This document shows, piece after piece, positions 1-64,000 of a stretch of DNA of 64,000 bases; positions within the stretch are counted from its first letter, which is position 1, and each line of letters opens with the position of its first letter. The translations under genes were made by a program, and so were the position numbers. Under the pieces are notes generated by a model that did no database searches, was not told where the DNA came from, and saw only the letters and a list, made by a program, of their open reading frames with translations. Where the stretch lies: positions 124,001 through 188,000 of the forward strand of contig NZ_LWLB01000033.1 in the NCBI RefSeq assembly GCF_001905145.1, written 5' to 3'. This DNA is from Nocardiopsis sp. TSRI0078 (GTDB lineage: Bacteria; Actinomycetota; Actinomycetes; Streptosporangiales; Streptosporangiaceae).

Positions 1-2
1 AG

Positions 3-1661
3 GTCGTGGTCAAGGCGGGCCGCCAGCCCCCGATGCCCGCGGGCGAGGTGGCCCGCGTCTTCGAGGCCTACGAGGAGCTGCGCCGCGAGCACAACCTGCT
101 CGACTTCGAGTCGATGCTCGAACTCACCGCGGGCATGATCAACGAGTACCCGGCCATCGCCCAGCGCGTACGCGACCAGTACCGGTACTTCGTCGTCGAC
201 GAGTTCCAGGACGTCAACCCGCTCCAGCAGCTCCTGCTGGACGCCTGGCTGGGCGACCGCGACGACCTGTGCGTGGTGGGGGACCCCAGCCAGACCATCT
301 ACTCCTTCGCGGGCGCCACCCCCGGCTACCTGACCGGGTTCTCCGCCCGCTACCCGCACGCCACCATGGTCGAACTGGTCCGCGACTACCGCTCCACCCC
401 CCAGGTGGTGCGGGTGGCCAACCACGTCATCGCCCAGGCGCGCGGCACCACCTCCGCCCAGTACCTGACCCTCCAGGCGCAGCGCCCCGACGGCCCCGAC
501 CCGATGTACCAGGAGTACGACGACGAGCCCGCCGAGGCCACCGGGGTCGCCCGCAAGATCAGCGTCCTGATGGAGGGCGGGACCCCGGCCAGCGAGATCG
601 CGGTGCTGGTGCGCACCAACGGCCAGTCGGCCGCCTACGAGCAGGCCCTGACCGACGAGGGCGTGCCGTTCACGATGCGCGGCACCACCCGCTTCTTCGA
701 GCGCCCCGAGATCAAGCAGGCCGTGCACACCCTGCGCGGTGCCCGGCACGGCGCCGCGGGGGAGGAGGCCGAGCCCCTGGTGCGCACGGTCCGCCAGCTG
801 CTCGGACAGCTCGGCCTGACCGAGAGCGCCCCCGAGGGCCGCCAGGCCCGCGAGCGCTGGGAGTCGCTGTCCGCGCTCGCCCAGCTGGCCGAGGACATGG
901 CCGCCGGGCCCGGGCCCGAGGGCCGTCCGGCGACCATGGCCGACTTCGTGGACGAGCTGGACATGCGTATGGCCACCGAGCACGCACCCGGCTTCGAGGG
1001 CGTCACCATCGCCTCCCTGCACGCCGCCAAGGGCCTGGAGTGGGACGCCGTCTTCCTGGTCGGCCTCACCGAGGGCATGGTGCCGATCATCTACGCCGAG
1101 ACCGACGAGCAGGTGGAGGAGGAGCGCCGCCTGTTCTACGTGGGCGTCACCCGGGCCCGCGAGCGCCTGATGATGTCGTGGTCCCTGGCCCGCTCGCCCG
1201 GCGGCAGGAGGACCCGCAAGCCCTCCCGGTTCCTGGACGGGCTGCGGCCCGCCTCGCCGTTCACCTCCTCCCGGCGCGCCGAGCGCCGCAAGGGCGGTGT
1301 GACCCGCTGCCGGGTGTGCGGGACCACCCTCACCGACGCGGCCGAGCGCAAGCTGGGCCGCTGCCTGGACTGCCCGTCCAGCTACGATGAGGCGCTGCTG
1401 GAGCGGCTGCGCGACTGGCGCCGTGAGATCGCGCAGGAGCAGAAGGTGCCCGCCTACGTGGTCTTCACCGACGCGACCCTCCAGGCCATCGCCGAACAGG
1501 AGCCCACGAGCCTCACCCAGCTCTCGGCCGTGTCCGGTGTCGGAGCCGTGAAACTCGATCGCTACGGTGATGCGGTACTCGCGCTGGTGTCCGGGGCCGA
1601 ACCGGCGGACGTCCTGGAGGGCCCGGCGGAGGAGAACGGGGAGGAAGCAGCGGATGAGTGA
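3..1661 (+). CDS. uvrD2: UvrD/PcrA-like DNA helicase with C-terminal HRDC domain (5' truncated by window edge)
   Basis: ATP-dependent 3'-5' DNA helicase of superfamily 1. The frame is open from the window edge, so the N-terminus with the Walker A motif is missing. Visible in order (numbering from the first in-window GTG at 6): motif II DEFQD (about residues 65-69), motif III GDPSQTIYSFAG, the RDYRST motif, motif V with LHAAKGLEWD, and motif VI with LFYVGVTRARERL. A four-cysteine cluster (CRVC...CLDC, about residues 440-460) follows and is probably a zinc site. The last 90 residues are HRDC-like and end in an acidic tail. Helicase plus HRDC is the layout of actinobacterial UvrD2. Its stop overlaps the next start by 8 nt. 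Confidence 0.9.
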   Translation, partial: VVVKAGRQPPMPAGEVARVFEAYEELRREHNLLDFESMLELTAGMINEYPAIAQRVRDQYRYFVVDEFQDVNPLQQLLLDAWLGDRDDLCVVGDPSQTIYSFAGATPGYLTGFSARYPHATMVELVRDYRSTPQVVRVANHVIAQARGTTSAQYLTLQAQRPDGPDPMYQEYDDEPAEATGVARKISVLMEGGTPASEIAVLVRTNGQSAAYEQALTDEGVPFTMRGTTRFFERPEIKQAVHTLRGARHGAAGEEAEPLVRTVRQLLGQLGLTESAPEGRQARERWESLSALAQLAEDMAAGPGPEGRPATMADFVDELDMRMATEHAPGFEGVTIASLHAAKGLEWDAVFLVGLTEGMVPIIYAETDEQVEEERRLFYVGVTRARERLMMSWSLARSPGGRRTRKPSRFLDGLRPASPFTSSRRAERRKGGVTRCRVCGTTLTDAAERKLGRCLDCPSSYDEALLERLRDWRREIAQEQKVPAYVVFTDATLQAIAEQEPTSLTQLSAVSGVGAVKLDRYGDAVLALVSGAEPADVLEGPAEENGEEAADE

Positions 1662-2565
1662 TCGCGCCGACGCGCAGTTGCGGGGACAGTCCCTCGCCGA
1701 CCTGTTGACGGTGCTGGACCTGGAGCGGATCGAGGACAACATCTTCCGGGGCAGCAGCCCCGCGGAGGGGCCGCAGCGGGTCTTCGGCGGACAGGTCGCC
1801 GGCCAGGCGCTGGTCGCGGCCGGGCGCACCGTCCCGGTCGAGCGCTACGTGCACTCCCTGCACGCGTACTTCATCCGCCCGGGCGACCCGTCGGTGCCGA
1901 TCGTCTACGAGGTGGATCGGGTCCGCGACGGGCGCTCGTTCACCACCCGCCGGGTGGTGGCCATCCAGCACGGCAAGCCGATCTTCACCCTGTCGGCCTC
2001 CTTCCACAAGGAGGAGCCGGGACTGGACCACCAGATCCCGATGCCCGACGCTCCCCCGCCCGAGGACCTGCCGAGCACGCGCGAACGCCTGCAGGACGCG
2101 TTCGGGAGGGTGCCCGGCTTCGTGCGCTGGCACCCCATCGAGCTGCGCCCGGTGGGCCCGATGTCCTACGAGGCCGAGCGCGACCCGCGCCTGCGCACCG
2201 AGAACAACCCGGTGTGGCTGAAGGTGGACGGCAAGCTGCCCGACGACCGGCTCACCCATGTGTGCCTGATGACCTACGCCTCGGACATGACCCTGCTGGA
2301 CACCGTGCTGCTGCGGCACGGCCGGTCCTTCGCGGGCATCTCCATGGCCAGCCTCGACCACGCGATGTGGTTCCACCGGCCCTTCCGCGCCGACGAGTGG
2401 CTGCTGTACGCGCAGGAGGCCCCGTCCGCGCAGGGCGCGCGCGGGCTGGCGCGCGGCCTGGTGTACACGCGCGACGGAGAGCTCGTGTGCTCGGTCGTGC
2501 AGGAGGGGCTGATCCGCGTGGTGGACGCGGAGGGGTGGTCCGACGCCCTGCCCGGTCCGTCCTAG
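1654..2565 (+). CDS. tesB: Acyl-CoA thioesterase II (TesB family)
   Basis: 303-residue double-hotdog acyl-CoA thioesterase, hydrolysing acyl-CoA to fatty acid and CoA in the cytoplasm. The N-terminal hotdog carries FGGQVAGQALVAA and LHAYFIRPGD; the C-terminal hotdog carries SLDHAMWFH (catalytic Asp position), PSAQGARG (Ser/Thr position) and VVQEGLIR (catalytic Gln position). Length is close to the usual 285-300. The ATG at 1654 was chosen because a GAGGAAG Shine-Dalgarno lies just upstream and homologous sequence starts there; the frame is open further upstream but only over uvrD2. Overlap with the uvrD2 stop suggests translational coupling. A long terminator hairpin follows directly. Confidence 0.9.
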   Translation: MSDRADAQLRGQSLADLLTVLDLERIEDNIFRGSSPAEGPQRVFGGQVAGQALVAAGRTVPVERYVHSLHAYFIRPGDPSVPIVYEVDRVRDGRSFTTRRVVAIQHGKPIFTLSASFHKEEPGLDHQIPMPDAPPPEDLPSTRERLQDAFGRVPGFVRWHPIELRPVGPMSYEAERDPRLRTENNPVWLKVDGKLPDDRLTHVCLMTYASDMTLLDTVLLRHGRSFAGISMASLDHAMWFHRPFRADEWLLYAQEAPSAQGARGLARGLVYTRDGELVCSVVQEGLIRVVDAEGWSDALPGPS

Positions 2566-2578
2566 CGGACGCGCTTTG

Positions 2579-2637
2579 CCCACCACGTACGAAGGCCCTG
2601 GTCACCGACGGTGACCAGGGCCTTCGTACGTGGTGGG
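2579..2637 (+). terminator. Long perfect hairpin terminator after tesB
   Basis: Arms 2579-2607 and 2609-2637 are perfect 29-base reverse complements around a single central base, so the folded form is one very long stem. There is no U-tract, as is common for actinomycete terminators. It separates the uvrD2-tesB unit from the whiB7 promoter. Confidence 0.85.
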
Positions 2638-2741
2638 GCCGACCGGCCGGTCCGGGCGGGGCGCGGACGCCGGGCGGTAACGCTCCCGAGGGCCGTCCCA
2701 TTCCCGTGAATCCGTGGCCGGATGCGGACGTTTTCGCAGGT

Positions 2742-2780
2742 CAAAAATAGGTTGCTCTCTTTGTGGGCCAGTCATAGTGT
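2742..2780 (+). promoter_or_regulatory. whiB7 promoter with AT-rich WhiB7-type element
   Basis: TTGCTC (2752-2757), a 17-nt spacer and TAGTGT (2775-2780) form a vegetative-sigma-like promoter. Immediately upstream and overlapping the -35 is the A-rich stretch CAAAAATAGGTTG (2742-2754), a rare AT patch in this GC-rich sequence. WhiB7 of mycobacteria and streptomycetes activates its own promoter by binding AT-rich DNA next to the -35 through its AT-hook. Position and sequence fit autoregulation here; binding itself is inferred. Transcription would start near 2787, giving a leader of roughly 640 nt. Confidence 0.7.
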
Positions 2781-2857
2781 GTACACCGTCGCAATGACCG
2801 CTCCCGGCGAGGGTGAAAGATTCCCGTCGCCCGACCGTGAAGGAGGTGCCCGATCTG

Positions 2858-3220
2858 ATGATCAGCATCACGGAAACCATCGGCTTCATCGCTGGCTCTG
2901 CCATGCCGTCGCGTCAGCTGTCCCTGACCGCTGCTTCGGGCACCGCCCTGGGCGGTCGCGTGCGCGTCTTCGCCGCGTTCGGCGAGTGCACCACCACGGG
3001 TACCGGCGTCGGCGACGGCGGCACCACCGGTGGGTTCGGAAGCCTCGGCCTCCGTCTCCCGCTGCTGGGGTCCCGGTTCGAGCAGTCCGGCCACGGCAGT
3101 GGTGTGCCCGCCGAGGCCCAGCCGGCCCTGGATTGGGCCAAGCCCATGGCGGAGCACGCAGAAGCCACCCAGCGCCGCTACGGCGTACCGGGGGAGTGTC
3201 CACGGAGGATTCCGGCCTAG
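2858..3220 (+). CDS. 120-residue leader ORF upstream of whiB7
   Basis: ATG at 2858 is preceded by a near-perfect Shine-Dalgarno (AAGGAGGTG, 2840-2848) with a 9-nt spacer, and codons show the G/C third-position bias of real genes. The product is rich in Gly, Thr and Ser in the middle (about residues 45-65) and resembles nothing I recognise. It lies between the whiB7-type promoter and a terminator-like hairpin, the position of the regulatory upstream ORF in known whiB7 leaders, where antibiotic-slowed ribosomes relieve attenuation. I infer a regulatory role for its translation; an independent function of the peptide cannot be excluded. It is much longer than the roughly dozen-codon ORF I recall for mycobacteria. 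Confidence 0.7.
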   Translation: MISITETIGFIAGSAMPSRQLSLTAASGTALGGRVRVFAAFGECTTTGTGVGDGGTTGGFGSLGLRLPLLGSRFEQSGHGSGVPAEAQPALDWAKPMAEHAEATQRRYGVPGECPRRIPA

Positions 3221-3249
3221 AGCAGGACAGGCCGAGAGTTTCGACCGTG

Positions 3250-3285
3250 GCCGCGGACCCCGACACAGGGGCCGCGGCTTTCTTT
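3250..3285 (+). terminator. Attenuator-like intrinsic terminator in the whiB7 leader
   Basis: Arms 3250-3261 and 3268-3278 pair over 11 bp with one bulged A (3257) and a six-base loop, followed by TTTCTTT (3279-3285). It sits 29 nt after the leader ORF stop and 140 nt before whiB7. A second, nested structure upstream can pair 3200-3205 with 3245-3250 and 3213-3218 with 3229-3234, spanning the leader ORF stop codon. A 7-base match (3067-3073 with 3255-3261) could form a longer-range anti-terminator. The choice among these is inference. Confidence 0.7.
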
Positions 3286-3425
3286 GTATCTCCGTCCGCT
3301 TCCTCCTCCCCCAGGGATGAGGAGAGGACGGCGGCATCGCAAGTCCAGGTCCCTCACCGGATCGGTTCCGGTGACCCATCACCGACCGCGTTGTACGAAA
3401 CGATCAAAGATCTTGGAGGGCACCG

Positions 3426-3704
3426 ATGCTTGCGTCGGTCCTGGAAACGCCCTGGCTGTCCGACACCGAGGTTCCCTGCCGCCTGGAGCCCGACCTGTTC
3501 TTCGCGGAGGCTCCCGCCGACGTCGAGGCGGCCAAGGCCGTCTGCGGCGCGTGCCCTGTACGGGAGCAGTGCCTGGCCGACGCGCTGGAGCGCCGGGAGC
3601 CGTGGGGCGTCTGGGGCGGGCAGCTGCTCGTCTCCGGGCAGGTCGTGGCGCGCAAGCGCCCCAGGGGCCGCCCCCGGAAGAACCCCGCTCCGGTCGCGGC
3701 CTGA
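3426..3704 (+). CDS. whiB7: WhiB7 (WblC) Fe-S transcriptional activator with AT-hook
   Basis: 92-residue WhiB-family protein. Four cysteines at 18, 40, 43 and 49 (C-X21-C-X2-C-X5-C) bind a [4Fe-4S] cluster. EPWGVWGG (58-65) is the WhiB7 form of the sigma-binding turn. The C-terminus has an AT-hook, RGRPRK (80-85), which contacts AT-rich DNA in the minor groove. In Mycobacterium and Streptomyces WhiB7 partners the primary sigma factor and switches on ribosome protection, efflux and drug-modifying genes. A Shine-Dalgarno-like GGAGGG (3415-3420) precedes the ATG. The gene stands behind its own promoter, leader ORF and attenuator. Confidence 0.95.
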   Translation: MLASVLETPWLSDTEVPCRLEPDLFFAEAPADVEAAKAVCGACPVREQCLADALERREPWGVWGGQLLVSGQVVARKRPRGRPRKNPAPVAA

Positions 3705-3760
3705 CAGAGCCCGTACAGAAGACCTCCGAAACCACACATATCCCAAAGGACCGAAGACTG

Positions 3761-3922
3761 ATGACGATGTTGGAACTCATGCGCGTGGTCGAGCAGATGG
3801 ACGTCGAGACCCGGCACGTGCAGGACAGAAAGCTCACCGCCCGGCAGCTGCGCGCCCGCCAGCGCGAGGAGCGCCGGATGGAACTGGCACTCATGGAAAC
3901 CGCGTGGTCACGTCTGTGTTGA
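3761..3922 (+). CDS. Small hypothetical protein downstream of whiB7 (53 aa)
   Basis: ATG at 3761 has an AAAGGA ribosome site 10 nt upstream. The product is short, highly charged and predicted helical (repeated Arg/Glu between residues 20 and 45, no Gly or Pro), ending in Trp-Ser-Arg-Leu-Cys. It lies 56 nt after whiB7 and before a strong terminator, so it should be co-transcribed with whiB7 and induced with it. I do not recognise a family. Small size makes the call less certain than its neighbours. Confidence 0.55.
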   Translation: MTMLELMRVVEQMDVETRHVQDRKLTARQLRARQREERRMELALMETAWSRLC

Positions 3923-3977
3923 CGTCGCGCCGCGCGGTGGAGTGACGGGACGCCCGGCGTCCTGAACCGGTCCGGGG

Positions 3978-4021
3978 CCGGACGGGGACCCCTCCAGGAG
4001 GGTAACCGTCCGGTCTTTTTT
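3978..4021 (+). terminator. Intrinsic terminator of the whiB7 transcript
   Basis: Outer stem 3978-3985 with 4006-4013 (8 bp), an inner complementary stretch, then TC and six T (4014-4021). It is one of the few textbook U-tract terminators in the window. Confidence 0.85.
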
Positions 4022-4227
4022 GTGTATCCGAATGATAACCAGGGGGCTTCGGAAACCCTCGTGGTGGCGCGTCACACAGCCGAAAAACGGCGCTGGTCAG
4101 AGCGGAATGTGCTACGGGGCCGGATTTTTCGGTCGCGTTGCGAGAATCGGAGATCCGGTGAAACCGGTGACATAACCGAACAAGGCACACCTGTGCGAGA
4201 GCGCCTCGCTCGGCTACCGTAAACTTC

Positions 4228-4800
4228 GTGCCCTCGAACACCAAAGTCGAGGTACGACGCAGTCCTCGTCGCCGACGCACGGTGTCGGCCTACAGGGACG
4301 GGGACACCACGGTCGTCCTCGTGCCCGCCACGTTCTCCCGCGCTGAGGAAAAGCGCTGGGTGGGCCGCATGCTGCAGCGGCTGGAGGCCCGCGAGGGGCG
4401 CCGCCACCCCGGTGACCGCGAACTCCACGAGCGCGCGCTGGAACTGGCCCGGCGCTACCTGGGCGGCACCGAACTCCCCGACAGCGTGCGCTGGGTGGAC
4501 AACCAGAACTCCCGCTGGGGGTCGTGCACCCCCGACACCCGCACGATCCGCATCTCCCGCCGCGTCGCCGGAATGCCCTCCTGGGTGGTCGACTACGTCC
4601 TCATCCACGAACTCGCGCACCTGTTCATCCCGCACCACGGCCGGGAGTTCTGGGACCTGGTGCGCCGCTATCCCAAGGCCGAGCGCGCCCGCGGCTACCT
4701 GGAGGGGTTCAGCGCCGCATCGCGCGGGGAGGCCTGCGACCCGGCCGCCGACGAGGACGACGAGGAGCTCGACACGGCCGAGGTCGCCTTCGAGGAGTGA
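4228..4800 (+). CDS. YgjP-like (DUF45) zinc metallopeptidase
   Basis: 190-residue protein with HELAH (about residues 129-133) followed by HHGREFWDLV, the zinc-binding HExxH plus distal His of the YgjP/SprT-like DUF45 group. NQNSRWGSC just upstream is also typical. No signal peptide; predicted cytoplasmic. The C-terminal 20 residues are acidic. GTG at 4228 was chosen because TACCGT ends 7 nt upstream with no Shine-Dalgarno, a leaderless arrangement. Substrate unknown. Confidence 0.8.
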   Translation: MPSNTKVEVRRSPRRRRTVSAYRDGDTTVVLVPATFSRAEEKRWVGRMLQRLEAREGRRHPGDRELHERALELARRYLGGTELPDSVRWVDNQNSRWGSCTPDTRTIRISRRVAGMPSWVVDYVLIHELAHLFIPHHGREFWDLVRRYPKAERARGYLEGFSAASRGEACDPAADEDDEELDTAEVAFEE

Positions 4801-4937
4801 GGGCGCGCTCCGAGCACGCCCGCGGTGGGTGACCAGCCACAGGGTGCGTGTCGGCGTCCCACAGGGCGTGGAGGCAACGGACGGACGCCACGCCGCCCTC
4901 CTGCCGCGGTCATCCCCGCCCCGGCGGTGGGAGGGGG

Positions 4938-5504
4938 CTAGGCGGTCCGTGCGGCCCCGCGGTGCGCGGCGACCGCCTCGGCGGCGGCACGGACCAGGGC
5001 GCGGCACGCGTCGTCGGTGGGTTCGGGCAGGTCGTCGACCGGGAACCAGCCCAGGTCGGCCGACTCGTCGGGGTCGCGCACCAGTACGGCGTCCTCCGGG
5101 GCGACCGCCGCGTACTGAACGTCCAGGTGGAGGCTCCCGCCGCCGCAGGGCACCGAGTGCCGGTCCAGCCGGACCGGCTCGGGAAGCAGTGTGATCCCCC
5201 CGATCCCCGACTCCTCGGTGGCCTCGCGCAGGGCGGCCGCGCCCAGGGTGGCGTCCCCCGGCTCGCAGTGGCCGCCGGTCTGCAGCCATATCCGGTGGAT
5301 CCGGTGCAGGGTGAGCACCGCCCGCGAGCCGTCGGCGGACACGATCGCCGCGCTCGCCGTCACGTGGCCGGGCAGGCACTCGCGCCACATGCCGTCCTCG
5401 TGCGCCTCCAGGTGCTCGATGTAGGAACGGCGCAGCTCCTCCTGCCGGGCGTCGGGCGCCGTCCACGTGCCCAGCACCGCCCGGGCGTCCGCGTGCAGCG
5501 ACAC
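4938..5504 (-). CDS. NUDIX hydrolase
   Basis: 188-residue NUDIX-fold pyrophosphohydrolase. The Nudix box GX5EX7REXXEEXG is complete, running from GGHCEPGD through REATEESG (about residues 77-100). The substrate cannot be told from sequence. Its GTG start directly abuts the TAG stop of the upstream metalloprotease gene with no intervening base, so the two should be translated from one mRNA. The 137 nt between its stop and the convergent gene at 4800 holds nothing I recognise. Confidence 0.88.
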   Translation of the reverse strand: MSLHADARAVLGTWTAPDARQEELRRSYIEHLEAHEDGMWRECLPGHVTASAAIVSADGSRAVLTLHRIHRIWLQTGGHCEPGDATLGAAALREATEESGIGGITLLPEPVRLDRHSVPCGGGSLHLDVQYAAVAPEDAVLVRDPDESADLGWFPVDDLPEPTDDACRALVRAAAEAVAAHRGAARTA

Positions 5505-6944
5505 CTACGCGCCCTCTCCCCGGCCGTTCCCGGTCCCGTCGTCCTCGCCGCCGTCCCCGGAGTCCTCGTCCCTGCTCTGCCCGGGAGCGTCCCCGGTCAG
5601 GGCGGAGATGTCGAAGTCGGCGTCGCCGAACTCACCGGACCCGTGGACGAACGCGTCCGGGTCGTCCAGGTCGTCGCTGGTGGGCATCAGGTCGGGGTGC
5701 TGCCACACCGCGTCCCTGCCCTCCACGCCGCGCGCCTCCTCCAGCGCGGACCACAGGACGGAGGCCTCGCGCAGGCGGCGCGGGCGCAGCTCCAGGCCGA
5801 CCAGCGCGGCGAACGTGTGCTCGGCGGGCCCGCCGGTCGCCCGGCGGCGCCGGGTCGCCTCGGCCAGGGCGTCCGCCTGCGGCAGCCGTCCGGACACCGC
5901 GGACGAGACCACGGTGGACACCCAGCCCTCGATCAGCGCCAGGGCCGTCTCCAGCCGGTTCAGCGCCGCCTTCTGCTGCGGAGTGTCCTCGGGCTGGAGC
6001 AGCCCCTCGCCCCCGGCCCCGCCCAGGACCTCCTGGAGCGCCTCGGGGTTGGTGAGGTCGATCTCACCGAGCCGGTCCTCCAGCCCGCTGACGTCGAACG
6101 ACATCCCGTCCGCGTACTCGTTGACCAGGCGGGACACGTGCGAGCGCAGCCACGGCACGTGCGAGTACAGCCGGTGCACGGCGGCCTCGCGCGCGGCCAG
6201 GTACAGCCGCACCTCGTCCTCGGGGACCCCGAGGCCCTCGGTGAACCGCTCCACGCCGGAGGGCAGCAGCGCGGCGTTGCCCTCACCGGCCAGCGGCATC
6301 CCGATGTCCGCGGTGCCGACCACCTCGCGGGACAGCTCGCCGACGGCCTGGCCCGCCTGGCGGCCGACCATCATGCTGCCCATCTGCTGGATCATGCCCA
6401 GCAGCGGGCCCGCGACGGACTGCATCTCCTCGGGCAGGTTCTGCGCCATCGAGTGGACGGTCTTGCTGGTCAGCGGGTCGCACAGCTGCACCCACGAGTC
6501 CATCGTCCGCTCGATCCACTCCGACCGGCTCCATGCCTGGGCGGTGTGGACCCCCGAAGGCAGGTCGGTAGCCTGGTCGAGCCACAGGTCGGCGAGGCGC
6601 AGCGCCTCCTCGATCTTGGCGTAGTCGGACACCGGCACGCTCGGATCGCCCTCCTGGGCGACCGTCTGGCGCGCGACGTCCTTGGCCATCTCCCAGTTCA
6701 CCCCGGACGACGGCGCCTCCGCGCCGCCGGTCCCGGGACCGGGCTGGGCCGACATCATGTCGGCGAACTGACGCAGCATGTTGGCCATCTGCTGCGGGTC
6801 GCCGAACGGGAAGCCGTCCGGCATTCCGGAGCCTCCTCCGCCCGGGCCGCCGCTGCCGGCACCCGAGCCGGAGTCGCCAGAGTGGCGTCCGGACTCGTCA
6901 TCGGGATCGTTCGGCATGCTGAAACCGAAAGGCAGGTCGCTCAC
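5505..6944 (-). CDS. DUF2342 zinc-dependent metalloprotease-like protein
   Basis: 479 residues. A Gly/Ser/Asp-rich, probably disordered N-terminus (about 10-50) precedes a helical domain containing REAAVHRLY and SHVPWLRSHV, the motif block of the actinobacterial DUF2342/TIGR03624 family annotated as zinc-dependent metalloprotease or F420-associated hydrolase. The more usual paired His here (AHH) is VH. The C-terminal tail is acidic. GTG at 6944 has GAGG about 6 nt upstream; an ATG 9 codons in is an alternative. First gene of a two-gene unit with the NUDIX hydrolase. Biochemical function is not established. Confidence 0.78.
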   Translation of the reverse strand: MSDLPFGFSMPNDPDDESGRHSGDSGSGAGSGGPGGGGSGMPDGFPFGDPQQMANMLRQFADMMSAQPGPGTGGAEAPSSGVNWEMAKDVARQTVAQEGDPSVPVSDYAKIEEALRLADLWLDQATDLPSGVHTAQAWSRSEWIERTMDSWVQLCDPLTSKTVHSMAQNLPEEMQSVAGPLLGMIQQMGSMMVGRQAGQAVGELSREVVGTADIGMPLAGEGNAALLPSGVERFTEGLGVPEDEVRLYLAAREAAVHRLYSHVPWLRSHVSRLVNEYADGMSFDVSGLEDRLGEIDLTNPEALQEVLGGAGGEGLLQPEDTPQQKAALNRLETALALIEGWVSTVVSSAVSGRLPQADALAEATRRRRATGGPAEHTFAALVGLELRPRRLREASVLWSALEEARGVEGRDAVWQHPDLMPTSDDLDDPDAFVHGSGEFGDADFDISALTGDAPGQSRDEDSGDGGEDDGTGNGRGEGA

Positions 6945-7007
6945 AATCAGACCTCAGGCAGGATTAGGTTTGGTCTCCACTGTCACGTTAGCTGGGAGTC
7001 GCCCGGA

Positions 7008-8135
7008 GTGAATACCGAAAGCAGCCAGGTTCGCCCAGAGCACAGCCCTCCGGACGGCGCGGGCAGGGTGATCGCCGTCACCGGTGCCGCGTCCGGCGTG
7101 GGCCGACTCCTCGTGCAACGCCTGGCCACGCCGGAAGGTTCCGCGGCCCCCCGCGAGGTCGTCGCCATCGACGACGAGTTCGCCGACCTGCGCGGGGTCA
7201 CGTGGCGTATCGCCGACGTGTGCGACCCCGGCCTCGTCTCCCGCCTCGGCGGGGTCGACGTGCTCGTGCACACCGCCGACGACCGCTCCCTGGAGACCCG
7301 CCCCTCCCGGCGCCGCGCGCACAACATCCGCGCGGCCCAGACGGTCCTCACCGCCGCGGCGGCCTCAGGAGTCCCGCGCGTCATCCTCGTCACCAGCACC
7401 ATGGTCTACGGCGCGGCCCCGGACAACCCCGTGCCGCTCGCGGAGAACGCCCCGCGCGTGTCCGACAACAGCGAGGGGCTCATGGGCGACTTCGCCGAGA
7501 TCGAGGCCCTCGCCGAGCGCGCCCGCCGCGCCCACCCCAGCCTCACCGTGACCGTCGTGCGCCCGGCGCCGCTCGTGGGACCCGGGCGCGACACCCTCCT
7601 CAGCCGCCACTTCTCCGCGCCCCGCCTGCTCACCGTCAAGGGGCACGAGCAGCACTGGCAGTTCTGCCACGAGGACGACCTGGCCAGCGCCCTGGCCTTC
7701 TGCGCCGTGCACGGGGTGGACGGCCCCGACGGCGTGGTCGCCGTGGCCAGCGAGGGCTCCCTCCCCCAGGGCGAGGTGGAGAGCGTGGCCGGGATGAAGC
7801 ACTTCGAGGTCCCCGCCAACCTGGCCTTCGGCGCCGTCCGCCGCCTGCACCAGGCCCGGATCACCCCGGCCGCGGAGGGGGAGCTGAAGTTCCTCGTCTA
7901 CCCGTGCGTGGTGGACTGCTCGGTGCTGCGCGGCGCCGGGTGGAAGCCCGGCTACGACAACGGGGCCGCCCTCGCGGCCCTGCTGGAGTCCAGGAGCGGC
8001 AAGCCCGCCCTGGTGGGCCGCAGCCTGGGCCGCAAGGAGGTCACCATCACCGCGGCCGGTGCCGCCGGCGCCGCCGCCGCGGCCATCGGCACCGCCGCCG
8101 CCATCCGCCACCTGCGCAGGCGCAAGGGCGTCTGA
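7008..8135 (+). CDS. NAD(P)-dependent epimerase/dehydratase-like SDR with C-terminal membrane helix
   Basis: 375-residue extended short-chain dehydrogenase. The Rossmann nucleotide site GAASGVGR lies near residue 26 and the acidic residue after beta-2 is present (VVAIDDE). MVYGAAPDNP marks the active-site strand, but the usual YxxxK is not clean, so catalysis is uncertain. The end has an Ala/Gly-rich hydrophobic helix (about 345-365) followed by HLRRRKGV, a likely single membrane anchor. GTG 7008 was chosen for a GGGAG 9 nt upstream. It is divergent from the DUF2342 gene and lies upstream of moaE; the substrate is unknown. Confidence 0.75.
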   Translation: MNTESSQVRPEHSPPDGAGRVIAVTGAASGVGRLLVQRLATPEGSAAPREVVAIDDEFADLRGVTWRIADVCDPGLVSRLGGVDVLVHTADDRSLETRPSRRRAHNIRAAQTVLTAAAASGVPRVILVTSTMVYGAAPDNPVPLAENAPRVSDNSEGLMGDFAEIEALAERARRAHPSLTVTVVRPAPLVGPGRDTLLSRHFSAPRLLTVKGHEQHWQFCHEDDLASALAFCAVHGVDGPDGVVAVASEGSLPQGEVESVAGMKHFEVPANLAFGAVRRLHQARITPAAEGELKFLVYPCVVDCSVLRGAGWKPGYDNGAALAALLESRSGKPALVGRSLGRKEVTITAAGAAGAAAAAIGTAAAIRHLRRRKGV

Positions 8136-8191
8136 CCCGCGGCGTGTGACCGTGCCGACATGGGACGACGTCCGATTGGTACGGTCGTGTC

Positions 8192-8629
8192 GTGGAAGAG
8201 ATCACTCTCGCGTCCGTACGCGACACTCCCCTCTCGGTGGACGAGGTCCTCGCCGCGGTCTCCGACCCGCGCGCGGGCGGCACCGCCGTGTTCGTCGGCA
8301 CCGTCCGCGACCACGACCACGGTCGTGACGTCGCCCGGCTCGCCTACACGGCTCACCCGACGGTGGAGGGGCAGCTGCGAGCCGTCATGGAGAAGGTGCT
8401 CAGCGACACCTCCGTTCCGGGCCGCCCGGTGGTGAGGATGGCCGCGACGCACCGCGTCGGTCGACTGGAGATCGGTGACATAGCCGTGGTCGTGGCCGCC
8501 GCCGCCGAACACCGGCAGGAGGCCTTCGAGGCCTGCCGCCGCCTCATCGACGACCTCAAGGCCCAGGTGCCCATCTGGAAGCAGCAGGACTTCGGAGACG
8601 GCCGGAGCGAGTGGGTCGGCTCGCCCTGA
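8192..8629 (+). CDS. moaE: Molybdopterin synthase catalytic subunit
   Basis: 145-residue MoaE, which with thiocarboxylated MoaD inserts two sulfurs into precursor Z (cPMP) to give molybdopterin. HRVGRLEIGD and PIWKQQ, carrying the catalytic lysine, are in place; GTVRDHDHGR is the N-terminal signature. No moaD, moaA or moaC is adjacent. GTG at 8192 follows TACGGT by 6 nt with no Shine-Dalgarno, so it is probably leaderless. Confidence 0.93.
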   Translation: MEEITLASVRDTPLSVDEVLAAVSDPRAGGTAVFVGTVRDHDHGRDVARLAYTAHPTVEGQLRAVMEKVLSDTSVPGRPVVRMAATHRVGRLEIGDIAVVVAAAAEHRQEAFEACRRLIDDLKAQVPIWKQQDFGDGRSEWVGSP

Positions 8630-8709
8630 GCGGACGGCGCGGGGCGGGCCCTCCCGCGTGCGCACGCGGACGGACGCCTTCGGGCCTTCGTCCGCAATAG
8701 GCTGTGCGC

Positions 8710-9786
8710 ATGCTTCGTCGCGTCATGACCCTCGTTGTCGCTCTCGTCCTCCTCGTCGGGCTCGGCATCGGCAGCCTCTTCCTCCCCGTCCCCTACCTGG
8801 TGGCCGCGCCCGGCCTCACCGTGGACACGCTCGGAGAGGTCCAGGAGGAACCGGTCATCCGGATCGAGGGCGCGCGGAGCTACGAGCACGAGGGCTCCCT
8901 GTCCATGGTGACCGTGCAGTACGCGGGCGGACCCCAGCACCGGCTCGACTTCCTCACCGTCGTCACCGCGTGGCTCTCGCCCACCCAGGCGGTCCTGCCC
9001 GAGGAGCTCCTCTTCCCCGCGGGGCGCACGCCCGAGGAGGTCACCGAGCGGCAGACCGTGCAGATGAACGACTCCCAGACCGACGCCACCGCCGCCGCGC
9101 TCAACGAGCTCGGCATGGAGTACGAGGCCGTCCCCGCGGTCAGCGGCACCGTCGAGGGCATGCCCGCGCACGGCGTGGTGGAGGAGGGCGACCTCATCCT
9201 GGCCGTGGACGGCGAACCCGTGCCCACCGAGGGCGGCGGTGACTCCGGAACCCCCGCGGGCAGCTCCGCGGTCGTGGAGATGGTCGGCGACCGCGAGCCC
9301 GGCGATCCGGTCGCGCTCACCCTGGAGCGGGACGGCGAGACCGTCGACGTGGAGGTCGCCACCGAGGAGGGCGAGTCGGGCGGCGCGGCGGTCGGTGTGC
9401 TCATCACCGACCGGATGGACTTCCCCGTGGACGTGGAGATCACCATCGGCGACATCGGCGGGCCCAGCGCGGGCATGATGTTCGCGCTCGGGATCATGGA
9501 CCGGCTCAACGAGGAGAGCCTCACCGGCGGGGCGGCCGTCGCCGGCTCCGGCACCATCACCGCCGACGGCCGGGTCGGCGGGGTCAGCGGCATCCAGCAG
9601 AAGATGGTCAGCGCCCAGCGCGACGGGGCCGAGTACTTCCTCGTGGCCGCCGACAGCTGCTCCCAGGTGTCCCAGTCGGCCGCCTACGGGGAGCTGGACG
9701 TGGTGCGGGTGGAGACCCTCACCGACGCGGTGGACGCACTGGAGACCATCCGCGACGGCGAGGGCGAGCTGCCCCGCTGCGAATAG
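8710..9786 (+). CDS. Membrane-anchored Lon-like serine protease with PDZ domain (YlbL type)
   Basis: 358 residues. One N-terminal membrane helix (about 6-27), then an extracytoplasmic region with a PDZ domain (about 145-215, interrupted by a Gly/Ser insert) and a Lon/S16 protease domain. The catalytic serine is in GGPSAGMMFALG and the lysine in SGIQQKM, the Ser-Lys dyad. The C-terminal cysteine (RCE) may pair with the Cys in AADSCSQ. ATG 8710 preferred over GTG 8704 because TAGGCT (8698-8703) is 6 nt upstream, a leaderless start. Homologues usually lie next to PPA1309 and UPF0182, as here. Confidence 0.88.
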   Translation: MLRRVMTLVVALVLLVGLGIGSLFLPVPYLVAAPGLTVDTLGEVQEEPVIRIEGARSYEHEGSLSMVTVQYAGGPQHRLDFLTVVTAWLSPTQAVLPEELLFPAGRTPEEVTERQTVQMNDSQTDATAAALNELGMEYEAVPAVSGTVEGMPAHGVVEEGDLILAVDGEPVPTEGGGDSGTPAGSSAVVEMVGDREPGDPVALTLERDGETVDVEVATEEGESGGAAVGVLITDRMDFPVDVEITIGDIGGPSAGMMFALGIMDRLNEESLTGGAAVAGSGTITADGRVGGVSGIQQKMVSAQRDGAEYFLVAADSCSQVSQSAAYGELDVVRVETLTDAVDALETIRDGEGELPRCE

Positions 9787-9812
9787 CGGGGCGCGGGCGG
9801 GGGCGAGGGGCC

Positions 9813-10334
9813 TCAGTCCTGGCCCGGCTCCTCCTCGACGTCCAGGGTCAGCGCCAGCGCCGAGGTCAGCGCGGGGACCAGGTCCGCGCCGTTGAGCACC
9901 TCCGACTCGCTGTCGTGGCTGCGCATGCGCATCGCGCAGTGCCGGGAGCCGTCGCGCAGCACCCCGGCGACCATGCGGATCTCCTCGGTCTCCTTGCCGG
10001 AGGAGTCCGGGTCCTCGCCCGGGGTCAGGGTCTCGTCCGAGCCCTTCACCACCAGGCGCTCCATCACCAGCGCGCACCCGGCGACGCCTTCGGGCCACAT
10101 GATGCGCCCCAGCGCCTCCTCCAGCGGAACGTCGTCCGGCAACTGCTCCTGCTCGACCGGGGTCAACTCGTCGGGGTCCACCGGGGAGTCGATCCCCAGC
10201 AGCTGGGCCAGCGCGGGCTCCGCTTCCAGCAGGTCGGCGGTGGGCACCAGGGCGTACAGGCCCAGCGGCCGGTCCCAGCCCTGCTCCGCGGCGTGGCGTT
10301 CGAGGTCCATAACGGCTTCGCGAATGTTCGACAC
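9813..10334 (-). CDS. PPA1309 family protein
   Basis: 173-residue soluble acidic protein with MWPEGVAGCALVMER and DGSRHCAMRMRSHDSE, conserved in the actinobacterial PPA1309 family, whose function is unknown. GTG start at 10334. It lies between the convergent PDZ protease and the divergent UPF0182 gene, the usual neighbourhood of the family. Confidence 0.82.
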   Translation of the reverse strand: MSNIREAVMDLERHAAEQGWDRPLGLYALVPTADLLEAEPALAQLLGIDSPVDPDELTPVEQEQLPDDVPLEEALGRIMWPEGVAGCALVMERLVVKGSDETLTPGEDPDSSGKETEEIRMVAGVLRDGSRHCAMRMRSHDSESEVLNGADLVPALTSALALTLDVEEEPGQD

Positions 10335-10549
10335 GTTTCCATAGTGACCGATGTGGAAACCCCTACGCTTCCGTTTCCGGCCAGTAGGGTCGCCACGGGG
10401 CCCCGGATGCCACTCCGATACACCAACGATGCAGCCTTGTCATGCGTGCGAGGGTGGTTTCGGGAACCCCGGGGCCACCGTTTAAGTTTTCAGTAATAGA
10501 GCGCCACACGCGCACCGAACGCACCTACCAAGCCAAACGAGGGGGAGGC

Positions 10550-13500
10550 GTGAGCTTCCGATCGCCCGGCGCACCACCTGCGCGTATGCCTCGCCGATCA
10601 AGGTTGCTCGCGCCAGTCGCAGCGACCGTGGTCGTCATCATCGCGGGGCTGATGCTCGCCGCGAACTTCTGGACCGACTACAAGTGGTTCAGCTCCGTCG
10701 GATACACCTCGATCTTCCTGACCGAGCTGTGGACCCGTGTACTGCTGTTCGCCGTATCCGGCCTGGTCATGGCCGTCATCGTCGGCGCGAGCATCTTCTT
10801 CGCCTACCGCTCCCGGCCCGGCATCCGGCCGATGAGCCTGGAGCAGCAGGGCCTGGACCGCTACCGGCAGTCCATCGACCCGCACCGCAAACTGTTCTTC
10901 TGGATCGCCGTGGGCGCCCTCGCCCTGCTGGCCGGAATCGCGGCCAGCGGTGACTGGCGCTCCTACCTGCAGTTCATGAACAGCGCCGAGTTCGGGGTGA
11001 ACGACCCCGAGTTCGGGATGGACGTCGCGTTCTTCGCGTTCACCTACCCGTTCCTGCGCGTCCTGCTCGGCTACCTGTACGCGGCGGTCATCCTGGCGTT
11101 CATCGCCGCGGTGGTCGTCCACTACCTGTACGGCGGCGTCCGCCTCCAGAACGACTCCGGCCAGCGCGCCACCCCCGCGGCCCGCGTGCACCTGTCGGTG
11201 CTGCTGGGGGTGTTCGTGCTGCTGCGCGCCTGCTCCTACTGGCTGGACCGCTACGGGCTGGTCTTCTCCGAGCGCGGCTACACCTTCGGCGCCTCGTACA
11301 CCGACGTGAACGCGGTCAAGACCGCCCTGCTGATCCTCACGGTCATCTCGGTCATCTGCGCCGTGCTGTTCTTCGCCAACATCTACTTCAAGAACACCAT
11401 GGTCCCCATGGCCAGCCTCGGACTCCTGGTGCTGTCCGCCGTGCTGGTCGGCGTCGCCTACCCCGAGATCGTCCAGCGCTTCCAGGTCGCCCCGAACGAG
11501 CAGCGCCTGGAGAGCCCCTACATCGAGCGCAACATCGAGTACACGCGCGACGCCTACGGCATCTCCGACGCCGAGGTGCAGGCCTACGACGCCTCCACCG
11601 AACTCAGCGCGCAGGACCTGGTACAGGAGGCCGAGGGCACCAAGGTGCGCCTGGTCGACCCCTCCGTGGTCTCGCAGACCTTCCAGCAGATGCAGCAGGT
11701 CCGCGGCTTCTACCAGTTCCCCGACGTGCTGGAGGTCGACCGCTACCCGGACTCCGGCGGCAACCTGATCGACACGATCGTGGCTGTCCGCGAACTGGAC
11801 GGGCCGCCCTCGGACCAGGACAACTGGCTCAACCGGCACCTGATCTACACCCACGGCTACGGCATGGTCGCCGCCGCGGGCACCCAGATCGACGCTGAGG
11901 GCCGCCCGGTCTTCACCGAGTACAACATCCCGCCGCGCGGTGAGCTGAGCGAGACCGTCGGCGAGTACGAGCCGCGCATCTACTACGGCCGCGAGGGCGC
12001 CGACTACGTCATCGTCCAGGCCGAGGAGGAGTACGACTACCCCCTCGACTCCGAGGAGGACACCGGCGACGTGCCGACCCCCGAGGACGCCGTGGAGCCC
12101 GAGGCCAGCCCGAGCCCGGACGAGGCGCGGGCCCCGGCCGACGCCGACCAGGAGGGCGCGGACCAGGAGGCCCCCGCGCAGCCTGAGGAGGAGGCCCCCG
12201 CCGAGGGCGGTGAGGGCGCCGAGGGCGCGTCCGGCGGCTCCCAGGCCTACAACCGCTACGAGGGCGAGGGCGGCGTCCAGCTGAGCAGCTTCTTCGACCG
12301 GGTCCTGTACGCGATCAAGTACCAGGAACCGAACATCCTGCTCAACAGCGCCATCGCCGACGACTCGCGCATCATCTACGAGCGCGACCCGGTGGAGCGC
12401 GTCGAGAAGGTCGCCCCGTTCCTGACCACGGACAGCCGCCCCTACCCGGCGGTCGTCGACGGCAGGGTCGTGTGGATCGTGGACGCCTACACCACGTCCA
12501 ACGGCTACCCGTACGCGAAGCCGATCGACTTCACCCAGGCGGTGACCGACACCTTCACGGACGGTTCGGCCCAGCAGGTCGGGGCGCTTCCGGGCAACGA
12601 GGTCAACTACATCCGCAACTCGGTGAAGGCCACCGTCGACGCCTACGACGGCTCGGTCACCCTGTACGCGTGGGACGAGGAGGACCCGGTCCTCCAGACG
12701 TGGATGGACTCGTTCCCGGGGGCCATCACCCCGAAGGACGAGATGAACGAGGAGCTCGTCGACCACCTGCGCTACCCGGACGACCTGTTCAAGGTGCAGC
12801 GCGAGATCATGCGCGAGTACCACGTGACGGACGCCGCCGCCTACTACGGCGGTCAGGACTTCTGGTCGGTTCCCAACGACCCGACCGGAGGTACCGACGC
12901 TCCCGAGCCGCCCTACCGCCAGACCATCCAGTACCCGGGTGAGGAGGAGGCCACCTTCTCGCTGACCAGCACGTTCGTGCCGCGCGGCCGTGAGAACCTG
13001 GCGGCCTTCATGGCGGTGGACAGCGATCCCCGCTCGGACGACTACGGCCAGCTCAAGCTGCTGGAGCTGCCGCGGAGCACGGTGATCTTCGGTCCCGGAC
13101 AGGTGCAGAACGCCTTCGACGCCGACGCGGACGTCCGCGAGGTGCTGCTGCCGCTGGAGCAGTCCAACGCGGAGGTGACGCGGGGCAACCTGCTCACGCT
13201 GCCGTTCGCGGGCGGCCTGCTCTACGTCGAGCCGCTGTACGTGCAGGCCGGCGGCGGCGGGGCCGCGTCCTTCCCGCTGCTGCAGCAGGTCATGGTCGGC
13301 TTCGGTGAGGAGGTCGCGATCGGCAGCAGCCTGCCGGACGCGCTCAGCAACCTCTTCGACGGTGAGGCGCAGCCGGCGGAGGAGGGCTCCGAGGAGCCGC
13401 CGCCCGAGGAGGAGGAAGCCGGAGCCGGTGACGGCGGCGGTGGCGGCGGCGGTGGCGACCAGGAGCTCACCGACGCCCTCAACGAGGCCGTCGAGGCCTG

Positions 13501-13585
13501 GGAGGAGGCCCAGGAGTCGAACGAGGAGGCCAACGAGCGCCTGCGTGAGGCCCTGGAGGCCCTTGAGGAGCAGATGAACGAGTAG
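10550..13585 (+). CDS. UPF0182 family large membrane protein
   Basis: About 1011 residues. Seven hydrophobic helices occupy the first ~320 residues (the first contains VAATVVVIIAGLML), followed by a large predicted extracytoplasmic domain ending in the family block with TYRQT-like and FGPGQVQNAF motifs. Two features look lineage-specific: an acidic Pro/Glu/Ala insert at about residues 492-563, and a C-terminal Glu-rich coiled-coil-like tail after a Gly run. GTG 10550 was taken with GAGG 7 nt upstream; an internal ATG (MPRRSRLL) is possible. The family is widespread in Actinobacteria and Cyanobacteria without known function. Confidence 0.88.
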   Translation: MSFRSPGAPPARMPRRSRLLAPVAATVVVIIAGLMLAANFWTDYKWFSSVGYTSIFLTELWTRVLLFAVSGLVMAVIVGASIFFAYRSRPGIRPMSLEQQGLDRYRQSIDPHRKLFFWIAVGALALLAGIAASGDWRSYLQFMNSAEFGVNDPEFGMDVAFFAFTYPFLRVLLGYLYAAVILAFIAAVVVHYLYGGVRLQNDSGQRATPAARVHLSVLLGVFVLLRACSYWLDRYGLVFSERGYTFGASYTDVNAVKTALLILTVISVICAVLFFANIYFKNTMVPMASLGLLVLSAVLVGVAYPEIVQRFQVAPNEQRLESPYIERNIEYTRDAYGISDAEVQAYDASTELSAQDLVQEAEGTKVRLVDPSVVSQTFQQMQQVRGFYQFPDVLEVDRYPDSGGNLIDTIVAVRELDGPPSDQDNWLNRHLIYTHGYGMVAAAGTQIDAEGRPVFTEYNIPPRGELSETVGEYEPRIYYGREGADYVIVQAEEEYDYPLDSEEDTGDVPTPEDAVEPEASPSPDEARAPADADQEGADQEAPAQPEEEAPAEGGEGAEGASGGSQAYNRYEGEGGVQLSSFFDRVLYAIKYQEPNILLNSAIADDSRIIYERDPVERVEKVAPFLTTDSRPYPAVVDGRVVWIVDAYTTSNGYPYAKPIDFTQAVTDTFTDGSAQQVGALPGNEVNYIRNSVKATVDAYDGSVTLYAWDEEDPVLQTWMDSFPGAITPKDEMNEELVDHLRYPDDLFKVQREIMREYHVTDAAAYYGGQDFWSVPNDPTGGTDAPEPPYRQTIQYPGEEEATFSLTSTFVPRGRENLAAFMAVDSDPRSDDYGQLKLLELPRSTVIFGPGQVQNAFDADADVREVLLPLEQSNAEVTRGNLLTLPFAGGLLYVEPLYVQAGGGGAASFPLLQQVMVGFGEEVAIGSSLPDALSNLFDGEAQPAEEGSEEPPPEEEEAGAGDGGGGGGGGDQELTDALNEAVEAWEEAQESNEEANERLREALEALEEQMNE

Positions 13586-13711
13586 TCCGTCGTTCCTCGC
13601 TTGGTGCGGGGCGGGGCCCCGGGTCCCGCCCCGCACGCCTGTCTCCGCCCCCCGCCGCGCCCGGTACGGGAGCGTCCGCCGGCCGGGTGGCCCACGCCTC
13701 GATCCGCTGAT

Positions 13712-13740
13712 TTGGGTTCTCGCCCGGAGCGCGCTAATGT
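13712..13740 (+). promoter_or_regulatory. Promoter of initiator tRNA copy 1
   Basis: TTGGGT (13712-13717), 17-nt spacer, TAATGT (13735-13740). Ten bases before the tRNA are GACACAACGA, repeated identically before copy 2. Confidence 0.75.
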
Positions 13741-13753
13741 GGAGACACAACGA

Positions 13754-13830
13754 CGCGGGGTGGAGCAGTTCGGTAGCTCGCTGGGCTCATAACCCAGAGG
13801 TCGCAGGTTCAAATCCTGTCCCCGCTACCA
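13754..13830 (+). tRNA. Initiator tRNA-fMet (CAT), copy 1
   Basis: 74-nt body with encoded CCA (13828-13830). Anticodon CAT sits in the loop CTCATAA, closed by a stem with three consecutive G-C pairs (CTGGG/CCCAG), a mark of initiator tRNAs. Position 1 (C) faces T at 72, so the top of the acceptor stem is unpaired, the other initiator hallmark. The T-arm GCAGGTTCAAATCCTGT is intact. Confidence 0.97.
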
Positions 13831-13834
13831 GACC

Positions 13835-13868
13835 CGGACCCGGGAGAAATCCCGGGTCCGTTGGTTTT
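13835..13868 (+). terminator. Terminator after tRNA-fMet copy 1
   Basis: 10-bp perfect stem (13835-13844 with 13851-13860), six-base loop, then TTGGTTTT. It uncouples the two tRNA genes. Confidence 0.85.
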
Positions 13869-14031
13869 CCGGGTTTCCGCCTTTTCGGCCTATCCCGGTG
13901 AGGATGCGCCCGAAAGGGAGTGTCCACACGGTCAGACCGGGGTTCAGGCCCTGGTAGGCTGGTCTCAGGCCGGTGGGGAAACCGACGGGCCGAAGGGGGA
14001 GTCTCCACGGTTTTCCAGACGGAAAGCCGAT

Positions 14032-14060
14032 TTGCTCCCGGAGGTGAGAACCTCTAGAAT
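14032..14060 (+). promoter_or_regulatory. Promoter of initiator tRNA copy 2
   Basis: TTGCTC (14032-14037), 17-nt spacer, TAGAAT (14055-14060). It is a closer match to consensus than the copy 1 promoter, with 14 nt from the hexamer to the mature 5' end. Confidence 0.78.
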
Positions 14061-14074
14061 AGGGGACACAACGA

Positions 14075-14151
14075 CGCGGGGTGGAGCAGTTCGGTAGCTC
14101 GCTGGGCTCATAACCCAGAGGTCGCAGGTTCAAATCCTGTCCCCGCTACCA
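14075..14151 (+). tRNA. Initiator tRNA-fMet (CAT), copy 2
   Basis: Identical across all 77 bases, including CCA, to copy 1 at 13754. It has its own promoter and terminator, so the pair are independent transcription units and not a processed dimer. Confidence 0.97.
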
Positions 14152-14155
14152 CGGA

Positions 14156-14189
14156 AACACCGGGTGCGAAATCGCACCCGGTGTTTTTT
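14156..14189 (+). terminator. Terminator after tRNA-fMet copy 2
   Basis: 13-bp perfect stem (14156-14168 with 14173-14185), AAAT loop, T-run 14184-14189. It may also stop the convergent ABC operon ending at 14235. Confidence 0.9.
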
Positions 14190-14234
14190 CGTGTCCGCAC
14201 CGGTGCGCCGCCCGGTTTCCCGGGCGGCGCGCGC

Positions 14235-14954
14235 TCAGCGGGTGCGGCCCTCCACCAGCTCCACCACGCGGTCGGCCCGCGCGGCCACCTTGGGGTCGTG
14301 GGTCACCACGACCACCGCCGCGTCCCGGATCCTGGCCTGTTCCAGCAGCTGCTCCATGATCATGGTGCTGCTGGCGGCGTCCAGGGCGCCCGTGGGCTCG
14401 TCGGCGAGGATCAGGGCGGGTTCCCGGCTCAGTGCCCGGGCCAGGGCCACACGCTGCTGCTCACCGCCGGAGAGCTGGTGCGGCTGCGAGTGCAGCCGGT
14501 GCCCCAGCCCCACCGCCTCCAGCAGTTCTCGGGCCCTCGCCCTCCGGCGCAGCAGCGGCACGCCGGCGAGCACCATCGGCACGCCGACGTTGGCCAGGGC
14601 GGTCCGCCGCTCCAGCAGGTGGAACTGCTGGAACACGAAGCCGACGCCCTCGCCCCGCAGGCGGGACCGAGGCCCCTCGCCCAGGCGGGTGGTGTCCACC
14701 CCGTCGAAGGTGTAGGTGCCGCCGCTGGGCCGGTCGAGCAGGCCCAGCAGGTTCAACAGGGTGGACTTGCCCGAGCCGGACTGGCCGACGATCGCCACGA
14801 CCTCGCCGCGCTCCACCTGGAACGTGCAGTCGTGCAGCACGTCGATCCGGGCCCCCGACACAGTGAAGTGCCGGGTCACCCCCTCCACGCTCAGCAGGGG
14901 CGCGGAACCGGGACGGGGCGCGAAGGCCCCGGGGGCCGCCGTGTCGAGGGACAC
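14235..14954 (-). CDS. ABC transporter ATP-binding protein (MacB/LolD type)
   Basis: 239-residue nucleotide-binding subunit: Walker [10 protein letters not shown] (about 59-67), Q-loop FQQFHLL, signature LSGGEQQR, Walker [13 protein letters not shown] and the H-loop VTHD. The sequence is of the LolD/MacB class that drives FtsX-type permeases by mechanotransmission rather than classical pore transport. Its start directly follows the stop of the adaptor gene. Last gene of a three-gene operon (permease, adaptor, ATPase) for export of an unknown substrate such as a peptide, drug or envelope component. Confidence 0.92.
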
Positions 14955-15974
14955 CTACTCCACCTCCATGGGGAGCTCCTCGTCGGGAACGTGCTCCCCG
15001 GGAACGTCGAAGCGGGGGTCGAGCGGCACCGGGTCCAGGACCATGTCGCCGACGCTCAGCCCCTTGGTGACCTCGATGAGCGAGCCGTCGGACACCCCGA
15101 GCTCCACCTTGCGGGTCTCCTCGGTCCCGTCGTCGGCGACCACCACGACCTCACCCGCGTCGACGTTGCCGCGCACGGCGGTCACCGGGACGACCAGGAC
15201 GTTCTCCGCCTTGCCGGTGCTGACCGACAGCTTGCCCCGGACCCCGTCGAAGACCTCCAGGTCCGCGGGCACCCGGCAGGACAGCTCCGCGCCGCCGCCA
15301 CCGCTGCCGGCTCCCTCACCGCCCTCCTCGGGGGCCGCGGGGGCCGCGCCACCGCCGCCCTCGACCGAGCCCAGGGACAGGAACGCGCACTCGGAGGCGG
15401 GCGGGCCCTGGTCGATCTGGAGCAGGATGTCCCGGGGCTCCTCGTAGAACCGGTAGAGGTCGTTGGGCGGGATGGAGGCGACGGCGCGGAACTCGTCCGG
15501 GGCGACCGTGGCCACCACCGCGCCGGGCTCCAGCACGTCGCCGACCATCACGTCCTCCAGCCCCGACACCGTGCCGGCCGACGGCGCGTACAGGGTGACC
15601 TCCCTGGTCGCGGGGGCGGCGGGGGCCTCCGCGCCGTCCCCGGCGGCGGGAGCCGAACCTTCGGGCACCTTCACGTTCACGATCGGCGCCCCGGTGTCGA
15701 CCTCGGCGCCCTCACCCACCCACAGGTGGGCGACCGTCCCGCCGTTGCGGGCCTTGACCTCCTCGCCGGGCTCGGCCCGGACGACGGCGTCCAGTACCAG
15801 CTCGGAGCTGATCTCGCCCAGCGTCACCTCGACCGGTGCGCCCTCCGTGTCCAGGGCGACCTCCTCCGGGGGAGGGACCGCCCCGCCGACCAGACGCGAC
15901 ACCAGCAGGTAGCCGGACCCGAGCAGTCCGAGGACCACGACCAGGACAGCGCCGATGATGATCCACTTCTTCAC
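14955..15974 (-). CDS. MacA/HlyD-like membrane-anchored adaptor
   Basis: 339 residues. An N-terminal helix (about 4-26) anchors it; the first lipoyl-like half NGGTVAHLWVGEGAEV and the matching second half near VMVGDVLEPGAVV form the barrel-sandwich hybrid of HlyD/MacA proteins. The linker between them is low-complexity Ala/Pro/Gly rather than the long coiled coil used to meet TolC, as expected without an outer membrane. Second of three genes, 9 nt after the permease stop. Confidence 0.85.
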   Translation of the reverse strand: MKKWIIIGAVLVVVLGLLGSGYLLVSRLVGGAVPPPEEVALDTEGAPVEVTLGEISSELVLDAVVRAEPGEEVKARNGGTVAHLWVGEGAEVDTGAPIVNVKVPEGSAPAAGDGAEAPAAPATREVTLYAPSAGTVSGLEDVMVGDVLEPGAVVATVAPDEFRAVASIPPNDLYRFYEEPRDILLQIDQGPPASECAFLSLGSVEGGGGAAPAAPEEGGEGAGSGGGGAELSCRVPADLEVFDGVRGKLSVSTGKAENVLVVPVTAVRGNVDAGEVVVVADDGTEETRKVELGVSDGSLIEVTKGLSVGDMVLDPVPLDPRFDVPGEHVPDEELPMEVE

Positions 15975-15983
15975 GTGTGTCTC

Positions 15984-17246
15984 CTATTCCCGGAGTCCGG
16001 CGACGACGGACGCTCGCAGTGCCCGCATCGCGGGGATGATTCCGGCCAGCAGCCCGACCAGCGCGGCGCTGCCCAGGCCGACGAGTACTCCGGAGGCGGG
16101 GATGTTCAGGGGGACGCCCTCGGGCAGCGACACGAAGTGCTCCAGCACCGCGCCGCCCGCGAGCACCGCGGCCCAGCACCCGGCGAGGGCGATGAGCCCG
16201 GCCACCAGCGACACCACCACCGCCTCCATGACCACGGCCACGAACAGGGTGGACCGGCTCGCGCCCAGGGCGCGGTAGGTGGCCAGCTCGCGGCGGCGCT
16301 CGCGCACGGTGACCAGGCCGACGTTGAGCACGCCGAGCAGGCCGGTGGCGAGGGTGATGACGGCGATGCCCATCAGGCCCCAGGACATGTAGGTGATGAT
16401 CTGGTCGACCTCCTCGGCGTAGTCCGCCCGGTAGGCCGAGATGCTCTCGGGGTCCTCGACGCCCCAGCGCCACGACGCCGACGCCAGGCGGTCGGTGAAG
16501 ACCTGGCCCCACGGATCCTGCGCCGCCGGGTCCTGGGGGTCGATCCGTACCTGGTAGGTGGTCTGGGAGCCCATCATCGCGAACGGATCGCCCTCCTCCT
16601 CCCCCGACCCGCCGGTGTCGGAGGAGGCCCCGAAGAGCAGTTCCTCGGAGGCGGGGGAGCGCAGGAGGTAGGCGCTGTACCAGCCGATGTCCAGCGCGGA
16701 GCTCTCCAGGACGCCGACGACGCGCACGTCCATCCACCGGTCGGTGCCGACCTGGATCCGCGTGAGGTCGCCGAGCGCGTCGGCGAGCGGCTGGTTGACG
16801 ACCATGACCGGCGCCAGCGACCCGGTGTCGGCCTCGGTGAACCAGCGGCCCTCGGCCATGTTCATCCGCCGGATGTCGCCCAGTGAGGGGTCCACGCCGA
16901 GGAACTGCACGTCGGGGACCACCGAGCCGCCGGAGCGGACCGTCGGTGCCTGGGAGGGCGAGTGGTAGATCGAGATGTCCTGGCCGCCCGCGCGGAACAG
17001 GTCCTCCTCGAAGGCGGCGCGGTCGGTGACCTGGCCGAACACGGTGACCTGGAGGGTGGCCGGGCGGCCCGCGTTGGCCTCGCTGTAGGCGGTGGCGAAC
17101 CGCTGGCCGAAGTCGCTGGCGGTGACCACCATGATCAGGGCGCCCACACCGACGACGATGCCCGCGCAGGACAGGATGGTCCGGGCGACGTTGGCCCGTG
17201 AACCGGCGAAGGCCAGCACGATCCCGGCTGTGAGGGAGCGCAGCAT
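15984..17246 (-). CDS. MacB-like ABC transporter permease (FtsX domain)
   Basis: 420 residues with the four-helix MacB layout: TM1 (about 20-42), a large extracytoplasmic core (about 45-275), then three C-terminal helices containing GLMGIAVITLATGLLGVLNV and GLGSAALVGLLAGIIPA. The cytoplasmic RRRELATYRALGASR between TM2 and TM3 is the coupling loop of FtsX permeases. First gene of the operon. The 194 nt upstream to hisN presumably hold its promoter; I could not pick a convincing one. Confidence 0.9.
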   Translation of the reverse strand: MLRSLTAGIVLAFAGSRANVARTILSCAGIVVGVGALIMVVTASDFGQRFATAYSEANAGRPATLQVTVFGQVTDRAAFEEDLFRAGGQDISIYHSPSQAPTVRSGGSVVPDVQFLGVDPSLGDIRRMNMAEGRWFTEADTGSLAPVMVVNQPLADALGDLTRIQVGTDRWMDVRVVGVLESSALDIGWYSAYLLRSPASEELLFGASSDTGGSGEEEGDPFAMMGSQTTYQVRIDPQDPAAQDPWGQVFTDRLASASWRWGVEDPESISAYRADYAEEVDQIITYMSWGLMGIAVITLATGLLGVLNVGLVTVRERRRELATYRALGASRSTLFVAVVMEAVVVSLVAGLIALAGCWAAVLAGGAVLEHFVSLPEGVPLNIPASGVLVGLGSAALVGLLAGIIPAMRALRASVVAGLRE

Positions 17247-17440
17247 TCGGCCCCTTCCCGTGATGTCTGTGAGATCCGGCCACCGCGAGGGCGGCGCCGG
17301 GATACCCGCGGGGGTGGCGGGGTTTCAACAGGCTTATCACTGGGAAAGGCGGATTCGGTTCATCCCGGCGCGGGGAATTTCGGGTCGCTGGCGCCGACCC
17401 CGCACCGGGAAGGGGACCGGAATCGGGGAGAGGGTGCGGC

Positions 17441-18247
17441 TCAGCTCCGGCGCAGGGGGGTGGGGCCTCCGTTGAGCCAGGTCAGCACCTGGTCGTGGAT
17501 CACGCCGTTGGTGCACACGAGCTGCCCGCCGTCCTCGAAGCCCTCACCGCGCAGGTCGGTGGCCCGCCCGCCCGCCTCCTCCAGGATGATCGGCAGCGGT
17601 GCGGCGTCCCACAGCGACAGCTCCGGCTCGGCGGAGACGTCCACGACGCCCTCGGCGACCATCACGTGCGACCAGAAGTCGCCGTAGGCGCGGGTGCGCC
17701 ACACCGAGCGGGTCAGCCCGAGGAAGGAGTCGAGGCGGCCCTGCTCCTCCCAGCCGGTCAGCGAGGAGAAGCTCAGGGAGGCGTCCGACAGCTCCGACAC
17801 CTTCGAGACGTGGCAGCGCGCGGCCTTCGACAGGCTGCGGCCCTGCCAGGTGCCGCCGCCCTTGGAGGCCCACCAGCGGCGGTGCAGGGCCGGGGCGGAC
17901 ACCACGCCCACGACGGGGCGGTCGCCCTCCAGGAGGGCGATCAGGGTCGCCCACACGGGCACGCCGCGCACGTAGTTCTTGGTGCCGTCGATGGGATCGA
18001 TGACCCACACCCGGTTGCTGTTGCCGGTCCTGCCGTACTCCTCGCCCACCACGGCGTCACGGGGACGGGCGCGGGAGAGTACGCCGCGCAGCGTCTCCTC
18101 GACCATCCGGTCGGCCTCGGTGACGGGGGTGAGGTCGGGCTTGGTGTCGACCACGAGGTCGAGCGCGCGGAAGCGCTTGAGCGCGAGGTCGTCGGCAGCG
18201 TCGGCGAGCACGTGGGCAAGCCGAAGATCATCGTCAAAGGACGCCAT
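17441..18247 (-). CDS. hisN: Histidinol-phosphatase, inositol-monophosphatase type
   Basis: 268 residues of the IMPase fold. Metal ligands appear in VGEEYG, DPIDGTKNY (about 86-94) and ELSLWDAAP. The opening DDLRLAHVLADAADD closely follows actinobacterial HisN, which removes phosphate from L-histidinol phosphate in histidine synthesis, so I favour that over inositol monophosphatase. ATG 18247 was chosen over an upstream extension because homologues begin here; TAGCGT lies 8 nt upstream with no Shine-Dalgarno. Not near other his genes. Confidence 0.85.
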   Translation of the reverse strand: MASFDDDLRLAHVLADAADDLALKRFRALDLVVDTKPDLTPVTEADRMVEETLRGVLSRARPRDAVVGEEYGRTGNSNRVWVIDPIDGTKNYVRGVPVWATLIALLEGDRPVVGVVSAPALHRRWWASKGGGTWQGRSLSKAARCHVSKVSELSDASLSFSSLTGWEEQGRLDSFLGLTRSVWRTRAYGDFWSHVMVAEGVVDVSAEPELSLWDAAPLPIILEEAGGRATDLRGEGFEDGGQLVCTNGVIHDQVLTWLNGGPTPLRRS

Positions 18248-18383
18248 GACCGGTAACGCTACCCTCCCGGGCATGAACATGGCCAAAGGGACGCACGCGC
18301 GTGACCAGAGCGTTAGCCGCGCCGGAGAGGCGGGGGACGCGGCGGGGGTGCCGCACACGGGGTCGGATGCGAGGATGGGGGAC

Positions 18384-18965
18384 ATGGACACCGGAAACGG
18401 GCAGAGCCGTGTCGAGGGCGCCTCGGCACGGGAGCGGTTGATGGACGCCGCCTACGCCGAGGTCGTCTCCGGCGGATGGGCCGGCCGGCGCATGGCGGAC
18501 ATCGCGGCGGTCGCCCAGGTGTCGCGCCAGACCCTGTACAACGTGTTCGGCAGCAAGGAGGGCCTGCTCCAGGCCGTGGTGGTGCGCGAGGTCAACGCGC
18601 TGCTCGACAGGGTGGTGCGCCTCCTGGAGGAGGGCGGGGACCCGCCGCACGCGGTGAGCCGGGCGACCCGTCTGGTGCTGCTGTCCGCCCGGGACAACCC
18701 GCTGCTGCGCGCGGTGGTCACCGGCGACCACGGCCTCCTCCCGGTCCTCACCACGAGGTCGGAGCCCCTCCTGGAGGTCCTGGGCGAGCGCATCACCGAC
18801 CTGCTGGGCCAGCACTACCCGGACCTGGCGGACTCCGCGGCCGAGGCCGCCGCCGACGTCGCCCTGCGTCTGACGGTGTCGTACTCGCTGCAGCCGATCG
18901 ACCCGGACGAGGCCGCGGACCGGGTCGAGACGGTCGTGCACGGGATGCTGCTGGTCGGTCGCTGA
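18384..18965 (+). CDS. TetR-family transcriptional regulator
   Basis: 193 residues. The N-terminal helix-turn-helix (about 15-60) contains MADIAAVAQVSRQTLYNVFGSKEGL, the TetR recognition region. The remainder is an all-helical ligand domain of unknown specificity. Divergent from hisN with a 136-nt gap in which I see no clear operator palindrome. A small DUF2087 gene follows 14 nt downstream and is probably co-transcribed. Confidence 0.88.
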   Translation: MDTGNGQSRVEGASARERLMDAAYAEVVSGGWAGRRMADIAAVAQVSRQTLYNVFGSKEGLLQAVVVREVNALLDRVVRLLEEGGDPPHAVSRATRLVLLSARDNPLLRAVVTGDHGLLPVLTTRSEPLLEVLGERITDLLGQHYPDLADSAAEAAADVALRLTVSYSLQPIDPDEAADRVETVVHGMLLVGR

Positions 18966-18979
18966 GGGAGGTGGCGCGC

Positions 18980-19270
18980 GTGCCGGAGGGGCCGCTGACG
19001 GAGCGCGAGCGCCAGGAGGTGCTGCGCTCCCACATGCCGGACGGGCGGATCACCGCGATCCCGGTGCGCCGACCCGCCCGCCTGGTGCTGCTCGACCAGG
19101 TCGCCCGTGCCTTCGAGCCCGGGGTCCGCTACAGCGAGGCCGAGGTCAACGCGGTCCTGCGCGGGTTCAGCGCGAACGTGTCGGTGCTCCGCCGCGGGCT
19201 GCTCGACGAGGGTTTCCTGGAGTGCGACCGCACCCGCTACTGGCGGTGCGGCGGGACCGTCGAGGTGTAG
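18980..19270 (+). CDS. DUF2087 domain protein
   Basis: 96 residues. RRPARLVLLDQVARAFEPGVRYSEAEVN and VSVLRRGLLDEGFLECDRTRYWR match the DUF2087 winged-helix-like domain, often found alone or fused to regulators. GTG 18980 is 8 nt after GGGAGG; an in-frame GTG three codons earlier is possible. Probably a DNA-binding accessory protein, function unproven. Confidence 0.8.
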   Translation: MPEGPLTERERQEVLRSHMPDGRITAIPVRRPARLVLLDQVARAFEPGVRYSEAEVNAVLRGFSANVSVLRRGLLDEGFLECDRTRYWRCGGTVEV

Positions 19271-19282
19271 GCGCGCCGGGCC

Positions 19283-20170
19283 TCAGCCCCGGGACGCGGA
19301 GAGCAGGTCGACGACCCCCGTGCCGTCCTCGTCGCCGTGCCCCCGGGCCAGGCGGCGCTCCATCAGTTCCGCGTACGGGAGCAGGAGCGCGGGGCTCACC
19401 CCCTGCTCCTCAGCGGTGCGCAGCAGCGTCCGGTTGCCCCGTACCTGCATGGCGAGGTTGGAGACGACACCGGTGGTGTAGTCGCCGCTCTCCAGCTGCT
19501 CGGCGCTGGTGTGGACGCCGGCGGTCATCGCGGTGAGCCAGTCGGAGAGCAGGGCGGCGAACTCCCTCAGGCGCACGTCCTCGCCACGGGCCAGGGCGAA
19601 GGCGTGCGCGACCCCGGCGAACATGCCGTTCATCGCGCTGAGCAGGGCCACGTCGTGCAGGTCGGCCAGTCCGGCGTCCTCGCCGACGAACACGGCGCCC
19701 GTGGCGGCGGAGAGGGCCTCCCGGTGTTCCCCGAAGGCCTCCCGGGAGCCGCTGTAGAACACGTAGCCGCCCGAGTCCGGAGCGCCGATCATGGGCGGGA
19801 CGGCCATGATCCCGCCGCTGACGAAGCGGGCGCCGCGTCCGCGCGCCCACTCCGCCCGGGCCCGGGCCTGGCCGGGGGTGCCGGTGGTGACGTTGAACAG
19901 GTCCCTGCCCTCCAGGTCGGCGTCGGCCAGGACGGTGCCGACGGAGTCGTCGTCGAGCAGGCAGGTGACCACCAGGCGGCTCGCGGCGGCGGCCTCCGCG
20001 GCCGTGGCGGCGACGTCGGCGCCCTCCGCGGCCAGCGGCCCGGTGCGGGCGGGGCTCCGGTTCCAGACGGTCAGCGGGTACCCGGCGGCGAGCCAGGCGC
20101 GGGCGAGCGCGGTACCCATGTCCCCGAGCCCGAGCAGTGAGATACGGGACTTCACGGTGTGTTCGGCCAT
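19283..20170 (-). CDS. Imine-reductase-like NAD(P)-dependent oxidoreductase
   Basis: 295 residues. N-terminal Rossmann GLGDMGTALARA with VWNRSPARTG, then the beta-hydroxyacid-dehydrogenase-like helical C-terminal domain. GIMAVPPMIGAPDSGGY is the signature of the IRED branch rather than of true hydroxyisobutyrate dehydrogenases, whose catalytic Lys is not evident. IREDs reduce cyclic imines with NADPH; the natural substrate cannot be inferred. Divergent from an HxlR regulator with a palindrome between them, so it is probably that regulator's target. Confidence 0.8.
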   Translation of the reverse strand: MAEHTVKSRISLLGLGDMGTALARAWLAAGYPLTVWNRSPARTGPLAAEGADVAATAAEAAAASRLVVTCLLDDDSVGTVLADADLEGRDLFNVTTGTPGQARARAEWARGRGARFVSGGIMAVPPMIGAPDSGGYVFYSGSREAFGEHREALSAATGAVFVGEDAGLADLHDVALLSAMNGMFAGVAHAFALARGEDVRLREFAALLSDWLTAMTAGVHTSAEQLESGDYTTGVVSNLAMQVRGNRTLLRTAEEQGVSPALLLPYAELMERRLARGHGDEDGTGVVDLLSASRG

Positions 20171-20211
20171 GTCGACTACGCTCGTCGCTCGTTGGAGCAC
20201 GGACAAGTACG

Positions 20212-20241
20212 CACCTCGAAGTGGGTGCCCACTTCGGGGTG
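20212..20241. promoter_or_regulatory. Inverted-repeat operator between IRED-like gene and HxlR regulator
   Basis: Two 14-base arms, 20212-20225 and 20228-20241, are reverse complements with one mismatch and a 2-nt spacer. The site lies 42 nt from the oxidoreductase start and 26 nt from the HxlR start, in the divergent promoter region. Confidence 0.65.
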
Positions 20242-20266
20242 AGTGTGCAGGTGGGAGGGGGCGGCG

Positions 20267-20629
20267 ATGGCCACCGCGCGAAGGCCCGGCGCGTACCACT
20301 GCGGTATCGACGCGGCGATGGACGTGATCGGCGGCAGGTGGAAGGTGCTGATCCTGTGGGCGCTGGAGGAGGGGCCGCGCCGCTTCGGCGCGCTGCGCCG
20401 GACGCTCGACGGCGTCACGGAGAAGGTCCTGGCCTCCCACCTGCGCGAGATGGAGGAGGACGGGATCGTGCGCCGGGAGGACTTCGGCGAGGTGCCGCCC
20501 CGGGTGGAGTACTCGCTGACCCCGCTCGGCAGGTCCCTGAACGAGGCCCTGGGCCCGCTCGGCGACTGGGGGCGGGCGCACGTCATCGGTACCGCCGCCC
20601 CGGCCCCCGGGCGTCCCACGGCCGGCTGA
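20267..20629 (+). CDS. HxlR-family transcriptional regulator
   Basis: 120-residue winged-helix protein. CGIDAAMDVIGGRWKVLILW is the opening of the HxlR domain, with the single Cys near the N-terminus that in several members senses electrophiles or disulfide stress; VLASHLREMEEDGIVRRE is the recognition region. ATG 20267 was chosen for a GGGAGGGG 6 nt upstream; GTG 20243 would lie very close to the operator. Probably represses the divergent IRED-like reductase. Confidence 0.85.
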   Translation: MATARRPGAYHCGIDAAMDVIGGRWKVLILWALEEGPRRFGALRRTLDGVTEKVLASHLREMEEDGIVRREDFGEVPPRVEYSLTPLGRSLNEALGPLGDWGRAHVIGTAAPAPGRPTAG

Positions 20630-20656
20630 GGCCCGAGGCCCCGCACACCGTCGGCC

Positions 20657-21658
20657 TCACACCTCGTCGGTCTCGCCCTCGCGGCTGACGAGCAGGCGGC
20701 GCAGCGACGCCACCCGGTCCGGGTCCAGAGCCCCGCGCTCCAGGGCGGCCTGGACCGCGCAGTCGGGTGCGTCGGGCTGGTGGGAGCACCCGGGCGGGCA
20801 GTCCTCCGCGGCCTCGGCCAGGTCCGCGAAGCCCTCGACGATGTCCTCCGGGGCGATGTGCGCCAGGCCGAAGCTGCGCACGCCCGGGGTGTCGATCAGC
20901 CAACCGCCCTCGAACGGCAGCGCCGCGGCCGACGTGGAGGTGTGGCGGCCGCGGCCGGTGACCGCGTTGACGTGGCCCACGGCCCGGTCGGTGCCCGGGA
21001 CGAGTCGGTTGACCAGGGTGGACTTGCCCACGCCGGAGGAGCCGACGAACACGGTGGTGCGGCCCTCCAGGCGTGCGTGCAGGCCGGTGAGCCCGCTCTC
21101 GGGGGCGAGCACCTCGTAGGGCACGCCCAGGGGCTCGTACACGCGCAGCAGCTCGTCCGGGCCGGCAAGGTCGGCCTTGGTCAGGCACAGGAGCGGGTCG
21201 AGCCCCGCGTCGTAGGCGGCGACCAGGCAGCGGTCCACGAAGCGGGGCTGCGGGGCGGGGTCGGCCAGGGCGCACACGATCGCCAGCTGGTCGGCGTTGG
21301 CGACGATCACCCGCTCGACCGGGTCGGTGTCGTCGGCCGTGCGCCGCAGTACGGACTCGCGCTCCCTGACCCGCACGATCCTGGCCAGGGTGTCGGGCCT
21401 GCCGGACAGGTCGCCGACCAGGTCGACGCGGTCGCCGACGACGATGGAACCCCGGCCGAGTTCGCGGGCCTTCATCGCCACGACGGGGACGCCGTCCACC
21501 AGGCAGCGGTACCGGCCCCGGTCGACCGCGGTGACCATGCCCTCCACGGCGTTCTCGTGCTTGGGTCGGTTGCGGGTGCGCGGCCGGGAACCGCCCCGGG
21601 CGCGCACGCGGATGTCGTCCTCGTCCAGATGGCGCCCTCCGCCCCGCGTGCGGCTCAT
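20657..21658 (-). CDS. rsgA: Ribosome biogenesis GTPase RsgA
   Basis: 333 residues: N-terminal OB fold, circularly permuted GTPase with G4 (TKAD) before G1 (GSSGVGKST) and G3 (DTPG), and a C-terminal zinc finger [14 protein letters not shown]. RsgA matures the 30S subunit. The start was set at 21658 because its ATG overlaps the aroA TGA (ATGA), implying coupling; an in-frame start six codons upstream exists. Confidence 0.93.
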
Positions 21659-22977
21659 GCCAGGGCCTCCGCCCACAGGCCCGGGAAGTCGGGCAGGGTC
21701 TTGCGCGTGGTGGCGATGTTCTCCACCTCCACACCGGGCACCGCGAGCCCGATCACCGCGCCGGAGGTGGCCATCCGGTGGTCGTCGTAGGAGTGGAACA
21801 CCCCGCCGTGCAGCGGCCGCGGACGGATGACCAGGCCGTCGGGCAGTTCCTCGGCGTCGCCGCCCAGCCGGTTGATCTCGGCGGCCAGCGCGGCGATGCG
21901 GTCGGTCTCGTGGCGGCGCAGGTGCGCGATGCCGGTCAGCCGGGAGGGGGTCGAGGCCAGCGCGGCCACGGCGGCGATGGTGGGGGTCAGCTCGCCCACG
22001 TCGCGCAGGTCGGCGTCGATGCCCAGGATCCGGCCGGTGCCGCGCAGGGTGAGCCCCTCGGGGGAGAGCGACACCTCGCCGCCCATGCGGGTGAACAGCG
22101 GACGCAGCGCGTCGCCGGGCTGGGTGGTGTGCTCCGGCCAGCCCCCGACGGTCATCTCGCCCCCGCTGACCAGTGCGGCGGCGAGGAAGGGTGCGGCGTT
22201 GGACAGGTCGGGCTCCACGGTGATGTCGGTCGCCTTGACCGGTCCGGGCCCGACCCTCCAGGAGTTCTCGGCCGTGGACACGGCGACCCCGACCGAGCGC
22301 AGCATCTCCACGGTCATGTCCAGGTGCGGCTGCGAGGGCACGGGCGGGCCGGAGTGGCGCACGTGCACGCCCTCGGTGAAGCGTGCGCCGCTCAGGAGCA
22401 GGGCGGACACGAACTGGGAGGAGCCGGACGCGTCCAGGGTCACCTCGCCGCCGCGTACGGCGCCGGTGCCGTGGATGGTCATGGGCAGGGCTCCGCGGCC
22501 GCCGTCGTCGATGTCGGCGCCCAGCGCGCGCAGGGCGTCCAGGAGCTCGCCCACCGGCCGCTCGCGGGCACGCGGGTCGCCGTCGAAGCCGACGGTTCCG
22601 GAGGCCAGGGCGGCCAGGGGCGGCACGAACCGCATCACCGTGCCCGCGTTGCCGACGTCGACCGAGGCCGGGCCGCGCAGCGGAGCGGGGGTGACCGCCA
22701 GGTCCCCGCCCGAGTCCCCCGCCGGGGCGACCCCCACGCCCAGGGCGCGCAGGGCGCCGGCCATCAGCTCGCTGTCCCGGCTGACCAGGGGGCGGCGCAC
22801 CAGGCAGGGGGTCTCCGACAGCGCGGCCAGGATCAGCGCGCGGTTGGTCATCGACTTGGACCCCGGCAGGGAGATCCGGGCGCGCACCGGACGCCCGGCC
22901 GTGGGCGCTGGCCAGTGGCCGCCGGGGGAGGCGGGGTCGGCGGGCTGGACGGGCTGCGAGGACGCGGAGTCAGGCAT
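21655..22977 (-). CDS. aroA: 3-phosphoshikimate 1-carboxyvinyltransferase (EPSP synthase)
   Basis: 440 residues, the sixth shikimate-pathway step (shikimate-3-phosphate plus PEP to EPSP). [13 protein letters not shown] near residue 37, the GNAGTVMRF loop, and [18 protein letters not shown] are the substrate-binding signatures. The PEP loop has GNAGT where class I enzymes have GNAGTA, so glyphosate behaviour is not predictable from it. Upstream gene of aroA-rsgA. Confidence 0.94.
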
Positions 22978-23132
22978 GACACAAGGTTATCGGGATCGGG
23001 GCGGGCGGAGGAGGACGGCCTCGCGCCTGCGGCCGGCACCGCCGGCTCCCCGCCGCGCCGGCGGCGCCGGCCGCACGACGTCGGGGGTACGGGGCCGCGG
23101 GCGAACCGGGACGGACGTATCCTTGGTGGGCC

Positions 23133-24317
23133 ATGGTGTATCTGGATCACGCTGCAACGACCGAGGTCCGCCCCGAGGTCGTCGCCGACGTCGCGGCCGA
23201 GCTCGGCGCCCTCGGCAATCCCTCGTCCCTGCACGGCCACGGGCGCGCCGCCCGGCGCACGGTCGAGGAGGCGCGCGAGCGCGTCGCCGGGGCGCTCGGC
23301 TCCACACCGCACGAGGTGGTCTTCACCGGCGGCGGTACCGAGTCGAACAACATCGCCCTCAAGGGCCTGTACTGGGCGCGCAACGCCGGGGACGCGGAGC
23401 CGCGCAGGCCGCGGATCCTCACCAGCGCCGTCGAGCACCACGCCGCCCTCGACCCCGCCCACTGGATGGCCGAGCACCAGGGCGCGACGCACGAGAAGCT
23501 GCCCGTGGACGCGCTGGGCCGCGTGAGCCCGTCCTCGCTGCGGGAGGCGATCGAGAGCGGCCCCGGCCCCGACTCGGTCGCGCTCGTGTCGGTCATGTGG
23601 GCCAACAACGAGGTGGGCACGGTGCAGCCGGTGGCCGAGCTGGCCGCCGTCGCCGCCGAGTACGGCATCCCCTTCCACACCGACGCCGTGCAGGCCGTGG
23701 GCGTGGAGCCGGTCGACTTCGCCGCGAGCGGGGTGAGCGCCCTGACGGTCACCGGCCACAAGCTCGGCGGGCCGGTGGGCGCGGGGGCGCTGCTGGTCGA
23801 GCGCGGCCTGAACCCGGTACCGGTCCTGCACGGAGGCGGGCAGGAGCGCGACATCCGTTCGGGAACCCTGTCCGCGCCGCTGCTGCGGGGGCTGGCCACG
23901 GCCGTCCACCTGGCGGTCGCCGAGCGCGAGGAACACGCCAAGCACCTGGCGGACCTGCGCGACGAGCTGGAGGAGCGGGTCCTGGCCGCGGTCCCCGACA
24001 CGGTCGTCAACGGCGACCCCGGGCACAGGCTTCCGGGGATCTCCCACCTGTCCTTCCCCGGCTGCGAGGGCGACGCGCTGCTGATGCTGCTCGACGCCAG
24101 GGGCATCTCGTGCTCGACCGGTTCGGCCTGTTCGGCCGGGGTGGCCCAGCCCAGTCACGTGCTGCTGGAGATGGGGGCCGACCCCGACACGGCGCTGAGC
24201 AGCCTGCGCCTGTCCCTGGGACGCACCTCCACCAGGGAGGACGTCGCGGCGCTGGCCGAGGCGATCGGCCCGGCCGTGGAGCGCGCCCGGACCGCGCGCG
24301 CCAAGCGCCGCCGCTGA
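23133..24317 (+). CDS. Cysteine desulfurase (NifS/IscS family)
   Basis: 394 residues, PLP enzyme removing sulfur from cysteine. YLDHAATTEVRP opens the fold; TESNNIALKG, SAVEHHAAL, the PLP lysine in VTGHKLGGP and the persulfide cysteine in SCSTGSACSAG are all present. The long Cys loop makes it class I (IscS/NifS), which in Actinobacteria usually feeds tRNA thiolation with MnmA; mnmA is not in the window. TATCCT lies 9 nt before the ATG. Divergent from aroA. Confidence 0.92.
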   Translation: MVYLDHAATTEVRPEVVADVAAELGALGNPSSLHGHGRAARRTVEEARERVAGALGSTPHEVVFTGGGTESNNIALKGLYWARNAGDAEPRRPRILTSAVEHHAALDPAHWMAEHQGATHEKLPVDALGRVSPSSLREAIESGPGPDSVALVSVMWANNEVGTVQPVAELAAVAAEYGIPFHTDAVQAVGVEPVDFAASGVSALTVTGHKLGGPVGAGALLVERGLNPVPVLHGGGQERDIRSGTLSAPLLRGLATAVHLAVAEREEHAKHLADLRDELEERVLAAVPDTVVNGDPGHRLPGISHLSFPGCEGDALLMLLDARGISCSTGSACSAGVAQPSHVLLEMGADPDTALSSLRLSLGRTSTREDVAALAEAIGPAVERARTARAKRRR

Positions 24318-24345
24318 CGGCGGGAGCCCGCGGTCCCGGCGGCGG

Positions 24346-25038
24346 TCACTCCGCGCGGTGGACGGTGACCGACTCCAGGACCACGTCCTCCACCGGGCGG
24401 TCGCTCGCGTCGGTCTCCACGCCGGCGATGCCGTTCACCACGTCCATGGACTCCTCGTCCGCGACGTGCCCGAAGATCGTGTGCATGCCGTTCAGGTGCG
24501 GGGTCGGGGCGACCGTGATGAAGAACTGCGAGCCGTTGGTGTCCGGGCCGCTGTTGGCCATGGCCAGCACACCCGGCTCGTCGAACTCGCGGCCGGACCC
24601 GACCTCGTCCTCGAAGGTGTAGCCCGGGCCGCCCCGGCCGGTGCCCCGGGGGTCCCCGCCCTGGATCATGAACTCGTCGATCACCCGGTGGAACACGGTG
24701 CCGTCGTAGAACGCGGCCTCGCCCGTCTCCGGGTTGGGCACGCCCTCGCCCTCGGCCAGGCCCACGAAGTTGGCCACCGTGAGGGGGGCGTCCTCGGGGA
24801 ACAGCTCCACCTCGACGTCGCCCTCGCTGGTGTGCAGGGTGGCGCCCTCGACGCCGCTGACGTCCACGTCGGCCGGGCCGCCGGTCCCCTCGCTCGGCTC
24901 GGAGCCGCCGGTCCGCTCCGAGCCGGTACCGCCGCCGTCGGAGGCGTCCTGGGCGTCTGCGCCGTTGGAGCACGCGGAGGTGGCGAACAGGGCGGTGCAG
25001 GCCAGCAGGGCCGTCACCGGGAGGGTCAGACGCTTCAT
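24346..25038 (-). CDS. Secreted cyclophilin-type peptidyl-prolyl isomerase lipoprotein
   Basis: 230 residues. The signal peptide ends in a lipobox-like ATSAC (Cys 23), followed by a Gly/Ser/Asp-rich tether to about residue 60. The cyclophilin domain carries FHRVIDEFMIQGGDP, GSQFFIT and HTIFGHV, with the catalytic Arg in FHRV. It should fold proteins outside the membrane. GGAAGTG precedes the ATG. Confidence 0.9.
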   Translation of the reverse strand: MKRLTLPVTALLACTALFATSACSNGADAQDASDGGGTGSERTGGSEPSEGTGGPADVDVSGVEGATLHTSEGDVEVELFPEDAPLTVANFVGLAEGEGVPNPETGEAAFYDGTVFHRVIDEFMIQGGDPRGTGRGGPGYTFEDEVGSGREFDEPGVLAMANSGPDTNGSQFFITVAPTPHLNGMHTIFGHVADEESMDVVNGIAGVETDASDRPVEDVVLESVTVHRAE

Positions 25039-25190
25039 CGGTTCACTTCCGAAAGAGGAGGTTCGCAGCGGGGCGGCACACAGCGTACTCGGCCGGGCCG
25101 GGTGACACCGCCGCGGGGTCGCGTTCCGTCATTGTGCGGACACAGTGTGCTCCGCTCGCCGGATCACCCCGTGTCCGGACCTCTTCGGAC

Positions 25191-25240
25191 CCCGCCGGAC
25201 CCCGCCGGACCCCGCCGGACCCCGCCGGACCCCGCCGGAC
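25191..25240. repeat. Tandem repeat, 5 copies of a 10-bp unit
   Basis: Five perfect copies of cccgccggac lie between the cyclophilin gene and the PLDc_N gene stop. The unit is not a multiple of three and is outside any supported CDS. Confidence 0.9.
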
Positions 25241-25257
25241 CGCGCCCGGCCCGGGGC

Positions 25258-25665
25258 TCAGGCGGAGTCCCCGGCCGCCTCGCCGTCGTCCCGTGCCCCG
25301 CCCTCCCGCCGCCTGCGCTCCTGCGCCTCCCGGGCGCGCCGCCTCTGTTCCTCCGCGCGCTCGCGGCAGCGGCGGAGGAACTCCTCGTCCTCCTCGGGGG
25401 TGGCGGCGCGGGCACGGTTCGGGTGGTCGTACTCGGGAAAGGCCGGGGGAGGGCCGTCGGGGGCGGCCACCGCCGGATCGCGGTGCGGGCGGCCCAGGGC
25501 GAACCACAGCAGTGCCCCGAGCTTGGGCAGGAGCAGGACGACCACGGTCCAGGCGGGTTTGGGCAGCAGCCGTACGGAGCCGGCGTCCGAGCCGATCACG
25601 TCGAACAGGGCGTACACCCAGACGCAGATCGCCAGCACGGTGAGCAGGAGGAGGAAGTGGGCCAC
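25258..25665 (-). CDS. PLDc_N domain membrane protein
   Basis: 135 residues. Two N-terminal hydrophobic helices (about 3-22 and 37-58) with WVYALFDVIGSD and KPAWTVVVLLLPKLGALLWFALGRP match the phospholipase D nuclease N-terminal-like (PLDc_N) domain, found alone as a small membrane protein. The C-terminal half is a charged Arg/Glu helix. Function unknown. GTG start. Confidence 0.8.
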   Translation of the reverse strand: MAHFLLLLTVLAICVWVYALFDVIGSDAGSVRLLPKPAWTVVVLLLPKLGALLWFALGRPHRDPAVAAPDGPPPAFPEYDHPNRARAATPEEDEEFLRRCRERAEEQRRRAREAQERRRREGGARDDGEAAGDSA

Positions 25666-25927
25666 GGGGGACCGTCCAATCGGGGATCGGGGCGCCGTTC
25701 TCGGGCATGATGGGAACCGGGCGCCGGGGGACCGGCCGGCCGTGCCGGGCTCCTGACGGCGTCGCCGGCCCTTCCGGGACGGTCAATGAACTACCACGGA
25801 TCGCCGTGCCCGTCCCGTCGCTTGACCGGCGGCCCGGCACGGTAGAGGGTCGTAGGAACGGCGGCGGGGCCGGTGGCACCGGCCCGAAGGTGTGCCGGTC
25901 CGGTCCCGTCGGGCGACGGAGGAGGTT

Positions 25928-26746
25928 ATGGGAGTGAACACTGCACTGCCGTCCGCGATGTGGCTCCCCTTCGCCGCGCAGGTACTGCGCGCGCGTTCCG
26001 ACAGAGGGCTCTCGCGCGCCGAACTCGCCGCGACGGTGGGGGTGACCGACGACAAGCTCCGCGAGGTGGAGAGTGCCCACTGCAGGCCGGCACGGTCGCT
26101 GGTCGAGCGGGTGGACACGGCCCTGGGCGCCGACCACGAGCTGGTCGACGCGTGGGCGATCACCCTCCAGGCCGAGGCCTTCCCCAACGAGTTCGGCGAC
26201 CAGCGCGAGCTGGGCGTCCACGCCACCCACCTGTGGGAGCACCAGCCCATGGCGGTCCCGGTGTTCCTGCGCACCCGGGAGTACTCGCGCGCGGTCCTGC
26301 GTCCGCGCCACCCCGACCTGTCCCCGGACATGGTCGAGGCGATGGTGGAGGAGGAGATGGCCCACCGGGCGGCGATGACCGGGCCTGAGGGGCCCGTGCT
26401 GCGGGTGGTCCTCAACGAGTCGGCGCTGCAGCGCCCCCAGGGCGGCGCCGACGTGCTCAACGCCCAGCGCGGCTTCCTCTCCGACCTGATCGAGGCGGGC
26501 ATCGTCACCATGGGCGTGATCCCCGAGCAGACCTCGCACCACCCGGGGCTGGGTGGCGCCTTCCGGATGATGGACTTCGCCGACCGGCCCAGCATGGTCT
26601 ACGCGTTCGCGGCCGAGGGCGGCGACCTGACCGCCGACCCCGAGCAGGTGGGCCGCTGCACCATGGTGCGCGAGGCCATCGAGAACGCCACGGTGGAGCT
26701 CACGCCGCAGTCGGAGCTGCTGACCGCGCGCTGGCCAGCGGGCTGA
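25928..26746 (+). CDS. XRE-like regulator with DUF5753 (Scr1-type)
   Basis: 272 residues. A short helix-turn-helix (about 15-60, with LSRAELAATVGVTDDKLREVES) precedes a DUF5753 domain (about 95-265) containing YSRAVLRPRHP and RGFLSDLIEAGIVTMGVIP. Such proteins typically pair with a small DUF397 partner gene in actinomycetes; none is adjacent here, but an orphan DUF397 gene is at 63680. A GGAGGAGG site (25918-25925) could serve ATG 25928 or, with better spacing, GTG 25934. Confidence 0.85.
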   Translation: MGVNTALPSAMWLPFAAQVLRARSDRGLSRAELAATVGVTDDKLREVESAHCRPARSLVERVDTALGADHELVDAWAITLQAEAFPNEFGDQRELGVHATHLWEHQPMAVPVFLRTREYSRAVLRPRHPDLSPDMVEAMVEEEMAHRAAMTGPEGPVLRVVLNESALQRPQGGADVLNAQRGFLSDLIEAGIVTMGVIPEQTSHHPGLGGAFRMMDFADRPSMVYAFAAEGGDLTADPEQVGRCTMVREAIENATVELTPQSELLTARWPAG

Positions 26747-26825
26747 GGACCCGGCCCGTGCCGGGCGGGCCCGCGCACCGGCCCGCCCTTGGGGAGACAC
26801 CCGATGATGGGCTAGGTTGCCCGCC

Positions 26826-28040
26826 ATGGATATCGCGATCACATCCGGATACGTCGTGCCCGTCGACGGGGACCCCATCGACGGCGGCACCGTCCTCATC
26901 ACCGACGGCAGGATCACCGCCGTCGGCGCGGACGCCGACGTCACGGTTCCCGAGGGCGCCACCGTCGTCGACGCCTCCGGCAGGTGGGTGCTCCCCGGCT
27001 TCGTGGAGGCCCACGGCCACATCGGCATCGACGAGGAGGGCATCGGCTGGGCCGGTGACGACACCAACGAGATGACCGACCCCAACGGCGCCCGCATGCG
27101 CGCGCTGGACGCCATCAACCCGGCCGACCGCGGCTTCGCCGACGCCCTCTCCGGGGGTGTCACCAGCTCCGTCGTCAAACCCGGCTCGGGCAATCCCATC
27201 GGCGGCCAGACCGTGGCCATCAAGTGCTGGGGCCGCAGCATGGAGGACAGGCTGGTCAGGCACCCGGCCAGCGTCAAGAGCGCCCTGGGCGAGAACCCCA
27301 AGCGGGTGTACGGCAACAAGGACAAGCTCCCCTCCACCCGCCAGGGCGTGGCCGCGGTCATCCGCGACGCCTTCACCCGGGCCCAGGACTACAAGGCCAA
27401 GCGCGAGCACGCGTCGGCCGAGGGCACCCCCTTCGACCGGGACAACACCCTGGAGGTGCTGGTCAGGGTCCTGGACGGCGAACTCCCCTGGTGCCAGCAC
27501 ACGCACCGCGCCGACGACATCCACACCGCGATGCGCCTGGCGGACGAGTTCGGCTACCGGCTGGTCATCAACCACTGCACCGAGGGCCACCTGCTGGCCG
27601 ACGAGATCGCCGAGCGCGGTATCCCCGTCATCACCGGCCCGCTCATGACCAGCCGGTCCAAGGTGGAGGTGAACAACAAGACCCTCGCCAACCCGGGCAT
27701 CCTCGACAGGGCGGGCGTCAAGGTCGCCCTGACCACCGACCACCCGGTCGTCCCGATCGAGTTCCTGGTCCACCAGGCCACCCTGTGCGTCAAGGAGGGC
27801 ATGGACCCCGCGTCCGCGATCCGCGCGCTCACGGTCAACCCCGCCGAGATCATGGGCATCTCCGACCGGGTCGGCTCCCTCAAACCGGGCCTGGACGGCG
27901 ACGTGGTCGTGTGGTCGGGCGACCCGCTGGACGTGATGAGCCGTGCCCTGCGCGTGTTCGTCGAGGGCCGCGAGGTCTACACCTACGACGAGGAGAGCCG
28001 CGAGCGCACCGTGCTCGACGCCTACTACCGGGAAGGCTAG
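26826..28040 (+). CDS. Amidohydrolase (imidazolonepropionase-like)
   Basis: 404-residue metal-dependent hydrolase of the amidohydrolase superfamily. VEAHGHIG gives the first metal ligand pair, HTHRADD and INHCTEGH further His ligands, TDHP the catalytic Asp. KPGSGNPIGGQ is typical of the COG1228 subgroup with uncertain substrate. ATG 26826 follows TAGGTT (26813-26818) by 7 nt without a Shine-Dalgarno: leaderless. Confidence 0.85.
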   Translation: MDIAITSGYVVPVDGDPIDGGTVLITDGRITAVGADADVTVPEGATVVDASGRWVLPGFVEAHGHIGIDEEGIGWAGDDTNEMTDPNGARMRALDAINPADRGFADALSGGVTSSVVKPGSGNPIGGQTVAIKCWGRSMEDRLVRHPASVKSALGENPKRVYGNKDKLPSTRQGVAAVIRDAFTRAQDYKAKREHASAEGTPFDRDNTLEVLVRVLDGELPWCQHTHRADDIHTAMRLADEFGYRLVINHCTEGHLLADEIAERGIPVITGPLMTSRSKVEVNNKTLANPGILDRAGVKVALTTDHPVVPIEFLVHQATLCVKEGMDPASAIRALTVNPAEIMGISDRVGSLKPGLDGDVVVWSGDPLDVMSRALRVFVEGREVYTYDEESRERTVLDAYYREG

Positions 28041-28057
28041 GGGGAACTTCCGGAGTG

Positions 28058-28101
28058 TTCCGGTCCCGCCGTCGGACCGCGGTCCGACGGCGGGACCGGA
28101 A
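28058..28101. terminator. Perfect 44-bp palindrome between convergent genes
   Basis: Arms of 22 bases with no spacer (centre between 28079 and 28080). It lies 18 nt after the amidohydrolase stop and probably acts as terminator for that strand. Confidence 0.75.
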
Positions 28102-28125
28102 ACGTTGCGGGTGTGGAGCGGGAGG

Positions 28126-28183
28126 TTGATCTCGTACCTGTGGCGGGTCCGGGCGCCCAAACCCGCCACAGGTACAAGATCAA
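28126..28183. terminator. Second long hairpin between convergent genes
   Basis: 23-base arms (28126-28148 and 28161-28183) with a single mismatch and a 12-nt loop. With the adjacent palindrome it forms a double bidirectional terminator ahead of the TIGR03089 gene end at 28226. Confidence 0.75.
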
Positions 28184-28225
28184 CGCCGGTCGGGACCGGC
28201 CCGGCGCACCTTCGCGGTCACCGCA

Positions 28226-29041
28226 CTAGGTCAGCTCCACGGTCCGGAAGGGGAACCCGTCCGGGAACGGCGGTCCGCCCGGTCCGCGGACCGCCACGGT
28301 GACCTTCTCCATGCCGGCCCTCCTCAGCGACTCCTCCGGACCCGCGGACTCCAGGGGCGTCAGGACGACGGGGGACCCCGCGGCGACCGGGGCCAGCAGC
28401 AGCTCCACGCCCTCGCCGAGCACGGTCATCGGTGCGTCGGGCTCGGCGAACAGGCCCACACGGTCCTCGGCGGTCAGCTTCCACCGGTCCGCCAGGTGAC
28501 GCGCGCCCGCGGCCAGGGCGGCGCCGGTCCGGGGGCCGTGGCCGTCCAGCGCGGGCGCCTCCGGGTCGATCGGATACGGCGAGAAGTGGTCCCCGTACCC
28601 GCGCACCTCCACCGAGTAGTCGAGCACCATGGGCGGTACCTCGGCCAACGGCAGGCCGAGCGGGTGCAGGGAGGTGCCCACGACCTCGTCCGCGCCGCTG
28701 TCCAGGGCGGCCTCCAGGCGGTCGGCGCCGGCCACCGCGACCTGCGCCCCCTCGGGCGGGTCCGCGTCCGGTCGGACGAACTCCGCCACGGCGCCCACCG
28801 ACCAGCACGAGAGCAGCCACACCAGCGACTGCCAGTGCACCGGCAGGGCGATCACGACGCGGTCGCCGGGCTGCGCGCCGAGCCCGTCCACCAGCATGTT
28901 CGAGGTCTTGGACACCCAGTTGTCGAAGGTGGTGCGGGACAGCTCCACCCGGCCGCCCGAGGCGTCGTAGGAGGTCACGAACGGTCGGGACGGGTCGGCG
29001 GACACCAGGGCGCGCCACAGCTGCGCGGGAGTTTCGGACAT
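28226..29041 (-). CDS. TIGR03089 family protein (ANL N-domain-like)
   Basis: 271 residues. WRALVSADPSRPFVTSYD and PGDRVVIALPVHWQSLVWLLSCW are characteristic of the actinobacterial TIGR03089 family, which resembles the N-terminal half of AMP-forming acyl-CoA synthetases but lacks the ATP-binding and C-terminal lid motifs, so no ligase activity is predicted. ATG 29041 follows TAGAGT by 7 nt (leaderless). Divergent from the GT-C-like gene; the 261-nt gap holds both promoters. Confidence 0.82.
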   Translation of the reverse strand: MSETPAQLWRALVSADPSRPFVTSYDASGGRVELSRTTFDNWVSKTSNMLVDGLGAQPGDRVVIALPVHWQSLVWLLSCWSVGAVAEFVRPDADPPEGAQVAVAGADRLEAALDSGADEVVGTSLHPLGLPLAEVPPMVLDYSVEVRGYGDHFSPYPIDPEAPALDGHGPRTGAALAAGARHLADRWKLTAEDRVGLFAEPDAPMTVLGEGVELLLAPVAAGSPVVLTPLESAGPEESLRRAGMEKVTVAVRGPGGPPFPDGFPFRTVELT

Positions 29042-29302
29042 GACCGCCACTCTAGGACGTGCCCGCCGGACGCGCGCGGGAGGCCGCCGCGCCGACGGCT
29101 CCCCGCGGCCCGGCGGTGACCTGGCCGGGGCCGTAAGGCAACGCAACGGTGACGTCGCCCGGACCCCGTGCGCGCCACCGGGTGCTGACCAGCGCACACG
29201 CCTCCCGCGGCGGTCCGGACCGGGGGTTCGAAGACGCCCCGCGGAGCGTTCGGGGACACCACGGTGTGTGCGGCGGGTTCCGGGAACTGCCACAGTTACC
29301 TC

Positions 29303-31351
29303 ATGCGCTTGCCTCCCGGACGATTCCTCGCCCGTGTCACCGCGCTCCCCGCGATCGCCCTCTCGGCCTGGCTCCTGGTGGCCTTCCCCCTCCTGGCCCT
29401 GGGCTCCTTCACCCCGCTGGCGGCCGCCGTCCTCGGGGCGCCCGCCGTGGTGGCGGCCTGCGCGCTCGTACCCCGGCTGGTCCCGGACCCGCCGGAGGAG
29501 GAGAACGTGCCCTGGTGGCCGGTCGTCCTCGTCCTGGTGATCGCGGTCGCCTTCGCCGCCGTGCAGGTCGCCTACCACGCCGAGGCCCTGGTCATCCGCC
29601 GCGACCCGGCCTCCTACGCCATGTACACCGCGTGGATCGCCGAGAACGGCTCTCTGCCCATCCCGCAGCAGCGGGAGCTCATCGCGGGCGACGACCCCTC
29701 GCTCAGCTACCAGAGCCTGGCCCACTACGAGCGCGGCGACGTCATCTGGCCCCAGTTCATGGCCGGGGCACCGCTGGTGACCTCCATCGGCTACTGGCTG
29801 GGCGGGCTCGACGGGATGCTCGTGACCACCCCGGTCCTGGGCGCGCTGGGCGTGCTCACCTTCGCGGGGCTCACCGCACGCCTGGTCGGGGCCCGCTGGG
29901 CGCCGCCGGCGGCCCTGGTCCTGGCCGTGTGTCTGCCCCAGCAGTGGGTCAGCCGCTTCACCTACAGCGAGCCCCTCACCCAGGTCCTCCTGCTCGGCGG
30001 ACTGGTCCTGGCCCACGACGCGCTCGTACGGCGCACGCGCATCACCGACCGCTGGTCGTCCGCCCACACGCTGGCCGCCGCGGCCGGACTGGCGTTCGGC
30101 CTGGGGCTGGTGGTGCGCATCGACGCGATCCGCGACCTGCTGCCCGTGGTCGGGTTCGTCGGACTGCTGCTGCTCGCCCGGCGCGGACAGGCGCTGCCGC
30201 TCCTGGGCGGACTGGCCGTCGGCGCCGGCCTCGGCCTGTACGCCGGATACGGGCTGTCCCTGCCCTATCTGGAGTACCTGTCCGACTCCCTCGACCCCCT
30301 GCTGCTGATCAGCGCCGCCGTCATCGCGGTCACGGTCGTGGCCACCGCGGCCCTGTGGCGCCACGGGATCCCGCACGTGGAGCGCGTCCGGTGGCTGCCG
30401 GACGTGGTCGCCGCGCTCGTGCTGCTCACCATGGTGCTGCTCGCCGTCCGCCCCCTGCTGTGGCCCGACTACGGGCACGGCAGCGACTTCACCAACGGCT
30501 GGGTCGCCTACGTCCAGCAGCGCGAGGGCCTGCCCGTCGAGGGCAGCCGCACCTACTACGACATGAGCCTGTACTGGGTGGGCTGGTACGTGGGCCTGGC
30601 CACCGTCCTGTTCGCCTCCCTCGGCGTCGCCCTCGTACTGCGCCGCCTCTTCCAGCGGCGCGACCCCCAGTGGCTGCTGCCCGCCATGCTGCTGGTGTGG
30701 ACGGTGACCACCACCCTGCTGCGCCCCGCCATCACCCCCGACCACCCCTGGGCCAGCAGACGGCTGATCGCGCTGGTCATCCCGGCGTTCATCCTGTTCG
30801 CCGTCTGGTTCCTGGCCTGGCTCACCCGCTACTGCGCGGTCGCCTCCCACCCCGACCGGCACACCGCCCCGGCCCGCGCGTTCCCGGCCGTGGTCGCCGC
30901 CGTCACCACGGTGGCACTGGTCGTGCCGACCGTCGCCACCGCATCCGGGATCATGGGCTACAGACAGGACATCGGCAGCGTCGACGCGACGCACCGGCTC
31001 TGCGGCGCGCTGCCCGAGGACGCCTCGGTGGTCGTGGTCGACTCCGACATGGCCGGGAACTACATGCCGCTGCTGCGCAACGTCTGCGGCGTGCCCACCG
31101 CGGCCATGAACGAACCGACCCCGCAGGACGTGGACCGCGTCGTCTCCGAGATCCACGAGCGCGACCGGGACGCCGTGCTCGCCGCGTCGGACTGGGAGCG
31201 GCTCGAACAGCTGACCGACGGCGGGGCGGAGCCCGAGCGGCCCTTCCACGTCGTCGCACGGATGGATCCGAGTACCCTCATGGAACCGCCCACCGGTTCC
31301 TGGACCTTCATGGGAAGCGTGTGGGTGTCCGTCCTCCCCGACGGGGGATGA
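29303..31351 (+). CDS. Multi-span membrane glycosyltransferase-like protein (GT-C type)
   Basis: 682 residues with about 12 hydrophobic helices and, after the last, a 120-residue soluble extracytoplasmic domain. An acidic residue in the first external loop (RRDPASYAMY...) and the overall layout suggest a polyprenyl-phosphate-sugar-dependent GT-C transferase; I cannot assign a family number. It is followed by a GT2 that could make the lipid-linked sugar donor. ATG 29303 was picked as the first Met before the first helix. Confidence 0.65.
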   Translation: MRLPPGRFLARVTALPAIALSAWLLVAFPLLALGSFTPLAAAVLGAPAVVAACALVPRLVPDPPEEENVPWWPVVLVLVIAVAFAAVQVAYHAEALVIRRDPASYAMYTAWIAENGSLPIPQQRELIAGDDPSLSYQSLAHYERGDVIWPQFMAGAPLVTSIGYWLGGLDGMLVTTPVLGALGVLTFAGLTARLVGARWAPPAALVLAVCLPQQWVSRFTYSEPLTQVLLLGGLVLAHDALVRRTRITDRWSSAHTLAAAAGLAFGLGLVVRIDAIRDLLPVVGFVGLLLLARRGQALPLLGGLAVGAGLGLYAGYGLSLPYLEYLSDSLDPLLLISAAVIAVTVVATAALWRHGIPHVERVRWLPDVVAALVLLTMVLLAVRPLLWPDYGHGSDFTNGWVAYVQQREGLPVEGSRTYYDMSLYWVGWYVGLATVLFASLGVALVLRRLFQRRDPQWLLPAMLLVWTVTTTLLRPAITPDHPWASRRLIALVIPAFILFAVWFLAWLTRYCAVASHPDRHTAPARAFPAVVAAVTTVALVVPTVATASGIMGYRQDIGSVDATHRLCGALPEDASVVVVDSDMAGNYMPLLRNVCGVPTAAMNEPTPQDVDRVVSEIHERDRDAVLAASDWERLEQLTDGGAEPERPFHVVARMDPSTLMEPPTGSWTFMGSVWVSVLPDGG

Positions 31352-31400
31352 GCCGCTCCCCCCGCCCTTCCCGCCCGACCGCACCCCGCTGAGAAGAACC

Positions 31401-32336
31401 ATGAGCGACACACGCGACGACGTCCCCCGGCAGCACGAGCAGGACCCGCCGGTCCGCGTCACCATCGTGCTGCCCTGCTACAACGAGGAGGCCCACGTCG
31501 TCGACGAGGTCAAACGGATCTGCTCCGCCATGGACGGGTCCGGGTACGGCTACGAGCTGCTCGCGGTGGACGACGCCTCCACGGACGGCACCCTGGCCCG
31601 GCTGCGCGACGTGGAGGCCCTCTACCCGCACATGCGCGTCATCGCCTTCGGGCACAACGGCGGATCGGGCACCGTCCGCCGGATCGGCAGCCAGCGGGCG
31701 CGCGGCGAGTTCGTCGTGTGGACCGACGCCGACATGAGCTACCCCAACGAGCGCATCCCCGAACTGGTCGCCATGCTCGACGCCGACCCCGGGACCGACC
31801 AGGTCGTGGGGGCGCGGAGCCAGGAGATGGGCAGCCACAAGGCGCTGCGGGTGCCCGCCAAGTGGGTCATCCGCAAGATCGCCGAAGGCCTCACCAACAC
31901 GCGCATCCCCGACCTCAACTCCGGACTGCGCGTGTTCCGCCGCGACATCGCCCGTCCCTACCTGCGACTGCTGCCGCCCGGGTTCTCCTGCGTCACCACC
32001 ATCACACTGGCCTTCCTGTCCAACCAGCACCCCGTCAAGTACGTGCCCATCGAGTACGCCAAGCGGGCGGGCAGGTCCAAGTTCCACTTCGTCAGCGACG
32101 CCTACCGGTACATCCTCCAGGTGCTGCGCATGGTGATGTACTTCAACCCGCTCAAGGTGATGATGCCGCCCGCCCTGGCACTGCTCGGCCTCGGCGCGGC
32201 CAAGTTCGTCTTCGACCAGGTGCGCCACCCGCTGTACGTCCCCAACAACACCGTCATGATCCTCATGACCGGACTGATCATCGCCGCGATCGGGCTGCTG
32301 GCCGACCTGATCGTGCGCTCCCGGGAGAGCGCGTGA
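31401..32336 (+). CDS. GT2 glycosyltransferase, polyprenyl-phosphate sugar synthase-like
   Basis: 311 residues. The GT2 core has VLPCYNEEAHV, VDDASTDGT and the DxD-type TDADMSYP, with RAGRSKFHF near the active-site exit as in dolichyl-phosphate mannose synthases. Two C-terminal helices (about 245-265 and 280-300) anchor it. It would transfer a sugar from NDP-sugar to polyprenyl phosphate. 49 nt after the GT-C-like gene and overlapping the next gene by 4 nt (GTGA). Confidence 0.87.
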   Translation: MSDTRDDVPRQHEQDPPVRVTIVLPCYNEEAHVVDEVKRICSAMDGSGYGYELLAVDDASTDGTLARLRDVEALYPHMRVIAFGHNGGSGTVRRIGSQRARGEFVVWTDADMSYPNERIPELVAMLDADPGTDQVVGARSQEMGSHKALRVPAKWVIRKIAEGLTNTRIPDLNSGLRVFRRDIARPYLRLLPPGFSCVTTITLAFLSNQHPVKYVPIEYAKRAGRSKFHFVSDAYRYILQVLRMVMYFNPLKVMMPPALALLGLGAAKFVFDQVRHPLYVPNNTVMILMTGLIIAAIGLLADLIVRSRESA

Positions 32337-33448
32337 GGGCTGTGCCCCGGGTCGCCCTGGTGGGGCCCGCCCACCCGTACAAGGGCGGTGGCGCCCGGCA
32401 CACCACCGAACTGGCGCACCGGCTGCGGGCGCTCGGCCACCCGACGACCGTGGAGTCCTGGCGGGCCCAGTACCCGGCCGCCCTCTACCCGGGGCGGCAG
32501 ACCATCGACGCCCCCGAGGGGGAGCCCTACCCCGGCACCCGCCACGGGCTGGCCTGGTACCGGCCGGACGGGTGGTGGCGCACCGGGCGGCGCCTGGCCC
32601 GCGACGCCGACCTGGTGGTGCTCACCCTCTTCTCCCCCGTCCAGGTGCCCGCCTACCTCGGCATCCTCGCGGGGGTGCGCTCCCGGCGGGGCGCGGGGGC
32701 GCGGGTGGTGGCGCTGTGCCACAACGTGCTGCCGCACGAGCGGCGGGCCGTGGACGTGTCCCTCGTGCGCTCCCTGCTGCGCCGGGTGGACGCGGTGGTC
32801 ACGCACTCGCCCGAGCAGGCCCGCATCGCCGAGGGGCTGAGGGGGCCAGGCCGCGGGGGCGTGGCGGTCGCCGAGATGCCCCCGCACCTGCCCGAGACCG
32901 GCGGCGCCCCCGCGCTGCCGCCGGGCGAGCGGCGGCACCTGCTGTTCCTGGGCATCGTCCGCCCCTACAAGGGGGTCGACCTGCTGCTGAGGGCCCTGGC
33001 CGACGGCGCGCCCGACGACGTGGCGCTCACCGTGGCCGGGGAGTTCTGGGGCGGCACCGAAGAGCTGGAGGCGCTGGCCGGGGAACTGGGGATCGCCGAC
33101 CGGGTGCGGCTGCGGGACGGGTACGTGCCCGCCGGCGAGCTGCCGGAGCTGTTCGCGTCGGCCGACGCCGTGGTGCTGCCGTACCGGACCGCCACCGCCA
33201 CCCAGAACGTGTGGCTGGCGCACGAGCACGGGCTGCCGGTCGTGGCCACCCGGGCCGGGACCCTCGCCGACCACGTGCGCGAGGGCGTCGACGGGGTGCT
33301 GTGCGAGCCGGGAGACTCCGCCGACCTGGCCCGGGCGCTGGGAGCGTTCTACGCGCCCGGCGAGCCCGAGCGGCTGCGCGCCGGGGTCCGCCCGGTGGAC
33401 GCCGAACCGTACTGGCGGGCCTACACCGGGCGGCTGCTCGGGGCCTGA
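32333..33448 (+). CDS. GT4-type glycosyltransferase
   Basis: 371 residues, GT-B fold. The N-terminal domain opens with VALVGPAHPYKGGGARH; the C-terminal nucleotide-sugar domain has LGIVRPYKGVDLLLRA and the EHGLPVVATRAG region, whose Glu and Gly bind the nucleotide sugar. Start GTG 32333 overlaps the GT2 stop, so the pair are coupled. Acceptor unknown; likely an envelope glycan. Confidence 0.87.
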   Translation: MRAVPRVALVGPAHPYKGGGARHTTELAHRLRALGHPTTVESWRAQYPAALYPGRQTIDAPEGEPYPGTRHGLAWYRPDGWWRTGRRLARDADLVVLTLFSPVQVPAYLGILAGVRSRRGAGARVVALCHNVLPHERRAVDVSLVRSLLRRVDAVVTHSPEQARIAEGLRGPGRGGVAVAEMPPHLPETGGAPALPPGERRHLLFLGIVRPYKGVDLLLRALADGAPDDVALTVAGEFWGGTEELEALAGELGIADRVRLRDGYVPAGELPELFASADAVVLPYRTATATQNVWLAHEHGLPVVATRAGTLADHVREGVDGVLCEPGDSADLARALGAFYAPGEPERLRAGVRPVDAEPYWRAYTGRLLGA

Positions 33449-33571
33449 GGCCGCCCCGCGGGGGAGGACGCGGGGCGGCTGGTCCGGTTTCCGCACCGGC
33501 CCGGAGCGATCGGCTGGGGCCGAGGGGGAGAGGGGGCAGCCGGTGGACCCGGGGTCCGGGACCGATCCAGG

Positions 33572-34660
33572 TCACTGGGGCCGCTCGTCGGTCCAGCCCA
33601 TGGACTCGTAGAGGTCGTACCGGACCACGTCGCCGGGTCTGTTCCAGTCGGCGTTTGCCTCTGCGGGCTCGACCACGACCAGCTCGGTGGACAGCAGCAT
33701 CCCCGTCTGCGGGTCGAAGAGGATGCGCTGCTCGTACCCTCCCAGCGGAGATGCGTCGACATCGTAGGCCACACCGACCGCCGGACGTCCGGAGACGTCG
33801 GTCACGCCCTCCACGGTGCGGACACCGGCCGCACGCGTGAGCAGGGTGTACACGCCCGCGCGGACCTCGGGCGGAAGCGGGTATTCCAGAACCGGCCTGA
33901 GGAGCATGGCCTCGTTCCGGGGCCCGTCAGGGCTCTCCTGGTCCAGCAGCAGCTCCGCCAGTTCCTCCGGGTCCGAGGGCAGCGCCTGGACTTGTCCGAG
34001 CGTCAGCACACGTGTGCCGAAGGCGTACTCCGCGGGCTGGTCCTCGTAGGGAGACCCGAGGTCCGACATGTCCTCGGGGACCGCCTCCTCCCCAGTGTCG
34101 GGATCGTAGGGCCATCGGGTGGGGCTCCCGTCGCGCTCCCAGGAGTCCCGGTCGTCCTCCCGCAGGAGCGACCAGTCCGTGGACACCGCCCGGCTCGTGA
34201 TGGTGCCCTCCTCCATGACCGTCCACGTCTCCCAGGTCCGGAGCCCGTAGATCCCGTAGCGGTCCTCCGCGTCGCCCACGCCCCGAGCGTCGCCCTGTAC
34301 GAGGTGCGTGTACCAGGTCCCGCCGTCGACGTTCTGGGACCGGGCGGCCTCGATGACCGGTTCCATGACCTCCATCACGTCGTCGGTGCTCCCGGAGCCG
34401 TCGGAGGACTCGGGAGCAGGCCCCACGGAGACCGTGTCCGGCTCCGTGACGTCGACCGGGCCCAGGACCAGGAAGGCGAACACGGCCGCGGCCGCCAGCA
34501 CGGCGGCGCCGGACAGGGCCAGGGGGAGCAGGGACACCGGGCGGGCCCGGGACACGGGGCGTTCGCCGTCCGGACGCCAGCCCGTGCGCATGGCCAGTTC
34601 CTCGGGTCCGGGTTCGGGGACGTCCGCCCTCATCCGGCGCAGGTGGTCGAGCTCGTTCAC
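33572..34660 (-). CDS. CU044_5270 family membrane protein (partner of ECF sigma factor)
   Basis: 362 residues: a short cytoplasmic N-terminus, one helix (about 45-66) and an extracytoplasmic domain ending in GYEQRILFDPQTGMLLSTELV, as in the CU044_5270 family regularly encoded after sigma-70 genes in actinomycetes. The position suggests an anti-sigma or sensor role, but a canonical ZAS zinc motif is absent. GTG start overlaps the sigma stop (GTGA). Confidence 0.78.
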   Translation of the reverse strand: MNELDHLRRMRADVPEPGPEELAMRTGWRPDGERPVSRARPVSLLPLALSGAAVLAAAAVFAFLVLGPVDVTEPDTVSVGPAPESSDGSGSTDDVMEVMEPVIEAARSQNVDGGTWYTHLVQGDARGVGDAEDRYGIYGLRTWETWTVMEEGTITSRAVSTDWSLLREDDRDSWERDGSPTRWPYDPDTGEEAVPEDMSDLGSPYEDQPAEYAFGTRVLTLGQVQALPSDPEELAELLLDQESPDGPRNEAMLLRPVLEYPLPPEVRAGVYTLLTRAAGVRTVEGVTDVSGRPAVGVAYDVDASPLGGYEQRILFDPQTGMLLSTELVVVEPAEANADWNRPGDVVRYDLYESMGWTDERPQ

Positions 34661-35262
34661 CGGTGGTCCTCCTTCGCGGGCGTGGCGGTGGCGGCGAGCG
34701 CGGCGCGCACGCGTTTGCGGGCGCGGTGCAGCCGGGAGCGCACGGTGCCCACCGGGATGCCGAGCACCAGGGCGGTCTCCTCGTAGGTCAGCTCTCCCCA
34801 GGCGACCAGCAGCAGGGCGTCCCGATCGCCCCTGGAGAGCCGGGCCAGGGCGGAGGCCAGGCTGCCGGACAGCGACGTGGCGTCCACGCGCTCGGCCGCG
34901 CGGTCGGCGAAGCTCTCCAGGACGGGGTCCACCCCGGTCCGGGCCAGGGCCCGGTAGTGGCGCGTCTCCGCCCGGTGGTGGCGGCGCACCAGGTTGGCGG
35001 CGATCCGCCACAGCCAGGGGCGGGCGTCGGGCCGGGAGGGGTCGTAGCGGTGGCGCTTGCGGAAGGCGATGTGGAAGGTCTCGGCCACCACGTCGTCGGC
35101 GTCCGGTCCGCCCAGCCGCCGGGCGGCGTAGCGGTGCAGTGCGGGCGCGTGGCGGCGGAAGATCTCGCCGAACCGCGTCGGCTCCTCCAGTGACCGCTGG
35201 ATGACGGCCGCGTCGGGTTCCGGGCCGCCGGGCACGGCGGCCCGCGAGGCGGCAGGGGGCAT
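34657..35262 (-). CDS. ECF-type sigma-70 family RNA polymerase sigma factor
   Basis: 201 residues. Region 2 includes RHAPALHRYAARRLG, DADDVVAETF and DARPWLWRIAANLVRR; region 4 has LSRGDRDALLLVAWGELTYEETALVLGIPVGTVRSRLHRARKRV. No extension beyond region 4. It is co-translated with the CU044_5270 membrane protein. In the 215 nt upstream (to 35477) I found no clear autoregulatory promoter. The signal it answers is unknown. Confidence 0.9.
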   Translation of the reverse strand: MPPAASRAAVPGGPEPDAAVIQRSLEEPTRFGEIFRRHAPALHRYAARRLGGPDADDVVAETFHIAFRKRHRYDPSRPDARPWLWRIAANLVRRHHRAETRHYRALARTGVDPVLESFADRAAERVDATSLSGSLASALARLSRGDRDALLLVAWGELTYEETALVLGIPVGTVRSRLHRARKRVRAALAATATPAKEDHR

Positions 35263-35477
35263 GGGGGATCCAATCGCGTCGGGTCGGGGCGGGGGTGGTC
35301 TCACACCCGTACTAGCCCGATCCCCGCGAAAGGGTTCGCGGGCTGTCCGGCCTCGCGTGTGTGATGGTCGGCACACTTCCCACGGGGCGGGTGCGTAAGG
35401 GGCGGCGGCCGCCGGGGACCGAGGGCCGGAGTCCGCTCCCGCGCCGGGCGCGCCCCGCCGCCCCGGACGGCGGCGGA

Positions 35478-36434
35478 TCAGGCGGGCGGCGCGTCCACGG
35501 TCTCCGGCGGTCGGGGGGCACGCCCCGACAGCAGCACCGACAGTCCCGCCCAGCCCACGTCCGCGGCCGTCATCACGAGCCGTGACAGCATCGCCACCAC
35601 CAGCGCCGCGCCGGCGTCCACCACCGGTGACAGCGCCACGACCAGCACCGCCTCGCGCACTCCCAGGCCCGCCGGGGCGAACACCACCAGCAGCCCCAGC
35701 GTCCACGCCAGCGCGTACGCGCCCACCGCCGGGCCGACCGACCGCAGCGCGTCTCCGCCCGCGGCCCAGGTCAGCACCCACACGTGCAGTCCCAGGGGCG
35801 CCCACGCCACCAGGGTCCACCCCACGGCGGCGGCCACGGCCCGGCCCCGCACGTCCAGGGGACCGGCCTCGGCGACCTCGCGGAACCGGGCGAACGGGCG
35901 GGCCGCCAGCCGGATCCCCCAGCCCAGCACACGCGGGTGCAGCGCGGCGAGCAGCAGAGGGGCCAGAGCGAGGGCCCACCACCAGCGGCGGGCGGCCTCC
36001 GCCGACGACAGCGGCAGCGCCGCCGCCGCGACCGCCAGGCTCACCGCGACCGTCACCGCCACCGCGAGCAGGGTCGCCGCCGCGCCCCGGGACCTGGGCA
36101 CCCTCCAGTCGCGGGCCAGCTCCACCTGGGCGACGAACGCCCACACCGAGCCCGGCAGATACTTGCCGAGCTGGCCCACGAACATGACGCGGGCCGCCAC
36201 CCGGTAGGGCAGCGGTGACCCCATTCCGGCCAGCAGCGCGCGCCAGGCGAGCATCTGGGCGGTCAGCCCCGCCATGCCCGCGAGCACCGCCGCGGGCAGC
36301 ACCCACAGGGGCAGCGACGCCGCGGCCTCTCCGGCCTGCTCCCAGTTCGCGTGCAGGGCCAGCCCCGCGCACGCGCACACCACCAGGAACAGCGCCGCCC
36401 GCACCCACGGGTCGCCGCGCAGCCGACTCAGCAC
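35478..36434 (-). CDS. Flippase-like membrane protein (LPG synthase TM-like, UPF0104)
   Basis: 318 residues with about eight hydrophobic helices and the [10 protein letters not shown] plus [11 protein letters not shown] motifs of the lysylphosphatidylglycerol synthase transmembrane / UPF0104 family. The aminoacyl-transferase domain of MprF is absent, so it is the stand-alone flippase-like form. GTG 36434 has GGAGGGAGG 6 nt upstream; longer frames upstream lack support. Divergent from fbiC. Confidence 0.82.
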
Positions 36435-36576
36435 GTTGCCTCCCTCCGTACGTGCCGACCCTACGCCGCGCGCGCCACCTCCCCGTTCCCCGCGCGCGGC
36501 TCCGCTCCCCCGGCGTTCCCGCGCTGACCGGTGGTGCGTCCGCAGGTGGGAAAGGCAGGGGCGTAGGGTGCGCTCT

Positions 36577-39204
36577 ATGAGTGGTGTGAACGACCCGGCC
36601 CCCGGCCCCTCCCCGACCCCGTCCGCCATGCGCAGGGCGCTGGCCCGCGCCAGGGACGGCAAGACCCTCGACGTCACCGAGGCCGAGGTGCTCCTGCACG
36701 CCCGGGGCGAGGACCTGGAGGCCCTCCTCGAACACGCCGGAAGGGTGCGCGACGCCGGACTGGAGGCCGCGGGCCGCCCCGGTGTCGTCACCTACAGCCG
36801 CAAGGTGTTCGTCCCCCTGACCCGCCTGTGCCGCGACCGCTGCCACTACTGCACGTTCGCCACGGTGCCCGGCCGCCTCGAGGCGCCGTTCCTGTCGCCC
36901 GACGAGGTGCTGGAGATCGCCCGGCAGGGTGCCGCCATGGGCTGCAAGGAGGCCCTGTTCACCCTCGGCGACCGGCCGGAGGACCGCTGGAAGCAGGCCG
37001 CCGAGTGGCTCAACGCCCACGGCTACGACGACACCCTGTCCTACGTGCGGGCCATGGCCATCATGGTGCTGGAGGAGACCGGCCTCCTCCCGCACCTCAA
37101 CCCGGGCGTGCTGGGATGGGCCGACTTCCAGCGGCTCAAGCCCGTCTCCCCGTCCATGGGGATGATGCTGGAGACCACCTCCACCCGGCTGTTCACGGAG
37201 AGGGGCCAGGCCCACTACGGCAGCCCCGACAAGGACCCGGCGGTGCGGCTGCGCGTGCTGGAGGACGCAGGCCGCTCCAGCGTCCCCTTCACCACCGGCA
37301 TCCTCCTCGGCATCGGCGAGAACACCAGCGAACGGGCCGAGTCGATCTTCGCGATGCGCGGGGCCGCCCGCCGCTACGGCGGCATCCAGGAGGTCATCGT
37401 GCAGAACTTCCGGGCCAAGCCCGAGACCGCGATGATGCACCGGCCCGACGCCGAGCGCGAGGAGATGGCCGCCGCCATCGCCGTCACCCGCCTTGTCATG
37501 GGGCCCAGGGCGCACGTGCAGGCACCGCCCAACCTGATCGGCGCCGAGCACGGCGGTGCGGACGAGTACGGGCTGATGCTCCGCGCGGGCATCGACGACT
37601 GGGGCGGCGTCTCCCCGCTGACCCCCGACCACGTCAACCCCGAGCGGCCCTGGCCGCAGATCGACGACCTGGCCGAGCGCACCGCCGCCCACGGCTTCAC
37701 GCTGCGCGAGCGGCTCACCGTCTACCCCGAGTACGTCAGGGCCGGGGAGCCGTGGCTGGACCCGCGCGTGGCCGGGCACGTGGCCGCGCTCGCCGACCCC
37801 GAGACCGGCATGGCCCGCGAGGACGCTCCGGTGGTGGGCCGCCCCTGGCAGGAGCCCGAGGCGGTGCTGGTCTCCTCCGGCCGCACGGAACTGCACACGG
37901 AGATCGACACCGAGGGCCGCACCGGCGACCGCCGCGGGGACTTCGACGCCGTCTACGGCGACTGGGACGAGCTGCGCTCCGGCGTGGACCGCGAGGGGGC
38001 CGTGCCGCGCAGGTTCGACCCCGACATCGCCGCCGCGTTGCGCAGCGCCGAGTCCGACCCCGCGGGGCTGTCCGACGACGAGGCGCTCGCGCTGCTGCAC
38101 GCCGACGGAGCCGAACTGGAGGCGCTGACCTCCCTGGCCGACCGGGTGCGCCGGGACGCGGTGGGCGACGACGTCACCTACGTGGTGACCAGGAACATCA
38201 ACTTCACCAACGTCTGCTACACCGGGTGCCGGTTCTGCGCGTTCGCCCAGCGGCGCACCGACGCCGACGCCTACACGCTCTCCCTGGAGCAGGTGGCCGA
38301 CCGCGCCGAGGAGGCGTGGAGGGCCGGGGCGACCGAGGTGTGCATGCAGGGCGGCATCCACCCTGACCTGCCCGGCACCGCCTACTTCGACATCGCCTCC
38401 GCCGTGCGCGACCGCGTCCCGGACATGCACGTCCACGCGTTCAGCCCGATGGAGGTGGTCAACGGGGCGTCGCGCACGAACCTGCCGGTCCGCGAGTGGC
38501 TGACCCGTGCCCGCGAGGCCGGGCTGGGCTCGATCCCGGGGACCGCGGCGGAGATCCTCGACGACGAGGTCCGCTGGATCCTCACCAAGGGCAAGCTGCC
38601 CGCCAGGGAGTGGATCGACGTGATCACCTCCGCGCACGACCTGGGCATCCCCACCACGTCCACGATGATGTACGGGCACGTGGACTCGCCGAGGCACTGG
38701 GTGGCGCACATCAAGCTGCTGCGCTCCCTGCAGGAGCGGTCGGTGGAGCGCAACGGCCGCCGCGGGTTCACCGAGTTCGTGCTGCTGCCGTTCGTGCACA
38801 CCAACGCGCCCATCTACCTGGCCGGGCTGGCCCGCACCGGGCCGACCGTGCGGGAGAACCGGGCGGTGCACGCCCTGGCCCGCCTGCTGCTGCACGGGCA
38901 CATCGACAACATCCAGTGCTCGTGGGTCAAGCTCGCCGAGGACACCTGCCGCCAGCTGCTCGCGGGAGGGGTGAACGACGTGGGCGGAACCCTCATGGAG
39001 GAGACCATCAGCCGGATGGCCGGGTCGGGGCAGGGCTCGTTCAAGACCATCAGCGACATCCGCGCCCTGGTCGGCCCGACGGGCCGACCCGTCCGCCAGC
39101 GCACCACCGCCTACGGGCCGGTGCCCGAGGAGCGTCAGCGCGCCGCCGAGGCCAGCGACGGCGTGGCGCCCAGCGTCCTGCGGCCCACCCTGCCCGTGGT
39201 CTGA
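36577..39204 (+). CDS. fbiC: FO synthase (bifunctional CofG-CofH)
   Basis: 875 residues with two radical-SAM halves. CX3CX2C clusters are at Cys 85/89/92 (CofG half) and Cys 547/551/554 (CofH half). The two halves together join 5-amino-6-ribitylamino-uracil with tyrosine to make FO, the F420 chromophore. The single-chain form is typical of Actinobacteria. ATG 36577 follows TAGGGT (36564-36569) by 7 nt, a leaderless start. A double hairpin closes the gene. Confidence 0.96.
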
Positions 39205-39228
39205 CGCGCCGGGTCCGGGACGCGAGGC

Positions 39229-39315
39229 GAAGGGGCGAAGCGCCGGGGGACGGCGCTTCGCCCCTTCCTTCGGGGGCGGCGGCCCGTCGCCGAGGGGAGT
39301 GTGCGACGGGCCGCC
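39229..39315. terminator. Tandem hairpins between convergent fbiC and chitinase genes
   Basis: Hairpin 1: 16-bp perfect stem 39229-39244 with 39252-39267, 7-nt loop. Hairpin 2: 13-bp perfect stem 39278-39290 with 39303-39315, 12-nt loop. They sit between two converging stops and can serve both strands. Confidence 0.8.
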
Positions 39316-39368
39316 GGGGAGCCGCGTGTAGCGGGAGAGGGACGGGGGTCCCTCCACGCGGCTTCGGG

Positions 39369-40640
39369 TCAGCAGGTGCCGACGAGCCTCCAGACGCCCC
39401 ACTCGCCGGTCGTCCCGGGCTCCTCGCCCCGGGTCCACCACTGGGCGCGGTACTCCGAGCCCCCGTGGGAGACCACGTCGCCGCTGGTGTAGACGGTGTC
39501 GGAGGACCACGCCGGGGAGGTGCAGTCGCCGGGCTCGTCAGTGGGCTCGTCGGTCGGTTCGTCGGTCGGCTCGTCCGTGGGGCCGCCGTCGCCCGGGCCG
39601 CCGGCGAGGCGGGCCGAGATCGTGTCGGCGAAGGCGTAGCCGCTGGTGGCGTCCCAGTTGATGGACCAGGTCATCACGCCGCCGATGGGACCGTACGGGG
39701 TGTCCGGCGAGAAGGATCCGCAGTTGGTCCCCGCCTCCAGGCAGTCCAGGGCCCGGACGACCTGGCTGGGCGCCATGTAGCCGCCTCCGGCGGCCGACTG
39801 CACGGCGGGCAGGCCGAGGCCCACCTGGTCCGGGCTCAGTCCCATCTCCAGCTGGATGCAGGCCAGCGCGGCGACGAAGTCGGGGGTGCCCTGGGAGTAC
39901 ACCTGGTCGTCGCACCCCAGCATCGAGCCGGAGTTGTAGTACTGCATGTTCACGATGGTGAGGATGTCGGAGATGTTCGACGCCAGCTTGTAGTACTCAC
40001 GGTTCGGGCTCTGGAAGTCGATGGTCTGCGGCGCCATCGTGATGATCAGGTCCGAGCCGGCCCGGCCGCTCAGGTCGTGCAGCGCGTCGGACATGTACTG
40101 GGCGTTGATGCCGTGCTCCAGGTCGATGTCGACCCCGTCGAAACCGTACTCCTGCATCAGCGCGTACGTGGTGTCGGCGAAGTTGCGCGCCTGGGTCGCG
40201 TTGGTGACGTCCACGTGCCCGAGCTCGCCGCCCACGGAGATGATCACCTTGCGGCCCTCGGCCTGGACGGCGGCGACGTCGTCGCGGAACTGCTGGTCGG
40301 TGTAGCCGCCCAGCTCCTCACTGGCGAGGTCGAACGTGATCCCGCCGTCGAGGGTGGGGTGGTTCTCGGCGAAGGCGACGGCCACCAGGTTGTACTCGGA
40401 GGGGATCTCGGACAGCGGCATCACGGTGGAGCCGTTGTCGAAGTTGTGCCAGTATCCGGTGAGCCACTGGCCGGTCTGCTGCGCCTGGAGGGACTCGCTG
40501 TCGGACACGGTCTCCACCTCGGCGGGGGCGGGGGAGAGCTGGCCGAAGCCGGCGAGGAGCCCCGCGGTCAGGAGGGCGAAGGCACCGGTCAGCGCGGCCT
40601 TCGCACCTCGGGGGGTGGTCCTGCGGCGGTGTTCGAGCAT
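39369..40640 (-). CDS. Secreted GH18 chitinase with C-terminal carbohydrate-binding domain
   Basis: 423 residues. A Sec-type signal peptide with an Arg-rich n-region (helix about 15-32) is followed by a GH18 barrel with the catalytic DGVDIDLE (Glu as acid/base) near residue 168 and a downstream MAPQT/NMQYYN core. A linker of four TDEP repeats (39532-39579) joins a small CBM5/12-like domain, WSSDTVYTSGDVV...RAQWWTRGEEPG. It degrades chitin outside the cell. GAAAGGAG lies about 9 nt before the ATG. Confidence 0.93.
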   Translation of the reverse strand: MLEHRRRTTPRGAKAALTGAFALLTAGLLAGFGQLSPAPAEVETVSDSESLQAQQTGQWLTGYWHNFDNGSTVMPLSEIPSEYNLVAVAFAENHPTLDGGITFDLASEELGGYTDQQFRDDVAAVQAEGRKVIISVGGELGHVDVTNATQARNFADTTYALMQEYGFDGVDIDLEHGINAQYMSDALHDLSGRAGSDLIITMAPQTIDFQSPNREYYKLASNISDILTIVNMQYYNSGSMLGCDDQVYSQGTPDFVAALACIQLEMGLSPDQVGLGLPAVQSAAGGGYMAPSQVVRALDCLEAGTNCGSFSPDTPYGPIGGVMTWSINWDATSGYAFADTISARLAGGPGDGGPTDEPTDEPTDEPTDEPGDCTSPAWSSDTVYTSGDVVSHGGSEYRAQWWTRGEEPGTTGEWGVWRLVGTC

Positions 40641-40707
40641 CAGGGGGTGCTCCTTTCGTCGAGCGGGGGAGACGAAGGGGCTCTGGGAGCCATGTAATTG
40701 TTAAGAA

Positions 40708-40736
40708 ACCTTAAAGTTGTCCCGAAGCCGCGTCAA
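40708..40736 (-). promoter_or_regulatory. Chitinase promoter
   Basis: Minus-strand TTGACG (40736-40731), 17-nt spacer, TAAGGT (40713-40708). The start site would be near 40701, giving a leader of about 60 nt. It lies in the most AT-rich stretch of the window (about 40690-40770), which also carries TTAAG-AAAC-CTTAA (40701-40714), a small inverted repeat over the start region. No DasR-like palindrome is apparent. Confidence 0.72.
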
Positions 40737-40875
40737 CGGAAACCGGAAATAAAGTTTGTAGTTTTTCTCCGGGACTCAGTACCGTTCACGAGGCTCAGAA
40801 ACCCCGCCAGTACCCGGTTTCGGACCGGCCTCGTGCTCCTCGTGCTGATCGCGGGCGCAGGCCCCGGCGCTTTCC

Positions 40876-42459
40876 TCAGGAACCGTACGGACCCGTTCCC
40901 GTGTCGCGGATGTCCAGGTCCCGGCTCATCTCCTGGAACACCTCGTGGTCGATGCCGCCCTCCCGGTACATCGACACCAGCGCGTCCCTACGGGCCTGCG
41001 TGATCTGGGCGTGCACGGCCTTGCCGCCCTCCACCCGCTCGCGCGCCCGGCCGTCCTCAGTCTCCATCAGTCCCCGCACATGGGACAGCCGCCGCGTGTA
41101 CACGCTCCGCAGGGAGTCGGCGGTCCTCTCGTCCACCTCGCCCTCGCGGAGCAGTTCGTCCACCTTGTCCAGAGCCGCGCAGCTCATCTGCTCGTCGGCC
41201 CTCAGGAACTCCAGCCGCCGCGCGTCCCCCTCGGACATGCCGAGCCGGCGCAGCAGAGGCGGAAGCGTCATTCCCTGACCCACCAGGGTCCCGAGCACCA
41301 CGACGCCGGCCACGAAGACCAGCGAGCCCCGGTCGTCGAACGGGTCACCGCCCACCGCGGCGGGCAGGGACAGGGCGATCGCCAGCGACACGGCCCCGCG
41401 CATCCCGCTCCACCCGATGACGATCCGCTCGCGCAGGTTCGACACCTCCAGGTGCAGGAACGGCAGGAGCCGCTGTACCGGGATGGCCGCCAGCATCAGC
41501 GCCATGCGCAGGACGACCGCCGCGGCCGTCGTCACCAGCGCCACCCACACCAGGTCCAGGAAGGTGAAGCGCTCGCGCACCGCCGCGATCACCGCGTCCA
41601 GTTGCAGCCCCAGCACCACGAACAGCATCGACTCCAGCAGGCCCACCAGGGTGCCCCAGACCGTCCGCCCGCTCACCCGTACCCGCGGCGGGAGCAGCCC
41701 CTCGCCGCGCGTGCCCAGGTAGATCCCGGCGACCACGGCCGCCAGCACACCGGAGAACCCCGCCATCTCCGCCGGGATGTAGGCCGCGAACGGTGTGACC
41801 AGCGCGATCATCAGCTGCGGGGACGGGTCCCGCATGCGGGTGCGCGACCACGACACCGCCAGGGCCACCGCCGCGCCCCAGAGCAGGCCGCCCGCCACGA
41901 CCCTCACCAGCTCCACCGCGCCCTCCCCGGGCGTGAGGGGGTGCGCCATCGCGGTGAGGGCCAGGCTGAACAGGGTCAGCGCCACCCCGTCGTTGACCAG
42001 GGACTCGCCCTCCAGGATGGTCAGCACCCGGCGCGGCGTGCCCGACCGCCTGAGGATCGCCGACGCCGCCACCGCGTCCGTCGGCGCGATCGCCGCACCC
42101 AGGGCGATCGCCGCGGGCCAGCCCAGCGACGGCACCATCAGGTGGACGATCCACGCCAGTCCGAGGGCGGTCGCCAGCGTCACACCCACGGCCATCACCG
42201 CGATGGGGCGTATCTGCTCGCGCATGTCCTTGGGGGAGGAGAAGAACGCGGCGTTGTAGATCAGCGGCGGCAGGAACACCATCAGGATGATCTGGGGGGA
42301 GACCGTCATCGAGTGCATCCAGGGCACGACCCCGAGCGCCATCCCCAGCAGCACCAGCACGACCGCGACCGGAACCCGCAGCCGGCCGGCGACCAGGTGG
42401 CCCCCGATCACCGCGAGCACGATCACCAGCGTCGCGACCACGTACTCCTCGACGGACAC
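40876..42459 (-). CDS. CPA1-family Na+/H+ antiporter (NhaP-like)
   Basis: 527 residues with 12 or so membrane helices. GAAIAPTDAVAASAIL and LEGESLVNDGVALTLF carry the Asp residues of the CPA1 ion path, and SGMRGAVSLAIAL is the downstream signature. After the last helix (about 405) a 120-residue cytoplasmic tail is charged and helical, as in NhaP antiporters with regulatory tails. GTG start. Confidence 0.9.
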   Translation of the reverse strand: MSVEEYVVATLVIVLAVIGGHLVAGRLRVPVAVVLVLLGMALGVVPWMHSMTVSPQIILMVFLPPLIYNAAFFSSPKDMREQIRPIAVMAVGVTLATALGLAWIVHLMVPSLGWPAAIALGAAIAPTDAVAASAILRRSGTPRRVLTILEGESLVNDGVALTLFSLALTAMAHPLTPGEGAVELVRVVAGGLLWGAAVALAVSWSRTRMRDPSPQLMIALVTPFAAYIPAEMAGFSGVLAAVVAGIYLGTRGEGLLPPRVRVSGRTVWGTLVGLLESMLFVVLGLQLDAVIAAVRERFTFLDLVWVALVTTAAAVVLRMALMLAAIPVQRLLPFLHLEVSNLRERIVIGWSGMRGAVSLAIALSLPAAVGGDPFDDRGSLVFVAGVVVLGTLVGQGMTLPPLLRRLGMSEGDARRLEFLRADEQMSCAALDKVDELLREGEVDERTADSLRSVYTRRLSHVRGLMETEDGRARERVEGGKAVHAQITQARRDALVSMYREGGIDHEVFQEMSRDLDIRDTGTGPYGS

Positions 42460-42584
42460 CCCGCACCTCCCCGTCGGTTCCCCGGCCGAACCAGCATGAC
42501 GCCGTGCGCCCCACCGGCCGCACTGACGCGCCGGTCCGGCCCCGCGGACGCCTTTCCGAGAACGGGCCCCGCCGTGGAGGAAGC

Positions 42585-42626
42585 GCGGCGGCCTCCCCGG
42601 AACCCGTGTCCCGGGGAGGCCGCCGC
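42585..42626 (-). terminator. Terminator of fbiAB
   Basis: 16-bp perfect GC stem (42585-42600 with 42611-42626), 10-nt loop, 20 nt beyond the fbiB stop on the minus strand. Confidence 0.8.
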
Positions 42627-42645
42627 ACAGGGAGCGGTAGGGGGG

Positions 42646-43941
42646 TCACCGCACGGCGACGAAGTCCTCCGGATCGCGCGGCGGACGCTCCTTGGGCGCC
42701 TCGGCCGCGTACCCCACGGCCACCGCGCCCATCGGCTGCCACTCCGCGGGCACCTCCAGCACCTCGCGCACCACGTCCGCGCAGAACATGGTCGAGGAGA
42801 TCCAGGCCGACCCCAGCCCCTCCATGGCCAGGCCCACCAGCAGGCTCTGCACCCCCGCGCCCATCGCCACCAGGAACATCGACCGCTCGGCGTCGGCCCG
42901 GCGCTCGTCCGGGTACGGATGGGCGCCGTCGGCCACCAGGAACGGCACCACCAGGTACGGCGCCCCGCGCAGCACGTCACCGCGTCTGGTGCGCCGGGCG
43001 ATCTGCTCCTCGGTGAACCCGTCGCCGCGCAGGTCCGCCACCCACGCCTGGAGCATCGCGTCCAGCAGCCGCTTCCTCGTTCGCGCCGACTCCACCAGCA
43101 CGAACCGCCACGGGGTGGTGTGGTGCGGCGCGGGCGCCGTCACCGCCGTGGCCACCGCGCGCCGCACGAGCGCCCCGTCCACCGGATCGTCCGTGAACGA
43201 CCGCACCGTCCGCCGGGCGGGGACCACGTCCCGCGACCCGTACCGGAACAGGTCGGCGTCGGCCGGACGGACCAGCGCCGCGGCGCCCGGCCCGTCCTCC
43301 TCGGTGACCAGACCGCCCAGACCGCTGACCACCGCGACCGGGACGCCGTCCGTCTTGCCCTTGACCAGTTCGCCCGCGCCGGCGATCTCGTCGGCCACCG
43401 CGTTGACGGTGGCCTCCATCAGGTTTCCGTGGGCGTCGGCCGTGCCCCGCAGGTCCTGCACGGCGGGCAGCCCGGCCGCGCCGATGGCCACGTCCGTCTG
43501 CCCCACCCGCCACGGGCGCCCGAAGGTGTCGGAGACGACCACCCCCACGTTCACGCCCAGGCGGGCGCGCAGACCGGCGCGCAGGGCGCGGGCGGAGGCG
43601 TCGGAGTCCTCCGGCAGCAGCAGCACCGTGCCGGGCTCGACGTTGGAGGCGTCCACGCCGGCGGCGGCCATGACCAGCCCCTGCCGGGTCTGGACGATCC
43701 TCGTTCTCCCCGCGCGGGCGACCACCCGCGCGGTCTCGGCGTCGATCGCCTCCTCGCGGTCCATGCGGCGGGAGCGGCCCTCGGCCTTGCTGACGATCTT
43801 GGAGGTGACGACGAGCACGTCGCCGTCGGCCAGCGGGGTTCCGGAGGCCTCAGCGGCGTCGGCGACCAGGGCGGTCAGGTCGTCGCCCGGGCGCACCTCG
43901 GGGATGCCGCCGAGCCCGCGTACACGCAGTTCGGCGCTCAC
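42646..43941 (-). CDS. fbiB: F420:L-glutamate ligase with nitroreductase domain
   Basis: 431 residues. The N-terminal CofE-type ligase domain (about 1-245) has [13 protein letters not shown] and [19 protein letters not shown]; the C-terminal flavin nitroreductase-like domain (about 255-431) begins [16 protein letters not shown]. In FbiB both domains are needed for polyglutamylation and reduction of dehydro-F420-0. GTG 43941 overlaps the fbiA TGA (GTGA). Confidence 0.95.
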
Positions 43942-44924
43942 CCGCGGTCCTCCCGTCCCTCGGCCAGCTCCACGGCCAGGTCCACGGCGGCCCGTGCGAT
44001 CGCCTCGGTGGCGGCGGGGTCGCTCATGTACAGCGGGCGCGAGCGCACCTCGACCCCCTCCACGCCGGTGCCCGCGTCGGCCTCGTCCACCAGCCAGCCG
44101 TCCAGCAGGTCCGACCCCAGGTGCTCGGCGACCGCGCCCGCGGTGGTCTCCACGCCGATCGCGCTCAGGCAGGCGTCGGCCATGCCGCGCACGGGCGCCC
44201 CGCCGATGATGGGGGAGACGCCCACGACGGTCTTGGCGGCCATGGCCTCCCGGATACCGGGGACGTTGAGGATGGACCCCACGCTGACCACCGGGTTGGA
44301 CGGGGGCAGGATCACCGCGTCGGCCTCGGCGATCGCGGCCAGCACGCCGGGACCCGGCTCGGCCTTCTCCGCGCCGACGCTGACGATCTGCTCGGCGGGC
44401 AGCGCGGCACGGTGCCTGATCCACCACTCCTGGAAGTGGATGGCCCGGCGCCCCTGGCCGTCGTCGACCACCACGTGCGTCTCGACCTGGTCGTCGGTCA
44501 TCGGCAGCAGCCGCACCCCCGGCCGCCAGCGGTCGCACAGCGCCTCGGTGACCGCGGACAGCGGGTACCCGGCCGCGAGCATCTGCGCCCGCACGATGTG
44601 GGTGGCGGTGTCGCGGTCGCCCAGGCCGAACCAGGTGGGTTTCATCCCGTAGGCCGCGAGCTCCTCCTTGACGGTGAAGCTCTCGTCGGTCCTGCCCCAG
44701 CCCTGTTCCTCGTTGATCCCCCCGCCCAGGGTGTACATCACCGTGTCCAGATCCGGACAGATCCGCAGCCCGAACAGGGTGATGTCGTCACCGGTGTTGC
44801 CGATGACGGTGATGCTGCTGTCTGTGGTCCGTTCTTCGGTCGACGCGTCGGTTCCGAGTACGGCCCTGAGGCCCCGGAGGAACCGCGCACCGCCGATACC
44901 GCCAGCCGGTACGACTATCCGCAT
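43938..44924 (-). CDS. fbiA: 2-phospho-L-lactate (or enolpyruvyl) transferase, F420 synthesis
   Basis: 328 residues, CofD family. It opens with [19 protein letters not shown] and has [27 protein letters not shown] and [14 protein letters not shown], the substrate and GDP-binding signatures. It transfers the phosphoenolpyruvyl or lactyl moiety to FO. The ATG has no Shine-Dalgarno; CAGACT lies 7 nt upstream, a weaker leaderless candidate. The guanylyltransferase gene fbiD is not in the window. Confidence 0.95.
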
Positions 44925-45163
44925 GCGTCCAAGTCTGGCAGGCTGGGGGCGTGTATGGACCGTCTGCCCCACCGGGGCACGGCCCATACGTGACCGTTCC
45001 GGTACCGGGAGTCCGCGAACCCCGGGGCGGCGGTCGCCATCCCACCCTTCGGCCCGCCCGGTGTCCCCACGCTCCTGTCCCGGACGTGGCCGATCCACCT
45101 GACAGCCCGACGCCGCTTCCACCGACGTGACGGCGAAGTAGCAGCAGCAGAGGGGAACCTCTT

Positions 45164-46585
45164 TTGAAGAACGAAACACTGGAACGCCTGCGCCTGCCCG
45201 GGGCATGGGCCCTGCTCGCGGCCGCGGGCGTACTCATGCTCTCCGGGCTCATCCAGGTCATCGTCCTGTCCAGCGACCTGGGCGCGCGCACGTCCTTCGC
45301 CAGCGCCATGTACGGGGCGGGGGCCGGCCACTTCTTCGGCGTGGGACTGACGGTCCTCGTCGCCGCCGCCGTGCTCCTGGTGCTGACCGGCGAGAGGGCC
45401 CGTCCCAACGCGTCGCCGGTCGTGCTGACCGCGATGATCATCACAGGTGTGGGCCTGCTCTTCTGCCTGATCACGGTGATCTGCGGGTTCATCGGCGCGC
45501 TCAACGTCGGCCACGGTTTCGCCCGGATGCTGGAGACGGTCGCCCAGGGCGCCGTGCTCGGCTTCGTGGGCTTCGCGGTGCTGAAGGCCTACAACGACCC
45601 CGCTCTGGTCCCCCGCGCGATGCCGCAGCAGGGTGCCTACCCGCAGCAGTTCCCGCCCCCGACCGGCGCGCAGCAGTCCTTCGCCCAGCCCGGCTACCCG
45701 GCGCAGGACGCCGCGCAGCAGCAGGCCGCCCCCGCCCAGGCCGCCGCGCAGCAGGCCTACGGCCAGTACGGGACGGACGCCTCGCAGCAGCAGTACGGCA
45801 CGGGCGCCCAGCAGGCCTACGGGCAGTACGGGGCGGACGCGGCCGCGCAGCAGCAGGCCGCCTACGGCCAGCAGTACGGCACCGAGGCCGCGCAGCAGGG
45901 CTACGACGCGGCGGCCCAGCAGGGGTACGACGCCGCCCAGCAGGCCGCCTACGGCCAGCAGCAGGCCTACGACGCCGCCCAGCAGTACGGCACGGGCGCC
46001 CAGCAGCCCTACGGGCAGTACGGCACCGACGCCTCCGGCCAGCAGCAGGCCTACGGCCAGCAGTACGGGGCGGACGCGGCCGCGCAGCAGCAGGCCGCCT
46101 ACGGCCAGCAGTACGGCACCGAGGCCGCGCAGCAGGGCTACGACGCGGCGGCCCAGCAGGGGTACGACGCCGCCCAGCAGGCCGCCTACGGCCAGCAGTA
46201 CGGTGCGGGCCCCGCCCAGCAGTACGGCACCGGCGCGCAGCAGGCCTACGGCCAGCAGGGCGAGTACTCCTACGACCCCTCCCAGTACGCCCCGCAGGGC
46301 ACCGAGCAGCAGGCCTCCTCGGGTGAGCAGGCCGCCCAGGACGCGATCCAGTACGGCTGGTACCAGGGCGCGGACCAGGGCCAGCAGGCGCAGGAGGCAC
46401 AGCCCGAGGGTGGACTTGATCCTTTCTTTAACTCCGGTGAGAACAACGGTTCCGAGACGCCCGGACAGGGCGGGGGGCCGTACGGAGGCCAGTACGGTTC
46501 TGGGCCTGGATACGGCTCTGACCAGCAGGGACAGGGCGGAACCGGCGACCAGCAGGGCTGGTACGGCGGCGACGACAAGCGCTGA
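45164..46585 (+). CDS. Four-helix membrane protein with prion-like Q/G/A/Y-rich tail
   Basis: 473 residues. Four hydrophobic helices in the first ~142 residues precede about 330 residues dominated by Gln, Ala, Gly and Tyr, with repeated YGQQ and YGTEAAQQGYDAAAQQ elements and almost no charge except Asp/Glu. The layout recalls DUF5336-type mycobacterial membrane proteins, but I cannot assign it firmly. The start is TTG 45164, with AGAGGGGA 7 nt upstream and no earlier ATG or GTG that keeps the first helix. A 237-bp internal duplication is described separately. It lies between fbiA (divergent) and whiB. Confidence 0.8.
   Translation: MKNETLERLRLPGAWALLAAAGVLMLSGLIQVIVLSSDLGARTSFASAMYGAGAGHFFGVGLTVLVAAAVLLVLTGERARPNASPVVLTAMIITGVGLLFCLITVICGFIGALNVGHGFARMLETVAQGAVLGFVGFAVLKAYNDPALVPRAMPQQGAYPQQFPPPTGAQQSFAQPGYPAQDAAQQQAAPAQAAAQQAYGQYGTDASQQQYGTGAQQAYGQYGADAAAQQQAAYGQQYGTEAAQQGYDAAAQQGYDAAQQAAYGQQQAYDAAQQYGTGAQQPYGQYGTDASGQQQAYGQQYGADAAAQQQAAYGQQYGTEAAQQGYDAAAQQGYDAAQQAAYGQQYGAGPAQQYGTGAQQAYGQQGEYSYDPSQYAPQGTEQQASSGEQAAQDAIQYGWYQGADQGQQAQEAQPEGGLDPFFNSGENNGSETPGQGGGPYGGQYGSGPGYGSDQQGQGGTGDQQGWYGGDDKR
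45823..46198 (+). repeat. Two identical 139-bp copies in the prion-like tail, offset 237 bp
   Basis: 45823-45961 and 46060-46198 are identical by eye over 139 bases. The 237-bp offset is exactly 79 codons, so a whole unit was duplicated in frame. Identity at the DNA level, not only in protein, suggests recent duplication or gene conversion. Confidence 0.88.
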
Positions 46586-46711
46586 CCCCGGGCCTTCGCT
46601 CCCCGCCGCCTTGAAAGGGTGTGAATTGCGTGGTGATCCACATAACGGACACTCCGGGGCTGTCGTCGCCGGTTTGTCGCGTGATATTCAGGGGACTACC
46701 ACACAAGGCGC

Positions 46712-46741
46712 TTGACTCACGGCAAGCGACCCGCGTGTAAT
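46712..46741 (+). promoter_or_regulatory. Candidate whiB promoter
   Basis: TTGACT (46712-46717), 18-nt spacer, TGTAAT (46736-46741). The start would be near 46748, about 70 nt before the whiB ATG. The -10 is imperfect; TAATTT two bases on would need a 20-nt spacer. Confidence 0.5.
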
Positions 46742-46816
46742 TTCAAGGTGGGATTCCACCCGGCCCGGGGGACGAAAAGGGCCGGGGACATCTATGGGGG
46801 GCAACAGGAGGTGCGC

Positions 46817-47104
46817 ATGAGCGAGGTCATCCCGCTGGCGCACGGCTCAGACGAAGATCTGGGCTGGCAGGAACGTGCCCTGTGCGCGCAGACCGACCCG
46901 GAGGCGTTCTTCCCCGAGAAGGGCGGCTCCACGAGGGAAGCGAAGAAGGTCTGCCAGTCGTGCGAGGTACGTGCGGAGTGCCTGGAATACGCACTGGAGC
47001 ACGATGAGCGCTTCGGTATCTGGGGGGGACTCTCCGAACGCGAGCGCCGGAGGCTGAAGAAAGCCGCCGGGGGAGATTTCGATTTCCTGGCGGACATGCT
47101 CTAG
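46817..47104 (+). CDS. whiB: WhiB (WhiB2/WhmD type) developmental Fe-S regulator
   Basis: 95 residues. Cysteines 23, 46, 49 and 55 coordinate the [4Fe-4S] cluster; GIWGG and ERERRRLKK follow as in all WhiB proteins. WQERALCAQTDPEAFFPEKGGSTREAKKVC is the near-invariant core of Streptomyces WhiB and mycobacterial WhiB2, needed for sporulation septation and cell division. No AT-hook, unlike the whiB7 product here. CAGGAGGT precedes the ATG. Confidence 0.94.
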   Translation: MSEVIPLAHGSDEDLGWQERALCAQTDPEAFFPEKGGSTREAKKVCQSCEVRAECLEYALEHDERFGIWGGLSERERRRLKKAAGGDFDFLADML

Positions 47105-47114
47105 GACCGCGTAC

Positions 47115-47153
47115 AAGGCGCGCGGCCGGGCCACGGGCCCGGCCGCGCGCCTT
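47115..47153 (+). terminator. Terminator of whiB
   Basis: 17-bp perfect stem (47115-47131 with 47137-47153), 5-nt loop, then TCGTGTG. 11 nt after the stop. Confidence 0.85.
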
Positions 47154-47419
47154 TCGTGTGGGCGGCCCCTCGCGGCCCCTCGCCGCCCGCGGCGTTCGCG
47201 TCGGCCGTGGTCACGCCCGGCTAATGCGCTGATATGGGACGGTCGGGGCGGCGTGTGACGAATAGGCCCCTAATGGTGACGCGTGGCGTATCGTGATGCC
47301 CTGACGCCTGTGCCCACGGGCCACGTCCGACGCGCACACGCGCCCGCCGACCCCTCCCGGTCGGACCCCGGACCCGAACGGGACCCCGCCCCTTCTCCCG
47401 GAGAGAACCCACCACAGCC

Positions 47420-50400
47420 GTGCTTGACCAGGATTTCGCCCGCCACGTCGTCACCGCGGTCATCGTGTCCCACGAGGGCGCGCGCTGGCTGCCCGAGACG
47501 ATGGAGGCGCTCCGGGCCCAGTCCCGGCCCGTGCAGCGCGTCGTCGCCGCCGACACCGGCAGCACCGACGGCAGCACCGACGTCCTGGCCGGGTTCCTGC
47601 CCTCCGACGCCGTCGTCGGCCTGCCCGCGCGCACCGGGTACGGCGACGCCGTCCGCGCCGCCCTGGACCTGCCCCGCTCCACCAGGGCCGTGCGCGGCTC
47701 CGACGAGGACGCCACCGAGTGGATCTGGCTCATCCACGACGACCTCACACCGGAGGGGGACGCCCTCGCCCACCTGCTCGCCGCGGCCGACCAGGACCCG
47801 CGCGCCGCGGTCCTGGGCCCCAAGCTGCGCGACTGGTTCGACCGCCGTCTCCTGGTGGAGGCCGGCGTGACCATCGACGGCGCGGGCCGCCGCGAGACCG
47901 GTCTCGAACAGCGTGAGTTCGACCACGGCCAGCACGACGGCACCCGCCAGGTCCTCGCGGTGTCCAGCGCGGGCATGCTCATCCGCCGCGACGTGTGGGA
48001 CCGGCTCGGCGGCTTCGACCGGGCCCTGCCCCTGTTCCGCGACGACATCGACTTCTGCTGGCGGGTGGGCGGCGCCGGACTGCGCGCCCTGCTCGTCACC
48101 GACGCGGTCGCCTACCACGCCGAGGCCTCCGCCCGGCGCCGCCGCCCCATCACCGCGACCCGCAACCACCCGCGCCGGATCGACCGCCGCCACGCCGTCT
48201 TCGTGCTGCTGGCCAACCTGCCCCTGGGCGGGATGGCGGCCGCCCTGGTCCGCAACTCCGTCGCCTCGCTGCTGCGCGTGGTGATGTACCTGCTCATCAA
48301 GCAGCCCGCCAACGCCCTGGACGAGGCCGCGGCGATCACCCTGGTGTACCTGCGCCCCTTCCGGCTGGTGCGCGCCCGCTTCCGGCGCCGCCGCGACCGC
48401 CGCCGCACCTACAGCGCCATCCGGCCCTTCCTCGCACGCGGCGTGGCCCTGCGCCAGTTCCACGACGCGGTCACCGGCGTCCTGTCCGGCGAACCCGTCC
48501 TCAACACCCCCGGCCGCCACCAGGCCGTCACCGTCCCGCCCTCCGGAGAGGACGACGACGAGGCGCTCACCGACAGCACGGGCTTCGTGCGCCGCGTGGT
48601 GCTCAGGCCCGGGGTGCTGCTGGTCATCGGCCTGACCGCGGTCACGGTCGCCGCCGAGCGCTCCCTGCTCTTCGGGGACCTCCTCGCGGGCGGTGCCCTG
48701 CCCCCGGTGGCGGGCACCGCCCGCGACATGTGGGGCCTGTACCTGTCCGCAAGCCCCGACAGCGGCCTCGGCTCCGCCGGAGCGGTCCCGCCCTACGTCG
48801 GCCTGCTCGCCCTGCTGTCCACACTCACCCTGGGCAAGCCCTGGCTGGCCGTCACCCTCGTCCTGCTGGGCTGCGTGCCCCTGGCAGGGCTGACCTCCTA
48901 CCTGCTCGCCCGCCAGGTTCTGGGATTCGGCCCCGCACGCCTGTGGATGGCCGCGACCTACGCGCTGCTGCCGGTGGCCACCGGAGCCGTCGCCCAGGGC
49001 CGCCTGGGCACCGCGCTGGTCCACGTCCTGCTGCCGGTGCTGGGACTGCTCCTGGTACGGCTGGTGTCGATGCCGCCCCGGCCCTCCCGCCGGGCGGCCT
49101 GGGGGCTGGGCCTGACCCTGGCGGCGGCCACCGCGTTCGTCCCGATGGTGTGGCTGCTGTCCCTGGTCACGGGGCTGCTGGTGGCGGTGGCCTTCGGACA
49201 CCTGGGCCGCCGGATCTACGTCAGCATCGCGCTGGGCCTGGCCGTCCCCGTCGTGGTGCTGCTGCCGTGGTCCCTCGAACTGCTCGTGCACCCCACCCTG
49301 TGGCTGCTGGAGGCCGGACTGCACCGGCCCGAGCTGTCGGAGCCGGGTGCCACCCCGCAGGAGCTGCTCATGCTCTCCCCGGGCGGCCCCGGCACCCCTC
49401 CGTTCTGGGTCACCTCCGGATTCGCCGTCGCGGCCCTGTGCTCCCTGCTGCTGCTCCGCAACCGCATGATGGTCGCCGCGGGATGGTCGCTGGCCCTGTT
49501 CGGCATCCTGATCGCCGTCCTGACCAGCCGACTCGTCATCGAACCCCACTTCGGCGGGCCCCCCGCCCCGGTCTGGCCGAGTGTGGCCCTGTCCTTCGCC
49601 GCCACGGCGGTGCTGCTGTCGGCGGCGACCGCCGCGCGCTCCTTCGGCGACATGTTCCGCCTCGGAGGGCTGCGGCGCGTCTTCGCGCTGGCCGTGGCCG
49701 TACTCGCCCTGGCCACTCCGCTCTGCGCCTCCGCCCTGTGGGTGGTCGAGGGCGTCCGGGGCCCGATCACCAGCCGCGCCACCCCCGTCTTCCCCGGCGC
49801 GCTCTCCAGCTCCGGCGGGGACGGGACCGAGCCGCGCACCCTCGTCCTCACCTCCGACGGACGGGGCGGTGTGGACTACACGGTGGCGCGCGGACGCGAA
49901 CCGCGCCTGGGGGAGGAGCGCCTCGTTCCCGAACCGGAGGTCCGCAGGGCCCTGGACCGGGCCGTGGCCGAGCTCACCGCGGGCCAGGGCGGCGACCAGA
50001 CGCACACCCTGGCCGACCTCGGCATCCGGTACGTGCTCTACCCGGACCCGCTGGTCAGCGAGTCCGGCGGCGTCACCATGGTCGACACCCTGGACGGCAC
50101 ACCCGGCCTCACACGGCAGTCGCTGTCCCGGCACTACGCGCTCTGGCGGCTGAACACGCCCACCGGCACACTGCGCGCGGTCGCCGAGGACGGCGTCGAG
50201 GCCGAGGTCCTCGCGGTGGAGGGCTCGGGGAAGGACATGACCGCGCGGATCGCCGACGGCGGCACCGGCAGGCGGCTCGCGCTGGCCGAGAGCGCCGACA
50301 GCGGCTGGCGGGCCACCCTCGACGGCGCCGAACTGGCCCCGGTGGACACCGAGAACGGCACCCAGGCGTGGACGCTGCCGGCACGGGGCGGCGAGCTGCG

Positions 50401-50836
50401 CGTCTGGCACACCGACTACGTGCACGCGGCCTGGCTCCTCACGCAGGGGGTCCTGTTCCTGGTGGTGGCCGTCCTCGCCGCGCCCGGCGTGCGCACCGAG
50501 GAGGAGGCGCGGCTGATCGACTCCACGCCCGCGCCCCGGCCGCGGCGCCCCGCGGGGCTGCGCGTGGCCTCGCGCCGGGGCGCGCGGGCCGCCCGCAGGG
50601 GTGCGGAGGCGAGGAGCGCGGGCCGCGACGCGGACGCGGTGCCTGAGGGAGCCGGCGGTCCCGTGACGTCCGAGCGGCCGGCCGTGGCCGCCGGCGCCGC
50701 CCGGGACGGTGGCCGCCGCAGGGGTGCCCGCGGCACCAGGCGCGCGCCGGGGCGGCGGCGCGCGGGCGGCGGGCCCAGGAGGGGCGGCAGGAACGACGGG
50801 GGCGCCGGGGCGTCCGGGACCGAGCGGGGGGAGTAG
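47420..50836 (+). CDS. Large membrane GT2 glycosyltransferase with Arg/Gly-rich C-terminal tail
   Basis: 1138 residues. A cytoplasmic GT2 domain (about 10-225) has IVSHEGARWLPETMEAL, ADTGSTDGSTD and the LIHDDLTPE acceptor motif. Many hydrophobic helices follow between about 255 and 790, then an extracytoplasmic domain, a last helix (about 1020-1040) and a tail of some 80 residues very rich in Arg, Gly and Ala. The gene stands where actinobacterial synteny places a GT2 membrane protein after whiB. GTG 47420 lacks a good ribosome site, so the start is uncertain by a few codons. Confidence 0.85.
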   Translation: MLDQDFARHVVTAVIVSHEGARWLPETMEALRAQSRPVQRVVAADTGSTDGSTDVLAGFLPSDAVVGLPARTGYGDAVRAALDLPRSTRAVRGSDEDATEWIWLIHDDLTPEGDALAHLLAAADQDPRAAVLGPKLRDWFDRRLLVEAGVTIDGAGRRETGLEQREFDHGQHDGTRQVLAVSSAGMLIRRDVWDRLGGFDRALPLFRDDIDFCWRVGGAGLRALLVTDAVAYHAEASARRRRPITATRNHPRRIDRRHAVFVLLANLPLGGMAAALVRNSVASLLRVVMYLLIKQPANALDEAAAITLVYLRPFRLVRARFRRRRDRRRTYSAIRPFLARGVALRQFHDAVTGVLSGEPVLNTPGRHQAVTVPPSGEDDDEALTDSTGFVRRVVLRPGVLLVIGLTAVTVAAERSLLFGDLLAGGALPPVAGTARDMWGLYLSASPDSGLGSAGAVPPYVGLLALLSTLTLGKPWLAVTLVLLGCVPLAGLTSYLLARQVLGFGPARLWMAATYALLPVATGAVAQGRLGTALVHVLLPVLGLLLVRLVSMPPRPSRRAAWGLGLTLAAATAFVPMVWLLSLVTGLLVAVAFGHLGRRIYVSIALGLAVPVVVLLPWSLELLVHPTLWLLEAGLHRPELSEPGATPQELLMLSPGGPGTPPFWVTSGFAVAALCSLLLLRNRMMVAAGWSLALFGILIAVLTSRLVIEPHFGGPPAPVWPSVALSFAATAVLLSAATAARSFGDMFRLGGLRRVFALAVAVLALATPLCASALWVVEGVRGPITSRATPVFPGALSSSGGDGTEPRTLVLTSDGRGGVDYTVARGREPRLGEERLVPEPEVRRALDRAVAELTAGQGGDQTHTLADLGIRYVLYPDPLVSESGGVTMVDTLDGTPGLTRQSLSRHYALWRLNTPTGTLRAVAEDGVEAEVLAVEGSGKDMTARIADGGTGRRLALAESADSGWRATLDGAELAPVDTENGTQAWTLPARGGELRVWHTDYVHAAWLLTQGVLFLVVAVLAAPGVRTEEEARLIDSTPAPRPRRPAGLRVASRRGARAARRGAEARSAGRDADAVPEGAGGPVTSERPAVAAGAARDGGRRRGARGTRRAPGRRRAGGGPRRGGRNDGGAGASGTERGE

Positions 50837-50839
50837 GGC

Positions 50840-52447
50840 GTGCGGCTGATCGTGGAGAACCGGTTCGCGCTGTTCGGACTGGTCGCGCTGGCCCTGGCCG
50901 CGCTGTTCGGTATCGCGTTCGCGGTCAGCCCGGTGACCGCCGAGCTGGGCGTCACCGAGCCGGGCACCGTACGCCCCGACCACGCGGTACGGGTGTGCCC
51001 CGCGCCGCACGAGGAGGGGGAGAGCTCCGTGACCGCGTTCGCCCCGAGGGTGAGCCGCGACGACGAGGGCGGACTGAGGGCCGAGCAGGTTCCCGCAGCC
51101 CCGGAGAACGAGGGCGGGGACGAGGACGCGGGCCCCGAGGACGCGGACGGGGAGGCCGGGACGGGCGAGGCGGCCGGAGCCGGGCAGGGCCGGTCCGTCG
51201 GCGAGGAGATGACCGAGCCCGGCCACGTGTGGAGCGCCGACACCGGCGGGGCCGCCGCTCCCACGGCCGTCCGCGCCGAGGGCGCCCTGGCCTCCGGGCT
51301 CGACGCCGCCCAGACCACCCTGTCCGACGGCTCGGTCACCGAGGTGCGCTGCGCCGCGCCCTCCATCGGGACCTGGTTCGCCCTGCCCGGAGGCGACGAC
51401 ACCGAGGGAATGCGGATCGCGTCGCTCACCGCGCACCTGGCCAACCCCGAGGGCTCCCGGGCCACGGTCAGCGTGGACGTCTACACCGAGGGCGGTCCCT
51501 CCTACTCGGCCGAGAGCCGGGGCATCTCCCTGCCCGCCGGCCAGTCGACCGAGCTGGACCTGACAGAGCTGATCCAGAGCACCAGCGCCATCGGCGTCCA
51601 CGTGCGCACCAGTACCGGGAGGGTCGCCGCCTCCCTGCTCGCCGAGCACGCCTCCGGCCCCGCCGACTGGGTTCCGCCCACGGCCGCGCCCGCCCGGGAG
51701 CACGTGGTCCCGGGAGTCCCCGGAGGCGGTGGACGGCGCCGCCTGCTCGTGGCCGTGCCCGGCGACGAACCCGTCGAGGTGCGCGTCCACGCCGTCGCCT
51801 CCGCCCCGGAGGAGGGGGAGGAGGCCCCGGAGGGGGACGGGGACCCGGGGAGCGCCGGGGACCCGGTGGTGCTCAACGTGCCCCCGGCCGCCTCCGCCTG
51901 GCTCACCCTGGAGAGCGTCCTGGGCGGCGAACCGGGCACGGTCGTGCTGGAGTCGGACGCACCCGTGGTCGCCGGCGTCGCCGCGGAGGCGGTCGCCGGC
52001 GAGGGCGAGGACGTCGAGGTGGTCGAGACCGCCTACACGTCCGCCGTGCCGCCGCTCGGCTTCCCGCTGGACACCACCGCGGTCCTGCCCGACGTCCCCG
52101 CGGGGGCCGGGACCGAGCTCGTCCTGGGCGCGGTCGGAGGCGACGCCATGCTGATGGCCACACCGATCGGCGCGGACGGAACGCAGGGGGACGCCGTGCG
52201 CCTGGAGGTCGCGGCGGGCGGCACCGCGGTGTTCGGTGCCGGGGACGACGGCTGGACGGCGCCCGCGGGCACCGACCCGGAGGACGGCTACACGGTCCGC
52301 CTGGAACTCCTGGAGGGCTCCGCGCCCGTCCACGCCGCCCGTGTGCTGCGCGACGGCGACGGGCTCAGCGTGCTGCCGGTACGGCCCGCCCCGGTGCGGA
52401 CCGCGCTCCCGGCGGTGCGCGACAGCATGGTGGGGATCGTCCCGTAG
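50840..52447 (+). CDS. DUF5719 family secreted/anchored protein
   Basis: 535 residues. An N-terminal uncleaved helix (about 10-30) leads to a low-complexity acidic Glu/Gly/Ala stretch (about 80-115), then beta-rich repeats such as VSVDVYTEGGP and VVLESDAPVVAGV seen in DUF5719. Starts 3 nt after the GT2 stop, so the two are co-translated. Envelope function is likely but unproven. Confidence 0.82.
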   Translation: MRLIVENRFALFGLVALALAALFGIAFAVSPVTAELGVTEPGTVRPDHAVRVCPAPHEEGESSVTAFAPRVSRDDEGGLRAEQVPAAPENEGGDEDAGPEDADGEAGTGEAAGAGQGRSVGEEMTEPGHVWSADTGGAAAPTAVRAEGALASGLDAAQTTLSDGSVTEVRCAAPSIGTWFALPGGDDTEGMRIASLTAHLANPEGSRATVSVDVYTEGGPSYSAESRGISLPAGQSTELDLTELIQSTSAIGVHVRTSTGRVAASLLAEHASGPADWVPPTAAPAREHVVPGVPGGGGRRRLLVAVPGDEPVEVRVHAVASAPEEGEEAPEGDGDPGSAGDPVVLNVPPAASAWLTLESVLGGEPGTVVLESDAPVVAGVAAEAVAGEGEDVEVVETAYTSAVPPLGFPLDTTAVLPDVPAGAGTELVLGAVGGDAMLMATPIGADGTQGDAVRLEVAAGGTAVFGAGDDGWTAPAGTDPEDGYTVRLELLEGSAPVHAARVLRDGDGLSVLPVRPAPVRTALPAVRDSMVGIVP

Positions 52448-52470
52448 GGAGCCGCACCGGGCACGCGGGG

Positions 52471-52519
52471 CCCGATGAAGCGGGGCCGCGCCGTCGGCCG
52501 CGGGCACCGCTTCATCGGG
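52471..52519. terminator. Hairpin between convergent DUF5719 and metallopeptidase genes
   Basis: 13-bp perfect outer arms (52471-52483 and 52507-52519) enclose a further GC-rich complementary core. It is placed 24 nt after the DUF5719 stop. Confidence 0.75.
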
Positions 52520-52570
52520 GCACACGGGAAGCCTGCTCCGTCCGGGGCCGGGCGGAGCAGGAGGGGCCGG

Positions 52571-53005
52571 TCAGCCCTCGGGGTCGACCGACTCGGGTTC
52601 CACACCGAGCAGGTTGGCGACCTCCTCGACGACCGTCTCGTGGACGAGGAGGGCCATCTCCTCGGGGTCCTTCGTCCGGATCTCCACCGGGCGCCGGTAC
52701 ACCACGATGCGGGCCCGGCCCGAGGGATCGGTCTCCAGGCGGGAGAAGGGGATCGCCTCGGTCAGCGGTCCGCGGTGCGGGACCGGGGGGACGTCCTCCA
52801 CGAGGAAGTCGACATTGGCCAGTTCGCGCGCCCACAAGCGCTCCAGGCGTTCGACGGCGTCCAGGACAAGGTCGTCGAACGCCTGCGCTCGGCTGCGGAA
52901 AACCGGCAGGTCGGACGGCACGAGAGGACCGCGGATGCCTCGGCCGCGGCGGTCCCGGCGCCGCACTCGGTCTGGTTGGCCACTGGAAAGGCGCACTCGT
53001 CGCAC
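52571..53005 (-). CDS. Minimal metallopeptidase-family protein with altered HExxH
   Basis: 144 residues, small zincin-like family (DUF1025-type). FDDLVLDAVERLERLW and VVYRRPVEIRTK match actinobacterial members; the site reads HETVVEEVANLLG, with HE kept but the second His replaced by Glu, so zinc catalysis is doubtful. That appears typical of this actinobacterial branch. GTG 53005 follows TAGTCT by 6 nt (leaderless). Divergent from DUF3499 gene. Confidence 0.8.
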   Translation of the reverse strand: MRRVRLSSGQPDRVRRRDRRGRGIRGPLVPSDLPVFRSRAQAFDDLVLDAVERLERLWARELANVDFLVEDVPPVPHRGPLTEAIPFSRLETDPSGRARIVVYRRPVEIRTKDPEEMALLVHETVVEEVANLLGVEPESVDPEG

Positions 53006-53246
53006 ACTTCGAGACTAAGCCATCACACGCCCCGCGCGTAGTCCTATCGGAACCGAAAGCGGTTTCGGGGGCCCACAGGGCGCCTTCCGGGACCGGGTGG
53101 GCCGAGGCGGCACAGGCGTCGCGGAGGCGGCGAAGCGGTGCGCACGGGCATCGAAGGGGCGCACCCGGGCGCTGGAGGGGCGGAAACGGACCAGCTCATG
53201 GAACGATGCTGGCGTGTCCCTCAGTAAAGGCATACAGTCGAACGCT

Positions 53247-53648
53247 GTGAGCCCTGTTCGACGCTGCTCCCGTACCGCCTGCAGGCAGCCTGCCGTCTTC
53301 ACGCTCACGTACGTCTACGCAGACTCGACGGCCGTCCTCGGCCCTCTCGCCGCCTACGTGGAACCGCACTGCTACGACCTCTGCGCCGTGCACGCCGACC
53401 GGCTGACGGCCCCGCGCGGCTGGGAGGTCGTCCGGCTCCCGGTGGAGACGGCGGGCGGTGGCCCCGGCAGCGACGACCTGGAGGCCCTCGCGGACGCCGT
53501 ACGTGAGGCGGCCCGCCCGCCTGCCCGCAAGAGCCCCTCCGGCGACGAGGTCGGCGAGGGCACCGAGACGCTGCGCCGCGGACACCTGCGCGTGGTCAAG
53601 TCCGACCCCGGCCGCGGCGAGCAGCAGACGCCCCGCCGCCCCGGCTGA
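53247..53648 (+). CDS. DUF3499 family protein
   Basis: 133 residues. VRRCSRTACRQPAVFTLTYVYADSTAVLGPLAAYVEPHCYDLCAVHADRLTAPRGWEVVRL in outline matches DUF3499, with paired Cys and His residues (Cys 6, Cys 11, and the HCYDLCAVH cluster) that look like a zinc-binding site. The tail is charged and variable. GTG 53247 is 8 nt after TACAGT and has no Shine-Dalgarno. Universally near manB in Actinobacteria; function unknown. Confidence 0.86.
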   Translation: MSPVRRCSRTACRQPAVFTLTYVYADSTAVLGPLAAYVEPHCYDLCAVHADRLTAPRGWEVVRLPVETAGGGPGSDDLEALADAVREAARPPARKSPSGDEVGEGTETLRRGHLRVVKSDPGRGEQQTPRRPG

Positions 53649-53793
53649 GGTCCGGGGGGAGGGCTCCCGGTTCCGAGGGGGCCGGCGGTGGTGCCGACGG
53701 GGGACCGCGGGAACGGCTTGCTAGTTTTGTAGCGTGCGCGGCCCGGCCGCGCGGGACCGAACGTGGAGCAGAACCGAACTGGCCGGAGAAGAC

Positions 53794-55161
53794 GTGGCTG
53801 ACCTCGCAAGCATCTTCAAGGCATACGACGTGCGCGGAGTGATCCCCGACACCCTCAACGCGGACATCGCACGGGCGATCGGGGCGGCCTTCGCCCGGGT
53901 GGTCGGCGGCGATGCCGTCGTGGTCGCCCACGACATGCGTCCCTCATCTCCCGAACTGGCCACCGCCTTCAGCGAGGGCGTCACCAGCCAGGGCCTCGAC
54001 GTGGTGTTCACCGGACTCGGCTCCACCGACCTGCTCTACTACGGGTCGGGCCACCTGGACCTGCCCGGCGCCATGTTCACCGCCAGCCACAACCCGGCCG
54101 AGTACAACGGCATCAAGATGTGCCGGGCCGGGGCGGCGCCCATCAGCGGCGACACCGGCCTGGACGAGGTCCGCCTCCTGGCCGAGGAGAGCCTGAGCAG
54201 CGGGGGAGTGCCCGCCCACGACGGCCCCGCGGGGACCGTCACCGAACAGGACCTCCTCCCCGGGTACGCCGCCTACCTGCGCGAACTGGTCGACCTGTCC
54301 GGCATCCGGCCGCTCAAGGTGGTCGTGGACGCGGGCAACGGCATGGGCGGCCACACCGTCCCCGCCGTCCTGGAGAAGGGCCTGCCGCTGGAGGTCGTCC
54401 CCCTCTACTTCGAGCTGGACGGCACCTTCCCCAACCACCCGGCCAACCCCCTGGACCCCGACAACCTCGTCGACCTCCAGGCGAGGGTCCGCGAGAGCGG
54501 CGCCGACATCGGCCTGGCCTTCGACGGCGACGCCGACCGCTGCTTCGTCGTGGACGAGAACGGCGACGCGGTCCCGCCCTCGGCCATCACCGCGCTGGTC
54601 GCCTCCCAGGAGCTGGACCGCGAGCCGGGCGCCACGGTCATCCACAACCTCATCACCTCCAAGGCCGTGGCCGAGATCGTGCGGGAGAAGGGCGGCAAGC
54701 CCGTGCGCACGCGCGTCGGCCACTCCTTCATCAAGGCCACCATGGCCGAGACCGGCGCGATCTTCGGCGGTGAGCACTCCGCCCACTACTACTTCCGCGA
54801 CTTCTGGCGGGCCGACACCGGTATGCTCGCGGCGATGCACGTCCTGCGGGCGCTGGGCAACGACGACCGCCCGCTCTCGCGGATCGCCGAGGCCTACTCG
54901 CGCTACAGCGGATCCGGCGAGGTCAACTCCAGGGTCGACGACGCCCCCGGGCGGATGGCCGCGGTGCGCGAGGCCTTCGCCGGCAGGGACGGCGTCACCG
55001 TCGACGAGCTCGACGGGCTGACCGTCTCCCTGCCCGACGGGTCGTGGTTCAACGTGCGCGCCTCCAACACCGAACCGCTGCTGCGGCTCAACGTCGAGGC
55101 CCCCGGCGAGGACTCCATGGCCGCCCTGCGTGACGAGGTGCTGGCCATCGTCCGCGCCTGA
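53794..55161 (+). CDS. manB: Phosphomannomutase/phosphoglucomutase
   Basis: 455 residues of the alpha-D-phosphohexomutase family, interconverting mannose-6-P and mannose-1-P for GDP-mannose. The phospho-serine loop TASHNPAEYNG, metal loop DGDADR, sugar loop GGEHSAHYYF and the C-terminal phosphate loop RASNTEPLLRLN are all present. GTG 53794 has GGAG 5 nt upstream and matches the KAYDVRG N-terminus of homologues. An in-frame GTG at 53734, 6 nt after TAGTTT, marks a probable transcription start and would add 20 residues. Confidence 0.93.
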   Translation: MADLASIFKAYDVRGVIPDTLNADIARAIGAAFARVVGGDAVVVAHDMRPSSPELATAFSEGVTSQGLDVVFTGLGSTDLLYYGSGHLDLPGAMFTASHNPAEYNGIKMCRAGAAPISGDTGLDEVRLLAEESLSSGGVPAHDGPAGTVTEQDLLPGYAAYLRELVDLSGIRPLKVVVDAGNGMGGHTVPAVLEKGLPLEVVPLYFELDGTFPNHPANPLDPDNLVDLQARVRESGADIGLAFDGDADRCFVVDENGDAVPPSAITALVASQELDREPGATVIHNLITSKAVAEIVREKGGKPVRTRVGHSFIKATMAETGAIFGGEHSAHYYFRDFWRADTGMLAAMHVLRALGNDDRPLSRIAEAYSRYSGSGEVNSRVDDAPGRMAAVREAFAGRDGVTVDELDGLTVSLPDGSWFNVRASNTEPLLRLNVEAPGEDSMAALRDEVLAIVRA

Positions 55162-55231
55162 GCGGGCATCATGGTGGGGGAGGGAGCCGCACGGAGGCCC
55201 TTCCCCGCCCACCACCACGAGGAACGAGAAC

Positions 55232-55408
55232 ATGAGCACGAAGATCGACGGCTGGCTGCTGGAGATCCTGGCCTGCCCGCAGAGCCAGGCCCCGCTGCGC
55301 CACGACCCCCAGACCGACGAGCTGGTCTGCGACGAGAGCGGCCTGGCCTATCCCATCAGGGACGGCATCCCGGTCCTGCTGGTCGACGAGGCGCGGAAAA
55401 TCGGTTGA
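55232..55408 (+). CDS. Trm112-like (UPF0434) small protein
   Basis: 58 residues. LLEILACPQSQAPL and CDESGLAYPIRDGIPVLLVDEAR are the Trm112/UPF0434 fold; only one Cys of each usual pair is kept, so the zinc site is probably lost. Homologues activate methyltransferases in eukaryotes; the bacterial role is unclear. Follows manB by 70 nt. Confidence 0.85.
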   Translation: MSTKIDGWLLEILACPQSQAPLRHDPQTDELVCDESGLAYPIRDGIPVLLVDEARKIG

Positions 55409-55566
55409 GACGAAAAGGGAACGCCGTGGGCGTTCCGGCAGTCATAACGGGTGCGGCAGGGTAGAAGGCCCCCTTCGGGCCATGGCGGGACGCATCCCCG
55501 CGTTCCCCGCAACCCGTACCCTGTTCCTGCGCTCCCCGCCCACGACGACCTCCCTGGAGGACACCG

Positions 55567-56886
55567 ATGCCAGGTCCCGAATCGCTACAGCCGAGCGACC
55601 CCTCCGCGTTCGGCGAGTACAGCGTGACCGGACGCCTGGGCAAGGGCGGGCAGGGCATCGTCTACCTCGCCGAGGACGCGGACGGGGAGCAGTACGCGGT
55701 CAAGGTCCTCAACGACCAGTGGTCGCAGGACAGCGACCTGCGCAAGCGGTTCGAGAAAGAGGTCCGTGCCGCCCAGAAGGTCGCCTCCTTCTGCACCGCC
55801 GCGATCATCGACGCCCAGCTCGACAGCGACCCGCCCTACGTGGTCAGCGAGTTCGTCCCGGGCAAGGACCTGCAGGAGACCATCGCCAAGGGCAGCACGC
55901 AGAAGGGGTCCACCCTGCAGCGGCTCGCGGTCTCCACCGCCACCGCCCTGGTCGCCATCCACAAGGCGGGCATCGTCCACCGCGACTTCAAACCCGGCAA
56001 CGTGCTGCTCGGCCCGGACGGGCCCCGCGTCATCGACTTCGGCATCGCCCGGGTCGACGACGGCACCGCCACCATGACCAACTCGATCGTCGGCACGCCC
56101 TCCTACATGGCGCCCGAGCAGATCGAGGGCCGCGGCATCACCGACAAGTGCGACATCTTCGCCTGGGGCTGCGTCATCGCCTTCGCCTCCACCGGCCGCG
56201 CCCCGTTCGGCTCCGACACCGTCCCCGCGGTCGTGCACCGCGTGGTCAGCGCGCCGCCGGACCTGAGCGGCATGGACGAGGCACTGCGGCCGATCGTGGA
56301 GTCCTGCCTGGACAAGAACCCCGACAACCGGCCCAACGCCCAGACGCTGCTCATGCGCCTGCTGGGCCACGAGGGGCCGGACGACTCCGCGCCCTCCACC
56401 GACGACGCCGTCAGGCAGGGCGAGAAGATCGCCCAGACCGGCCTGATCACCGGCGGCCAGCTGCCCTACCGCCCCCAGCAGCCGCCCACCGGGCCGCAGG
56501 CGGGCGCCGCCGCCTACCCGCCGGGCACCTCCAACCCGAGGCCGGGCATGCCGGGCCACCCGGGAAGCTCCGACCCCCGCCACGGGTTCGCGCACCCGGG
56601 CACCTCCAACCCGAGGCCGGGCGTACCCGGCCACCCCGGTACGTCCAACCCGCGTCCGGGCGCGCCCGCCTACCCGCCCCCGCCGCACGGGCTGCCCCCC
56701 GCCGCGAACCCGATGGCCACGGGCATGAACCCGAACCAGACCTACGCCCGGCCCGGAGTACAGCAGCCCGTGCCGCGCCCGGCCCAGCAGGACTCGGTGC
56801 TCCAGCAGAGCTGGGTGATCCCCGCGGTCCTCATCACCATCGTGATCCTGCTGCTGGTACTGCTCCTCATCGCCCTCAGCAGCTGA
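55567..56886 (+). CDS. Membrane Ser/Thr protein kinase (PknB-like catalytic domain)
   Basis: 439 residues. The kinase domain (about 15-270) has GKGGQGIVYLA, ATP-binding Lys in YAVKVL, catalytic loop HRDFKPGN, DFG and APE. A Pro-rich linker with four GTSNPRPG or variant repeats (about 315-360) leads to one C-terminal helix (about 415-436) and stops three residues later. There is thus no extracytoplasmic sensor such as PASTA. GGAGG lies 6 nt before the ATG. Confidence 0.93.
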   Translation: MPGPESLQPSDPSAFGEYSVTGRLGKGGQGIVYLAEDADGEQYAVKVLNDQWSQDSDLRKRFEKEVRAAQKVASFCTAAIIDAQLDSDPPYVVSEFVPGKDLQETIAKGSTQKGSTLQRLAVSTATALVAIHKAGIVHRDFKPGNVLLGPDGPRVIDFGIARVDDGTATMTNSIVGTPSYMAPEQIEGRGITDKCDIFAWGCVIAFASTGRAPFGSDTVPAVVHRVVSAPPDLSGMDEALRPIVESCLDKNPDNRPNAQTLLMRLLGHEGPDDSAPSTDDAVRQGEKIAQTGLITGGQLPYRPQQPPTGPQAGAAAYPPGTSNPRPGMPGHPGSSDPRHGFAHPGTSNPRPGVPGHPGTSNPRPGAPAYPPPPHGLPPAANPMATGMNPNQTYARPGVQQPVPRPAQQDSVLQQSWVIPAVLITIVILLLVLLLIALSS

Positions 56887-56893
56887 CCCGGCC

Positions 56894-58042
56894 TCACCCC
56901 CGGGTGAGCTCGTTCATGGCGCGGGAGACGGCCTCGTCCACGAGGTCGCGCACCTGCGGCCAGCGGTCGTCCACGCAGTCCGTGGGCATCACGGTCACGC
57001 TGTCGGCACCGGACATGCCCAGCGCGTCGCGTACCCCGTCCGGGGTGGCCATGCGCGCGTCGGCGGTGACCGCCAGGACCCCCGTCCGGGGCCGGCCCAC
57101 CTCCTGCACCACCACGAACAGGCACAGCGACACCTCGTCCACCACCAGTTCCAGCGCCGTCCACCAGTGAGCGGCGCCCGGGGTGAGCAGTGACCGGGCC
57201 ACGGTGTCCTCCGTACCCCCGGGCTCGGCCTCGTCCGAACCGCCCGAGTACACCGAGGTGCGCGCCCCGGGGTCCAGCGCCCGCAGGATCAGGGCGACCG
57301 ACTCCCTGCGCGAGCGCACGTAGTCCAGTACGCGGCGGCGGGTCACCGCGGCGAGCGGGGACACCGGCGACCGCGGCTCGGGAACGGGCTCGGGGGTCCA
57401 GCTCAGCTCGTCGAGCAGCGTTCCGGTCACCAGCCGCGCGAAGTGGCGCACCACCCCGGCGAGGCGCTCGTCGGGGTCCGCGGCGGTCCGCGGCGGCGGG
57501 GAGAGCGGGTCGGGAAGCAGCGGCGGGAAGTCCGCCCGCCGCAGCACCAGTGAGGCCAGCACCCACGGCAGCACCCACAGGTGCCAGTCCCGCCCCCCGT
57601 CCGGGTCCGGTTCGGCCAGCGCCGCGACGCACTCGGCGTAGGTGTGGGCGGCGCGCACCACCGGGTGGGCGGGAACCGAGGCGGCCTCGGCCACCCGCAG
57701 CGCCCGGGCGGAGTCCAGGGGGCCCGCCGGAGAGCGCGAGGGGTCGTCCTCGGGCAGGGCGCGGGCACGCTCGGCCAGCTCCGCGACGAACGCGGCGGTG
57801 ACCGGCTGCCCGGAGGTCCCGTCCACCGAGACGGACACCACCAGCTCCTCCAGGGCGGAGCCGCCGCCCAGCTCACGGACGCGGCGGCGCACCAGCTCCC
57901 GCCGCGCGGCCGCGCGCGCGTCCCGGGGCTGGCTCTGGCGGTGCTGGGCCCAGATCGCCCGCAGCCGGTCGACGTCCATGAGGTCTTCGCGTACCAGGCC
58001 CGGGAGCCGGTCCAGGTCCGCACCGCAGCGTAGGGTATCCAC
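56894..58042 (-). CDS. Uncharacterised 382-residue protein
   Basis: I do not recognise a family. It is soluble, with Arg/Ala/Glu helices at 20-60, VVRAAHTYAECVAALAEPDPDGG and WHLWVLPWVLASLVLRRADFPPLLP in the middle, and TALELVVDEVSLCLFVVVQEVG near residue 310, suggesting an alpha/beta core. No signal peptide. Convergent with the kinase gene (8 nt between stops). Third-base GC bias supports a real gene. The 185 nt upstream to the MerR gene stop holds no visible element. Confidence 0.75.
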   Translation of the reverse strand: MDTLRCGADLDRLPGLVREDLMDVDRLRAIWAQHRQSQPRDARAAARRELVRRRVRELGGGSALEELVVSVSVDGTSGQPVTAAFVAELAERARALPEDDPSRSPAGPLDSARALRVAEAASVPAHPVVRAAHTYAECVAALAEPDPDGGRDWHLWVLPWVLASLVLRRADFPPLLPDPLSPPPRTAADPDERLAGVVRHFARLVTGTLLDELSWTPEPVPEPRSPVSPLAAVTRRRVLDYVRSRRESVALILRALDPGARTSVYSGGSDEAEPGGTEDTVARSLLTPGAAHWWTALELVVDEVSLCLFVVVQEVGRPRTGVLAVTADARMATPDGVRDALGMSGADSVTVMPTDCVDDRWPQVRDLVDEAVSRAMNELTRG

Positions 58043-58227
58043 GCTGTCTCCGTAGCCAGTGGGCAGTCGGCCAAAACATGCCGTGCGGCCCCGGCCCGTG
58101 GCCGCTACCGGCCGCGTCCGGAGGTAAACCGGATGTGCTCCAGGGGTGGGGAGGCCGGGCCCGGAGGACGGAGTCCCGGGAACGGGCGGTGTCCAAAAGG
58201 CCGGGGGCGGGCGGTCTTCGACGGGGG

Positions 58228-58644
58228 TCAGCGCCGGCGGCCGTGCAGCAGCCGCATCGCCTTCTCCTGCTCGAAGTCCAGCGCGCGCGTGGGCGCCGCC
58301 GCGAGCCTGCCCAGCCGCTCCCCGTGCGCGCGCACCCGGGCCAGCACCTCGGGCTCGGCCAGGACGCGCAGTGCGAAGGCCAGCGCCGCGGGCGGGATGT
58401 CGAACTCGCGCTCCAGCTCCAGGCCCACCGCGATCGTGCGCAGGTCCTCCTCGGTGAACCTGCGGTGCCGGTGGCCGCGTCCGGTGGGCTGCTCCTGGGT
58501 ACGGGGCAGGAGGCCGAGGCCCTCCCGGTAGCGCAGCATCCGCGCGGTGGTGCCCACCCGTTCCGCGGCCGCGGAGATCGGCACGGGCCCGGTCGGCCGG
58601 GAGGGCCGGTCGGGCGGGGGCGGGGCGTCGTCGAGGGCGGCCAT
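58228..58644 (-). CDS. MerR-like transcriptional regulator
   Basis: 138 residues. The winged helix-turn-helix (about 25-75) has PISAAAERVGTTARMLRYREGLGLLP and RRFTEEDLRTI; the C-terminal helix is short and lacks metal-binding Cys residues of metalloregulators. ATG 58644 follows TAGGGT by 7 nt (leaderless). It diverges from ahcY with a palindrome between them. Confidence 0.82.
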   Translation of the reverse strand: MAALDDAPPPPDRPSRPTGPVPISAAAERVGTTARMLRYREGLGLLPRTQEQPTGRGHRHRRFTEEDLRTIAVGLELEREFDIPPAALAFALRVLAEPEVLARVRAHGERLGRLAAAPTRALDFEQEKAMRLLHGRRR

Positions 58645-58686
58645 GGAGGCGACCCTAACCGAACTCCACCACCGATGAAAGCAAAT

Positions 58687-58704
58687 CTGACATAGCAATG
58701 TCAG
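58687..58704. promoter_or_regulatory. Operator-like palindrome between MerR-like gene and ahcY
   Basis: CTGACAT (58687-58693), four bases, ATGTCAG (58698-58704), flanked by A-rich and T-rich edges. It is in the 128-nt divergent region, 29 nt before a TAGAAT -10-like hexamer (58733-58738) of ahcY. MerR-family sites have this dyad size, though the classical position is between -35 and -10. Confidence 0.6.
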
Positions 58705-58772
58705 TTTCTCTCCGAAGACGGGGCGGCGGCCCTAGAATCGGGGAGGCCACGACCATCACGAGTGAGGAACGC

Positions 58773-60209
<1,437 letters not shown>

Positions 60210-60232
60210 TCCGGCGGTCCCCGGGAAGCACC

Positions 60233-60264
60233 GGCGCGGGACGGCTCCCCGGCCGTCCCGCGCC
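60233..60264 (+). terminator. Hairpin between the two AdoHcy hydrolase genes
   Basis: 12-bp perfect stem (60233-60244 with 60253-60264), 8-nt loop, 24 nt after the ahcY stop. A smaller GC hairpin (about 60275-60292) follows. No U-tract, so it may only reduce read-through. Confidence 0.6.
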
Positions 60265-60312
60265 GCCATCCCCCGCGGGCCCGAGGGCCCGCAAGACGAA
60301 TCCGGGTGGTAG

Positions 60313-61575
60313 ATGACACTCCCCTCACACGAGGTGGCCGACCTCGGCCTCGCGCGGGCCGGGGTCCGCCGCGTGGACTGGGCCGAACGCTCCATGCCGG
60401 TGCTGCGCAGCGTACGCGAGCGCTTCGCCGCCGAACGCCCCCTGGAGGGGCTGCGCGTGGCCGCGTGCCAGCACGTGACCGCGGAGACCGCCAACCTGCT
60501 GCGCGCCCTGCGTGCGGGCGGCGCCGAGGTCTGGCTGGCGGCGTCCAACCCGCTGTCCACCCAGGACGACACCGCCGCCGCACTGGTCACCGAGTACGGG
60601 ATCTCGGTCCATGCCTGGGCCGGGATGGACGCGGCTTCCTACGACCGGAACCTGGTCACGGTCCTGGAGTCGCGGCCGCACCTGCTGATCGACGACGGGT
60701 GCGACCTGGTCAACACGGCCCACCTGGTCCGCCCAGACCTGCTCGACGGGGTGCTGGGCGGCTGCGAACAGACCACCACCGGGGTGATCAGGCTGCGCCG
60801 GATGAGCGCGGAGGGCGAGCTGCGGCTGCCGATGGTCGCGGTCAACGACACCGCCACCAAGCGCATGTTCGACAACCGGTACGGCACCGGCCAGTCCACC
60901 ATCGACGGCATCCTGCGGGCCACCAACAGCATGCTCGCGGGGCGCACCGTCGTGGTCGCGGGGTTCGGCTACTGCGGTCGCGGCCTGGCCGAGCGCGCCC
61001 GCGGCATGGGCGCCCGCGTGGTCGTCACCGAGGTCGACCCGGTCAAGGCCCTGGACGCGGTCATGCAGGGCTACACCGTCACCACGATGGAGGAGGCCGC
61101 CTCCGCCGGGGACGTGTTCGTCACCGTCACCGGCAACCGCGACGTCATCCGCGCCGAGCACTTGAGGCGGATGAAGGACGGCGCGATCCTCGCCAACTCG
61201 GGCCACTTCGACCTGGAGATCGACCTGTCCGCCCTGGAGGAGCAGGCCGTGGAGGTCGACCGGGGCGTGCGCGAGCACGCCGACGAGTATGTTTTCGCCG
61301 ACGGGCGCCGCGTGCTGCTGCTGTCCGAGGGGCGCCTGGTCAACCTGGGTGCGGCCGAGGGGCACCCGGCCGCCGTCATGGACATGTCGTTCGCGGTGCA
61401 GGCCCTGACCACCGTGTGGCTGGCCCGCAACGCCGCCGACCTGGCGCCGGGCGTGGTGGAGGTGCCCGCCGAGACCGACACCGAGGTGGCGCGCCTCGAA
61501 CTGGCCGCGCTGGACGTGCGCATCGACGCCCTCACCCCCGAGCAGGAGGTCTACCTGAACTCCTGGCGCCTCTGA
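60313..61575 (+). CDS. Second adenosylhomocysteinase, short archaeal/Thermotoga type
   Basis: 420 residues. All catalytic residues match ahcY (His in CQHVTAE, Asp in LIDDGCD, Glu in CEQTTTGV, Lys/Asp in NDTATKRMFDN) and the NAD site is GFGYCGRG. It lacks the bacterial insertion and the C-terminal KPDHYRY, ending in PEQEVYLNSWRL like archaeal enzymes, some of which prefer S-inosylhomocysteine. GGTGG precedes ATG 60313, 104 nt after ahcY. Confidence 0.88.
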   Translation: MTLPSHEVADLGLARAGVRRVDWAERSMPVLRSVRERFAAERPLEGLRVAACQHVTAETANLLRALRAGGAEVWLAASNPLSTQDDTAAALVTEYGISVHAWAGMDAASYDRNLVTVLESRPHLLIDDGCDLVNTAHLVRPDLLDGVLGGCEQTTTGVIRLRRMSAEGELRLPMVAVNDTATKRMFDNRYGTGQSTIDGILRATNSMLAGRTVVVAGFGYCGRGLAERARGMGARVVVTEVDPVKALDAVMQGYTVTTMEEAASAGDVFVTVTGNRDVIRAEHLRRMKDGAILANSGHFDLEIDLSALEEQAVEVDRGVREHADEYVFADGRRVLLLSEGRLVNLGAAEGHPAAVMDMSFAVQALTTVWLARNAADLAPGVVEVPAETDTEVARLELAALDVRIDALTPEQEVYLNSWRL

Positions 61576-61588
61576 GCCGGGGCGCGTG

Positions 61589-62521
61589 TCAGGGGTGCTG
61601 GTTCCCCGGGCCCCACTGACCGGGCTGGGCGCCGTATCCGGACTGGTGGCGGCCGCCCCGCGGGTGACCGCCCTGGGACCGGTCGGCCTGCCGCGCGGCG
61701 GCGGCCTCGTGGCGGCGGCGCCGCTCGGCGAGCACCGCGGCCAGGAAGTAGGGCGGGGTGGTGCCGGGCGGCGGGGGCGGACTGATCTGTGAGGCCACCG
61801 CGTCGGCGAGCCGGACGCCCATCTCGTGGCGGGTGTGCTCGGCCAGCTCCCCGTACCGGAGCACGTACTGCCGGGCCGTCGCGACGGTCTCCGGGGACAG
61901 GCGCGACAGCTCCACGCCCGCCGCCCAGCCCGCCAGGTGCGGAGGCATCGGGACGCCCTCCTCGCGGGGTCCGCCGGCGCGCTCCTCCACGACCATCGTC
62001 CCGGCCACGAAATCGCCCACACGGCGCCCGTCCCGGTTGATCATCGAGGTGATCAGCGCGATCACGCCGGTCGTCATCCAGATCTCCACGAACGACGCCA
62101 GCGCGCGCCCCAGCGCCTGCCGGAACCGCTCGGGGGAGCCGTCGGTGCCCACCACGCGCAGGCCCAGTGCCATCTTGCCCAGGGAGCGGCCGCGCGAGAC
62201 GGTCTCGAAGACCGTCGGGTAGCCGACCAGGACCAGGATGGCGCCCGCCAGGGAGACGGCGGCGGTGATCGCGGGGTCCAGGTTGCGGCCGATCCACGAG
62301 GCGAGGACACCCAGCGCGATCAGGGCTATGACCTGGAGGATGGCGTCGATGGCCAGGGCCGCGGCCCTGGTGGCGAAACCGGCCGGACGCAGGTCGAGGA
62401 CCACCGCGTCACCCGTGACCAGCGGAGTGACGCCGTACACGTCGCCGCGGGCGTCGCCGTTGCCGGGATAGGACACCAGCACTCGCTCCCTCAGGGCCGT
62501 CTGAAACCGTCCACCCGACAT
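61589..62521 (-). CDS. RDD family membrane protein
   Basis: 310 residues. The RDD domain with four helices (about 50-165) holds PAGFATRAAALAIDAILQ and RGRSLGKMALGLRVV. A helical cytoplasmic domain and a disordered Gln/Gly/Pro tail follow. Divergent from the SpoIIM homologue, an arrangement common in Actinobacteria where the two membrane proteins are neighbours. Role not defined. Confidence 0.87.
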   Translation of the reverse strand: MSGGRFQTALRERVLVSYPGNGDARGDVYGVTPLVTGDAVVLDLRPAGFATRAAALAIDAILQVIALIALGVLASWIGRNLDPAITAAVSLAGAILVLVGYPTVFETVSRGRSLGKMALGLRVVGTDGSPERFRQALGRALASFVEIWMTTGVIALITSMINRDGRRVGDFVAGTMVVEERAGGPREEGVPMPPHLAGWAAGVELSRLSPETVATARQYVLRYGELAEHTRHEMGVRLADAVASQISPPPPPGTTPPYFLAAVLAERRRRHEAAAARQADRSQGGHPRGGRHQSGYGAQPGQWGPGNQHP

Positions 62522-62634
62522 TACCCGCAGCGCGGAACGGGTGTTCGCTGAGGCCGGTCCCCACGCGGACCGGTCGGGAGGGCGGACGGCCCGGGCCCGG
62601 GCCGGGGGTCACCCGAACCGGTAGGGTCCGATGC

Positions 62635-63639
62635 GTGGATATCGACGTGTTCGCCGCGGCGCACGCCCGGGAGTGGGAACGGCTCGACAGACTGGTGCGC
62701 AGGCGCCGCTCGCTGGACGGTGAGGAGATCGACGAACTCGTCGAGCTCTACCAGCGCGTGTCCACCCACCTGTCGGTGGTGCGCTCCTCCGGGCAGGACC
62801 CCGCGCTGGTGGGCAGGCTGTCCGCGCTGGTCGCGCGGGCCCGGTCGGCGGTGACCGGAGCGCACGCGTCCGCGTGGCGCGACGTCGGCGGGTTCTTCAC
62901 CCGGGTGTTCCCCGCGGTGCTGTACCGGCTGCGGTGGTGGTGGATCGGCACCACGGCGGGCACGGTGATGGTCTCGGGAGCCACCGCCGCCTGGGTCGCG
63001 GGCAACCCCGACGTGCTGCACGCCCTGGGTACGCCGGAGTTCATCGCGCAGTACGTCGACTACGAGTTCGCGAACTACTACATGGAGAACCCCCGGGGCT
63101 CGTTCGCCGCCCAGGTGTGGACCAACAACGCGTGGGTGGCGGCGCAGGCGATCATCTACGGGGTGGCCCTCGGTTTGCCGACCCTGGCGGTGCTGTTCGT
63201 CAACGCCCTCAACGTGGGTGTCGGAGCCGGGATCATGATCGCCCACGGCCAGGGCGACGTGTTCTTCGGATTGATCCTGCCGCACGGCATGCTGGAGCTG
63301 ACCGCCGTCTTCGTCGCGGGCGGGGTGGGGCTCAAACTCGGCTGGACGATCATCGCGCCGGGCGACCGCACCCGCATGCGCGCCCTGGGCGAGGAGGCGC
63401 GCGCCGCCATCGCGGTGGCCCTCGGACTGGTCGTGGTGCTGTTCGTGTCCGGCCTCATCGAGGGCCTGGTGACAGGCAACGCGGCGGCGGGCCACATCCC
63501 GGTCCCGGTCGCCCTGGGCATCGGCGGCCTGGCGGAGGTGCTGTTCCTGGCCTACGTGTTCACGGTGGGTCGCAGGGCCCACCAGGAGGGCGAGACGGGC
63601 GACATCGAGAACGCCCCGCAGGCCGTGCCGGTGGCCTGA
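62635..63639 (+). CDS. Stage II sporulation protein M (SpoIIM) family membrane protein
   Basis: 334 residues with about six helices after a cytoplasmic N-terminus. WTNNAWVAAQAIIYGVALGLPT, GILPHGMLELTAVFVAGG-type and GLILPHG motifs are the DUF95/SpoIIM core. In Bacillus SpoIIM serves engulfment; actinomycete homologues have no such stage, so the role is uncertain. GTG 62635 follows TAGGGT (62622-62627) by 7 nt (leaderless). Confidence 0.88.
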   Translation: MDIDVFAAAHAREWERLDRLVRRRRSLDGEEIDELVELYQRVSTHLSVVRSSGQDPALVGRLSALVARARSAVTGAHASAWRDVGGFFTRVFPAVLYRLRWWWIGTTAGTVMVSGATAAWVAGNPDVLHALGTPEFIAQYVDYEFANYYMENPRGSFAAQVWTNNAWVAAQAIIYGVALGLPTLAVLFVNALNVGVGAGIMIAHGQGDVFFGLILPHGMLELTAVFVAGGVGLKLGWTIIAPGDRTRMRALGEEARAAIAVALGLVVVLFVSGLIEGLVTGNAAAGHIPVPVALGIGGLAEVLFLAYVFTVGRRAHQEGETGDIENAPQAVPVA

Positions 63640-63679
63640 GGCCTGTCCCCACCGGGCCCTCCGTGGCATCGTCGGGGCT

Positions 63680-63931
63680 ATGGACACCGACGTGCCCCGC
63701 TGGTTCAAGAGCAGTCATAGCAGCTTCGAGGGCGGTTGTCTGGAGGTCGCCTTCACCAGCTCCAGCCGGTTCAGGAGCCGCTACGGAAGCTTCGAGAGTG
63801 GCGCATGCGTCGAGGGGGAGTTCGCCGACCGTCCCGTGGTGCTGGTGCGGGACACCCAGAACCGGGAGGACGTGGTGCTCGATGTCGGTGTGGGCGAGTG
63901 GGCGGAGCTGCTGCGTCTGCTCACGGCCTGA
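63680..63931 (+). CDS. DUF397 domain protein (orphan)
   Basis: 83 residues. WFKSSHSSFEGGCLEVA and VVLVRDTQNREDVVLDV fit DUF397, small partner proteins of DUF5753 regulators in actinomycetes. No regulator gene is adjacent within the window; it could lie beyond the right edge. CATCGT is 7 nt before the ATG. The last 69 nt of the window hold nothing recognisable. Confidence 0.85.
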   Translation: MDTDVPRWFKSSHSSFEGGCLEVAFTSSSRFRSRYGSFESGACVEGEFADRPVVLVRDTQNREDVVLDVGVGEWAELLRLLTA

Positions 63932-64000
63932 CGGGACGACCCTTGGCGATGTCATTCCTCGTCGAGCTGACGGAGGGACCCCTCCCTCTGCTTCAGTGCC

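Follow-up and report, generated by a model that had tools for sequence, protein, structure and literature searches.

Intrinsic resistance to many of the drugs that act on the ribosome is under the control of WhiB7. In Mycobacterium and Streptomyces the whiB7 (wblC) gene is reportedly governed by an attenuator with an upstream open reading frame (uORF), said to have been described by Burian in 2012 and 2018 and by Lee, Lee and Roe in 2022. For mycobacteria, Poulton (2024) is said to report induction of whiB7 when alanine is scarce. According to excerpts of three papers, translation of the uORF controls a terminator located before whiB7 or wblC (PMC11550727, PMC13393426, PMC7157823), and an excerpt of PMC4128351 puts the same control of whiB7 forward as a proposal. 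Attenuation at whiB7/wblC answers several drug classes and amino-acid starvation, as stated in sections of PMC11550727, PMC12121999 and PMC13393426. At stake is how one uORF responds to chemically unrelated drugs; an extract of PMC12121999 notes that antibiotic stalling of ribosomes within the whiB7 uORF had not been tested.

We analysed a 64,000 nucleotide stretch of DNA, referred to as the window, from Nocardiopsis sp. TSRI0078 (contig NZ_LWLB01000033.1, positions 124,001 to 188,000). The host genome is 6.1 Mb in 37 contigs. The window contains an attenuator that belongs to the published whiB7/wblC uORF class. A complete whiB7 attenuation cassette had been proposed in a preliminary description of this DNA, and this is confirmed, with every part at the position given there. 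We find a WhiB7-type promoter, a leader ORF of 120 codons, an intrinsic terminator, whiB7, a small ORF encoding 53 amino acids and an operon terminator. The reading of the locus as an attenuation cassette is supported by its anatomy, by class-wide conservation and by covariation. We consider it likely that the locus is a ribosome-mediated transcription attenuator of whiB7, in which the leader ORF acts as a peptide-blind monitor of translation. The in silico analysis shows the WhiB7 box, the leader ORF, whiB7 and the operon end, together with two RNA folds that exclude each other. The features are as follows.

2743..2748, + strand: AAAAAT, WhiB7/WblC-type box (autoregulation), 3 nt 5' of the -35 element; an A-tract is present in 30/30 leaders, 111-122 nt before the leader ATG
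2752..2780, + strand: promoter, identified by eye; -35 TTGCTC (2752-2757), 17-base spacer, -10 TAGTGT (2775-2780), which fits TANNNT
near 2787, + strand: expected transcription start
2840..2847, + strand: Shine-Dalgarno sequence AAGGAGGT of the leader ORF; GGAGGT core in 30/30 leaders
2858..3220, + strand: leader ORF (uORF), 120 codons, ATG at 2858 and TAG stop at 3218-3220
3172..3186, + strand: P1 hairpin in the terminal part of the leader ORF, 3172-3177 paired to 3181-3186; predicted fold, with covariation
3189..3205, + strand: predicted 5' strand of the antiterminator (GGGGG..GTG.CCACGG stretch), encoding the end of the leader peptide
3207..3241, + strand: P2, inner hairpin of the antiterminator, with the leader stop codon at the top of its 5' side; predicted fold, with covariation
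3245..3262, + strand: predicted 3' strand of the antiterminator, including the terminator 5' arm; at least 5/8 arm bases sequestered in 30/30 leaders
3249..3287, + strand: intrinsic terminator (GGCCGCGG.CCCC / GGGGCCGCGGCT and U-tract)
3426..3704, + strand: whiB7, 92 amino acids; Cys18/40/43/49, GVWGG at 61-65, AT-hook at 78-85
3761..3922, + strand: small ORF, 53 amino acids, Arg/Glu-rich, C-terminal AWSRLC; probably co-transcribed with whiB7
3974..4021, + strand: whiB7 operon terminator, dG -31.3

The product of whiB7 matches the Pfam Whib family (E 8.9e-17) and has four cysteines, GVWGG and the AT-hook RPRGRPRK already remarked upon; it is a whiB7 ortholog. The gene is 100% identical to whiB7 of N. 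sinuspersici, and the closest named relatives are Nocardiopsis species. The whiB7 unit is single, and is flanked by genes encoding a tesB-like thioesterase and a YgjP-like peptidase. The leader terminator, previously placed at 3250-3285, has a stem at 3249-3279 and a U-tract to about 3287 (dG -27.0), and as good a fold was obtained in 0/200 shuffles. For the operon-end terminator (3974-4021), 4/200 shuffles folded as well. A simple terminator scan of positions 2400-4300 reported neither of these + strand terminators, probably because its rules disallow a bulge or an interior loop. Across the leader, Rfam (4227 models) gave nothing at the gathering score; below it, the stretch 2700-4050 has two matches, at E 0.69 and 0.85, and both lie off the attenuator. 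The promoter is less clear cut. Each hexamer fits the σ70 consensus at only 3/6 positions and a σ70 consensus scan of 2400-4300 found no promoter. Hence, the promoter call, made by eye, rests on the conserved WhiB7 box. An excerpt of PMC7157823 gives the WblC box as GAAAWY, 3 nt before the -35 element; the AAAAAT box of the window differs at the first base (A for G).

The comparison with relatives drew on 80 whiB7-like loci. The 29 from Nocardiopsaceae were all used in full and, with the window, make up a set of 30 leaders. From the other 51 loci, 19 entered a length survey, having been selected for a terminator or an R1 match, and 32 were left out, 7 of them with a weak R1 match. Every one of the 30 Nocardiopsaceae leaders has an ATG preceded by a GGAGGT-type Shine-Dalgarno sequence, 111-122 nt after the promoter A-tract. 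The ORFs are 74-125 codons in length and their stop codons lie 189-209 nt 5' of whiB7. We took a further 20 regions; 9 were duplicates of the 30 leaders and 11 were retained. The same type of ORF, 74-111 codons long and with a Shine-Dalgarno sequence, occurs in 11/11 of these genomes, and the promoter A-tract was detected in 8/11.

One 120-codon ORF, at such a base composition, proves nothing by itself. Dinucleotide shuffling leaves an ORF this long open in 34% of cases for the window leader, and in an average of 21% across the 30 leaders. The leader ORF might then be an accident of GC-rich DNA, with the RNA hairpins alone being relevant. That about one in five shuffles leaves a single leader open fits this idea, as does the in-register antisense frame, which has just 4 stops (the remaining antisense frames have 48 and 75); part of the openness is therefore due to codon periodicity. 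Yet 30/30 leaders share one open frame, whose ATG and Shine-Dalgarno sequence keep an almost constant spacing to the promoter box. In-frame stops number 0 in 3,253 codons over the 30 leaders, compared with 87 and 50 in the two alternative forward frames; by forward frame, 30, 0 and 2 of 30 leaders are free of stops. Furthermore, indels in multiples of three make up 30/69 in the ORF body and 1/43 in the non-coding leader (Fisher P 6e-7), as counted in codon-blind alignments of 13 close pairs that share some sequences and are not independent. The leader frame is thus under selection, given the lack of stops and the multiple-of-three indels, and an accidental ORF is very improbable.

The preliminary description had envisaged that comparison across related genomes might reveal a conserved reading frame or conserved codons. 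The first was found but, in the ORF body, not the second. In the ORF body, which excludes the last 22 codons, dN was 0.176 and dS was 0.204. The resulting dN/dS of 0.86 is not different from 1 (P 0.24; 740 body codons from eight Nocardiopsaceae pairs chosen for closeness), and differences fall at codon positions 1, 2 and 3 in numbers of 122, 125 and 115. Equivalent values are 0.12 for whiB7 (eight pairs) and 0.29 for the small ORF (seven of the eight pairs). Leader bodies in six other groups gave dN/dS of 0.80, 0.82, 0.89, 0.91, 1.18 and 1.22; the two highest values rest on one pair each, and the pairs, chosen for closeness, have some sequences in common and so lack independence. In the eight Nocardiopsaceae pairs, dN/dS for the last 22 codons was 0.38 (30 differences). 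These codons coincide with RNA helices, and constraint on peptide and on RNA is indistinguishable there.

Could the leader ORF encode a functional small protein that regulates or accompanies WhiB7? The good Shine-Dalgarno sequence, the 120 codons and the third-position GC of 0.81 in leader bodies would be expected of such a gene. Set against the values for the small ORF and whiB7, the near-neutral amino-acid change in the leader makes this hardly credible. The variation in length across the family, from 74 to 125 codons, also argues against it, and the leader peptide was matched by nothing in PHROGs at 0.1. Searches of Pfam and NCBIfam at E 0.001 gave no match for the leader peptide or for the 53 amino acid product of the small ORF. 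The pattern of substitution suggests that the leader is an open frame that is maintained, with no amino-acid message.

A different reading is that of a codon- or peptide-specific attenuator. On this view the ribosome would stall at one site, either at particular codons, in the manner of amino-acid leaders, or through a nascent arrest peptide of the erm kind. The composition of the peptide is indeed skewed: Gly, Ser and Thr are each about 1.6-fold over CDS in the 30 pooled Nocardiopsaceae bodies, which bears out the description of the peptide as Gly/Thr/Ser-rich, and Tyr, Asp and Pro are depleted. Codons ending in A or T account for 19% in leader bodies compared to 4.8% in CDS, indicative of relaxed codon use. 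A dN/dS near 1 is compatible with selection on overall composition (Gly/Ser/Thr enriched, third positions GC-richer). In the Mycobacterium-like genus g21 (5 leaders) the body averages 37% Ala, and this can be placed beside the reported induction of whiB7 by alanine starvation in mycobacteria. Conversely, Ala is 0.85-fold relative to CDS in Nocardiopsaceae leader bodies, and alanine sensing of the mycobacterial kind was rejected for this family.

The macrolide motif R/K-x-R/K is in excess in 46 genus-level bodies (35 against 21.8 expected) and in the 30 Nocardiopsaceae (26 against 16.9). However, the excess is gone in 12 diverse Nocardiopsaceae (8 against 7.3). Ordinary CDS also shows an excess (144 against 113.4), and leader-specific enrichment of the motif was rejected. 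Comparing the 30 leader peptides by eye, we saw no control-codon run common to the family outside the tail; nor is there a conserved short arrest sequence of the erm type in the leader body of the 30 leaders and six other groups. Since the body is nearly without constraint in seven groups (dN/dS 0.80-1.22), and the conserved last 22 codons overlap RNA helices, a codon- or peptide-specific attenuator is improbable. The peptide body being almost unconstrained, a hunt for drug-sensing codons is probably misdirected, and probably no codons in particular sense the drug. The sequence comparisons suggest that the leader responds to ribosomes slowed by whatever cause, with no single codon or drug as its target. 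Selection for the frame, combined with drift of the peptide, leads to a simple prediction that separates a generic from a codon-specific sensor.

We also looked at Pro-Pro pairs, a motif at which ribosomes stall spontaneously. Only 3 were found in the 46 genus-level bodies, compared with 15.4 +/- 3.6 expected, and 0/3000 shuffles were as low. The CDS control, 136 pieces of window genes from one genome only, gave 59 against 62.8. All 30 Nocardiopsaceae together have 0 against 4.3 expected (P 0.012), and the 12 diverse ones 0 against 1.2 (P 0.29). Out-of-frame C-tracts are avoided too, both in leaders (CCNCC z -1.5 and -3.4) and in CDS. For this reason, and because the control is a single genome, avoidance of Pro-Pro is only suggestive.

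The preliminary description had left to RNA folding the upstream pairing that breaks the terminator. Folding of the RNA as far as the beginning of the terminator 3' arm yields a candidate in silico, backed by covariation: an antiterminator that pairs 3189-3205 with 3245-3262. The predicted helices are 3189-3193/3258-3262, 3196-3198/3252-3254 and 3200-3205/3245-3250, and they enclose the inner hairpin P2 (3207-3241). This antiterminator takes in the terminator 5' arm and, hence, the two structures are mutually exclusive. It is predicted in 30/30 leaders, with at least 5/8 bases of the terminator 5' arm sequestered. In the window this fold has -50.3 compared to -38.5 +/- 3.45 in shuffles, and 0/200 were as good. 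Measured against shuffled ORF tails the energy of the antiterminator is only modestly better (7/100 as good for the window, mean 11% over 30 leaders).

Two alignments were used to examine the helices. In alignment A1 (30 sequences, MAFFT, unfitted) 91.2% of cells are paired, as opposed to 37-46% when slid. Changes on both sides occur at 9/32 pairs, compared to 4.8 in column shuffles, and 1/500 was as high. For alignment A4 (41 sequences), which was fitted to the RNA model and is hence biased towards it, 91.7% of cells are paired compared to 39-47% when slid, with double-sided changes at 13/32 pairs compared to 6.8 (0/500 as high). Across the 127 bases of the RNA model, L183 and L035 have the same sequence, so that 40 of the 41 rows are distinct. 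Within A4, P1 (helix 1) has 94.2% of cells paired and 3/6 pairs changed on both sides; for P2 (helix 4) the figures are 83.7% and 6/12. Compensatory changes include CCACGG:CCGTGG to CCATGG:CCATGG in L026, with a G-U intermediate in L191, and a change to CCACTG:CAGTGG in L033, L036 and L187. In the outer helix G-C is replaced by A-U in L190. The terminator is nearly invariant (9/11 pairs never change) and, being hardly variable, yields no covariation evidence. Once the transcript is complete, the terminator exceeds the antiterminator in stability. Hence, the switch must be kinetic. The predicted antiterminator names the bases to mutate in a reporter.

We modelled the position of the ribosome by walking it, with its leading edge 16 nt from the P-site, across the final 31 codons of every ORF, with RNA on the upstream side omitted. 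Strong sequestration was defined as at least 5/8 bases of the terminator 5' arm at -8 kcal/mol or better. In 30/30 leaders modelled sequestration was strong and unbroken up to 10-15 codons before the last codon. Closer to the stop it dropped below the -8 kcal/mol cut-off, yet in many leaders the 5' arm still paired, more weakly, with neighbouring RNA, and five (L021, L024, L026, L033 and L040) returned above the cut-off at isolated positions. With the modelled ribosome at the stop codon, the terminator formed in 30/30 leaders. For the window, the permissive zone, where modelled stalls leave the antiterminator free, amounts to 107/120 codons. This clean result assumes that RNA before the ribosome does not pair with RNA after it, as well as the -8 kcal/mol cut-off. 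With a simpler mask, where pairing is barred only under the ribosome, the 5' arm was still sequestered in 21/30. We take the stricter mask to be realistic, on the assumption that a helix hardly closes around a ribosome with few free bases on one side. In silico, a ribosome finishing the uORF is predicted to block the antiterminator.

These predictions can be assembled into a mechanism. In a healthy cell, the ribosome would move along behind RNA polymerase until it reaches the stop codon (3218-3220). There it would keep 3189-3205 unpaired, the terminator at 3249-3287 would form and transcription would stop before whiB7. If a drug or an amino-acid shortage made the ribosome stall or fall behind at any point within roughly the first 107 codons, 3189-3205 would pair with 3245-3262 once the latter had been made. 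This pairing would remove the terminator 5' arm, allowing RNA polymerase to read through, and WhiB7, acting at the AAAAAT box, may then activate the promoter of its own gene. ORF length would set the number of detectable stall sites and the amount of detectable lag. The identity of the amino acids would be irrelevant; a stop-free frame would be what counts.

The length survey covered 106 actinobacterial leaders, 87 including that of the window and 19 from named genomes. A terminator was found in 98/106 and a leader ORF in all 98, with the leader stop 5-40 nt before the terminator (median 23). The search for stops was confined to an interval reaching from 45 nt 5' to 5 nt 3' of the terminator start, and ORF starts were chosen by Shine-Dalgarno score, so that the lengths are estimates; those for L045 and L145 are doubtful. 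Outside Nocardiopsaceae (73 leaders) the median is 84 codons and the range 42-198, the longest being the Frankia leader L044; 5/73 have at least 120 codons and 22/73 at least 100. In the 30 Nocardiopsaceae the median is 116 codons, with at least 120 in 8/30. Ten leaders of family f16, probably Streptomycetaceae, have 90-123 codons. Family f4, probably mycobacteria and their kin, contributed 6 leaders of 42-86 codons; Mycobacterium-like leaders are under-represented because all 8 misses of the finder fall in f4. Thus, 60-130 codons is usual among the actinobacterial leaders examined, and 120 is long but not strange. The view of this leader as unusually long stands in comparison with the Mycobacterium-like leaders, but not within the actinobacterial range of 42-198.

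A broader proposal, to which we would give an even chance, is that across actinobacteria the whiB7 leader ORF is a peptide-blind translation ruler: a selected stop-free frame of 60-200 codons, nearly lacking Pro-Pro, in which slowdown of any cause at any codon switches on the gene. Length, not sequence, would be tuned, with sensitivity set by the lag of the ribosome behind RNA polymerase.

The RNA element at the end of the leader is present in 40/40 genomes of the genus, a set that includes the window's own genome and several model sources. There is one copy in 39/40, including this genome; G546 has a further match (29 bits), which falls within the coding sequence of an unrelated gene and was rejected as a false positive. 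A draw of 150 genomes from the family gave 99 matches to the RNA model at E 0.01, with 33 at 89 bits or more and 66 at 54 bits or less. The model of the RNA element is no family-wide detector.

In the accessible parts of the literature on whiB7 in Nocardiopsis we found no treatment of the leader in the window. Similarly, we did not meet the evolutionary argument for a generic sensor in the parts of the literature available, though Lee, Lee and Roe 2022 or Poulton 2024 may already cover the length range, peptide neutrality and antiterminator geometry.

How does the locus compare with known systems? The toiL uORF of topAI in Escherichia coli is similar in that, according to an extract of PMC12121999, multi-drug sensing is proposed and a stall anywhere in the uORF switches the RNA. 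The same extract indicates that toiL unmasks the topAI ribosome site and involves Rho-dependent termination, with no intrinsic terminator; the two are unrelated. In amino-acid leader attenuators, such as ilvB1 of M. tuberculosis, the position of the ribosome likewise chooses between terminator and antiterminator, as described in a section of PMC13236596. There, the uORF is short and has control codons for one pathway, whereas the window is without conserved ones. The closest resemblance is to the whiB7/wblC attenuator of Mycobacterium and Streptomyces, with which the window shares a WhiB7-box promoter, uORF, Rho-independent terminator, predicted antiterminator and WhiB7 autoregulation. A GGCCGCGG-like terminator is common to the window and most of the class leaders examined. 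Compared to the Mycobacterium-like leaders, that of the window has 120 codons rather than 42-86 (6 leaders, f4) and is not alanine-rich. The window also differs from known whiB7/wblC attenuators in that the antiterminator model is strong in 33 and weak in 66 genomes of the family draw, and in having a conserved 53 amino acid ORF 3' of whiB7.

Directly after whiB7 lies a small Arg/Glu-rich ORF.

3761-3922, small ORF of 53 amino acids with the C-terminal end AWSRLC

Among 30 loci from the Nocardiopsaceae, 28, including that of the window, matched this ORF in tblastn searches (E up to 1); the match at L036, a whiB7 locus of one relative, was weak (E 0.001), and no match at this threshold was obtained in the related loci L033 and L034. 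The dN/dS was 0.29. Class-wide, 9 of 197 genomes carried the small ORF, and all 9 came from four genera of the Nocardiopsaceae. Comparison with Pfam and NCBIfam gave no match. In the PHROGs collection, a Nun-like termination factor matched weakly (E 0.0073); this match may stem from composition alone. The encoded protein is a candidate for a small partner that works with either WhiB7 or the attenuator.

At the Nocardiopsis eucommiae locus (L014, from position 2501 on), an unrelated tail, RPVAVPARTPRP, replaces the WhiB7 AT-hook. The whiB7 frame there extends to 492 nt and is frameshift-like. The absence of the AT-hook is either a true loss or a sequencing error.

Two features were located upstream of the leader ORF.

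2579-2637, long near-perfect inverted repeat, read by eye (arms of ~27 bases, 5-base loop)
2794, second ATG (MTAPG...), a few bases 3' of the expected transcription start

The inverted repeat is without a T-run and is positioned between a tesB-like gene and the whiB7 promoter. The ORFs that begin at the matching ATG in relatives differ in frame and length; the ATG may be a chance start or that of a leaderless mini-ORF.

Elsewhere in the window, Rfam identified two tRNA genes with identical scores, separated by ~250 bases.

13754-13827, tRNA gene
14075-14148, tRNA gene

Outside the Nocardiopsaceae, 34 of the 73 leader peptides contain Pro-Pro within the last 8 residues, frequently as WSPPV or WGPPV just before the stop. 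Conversely, Pro-Pro is nearly absent from leader bodies, the leader ORFs without their 3' ends (3 observed versus 21 expected). A slow Pro-Pro end could keep the ribosome at the position from which it imposes termination. Alternatively, an RNA helix at the leader end may be sufficient cause of the terminal Pro-Pro.
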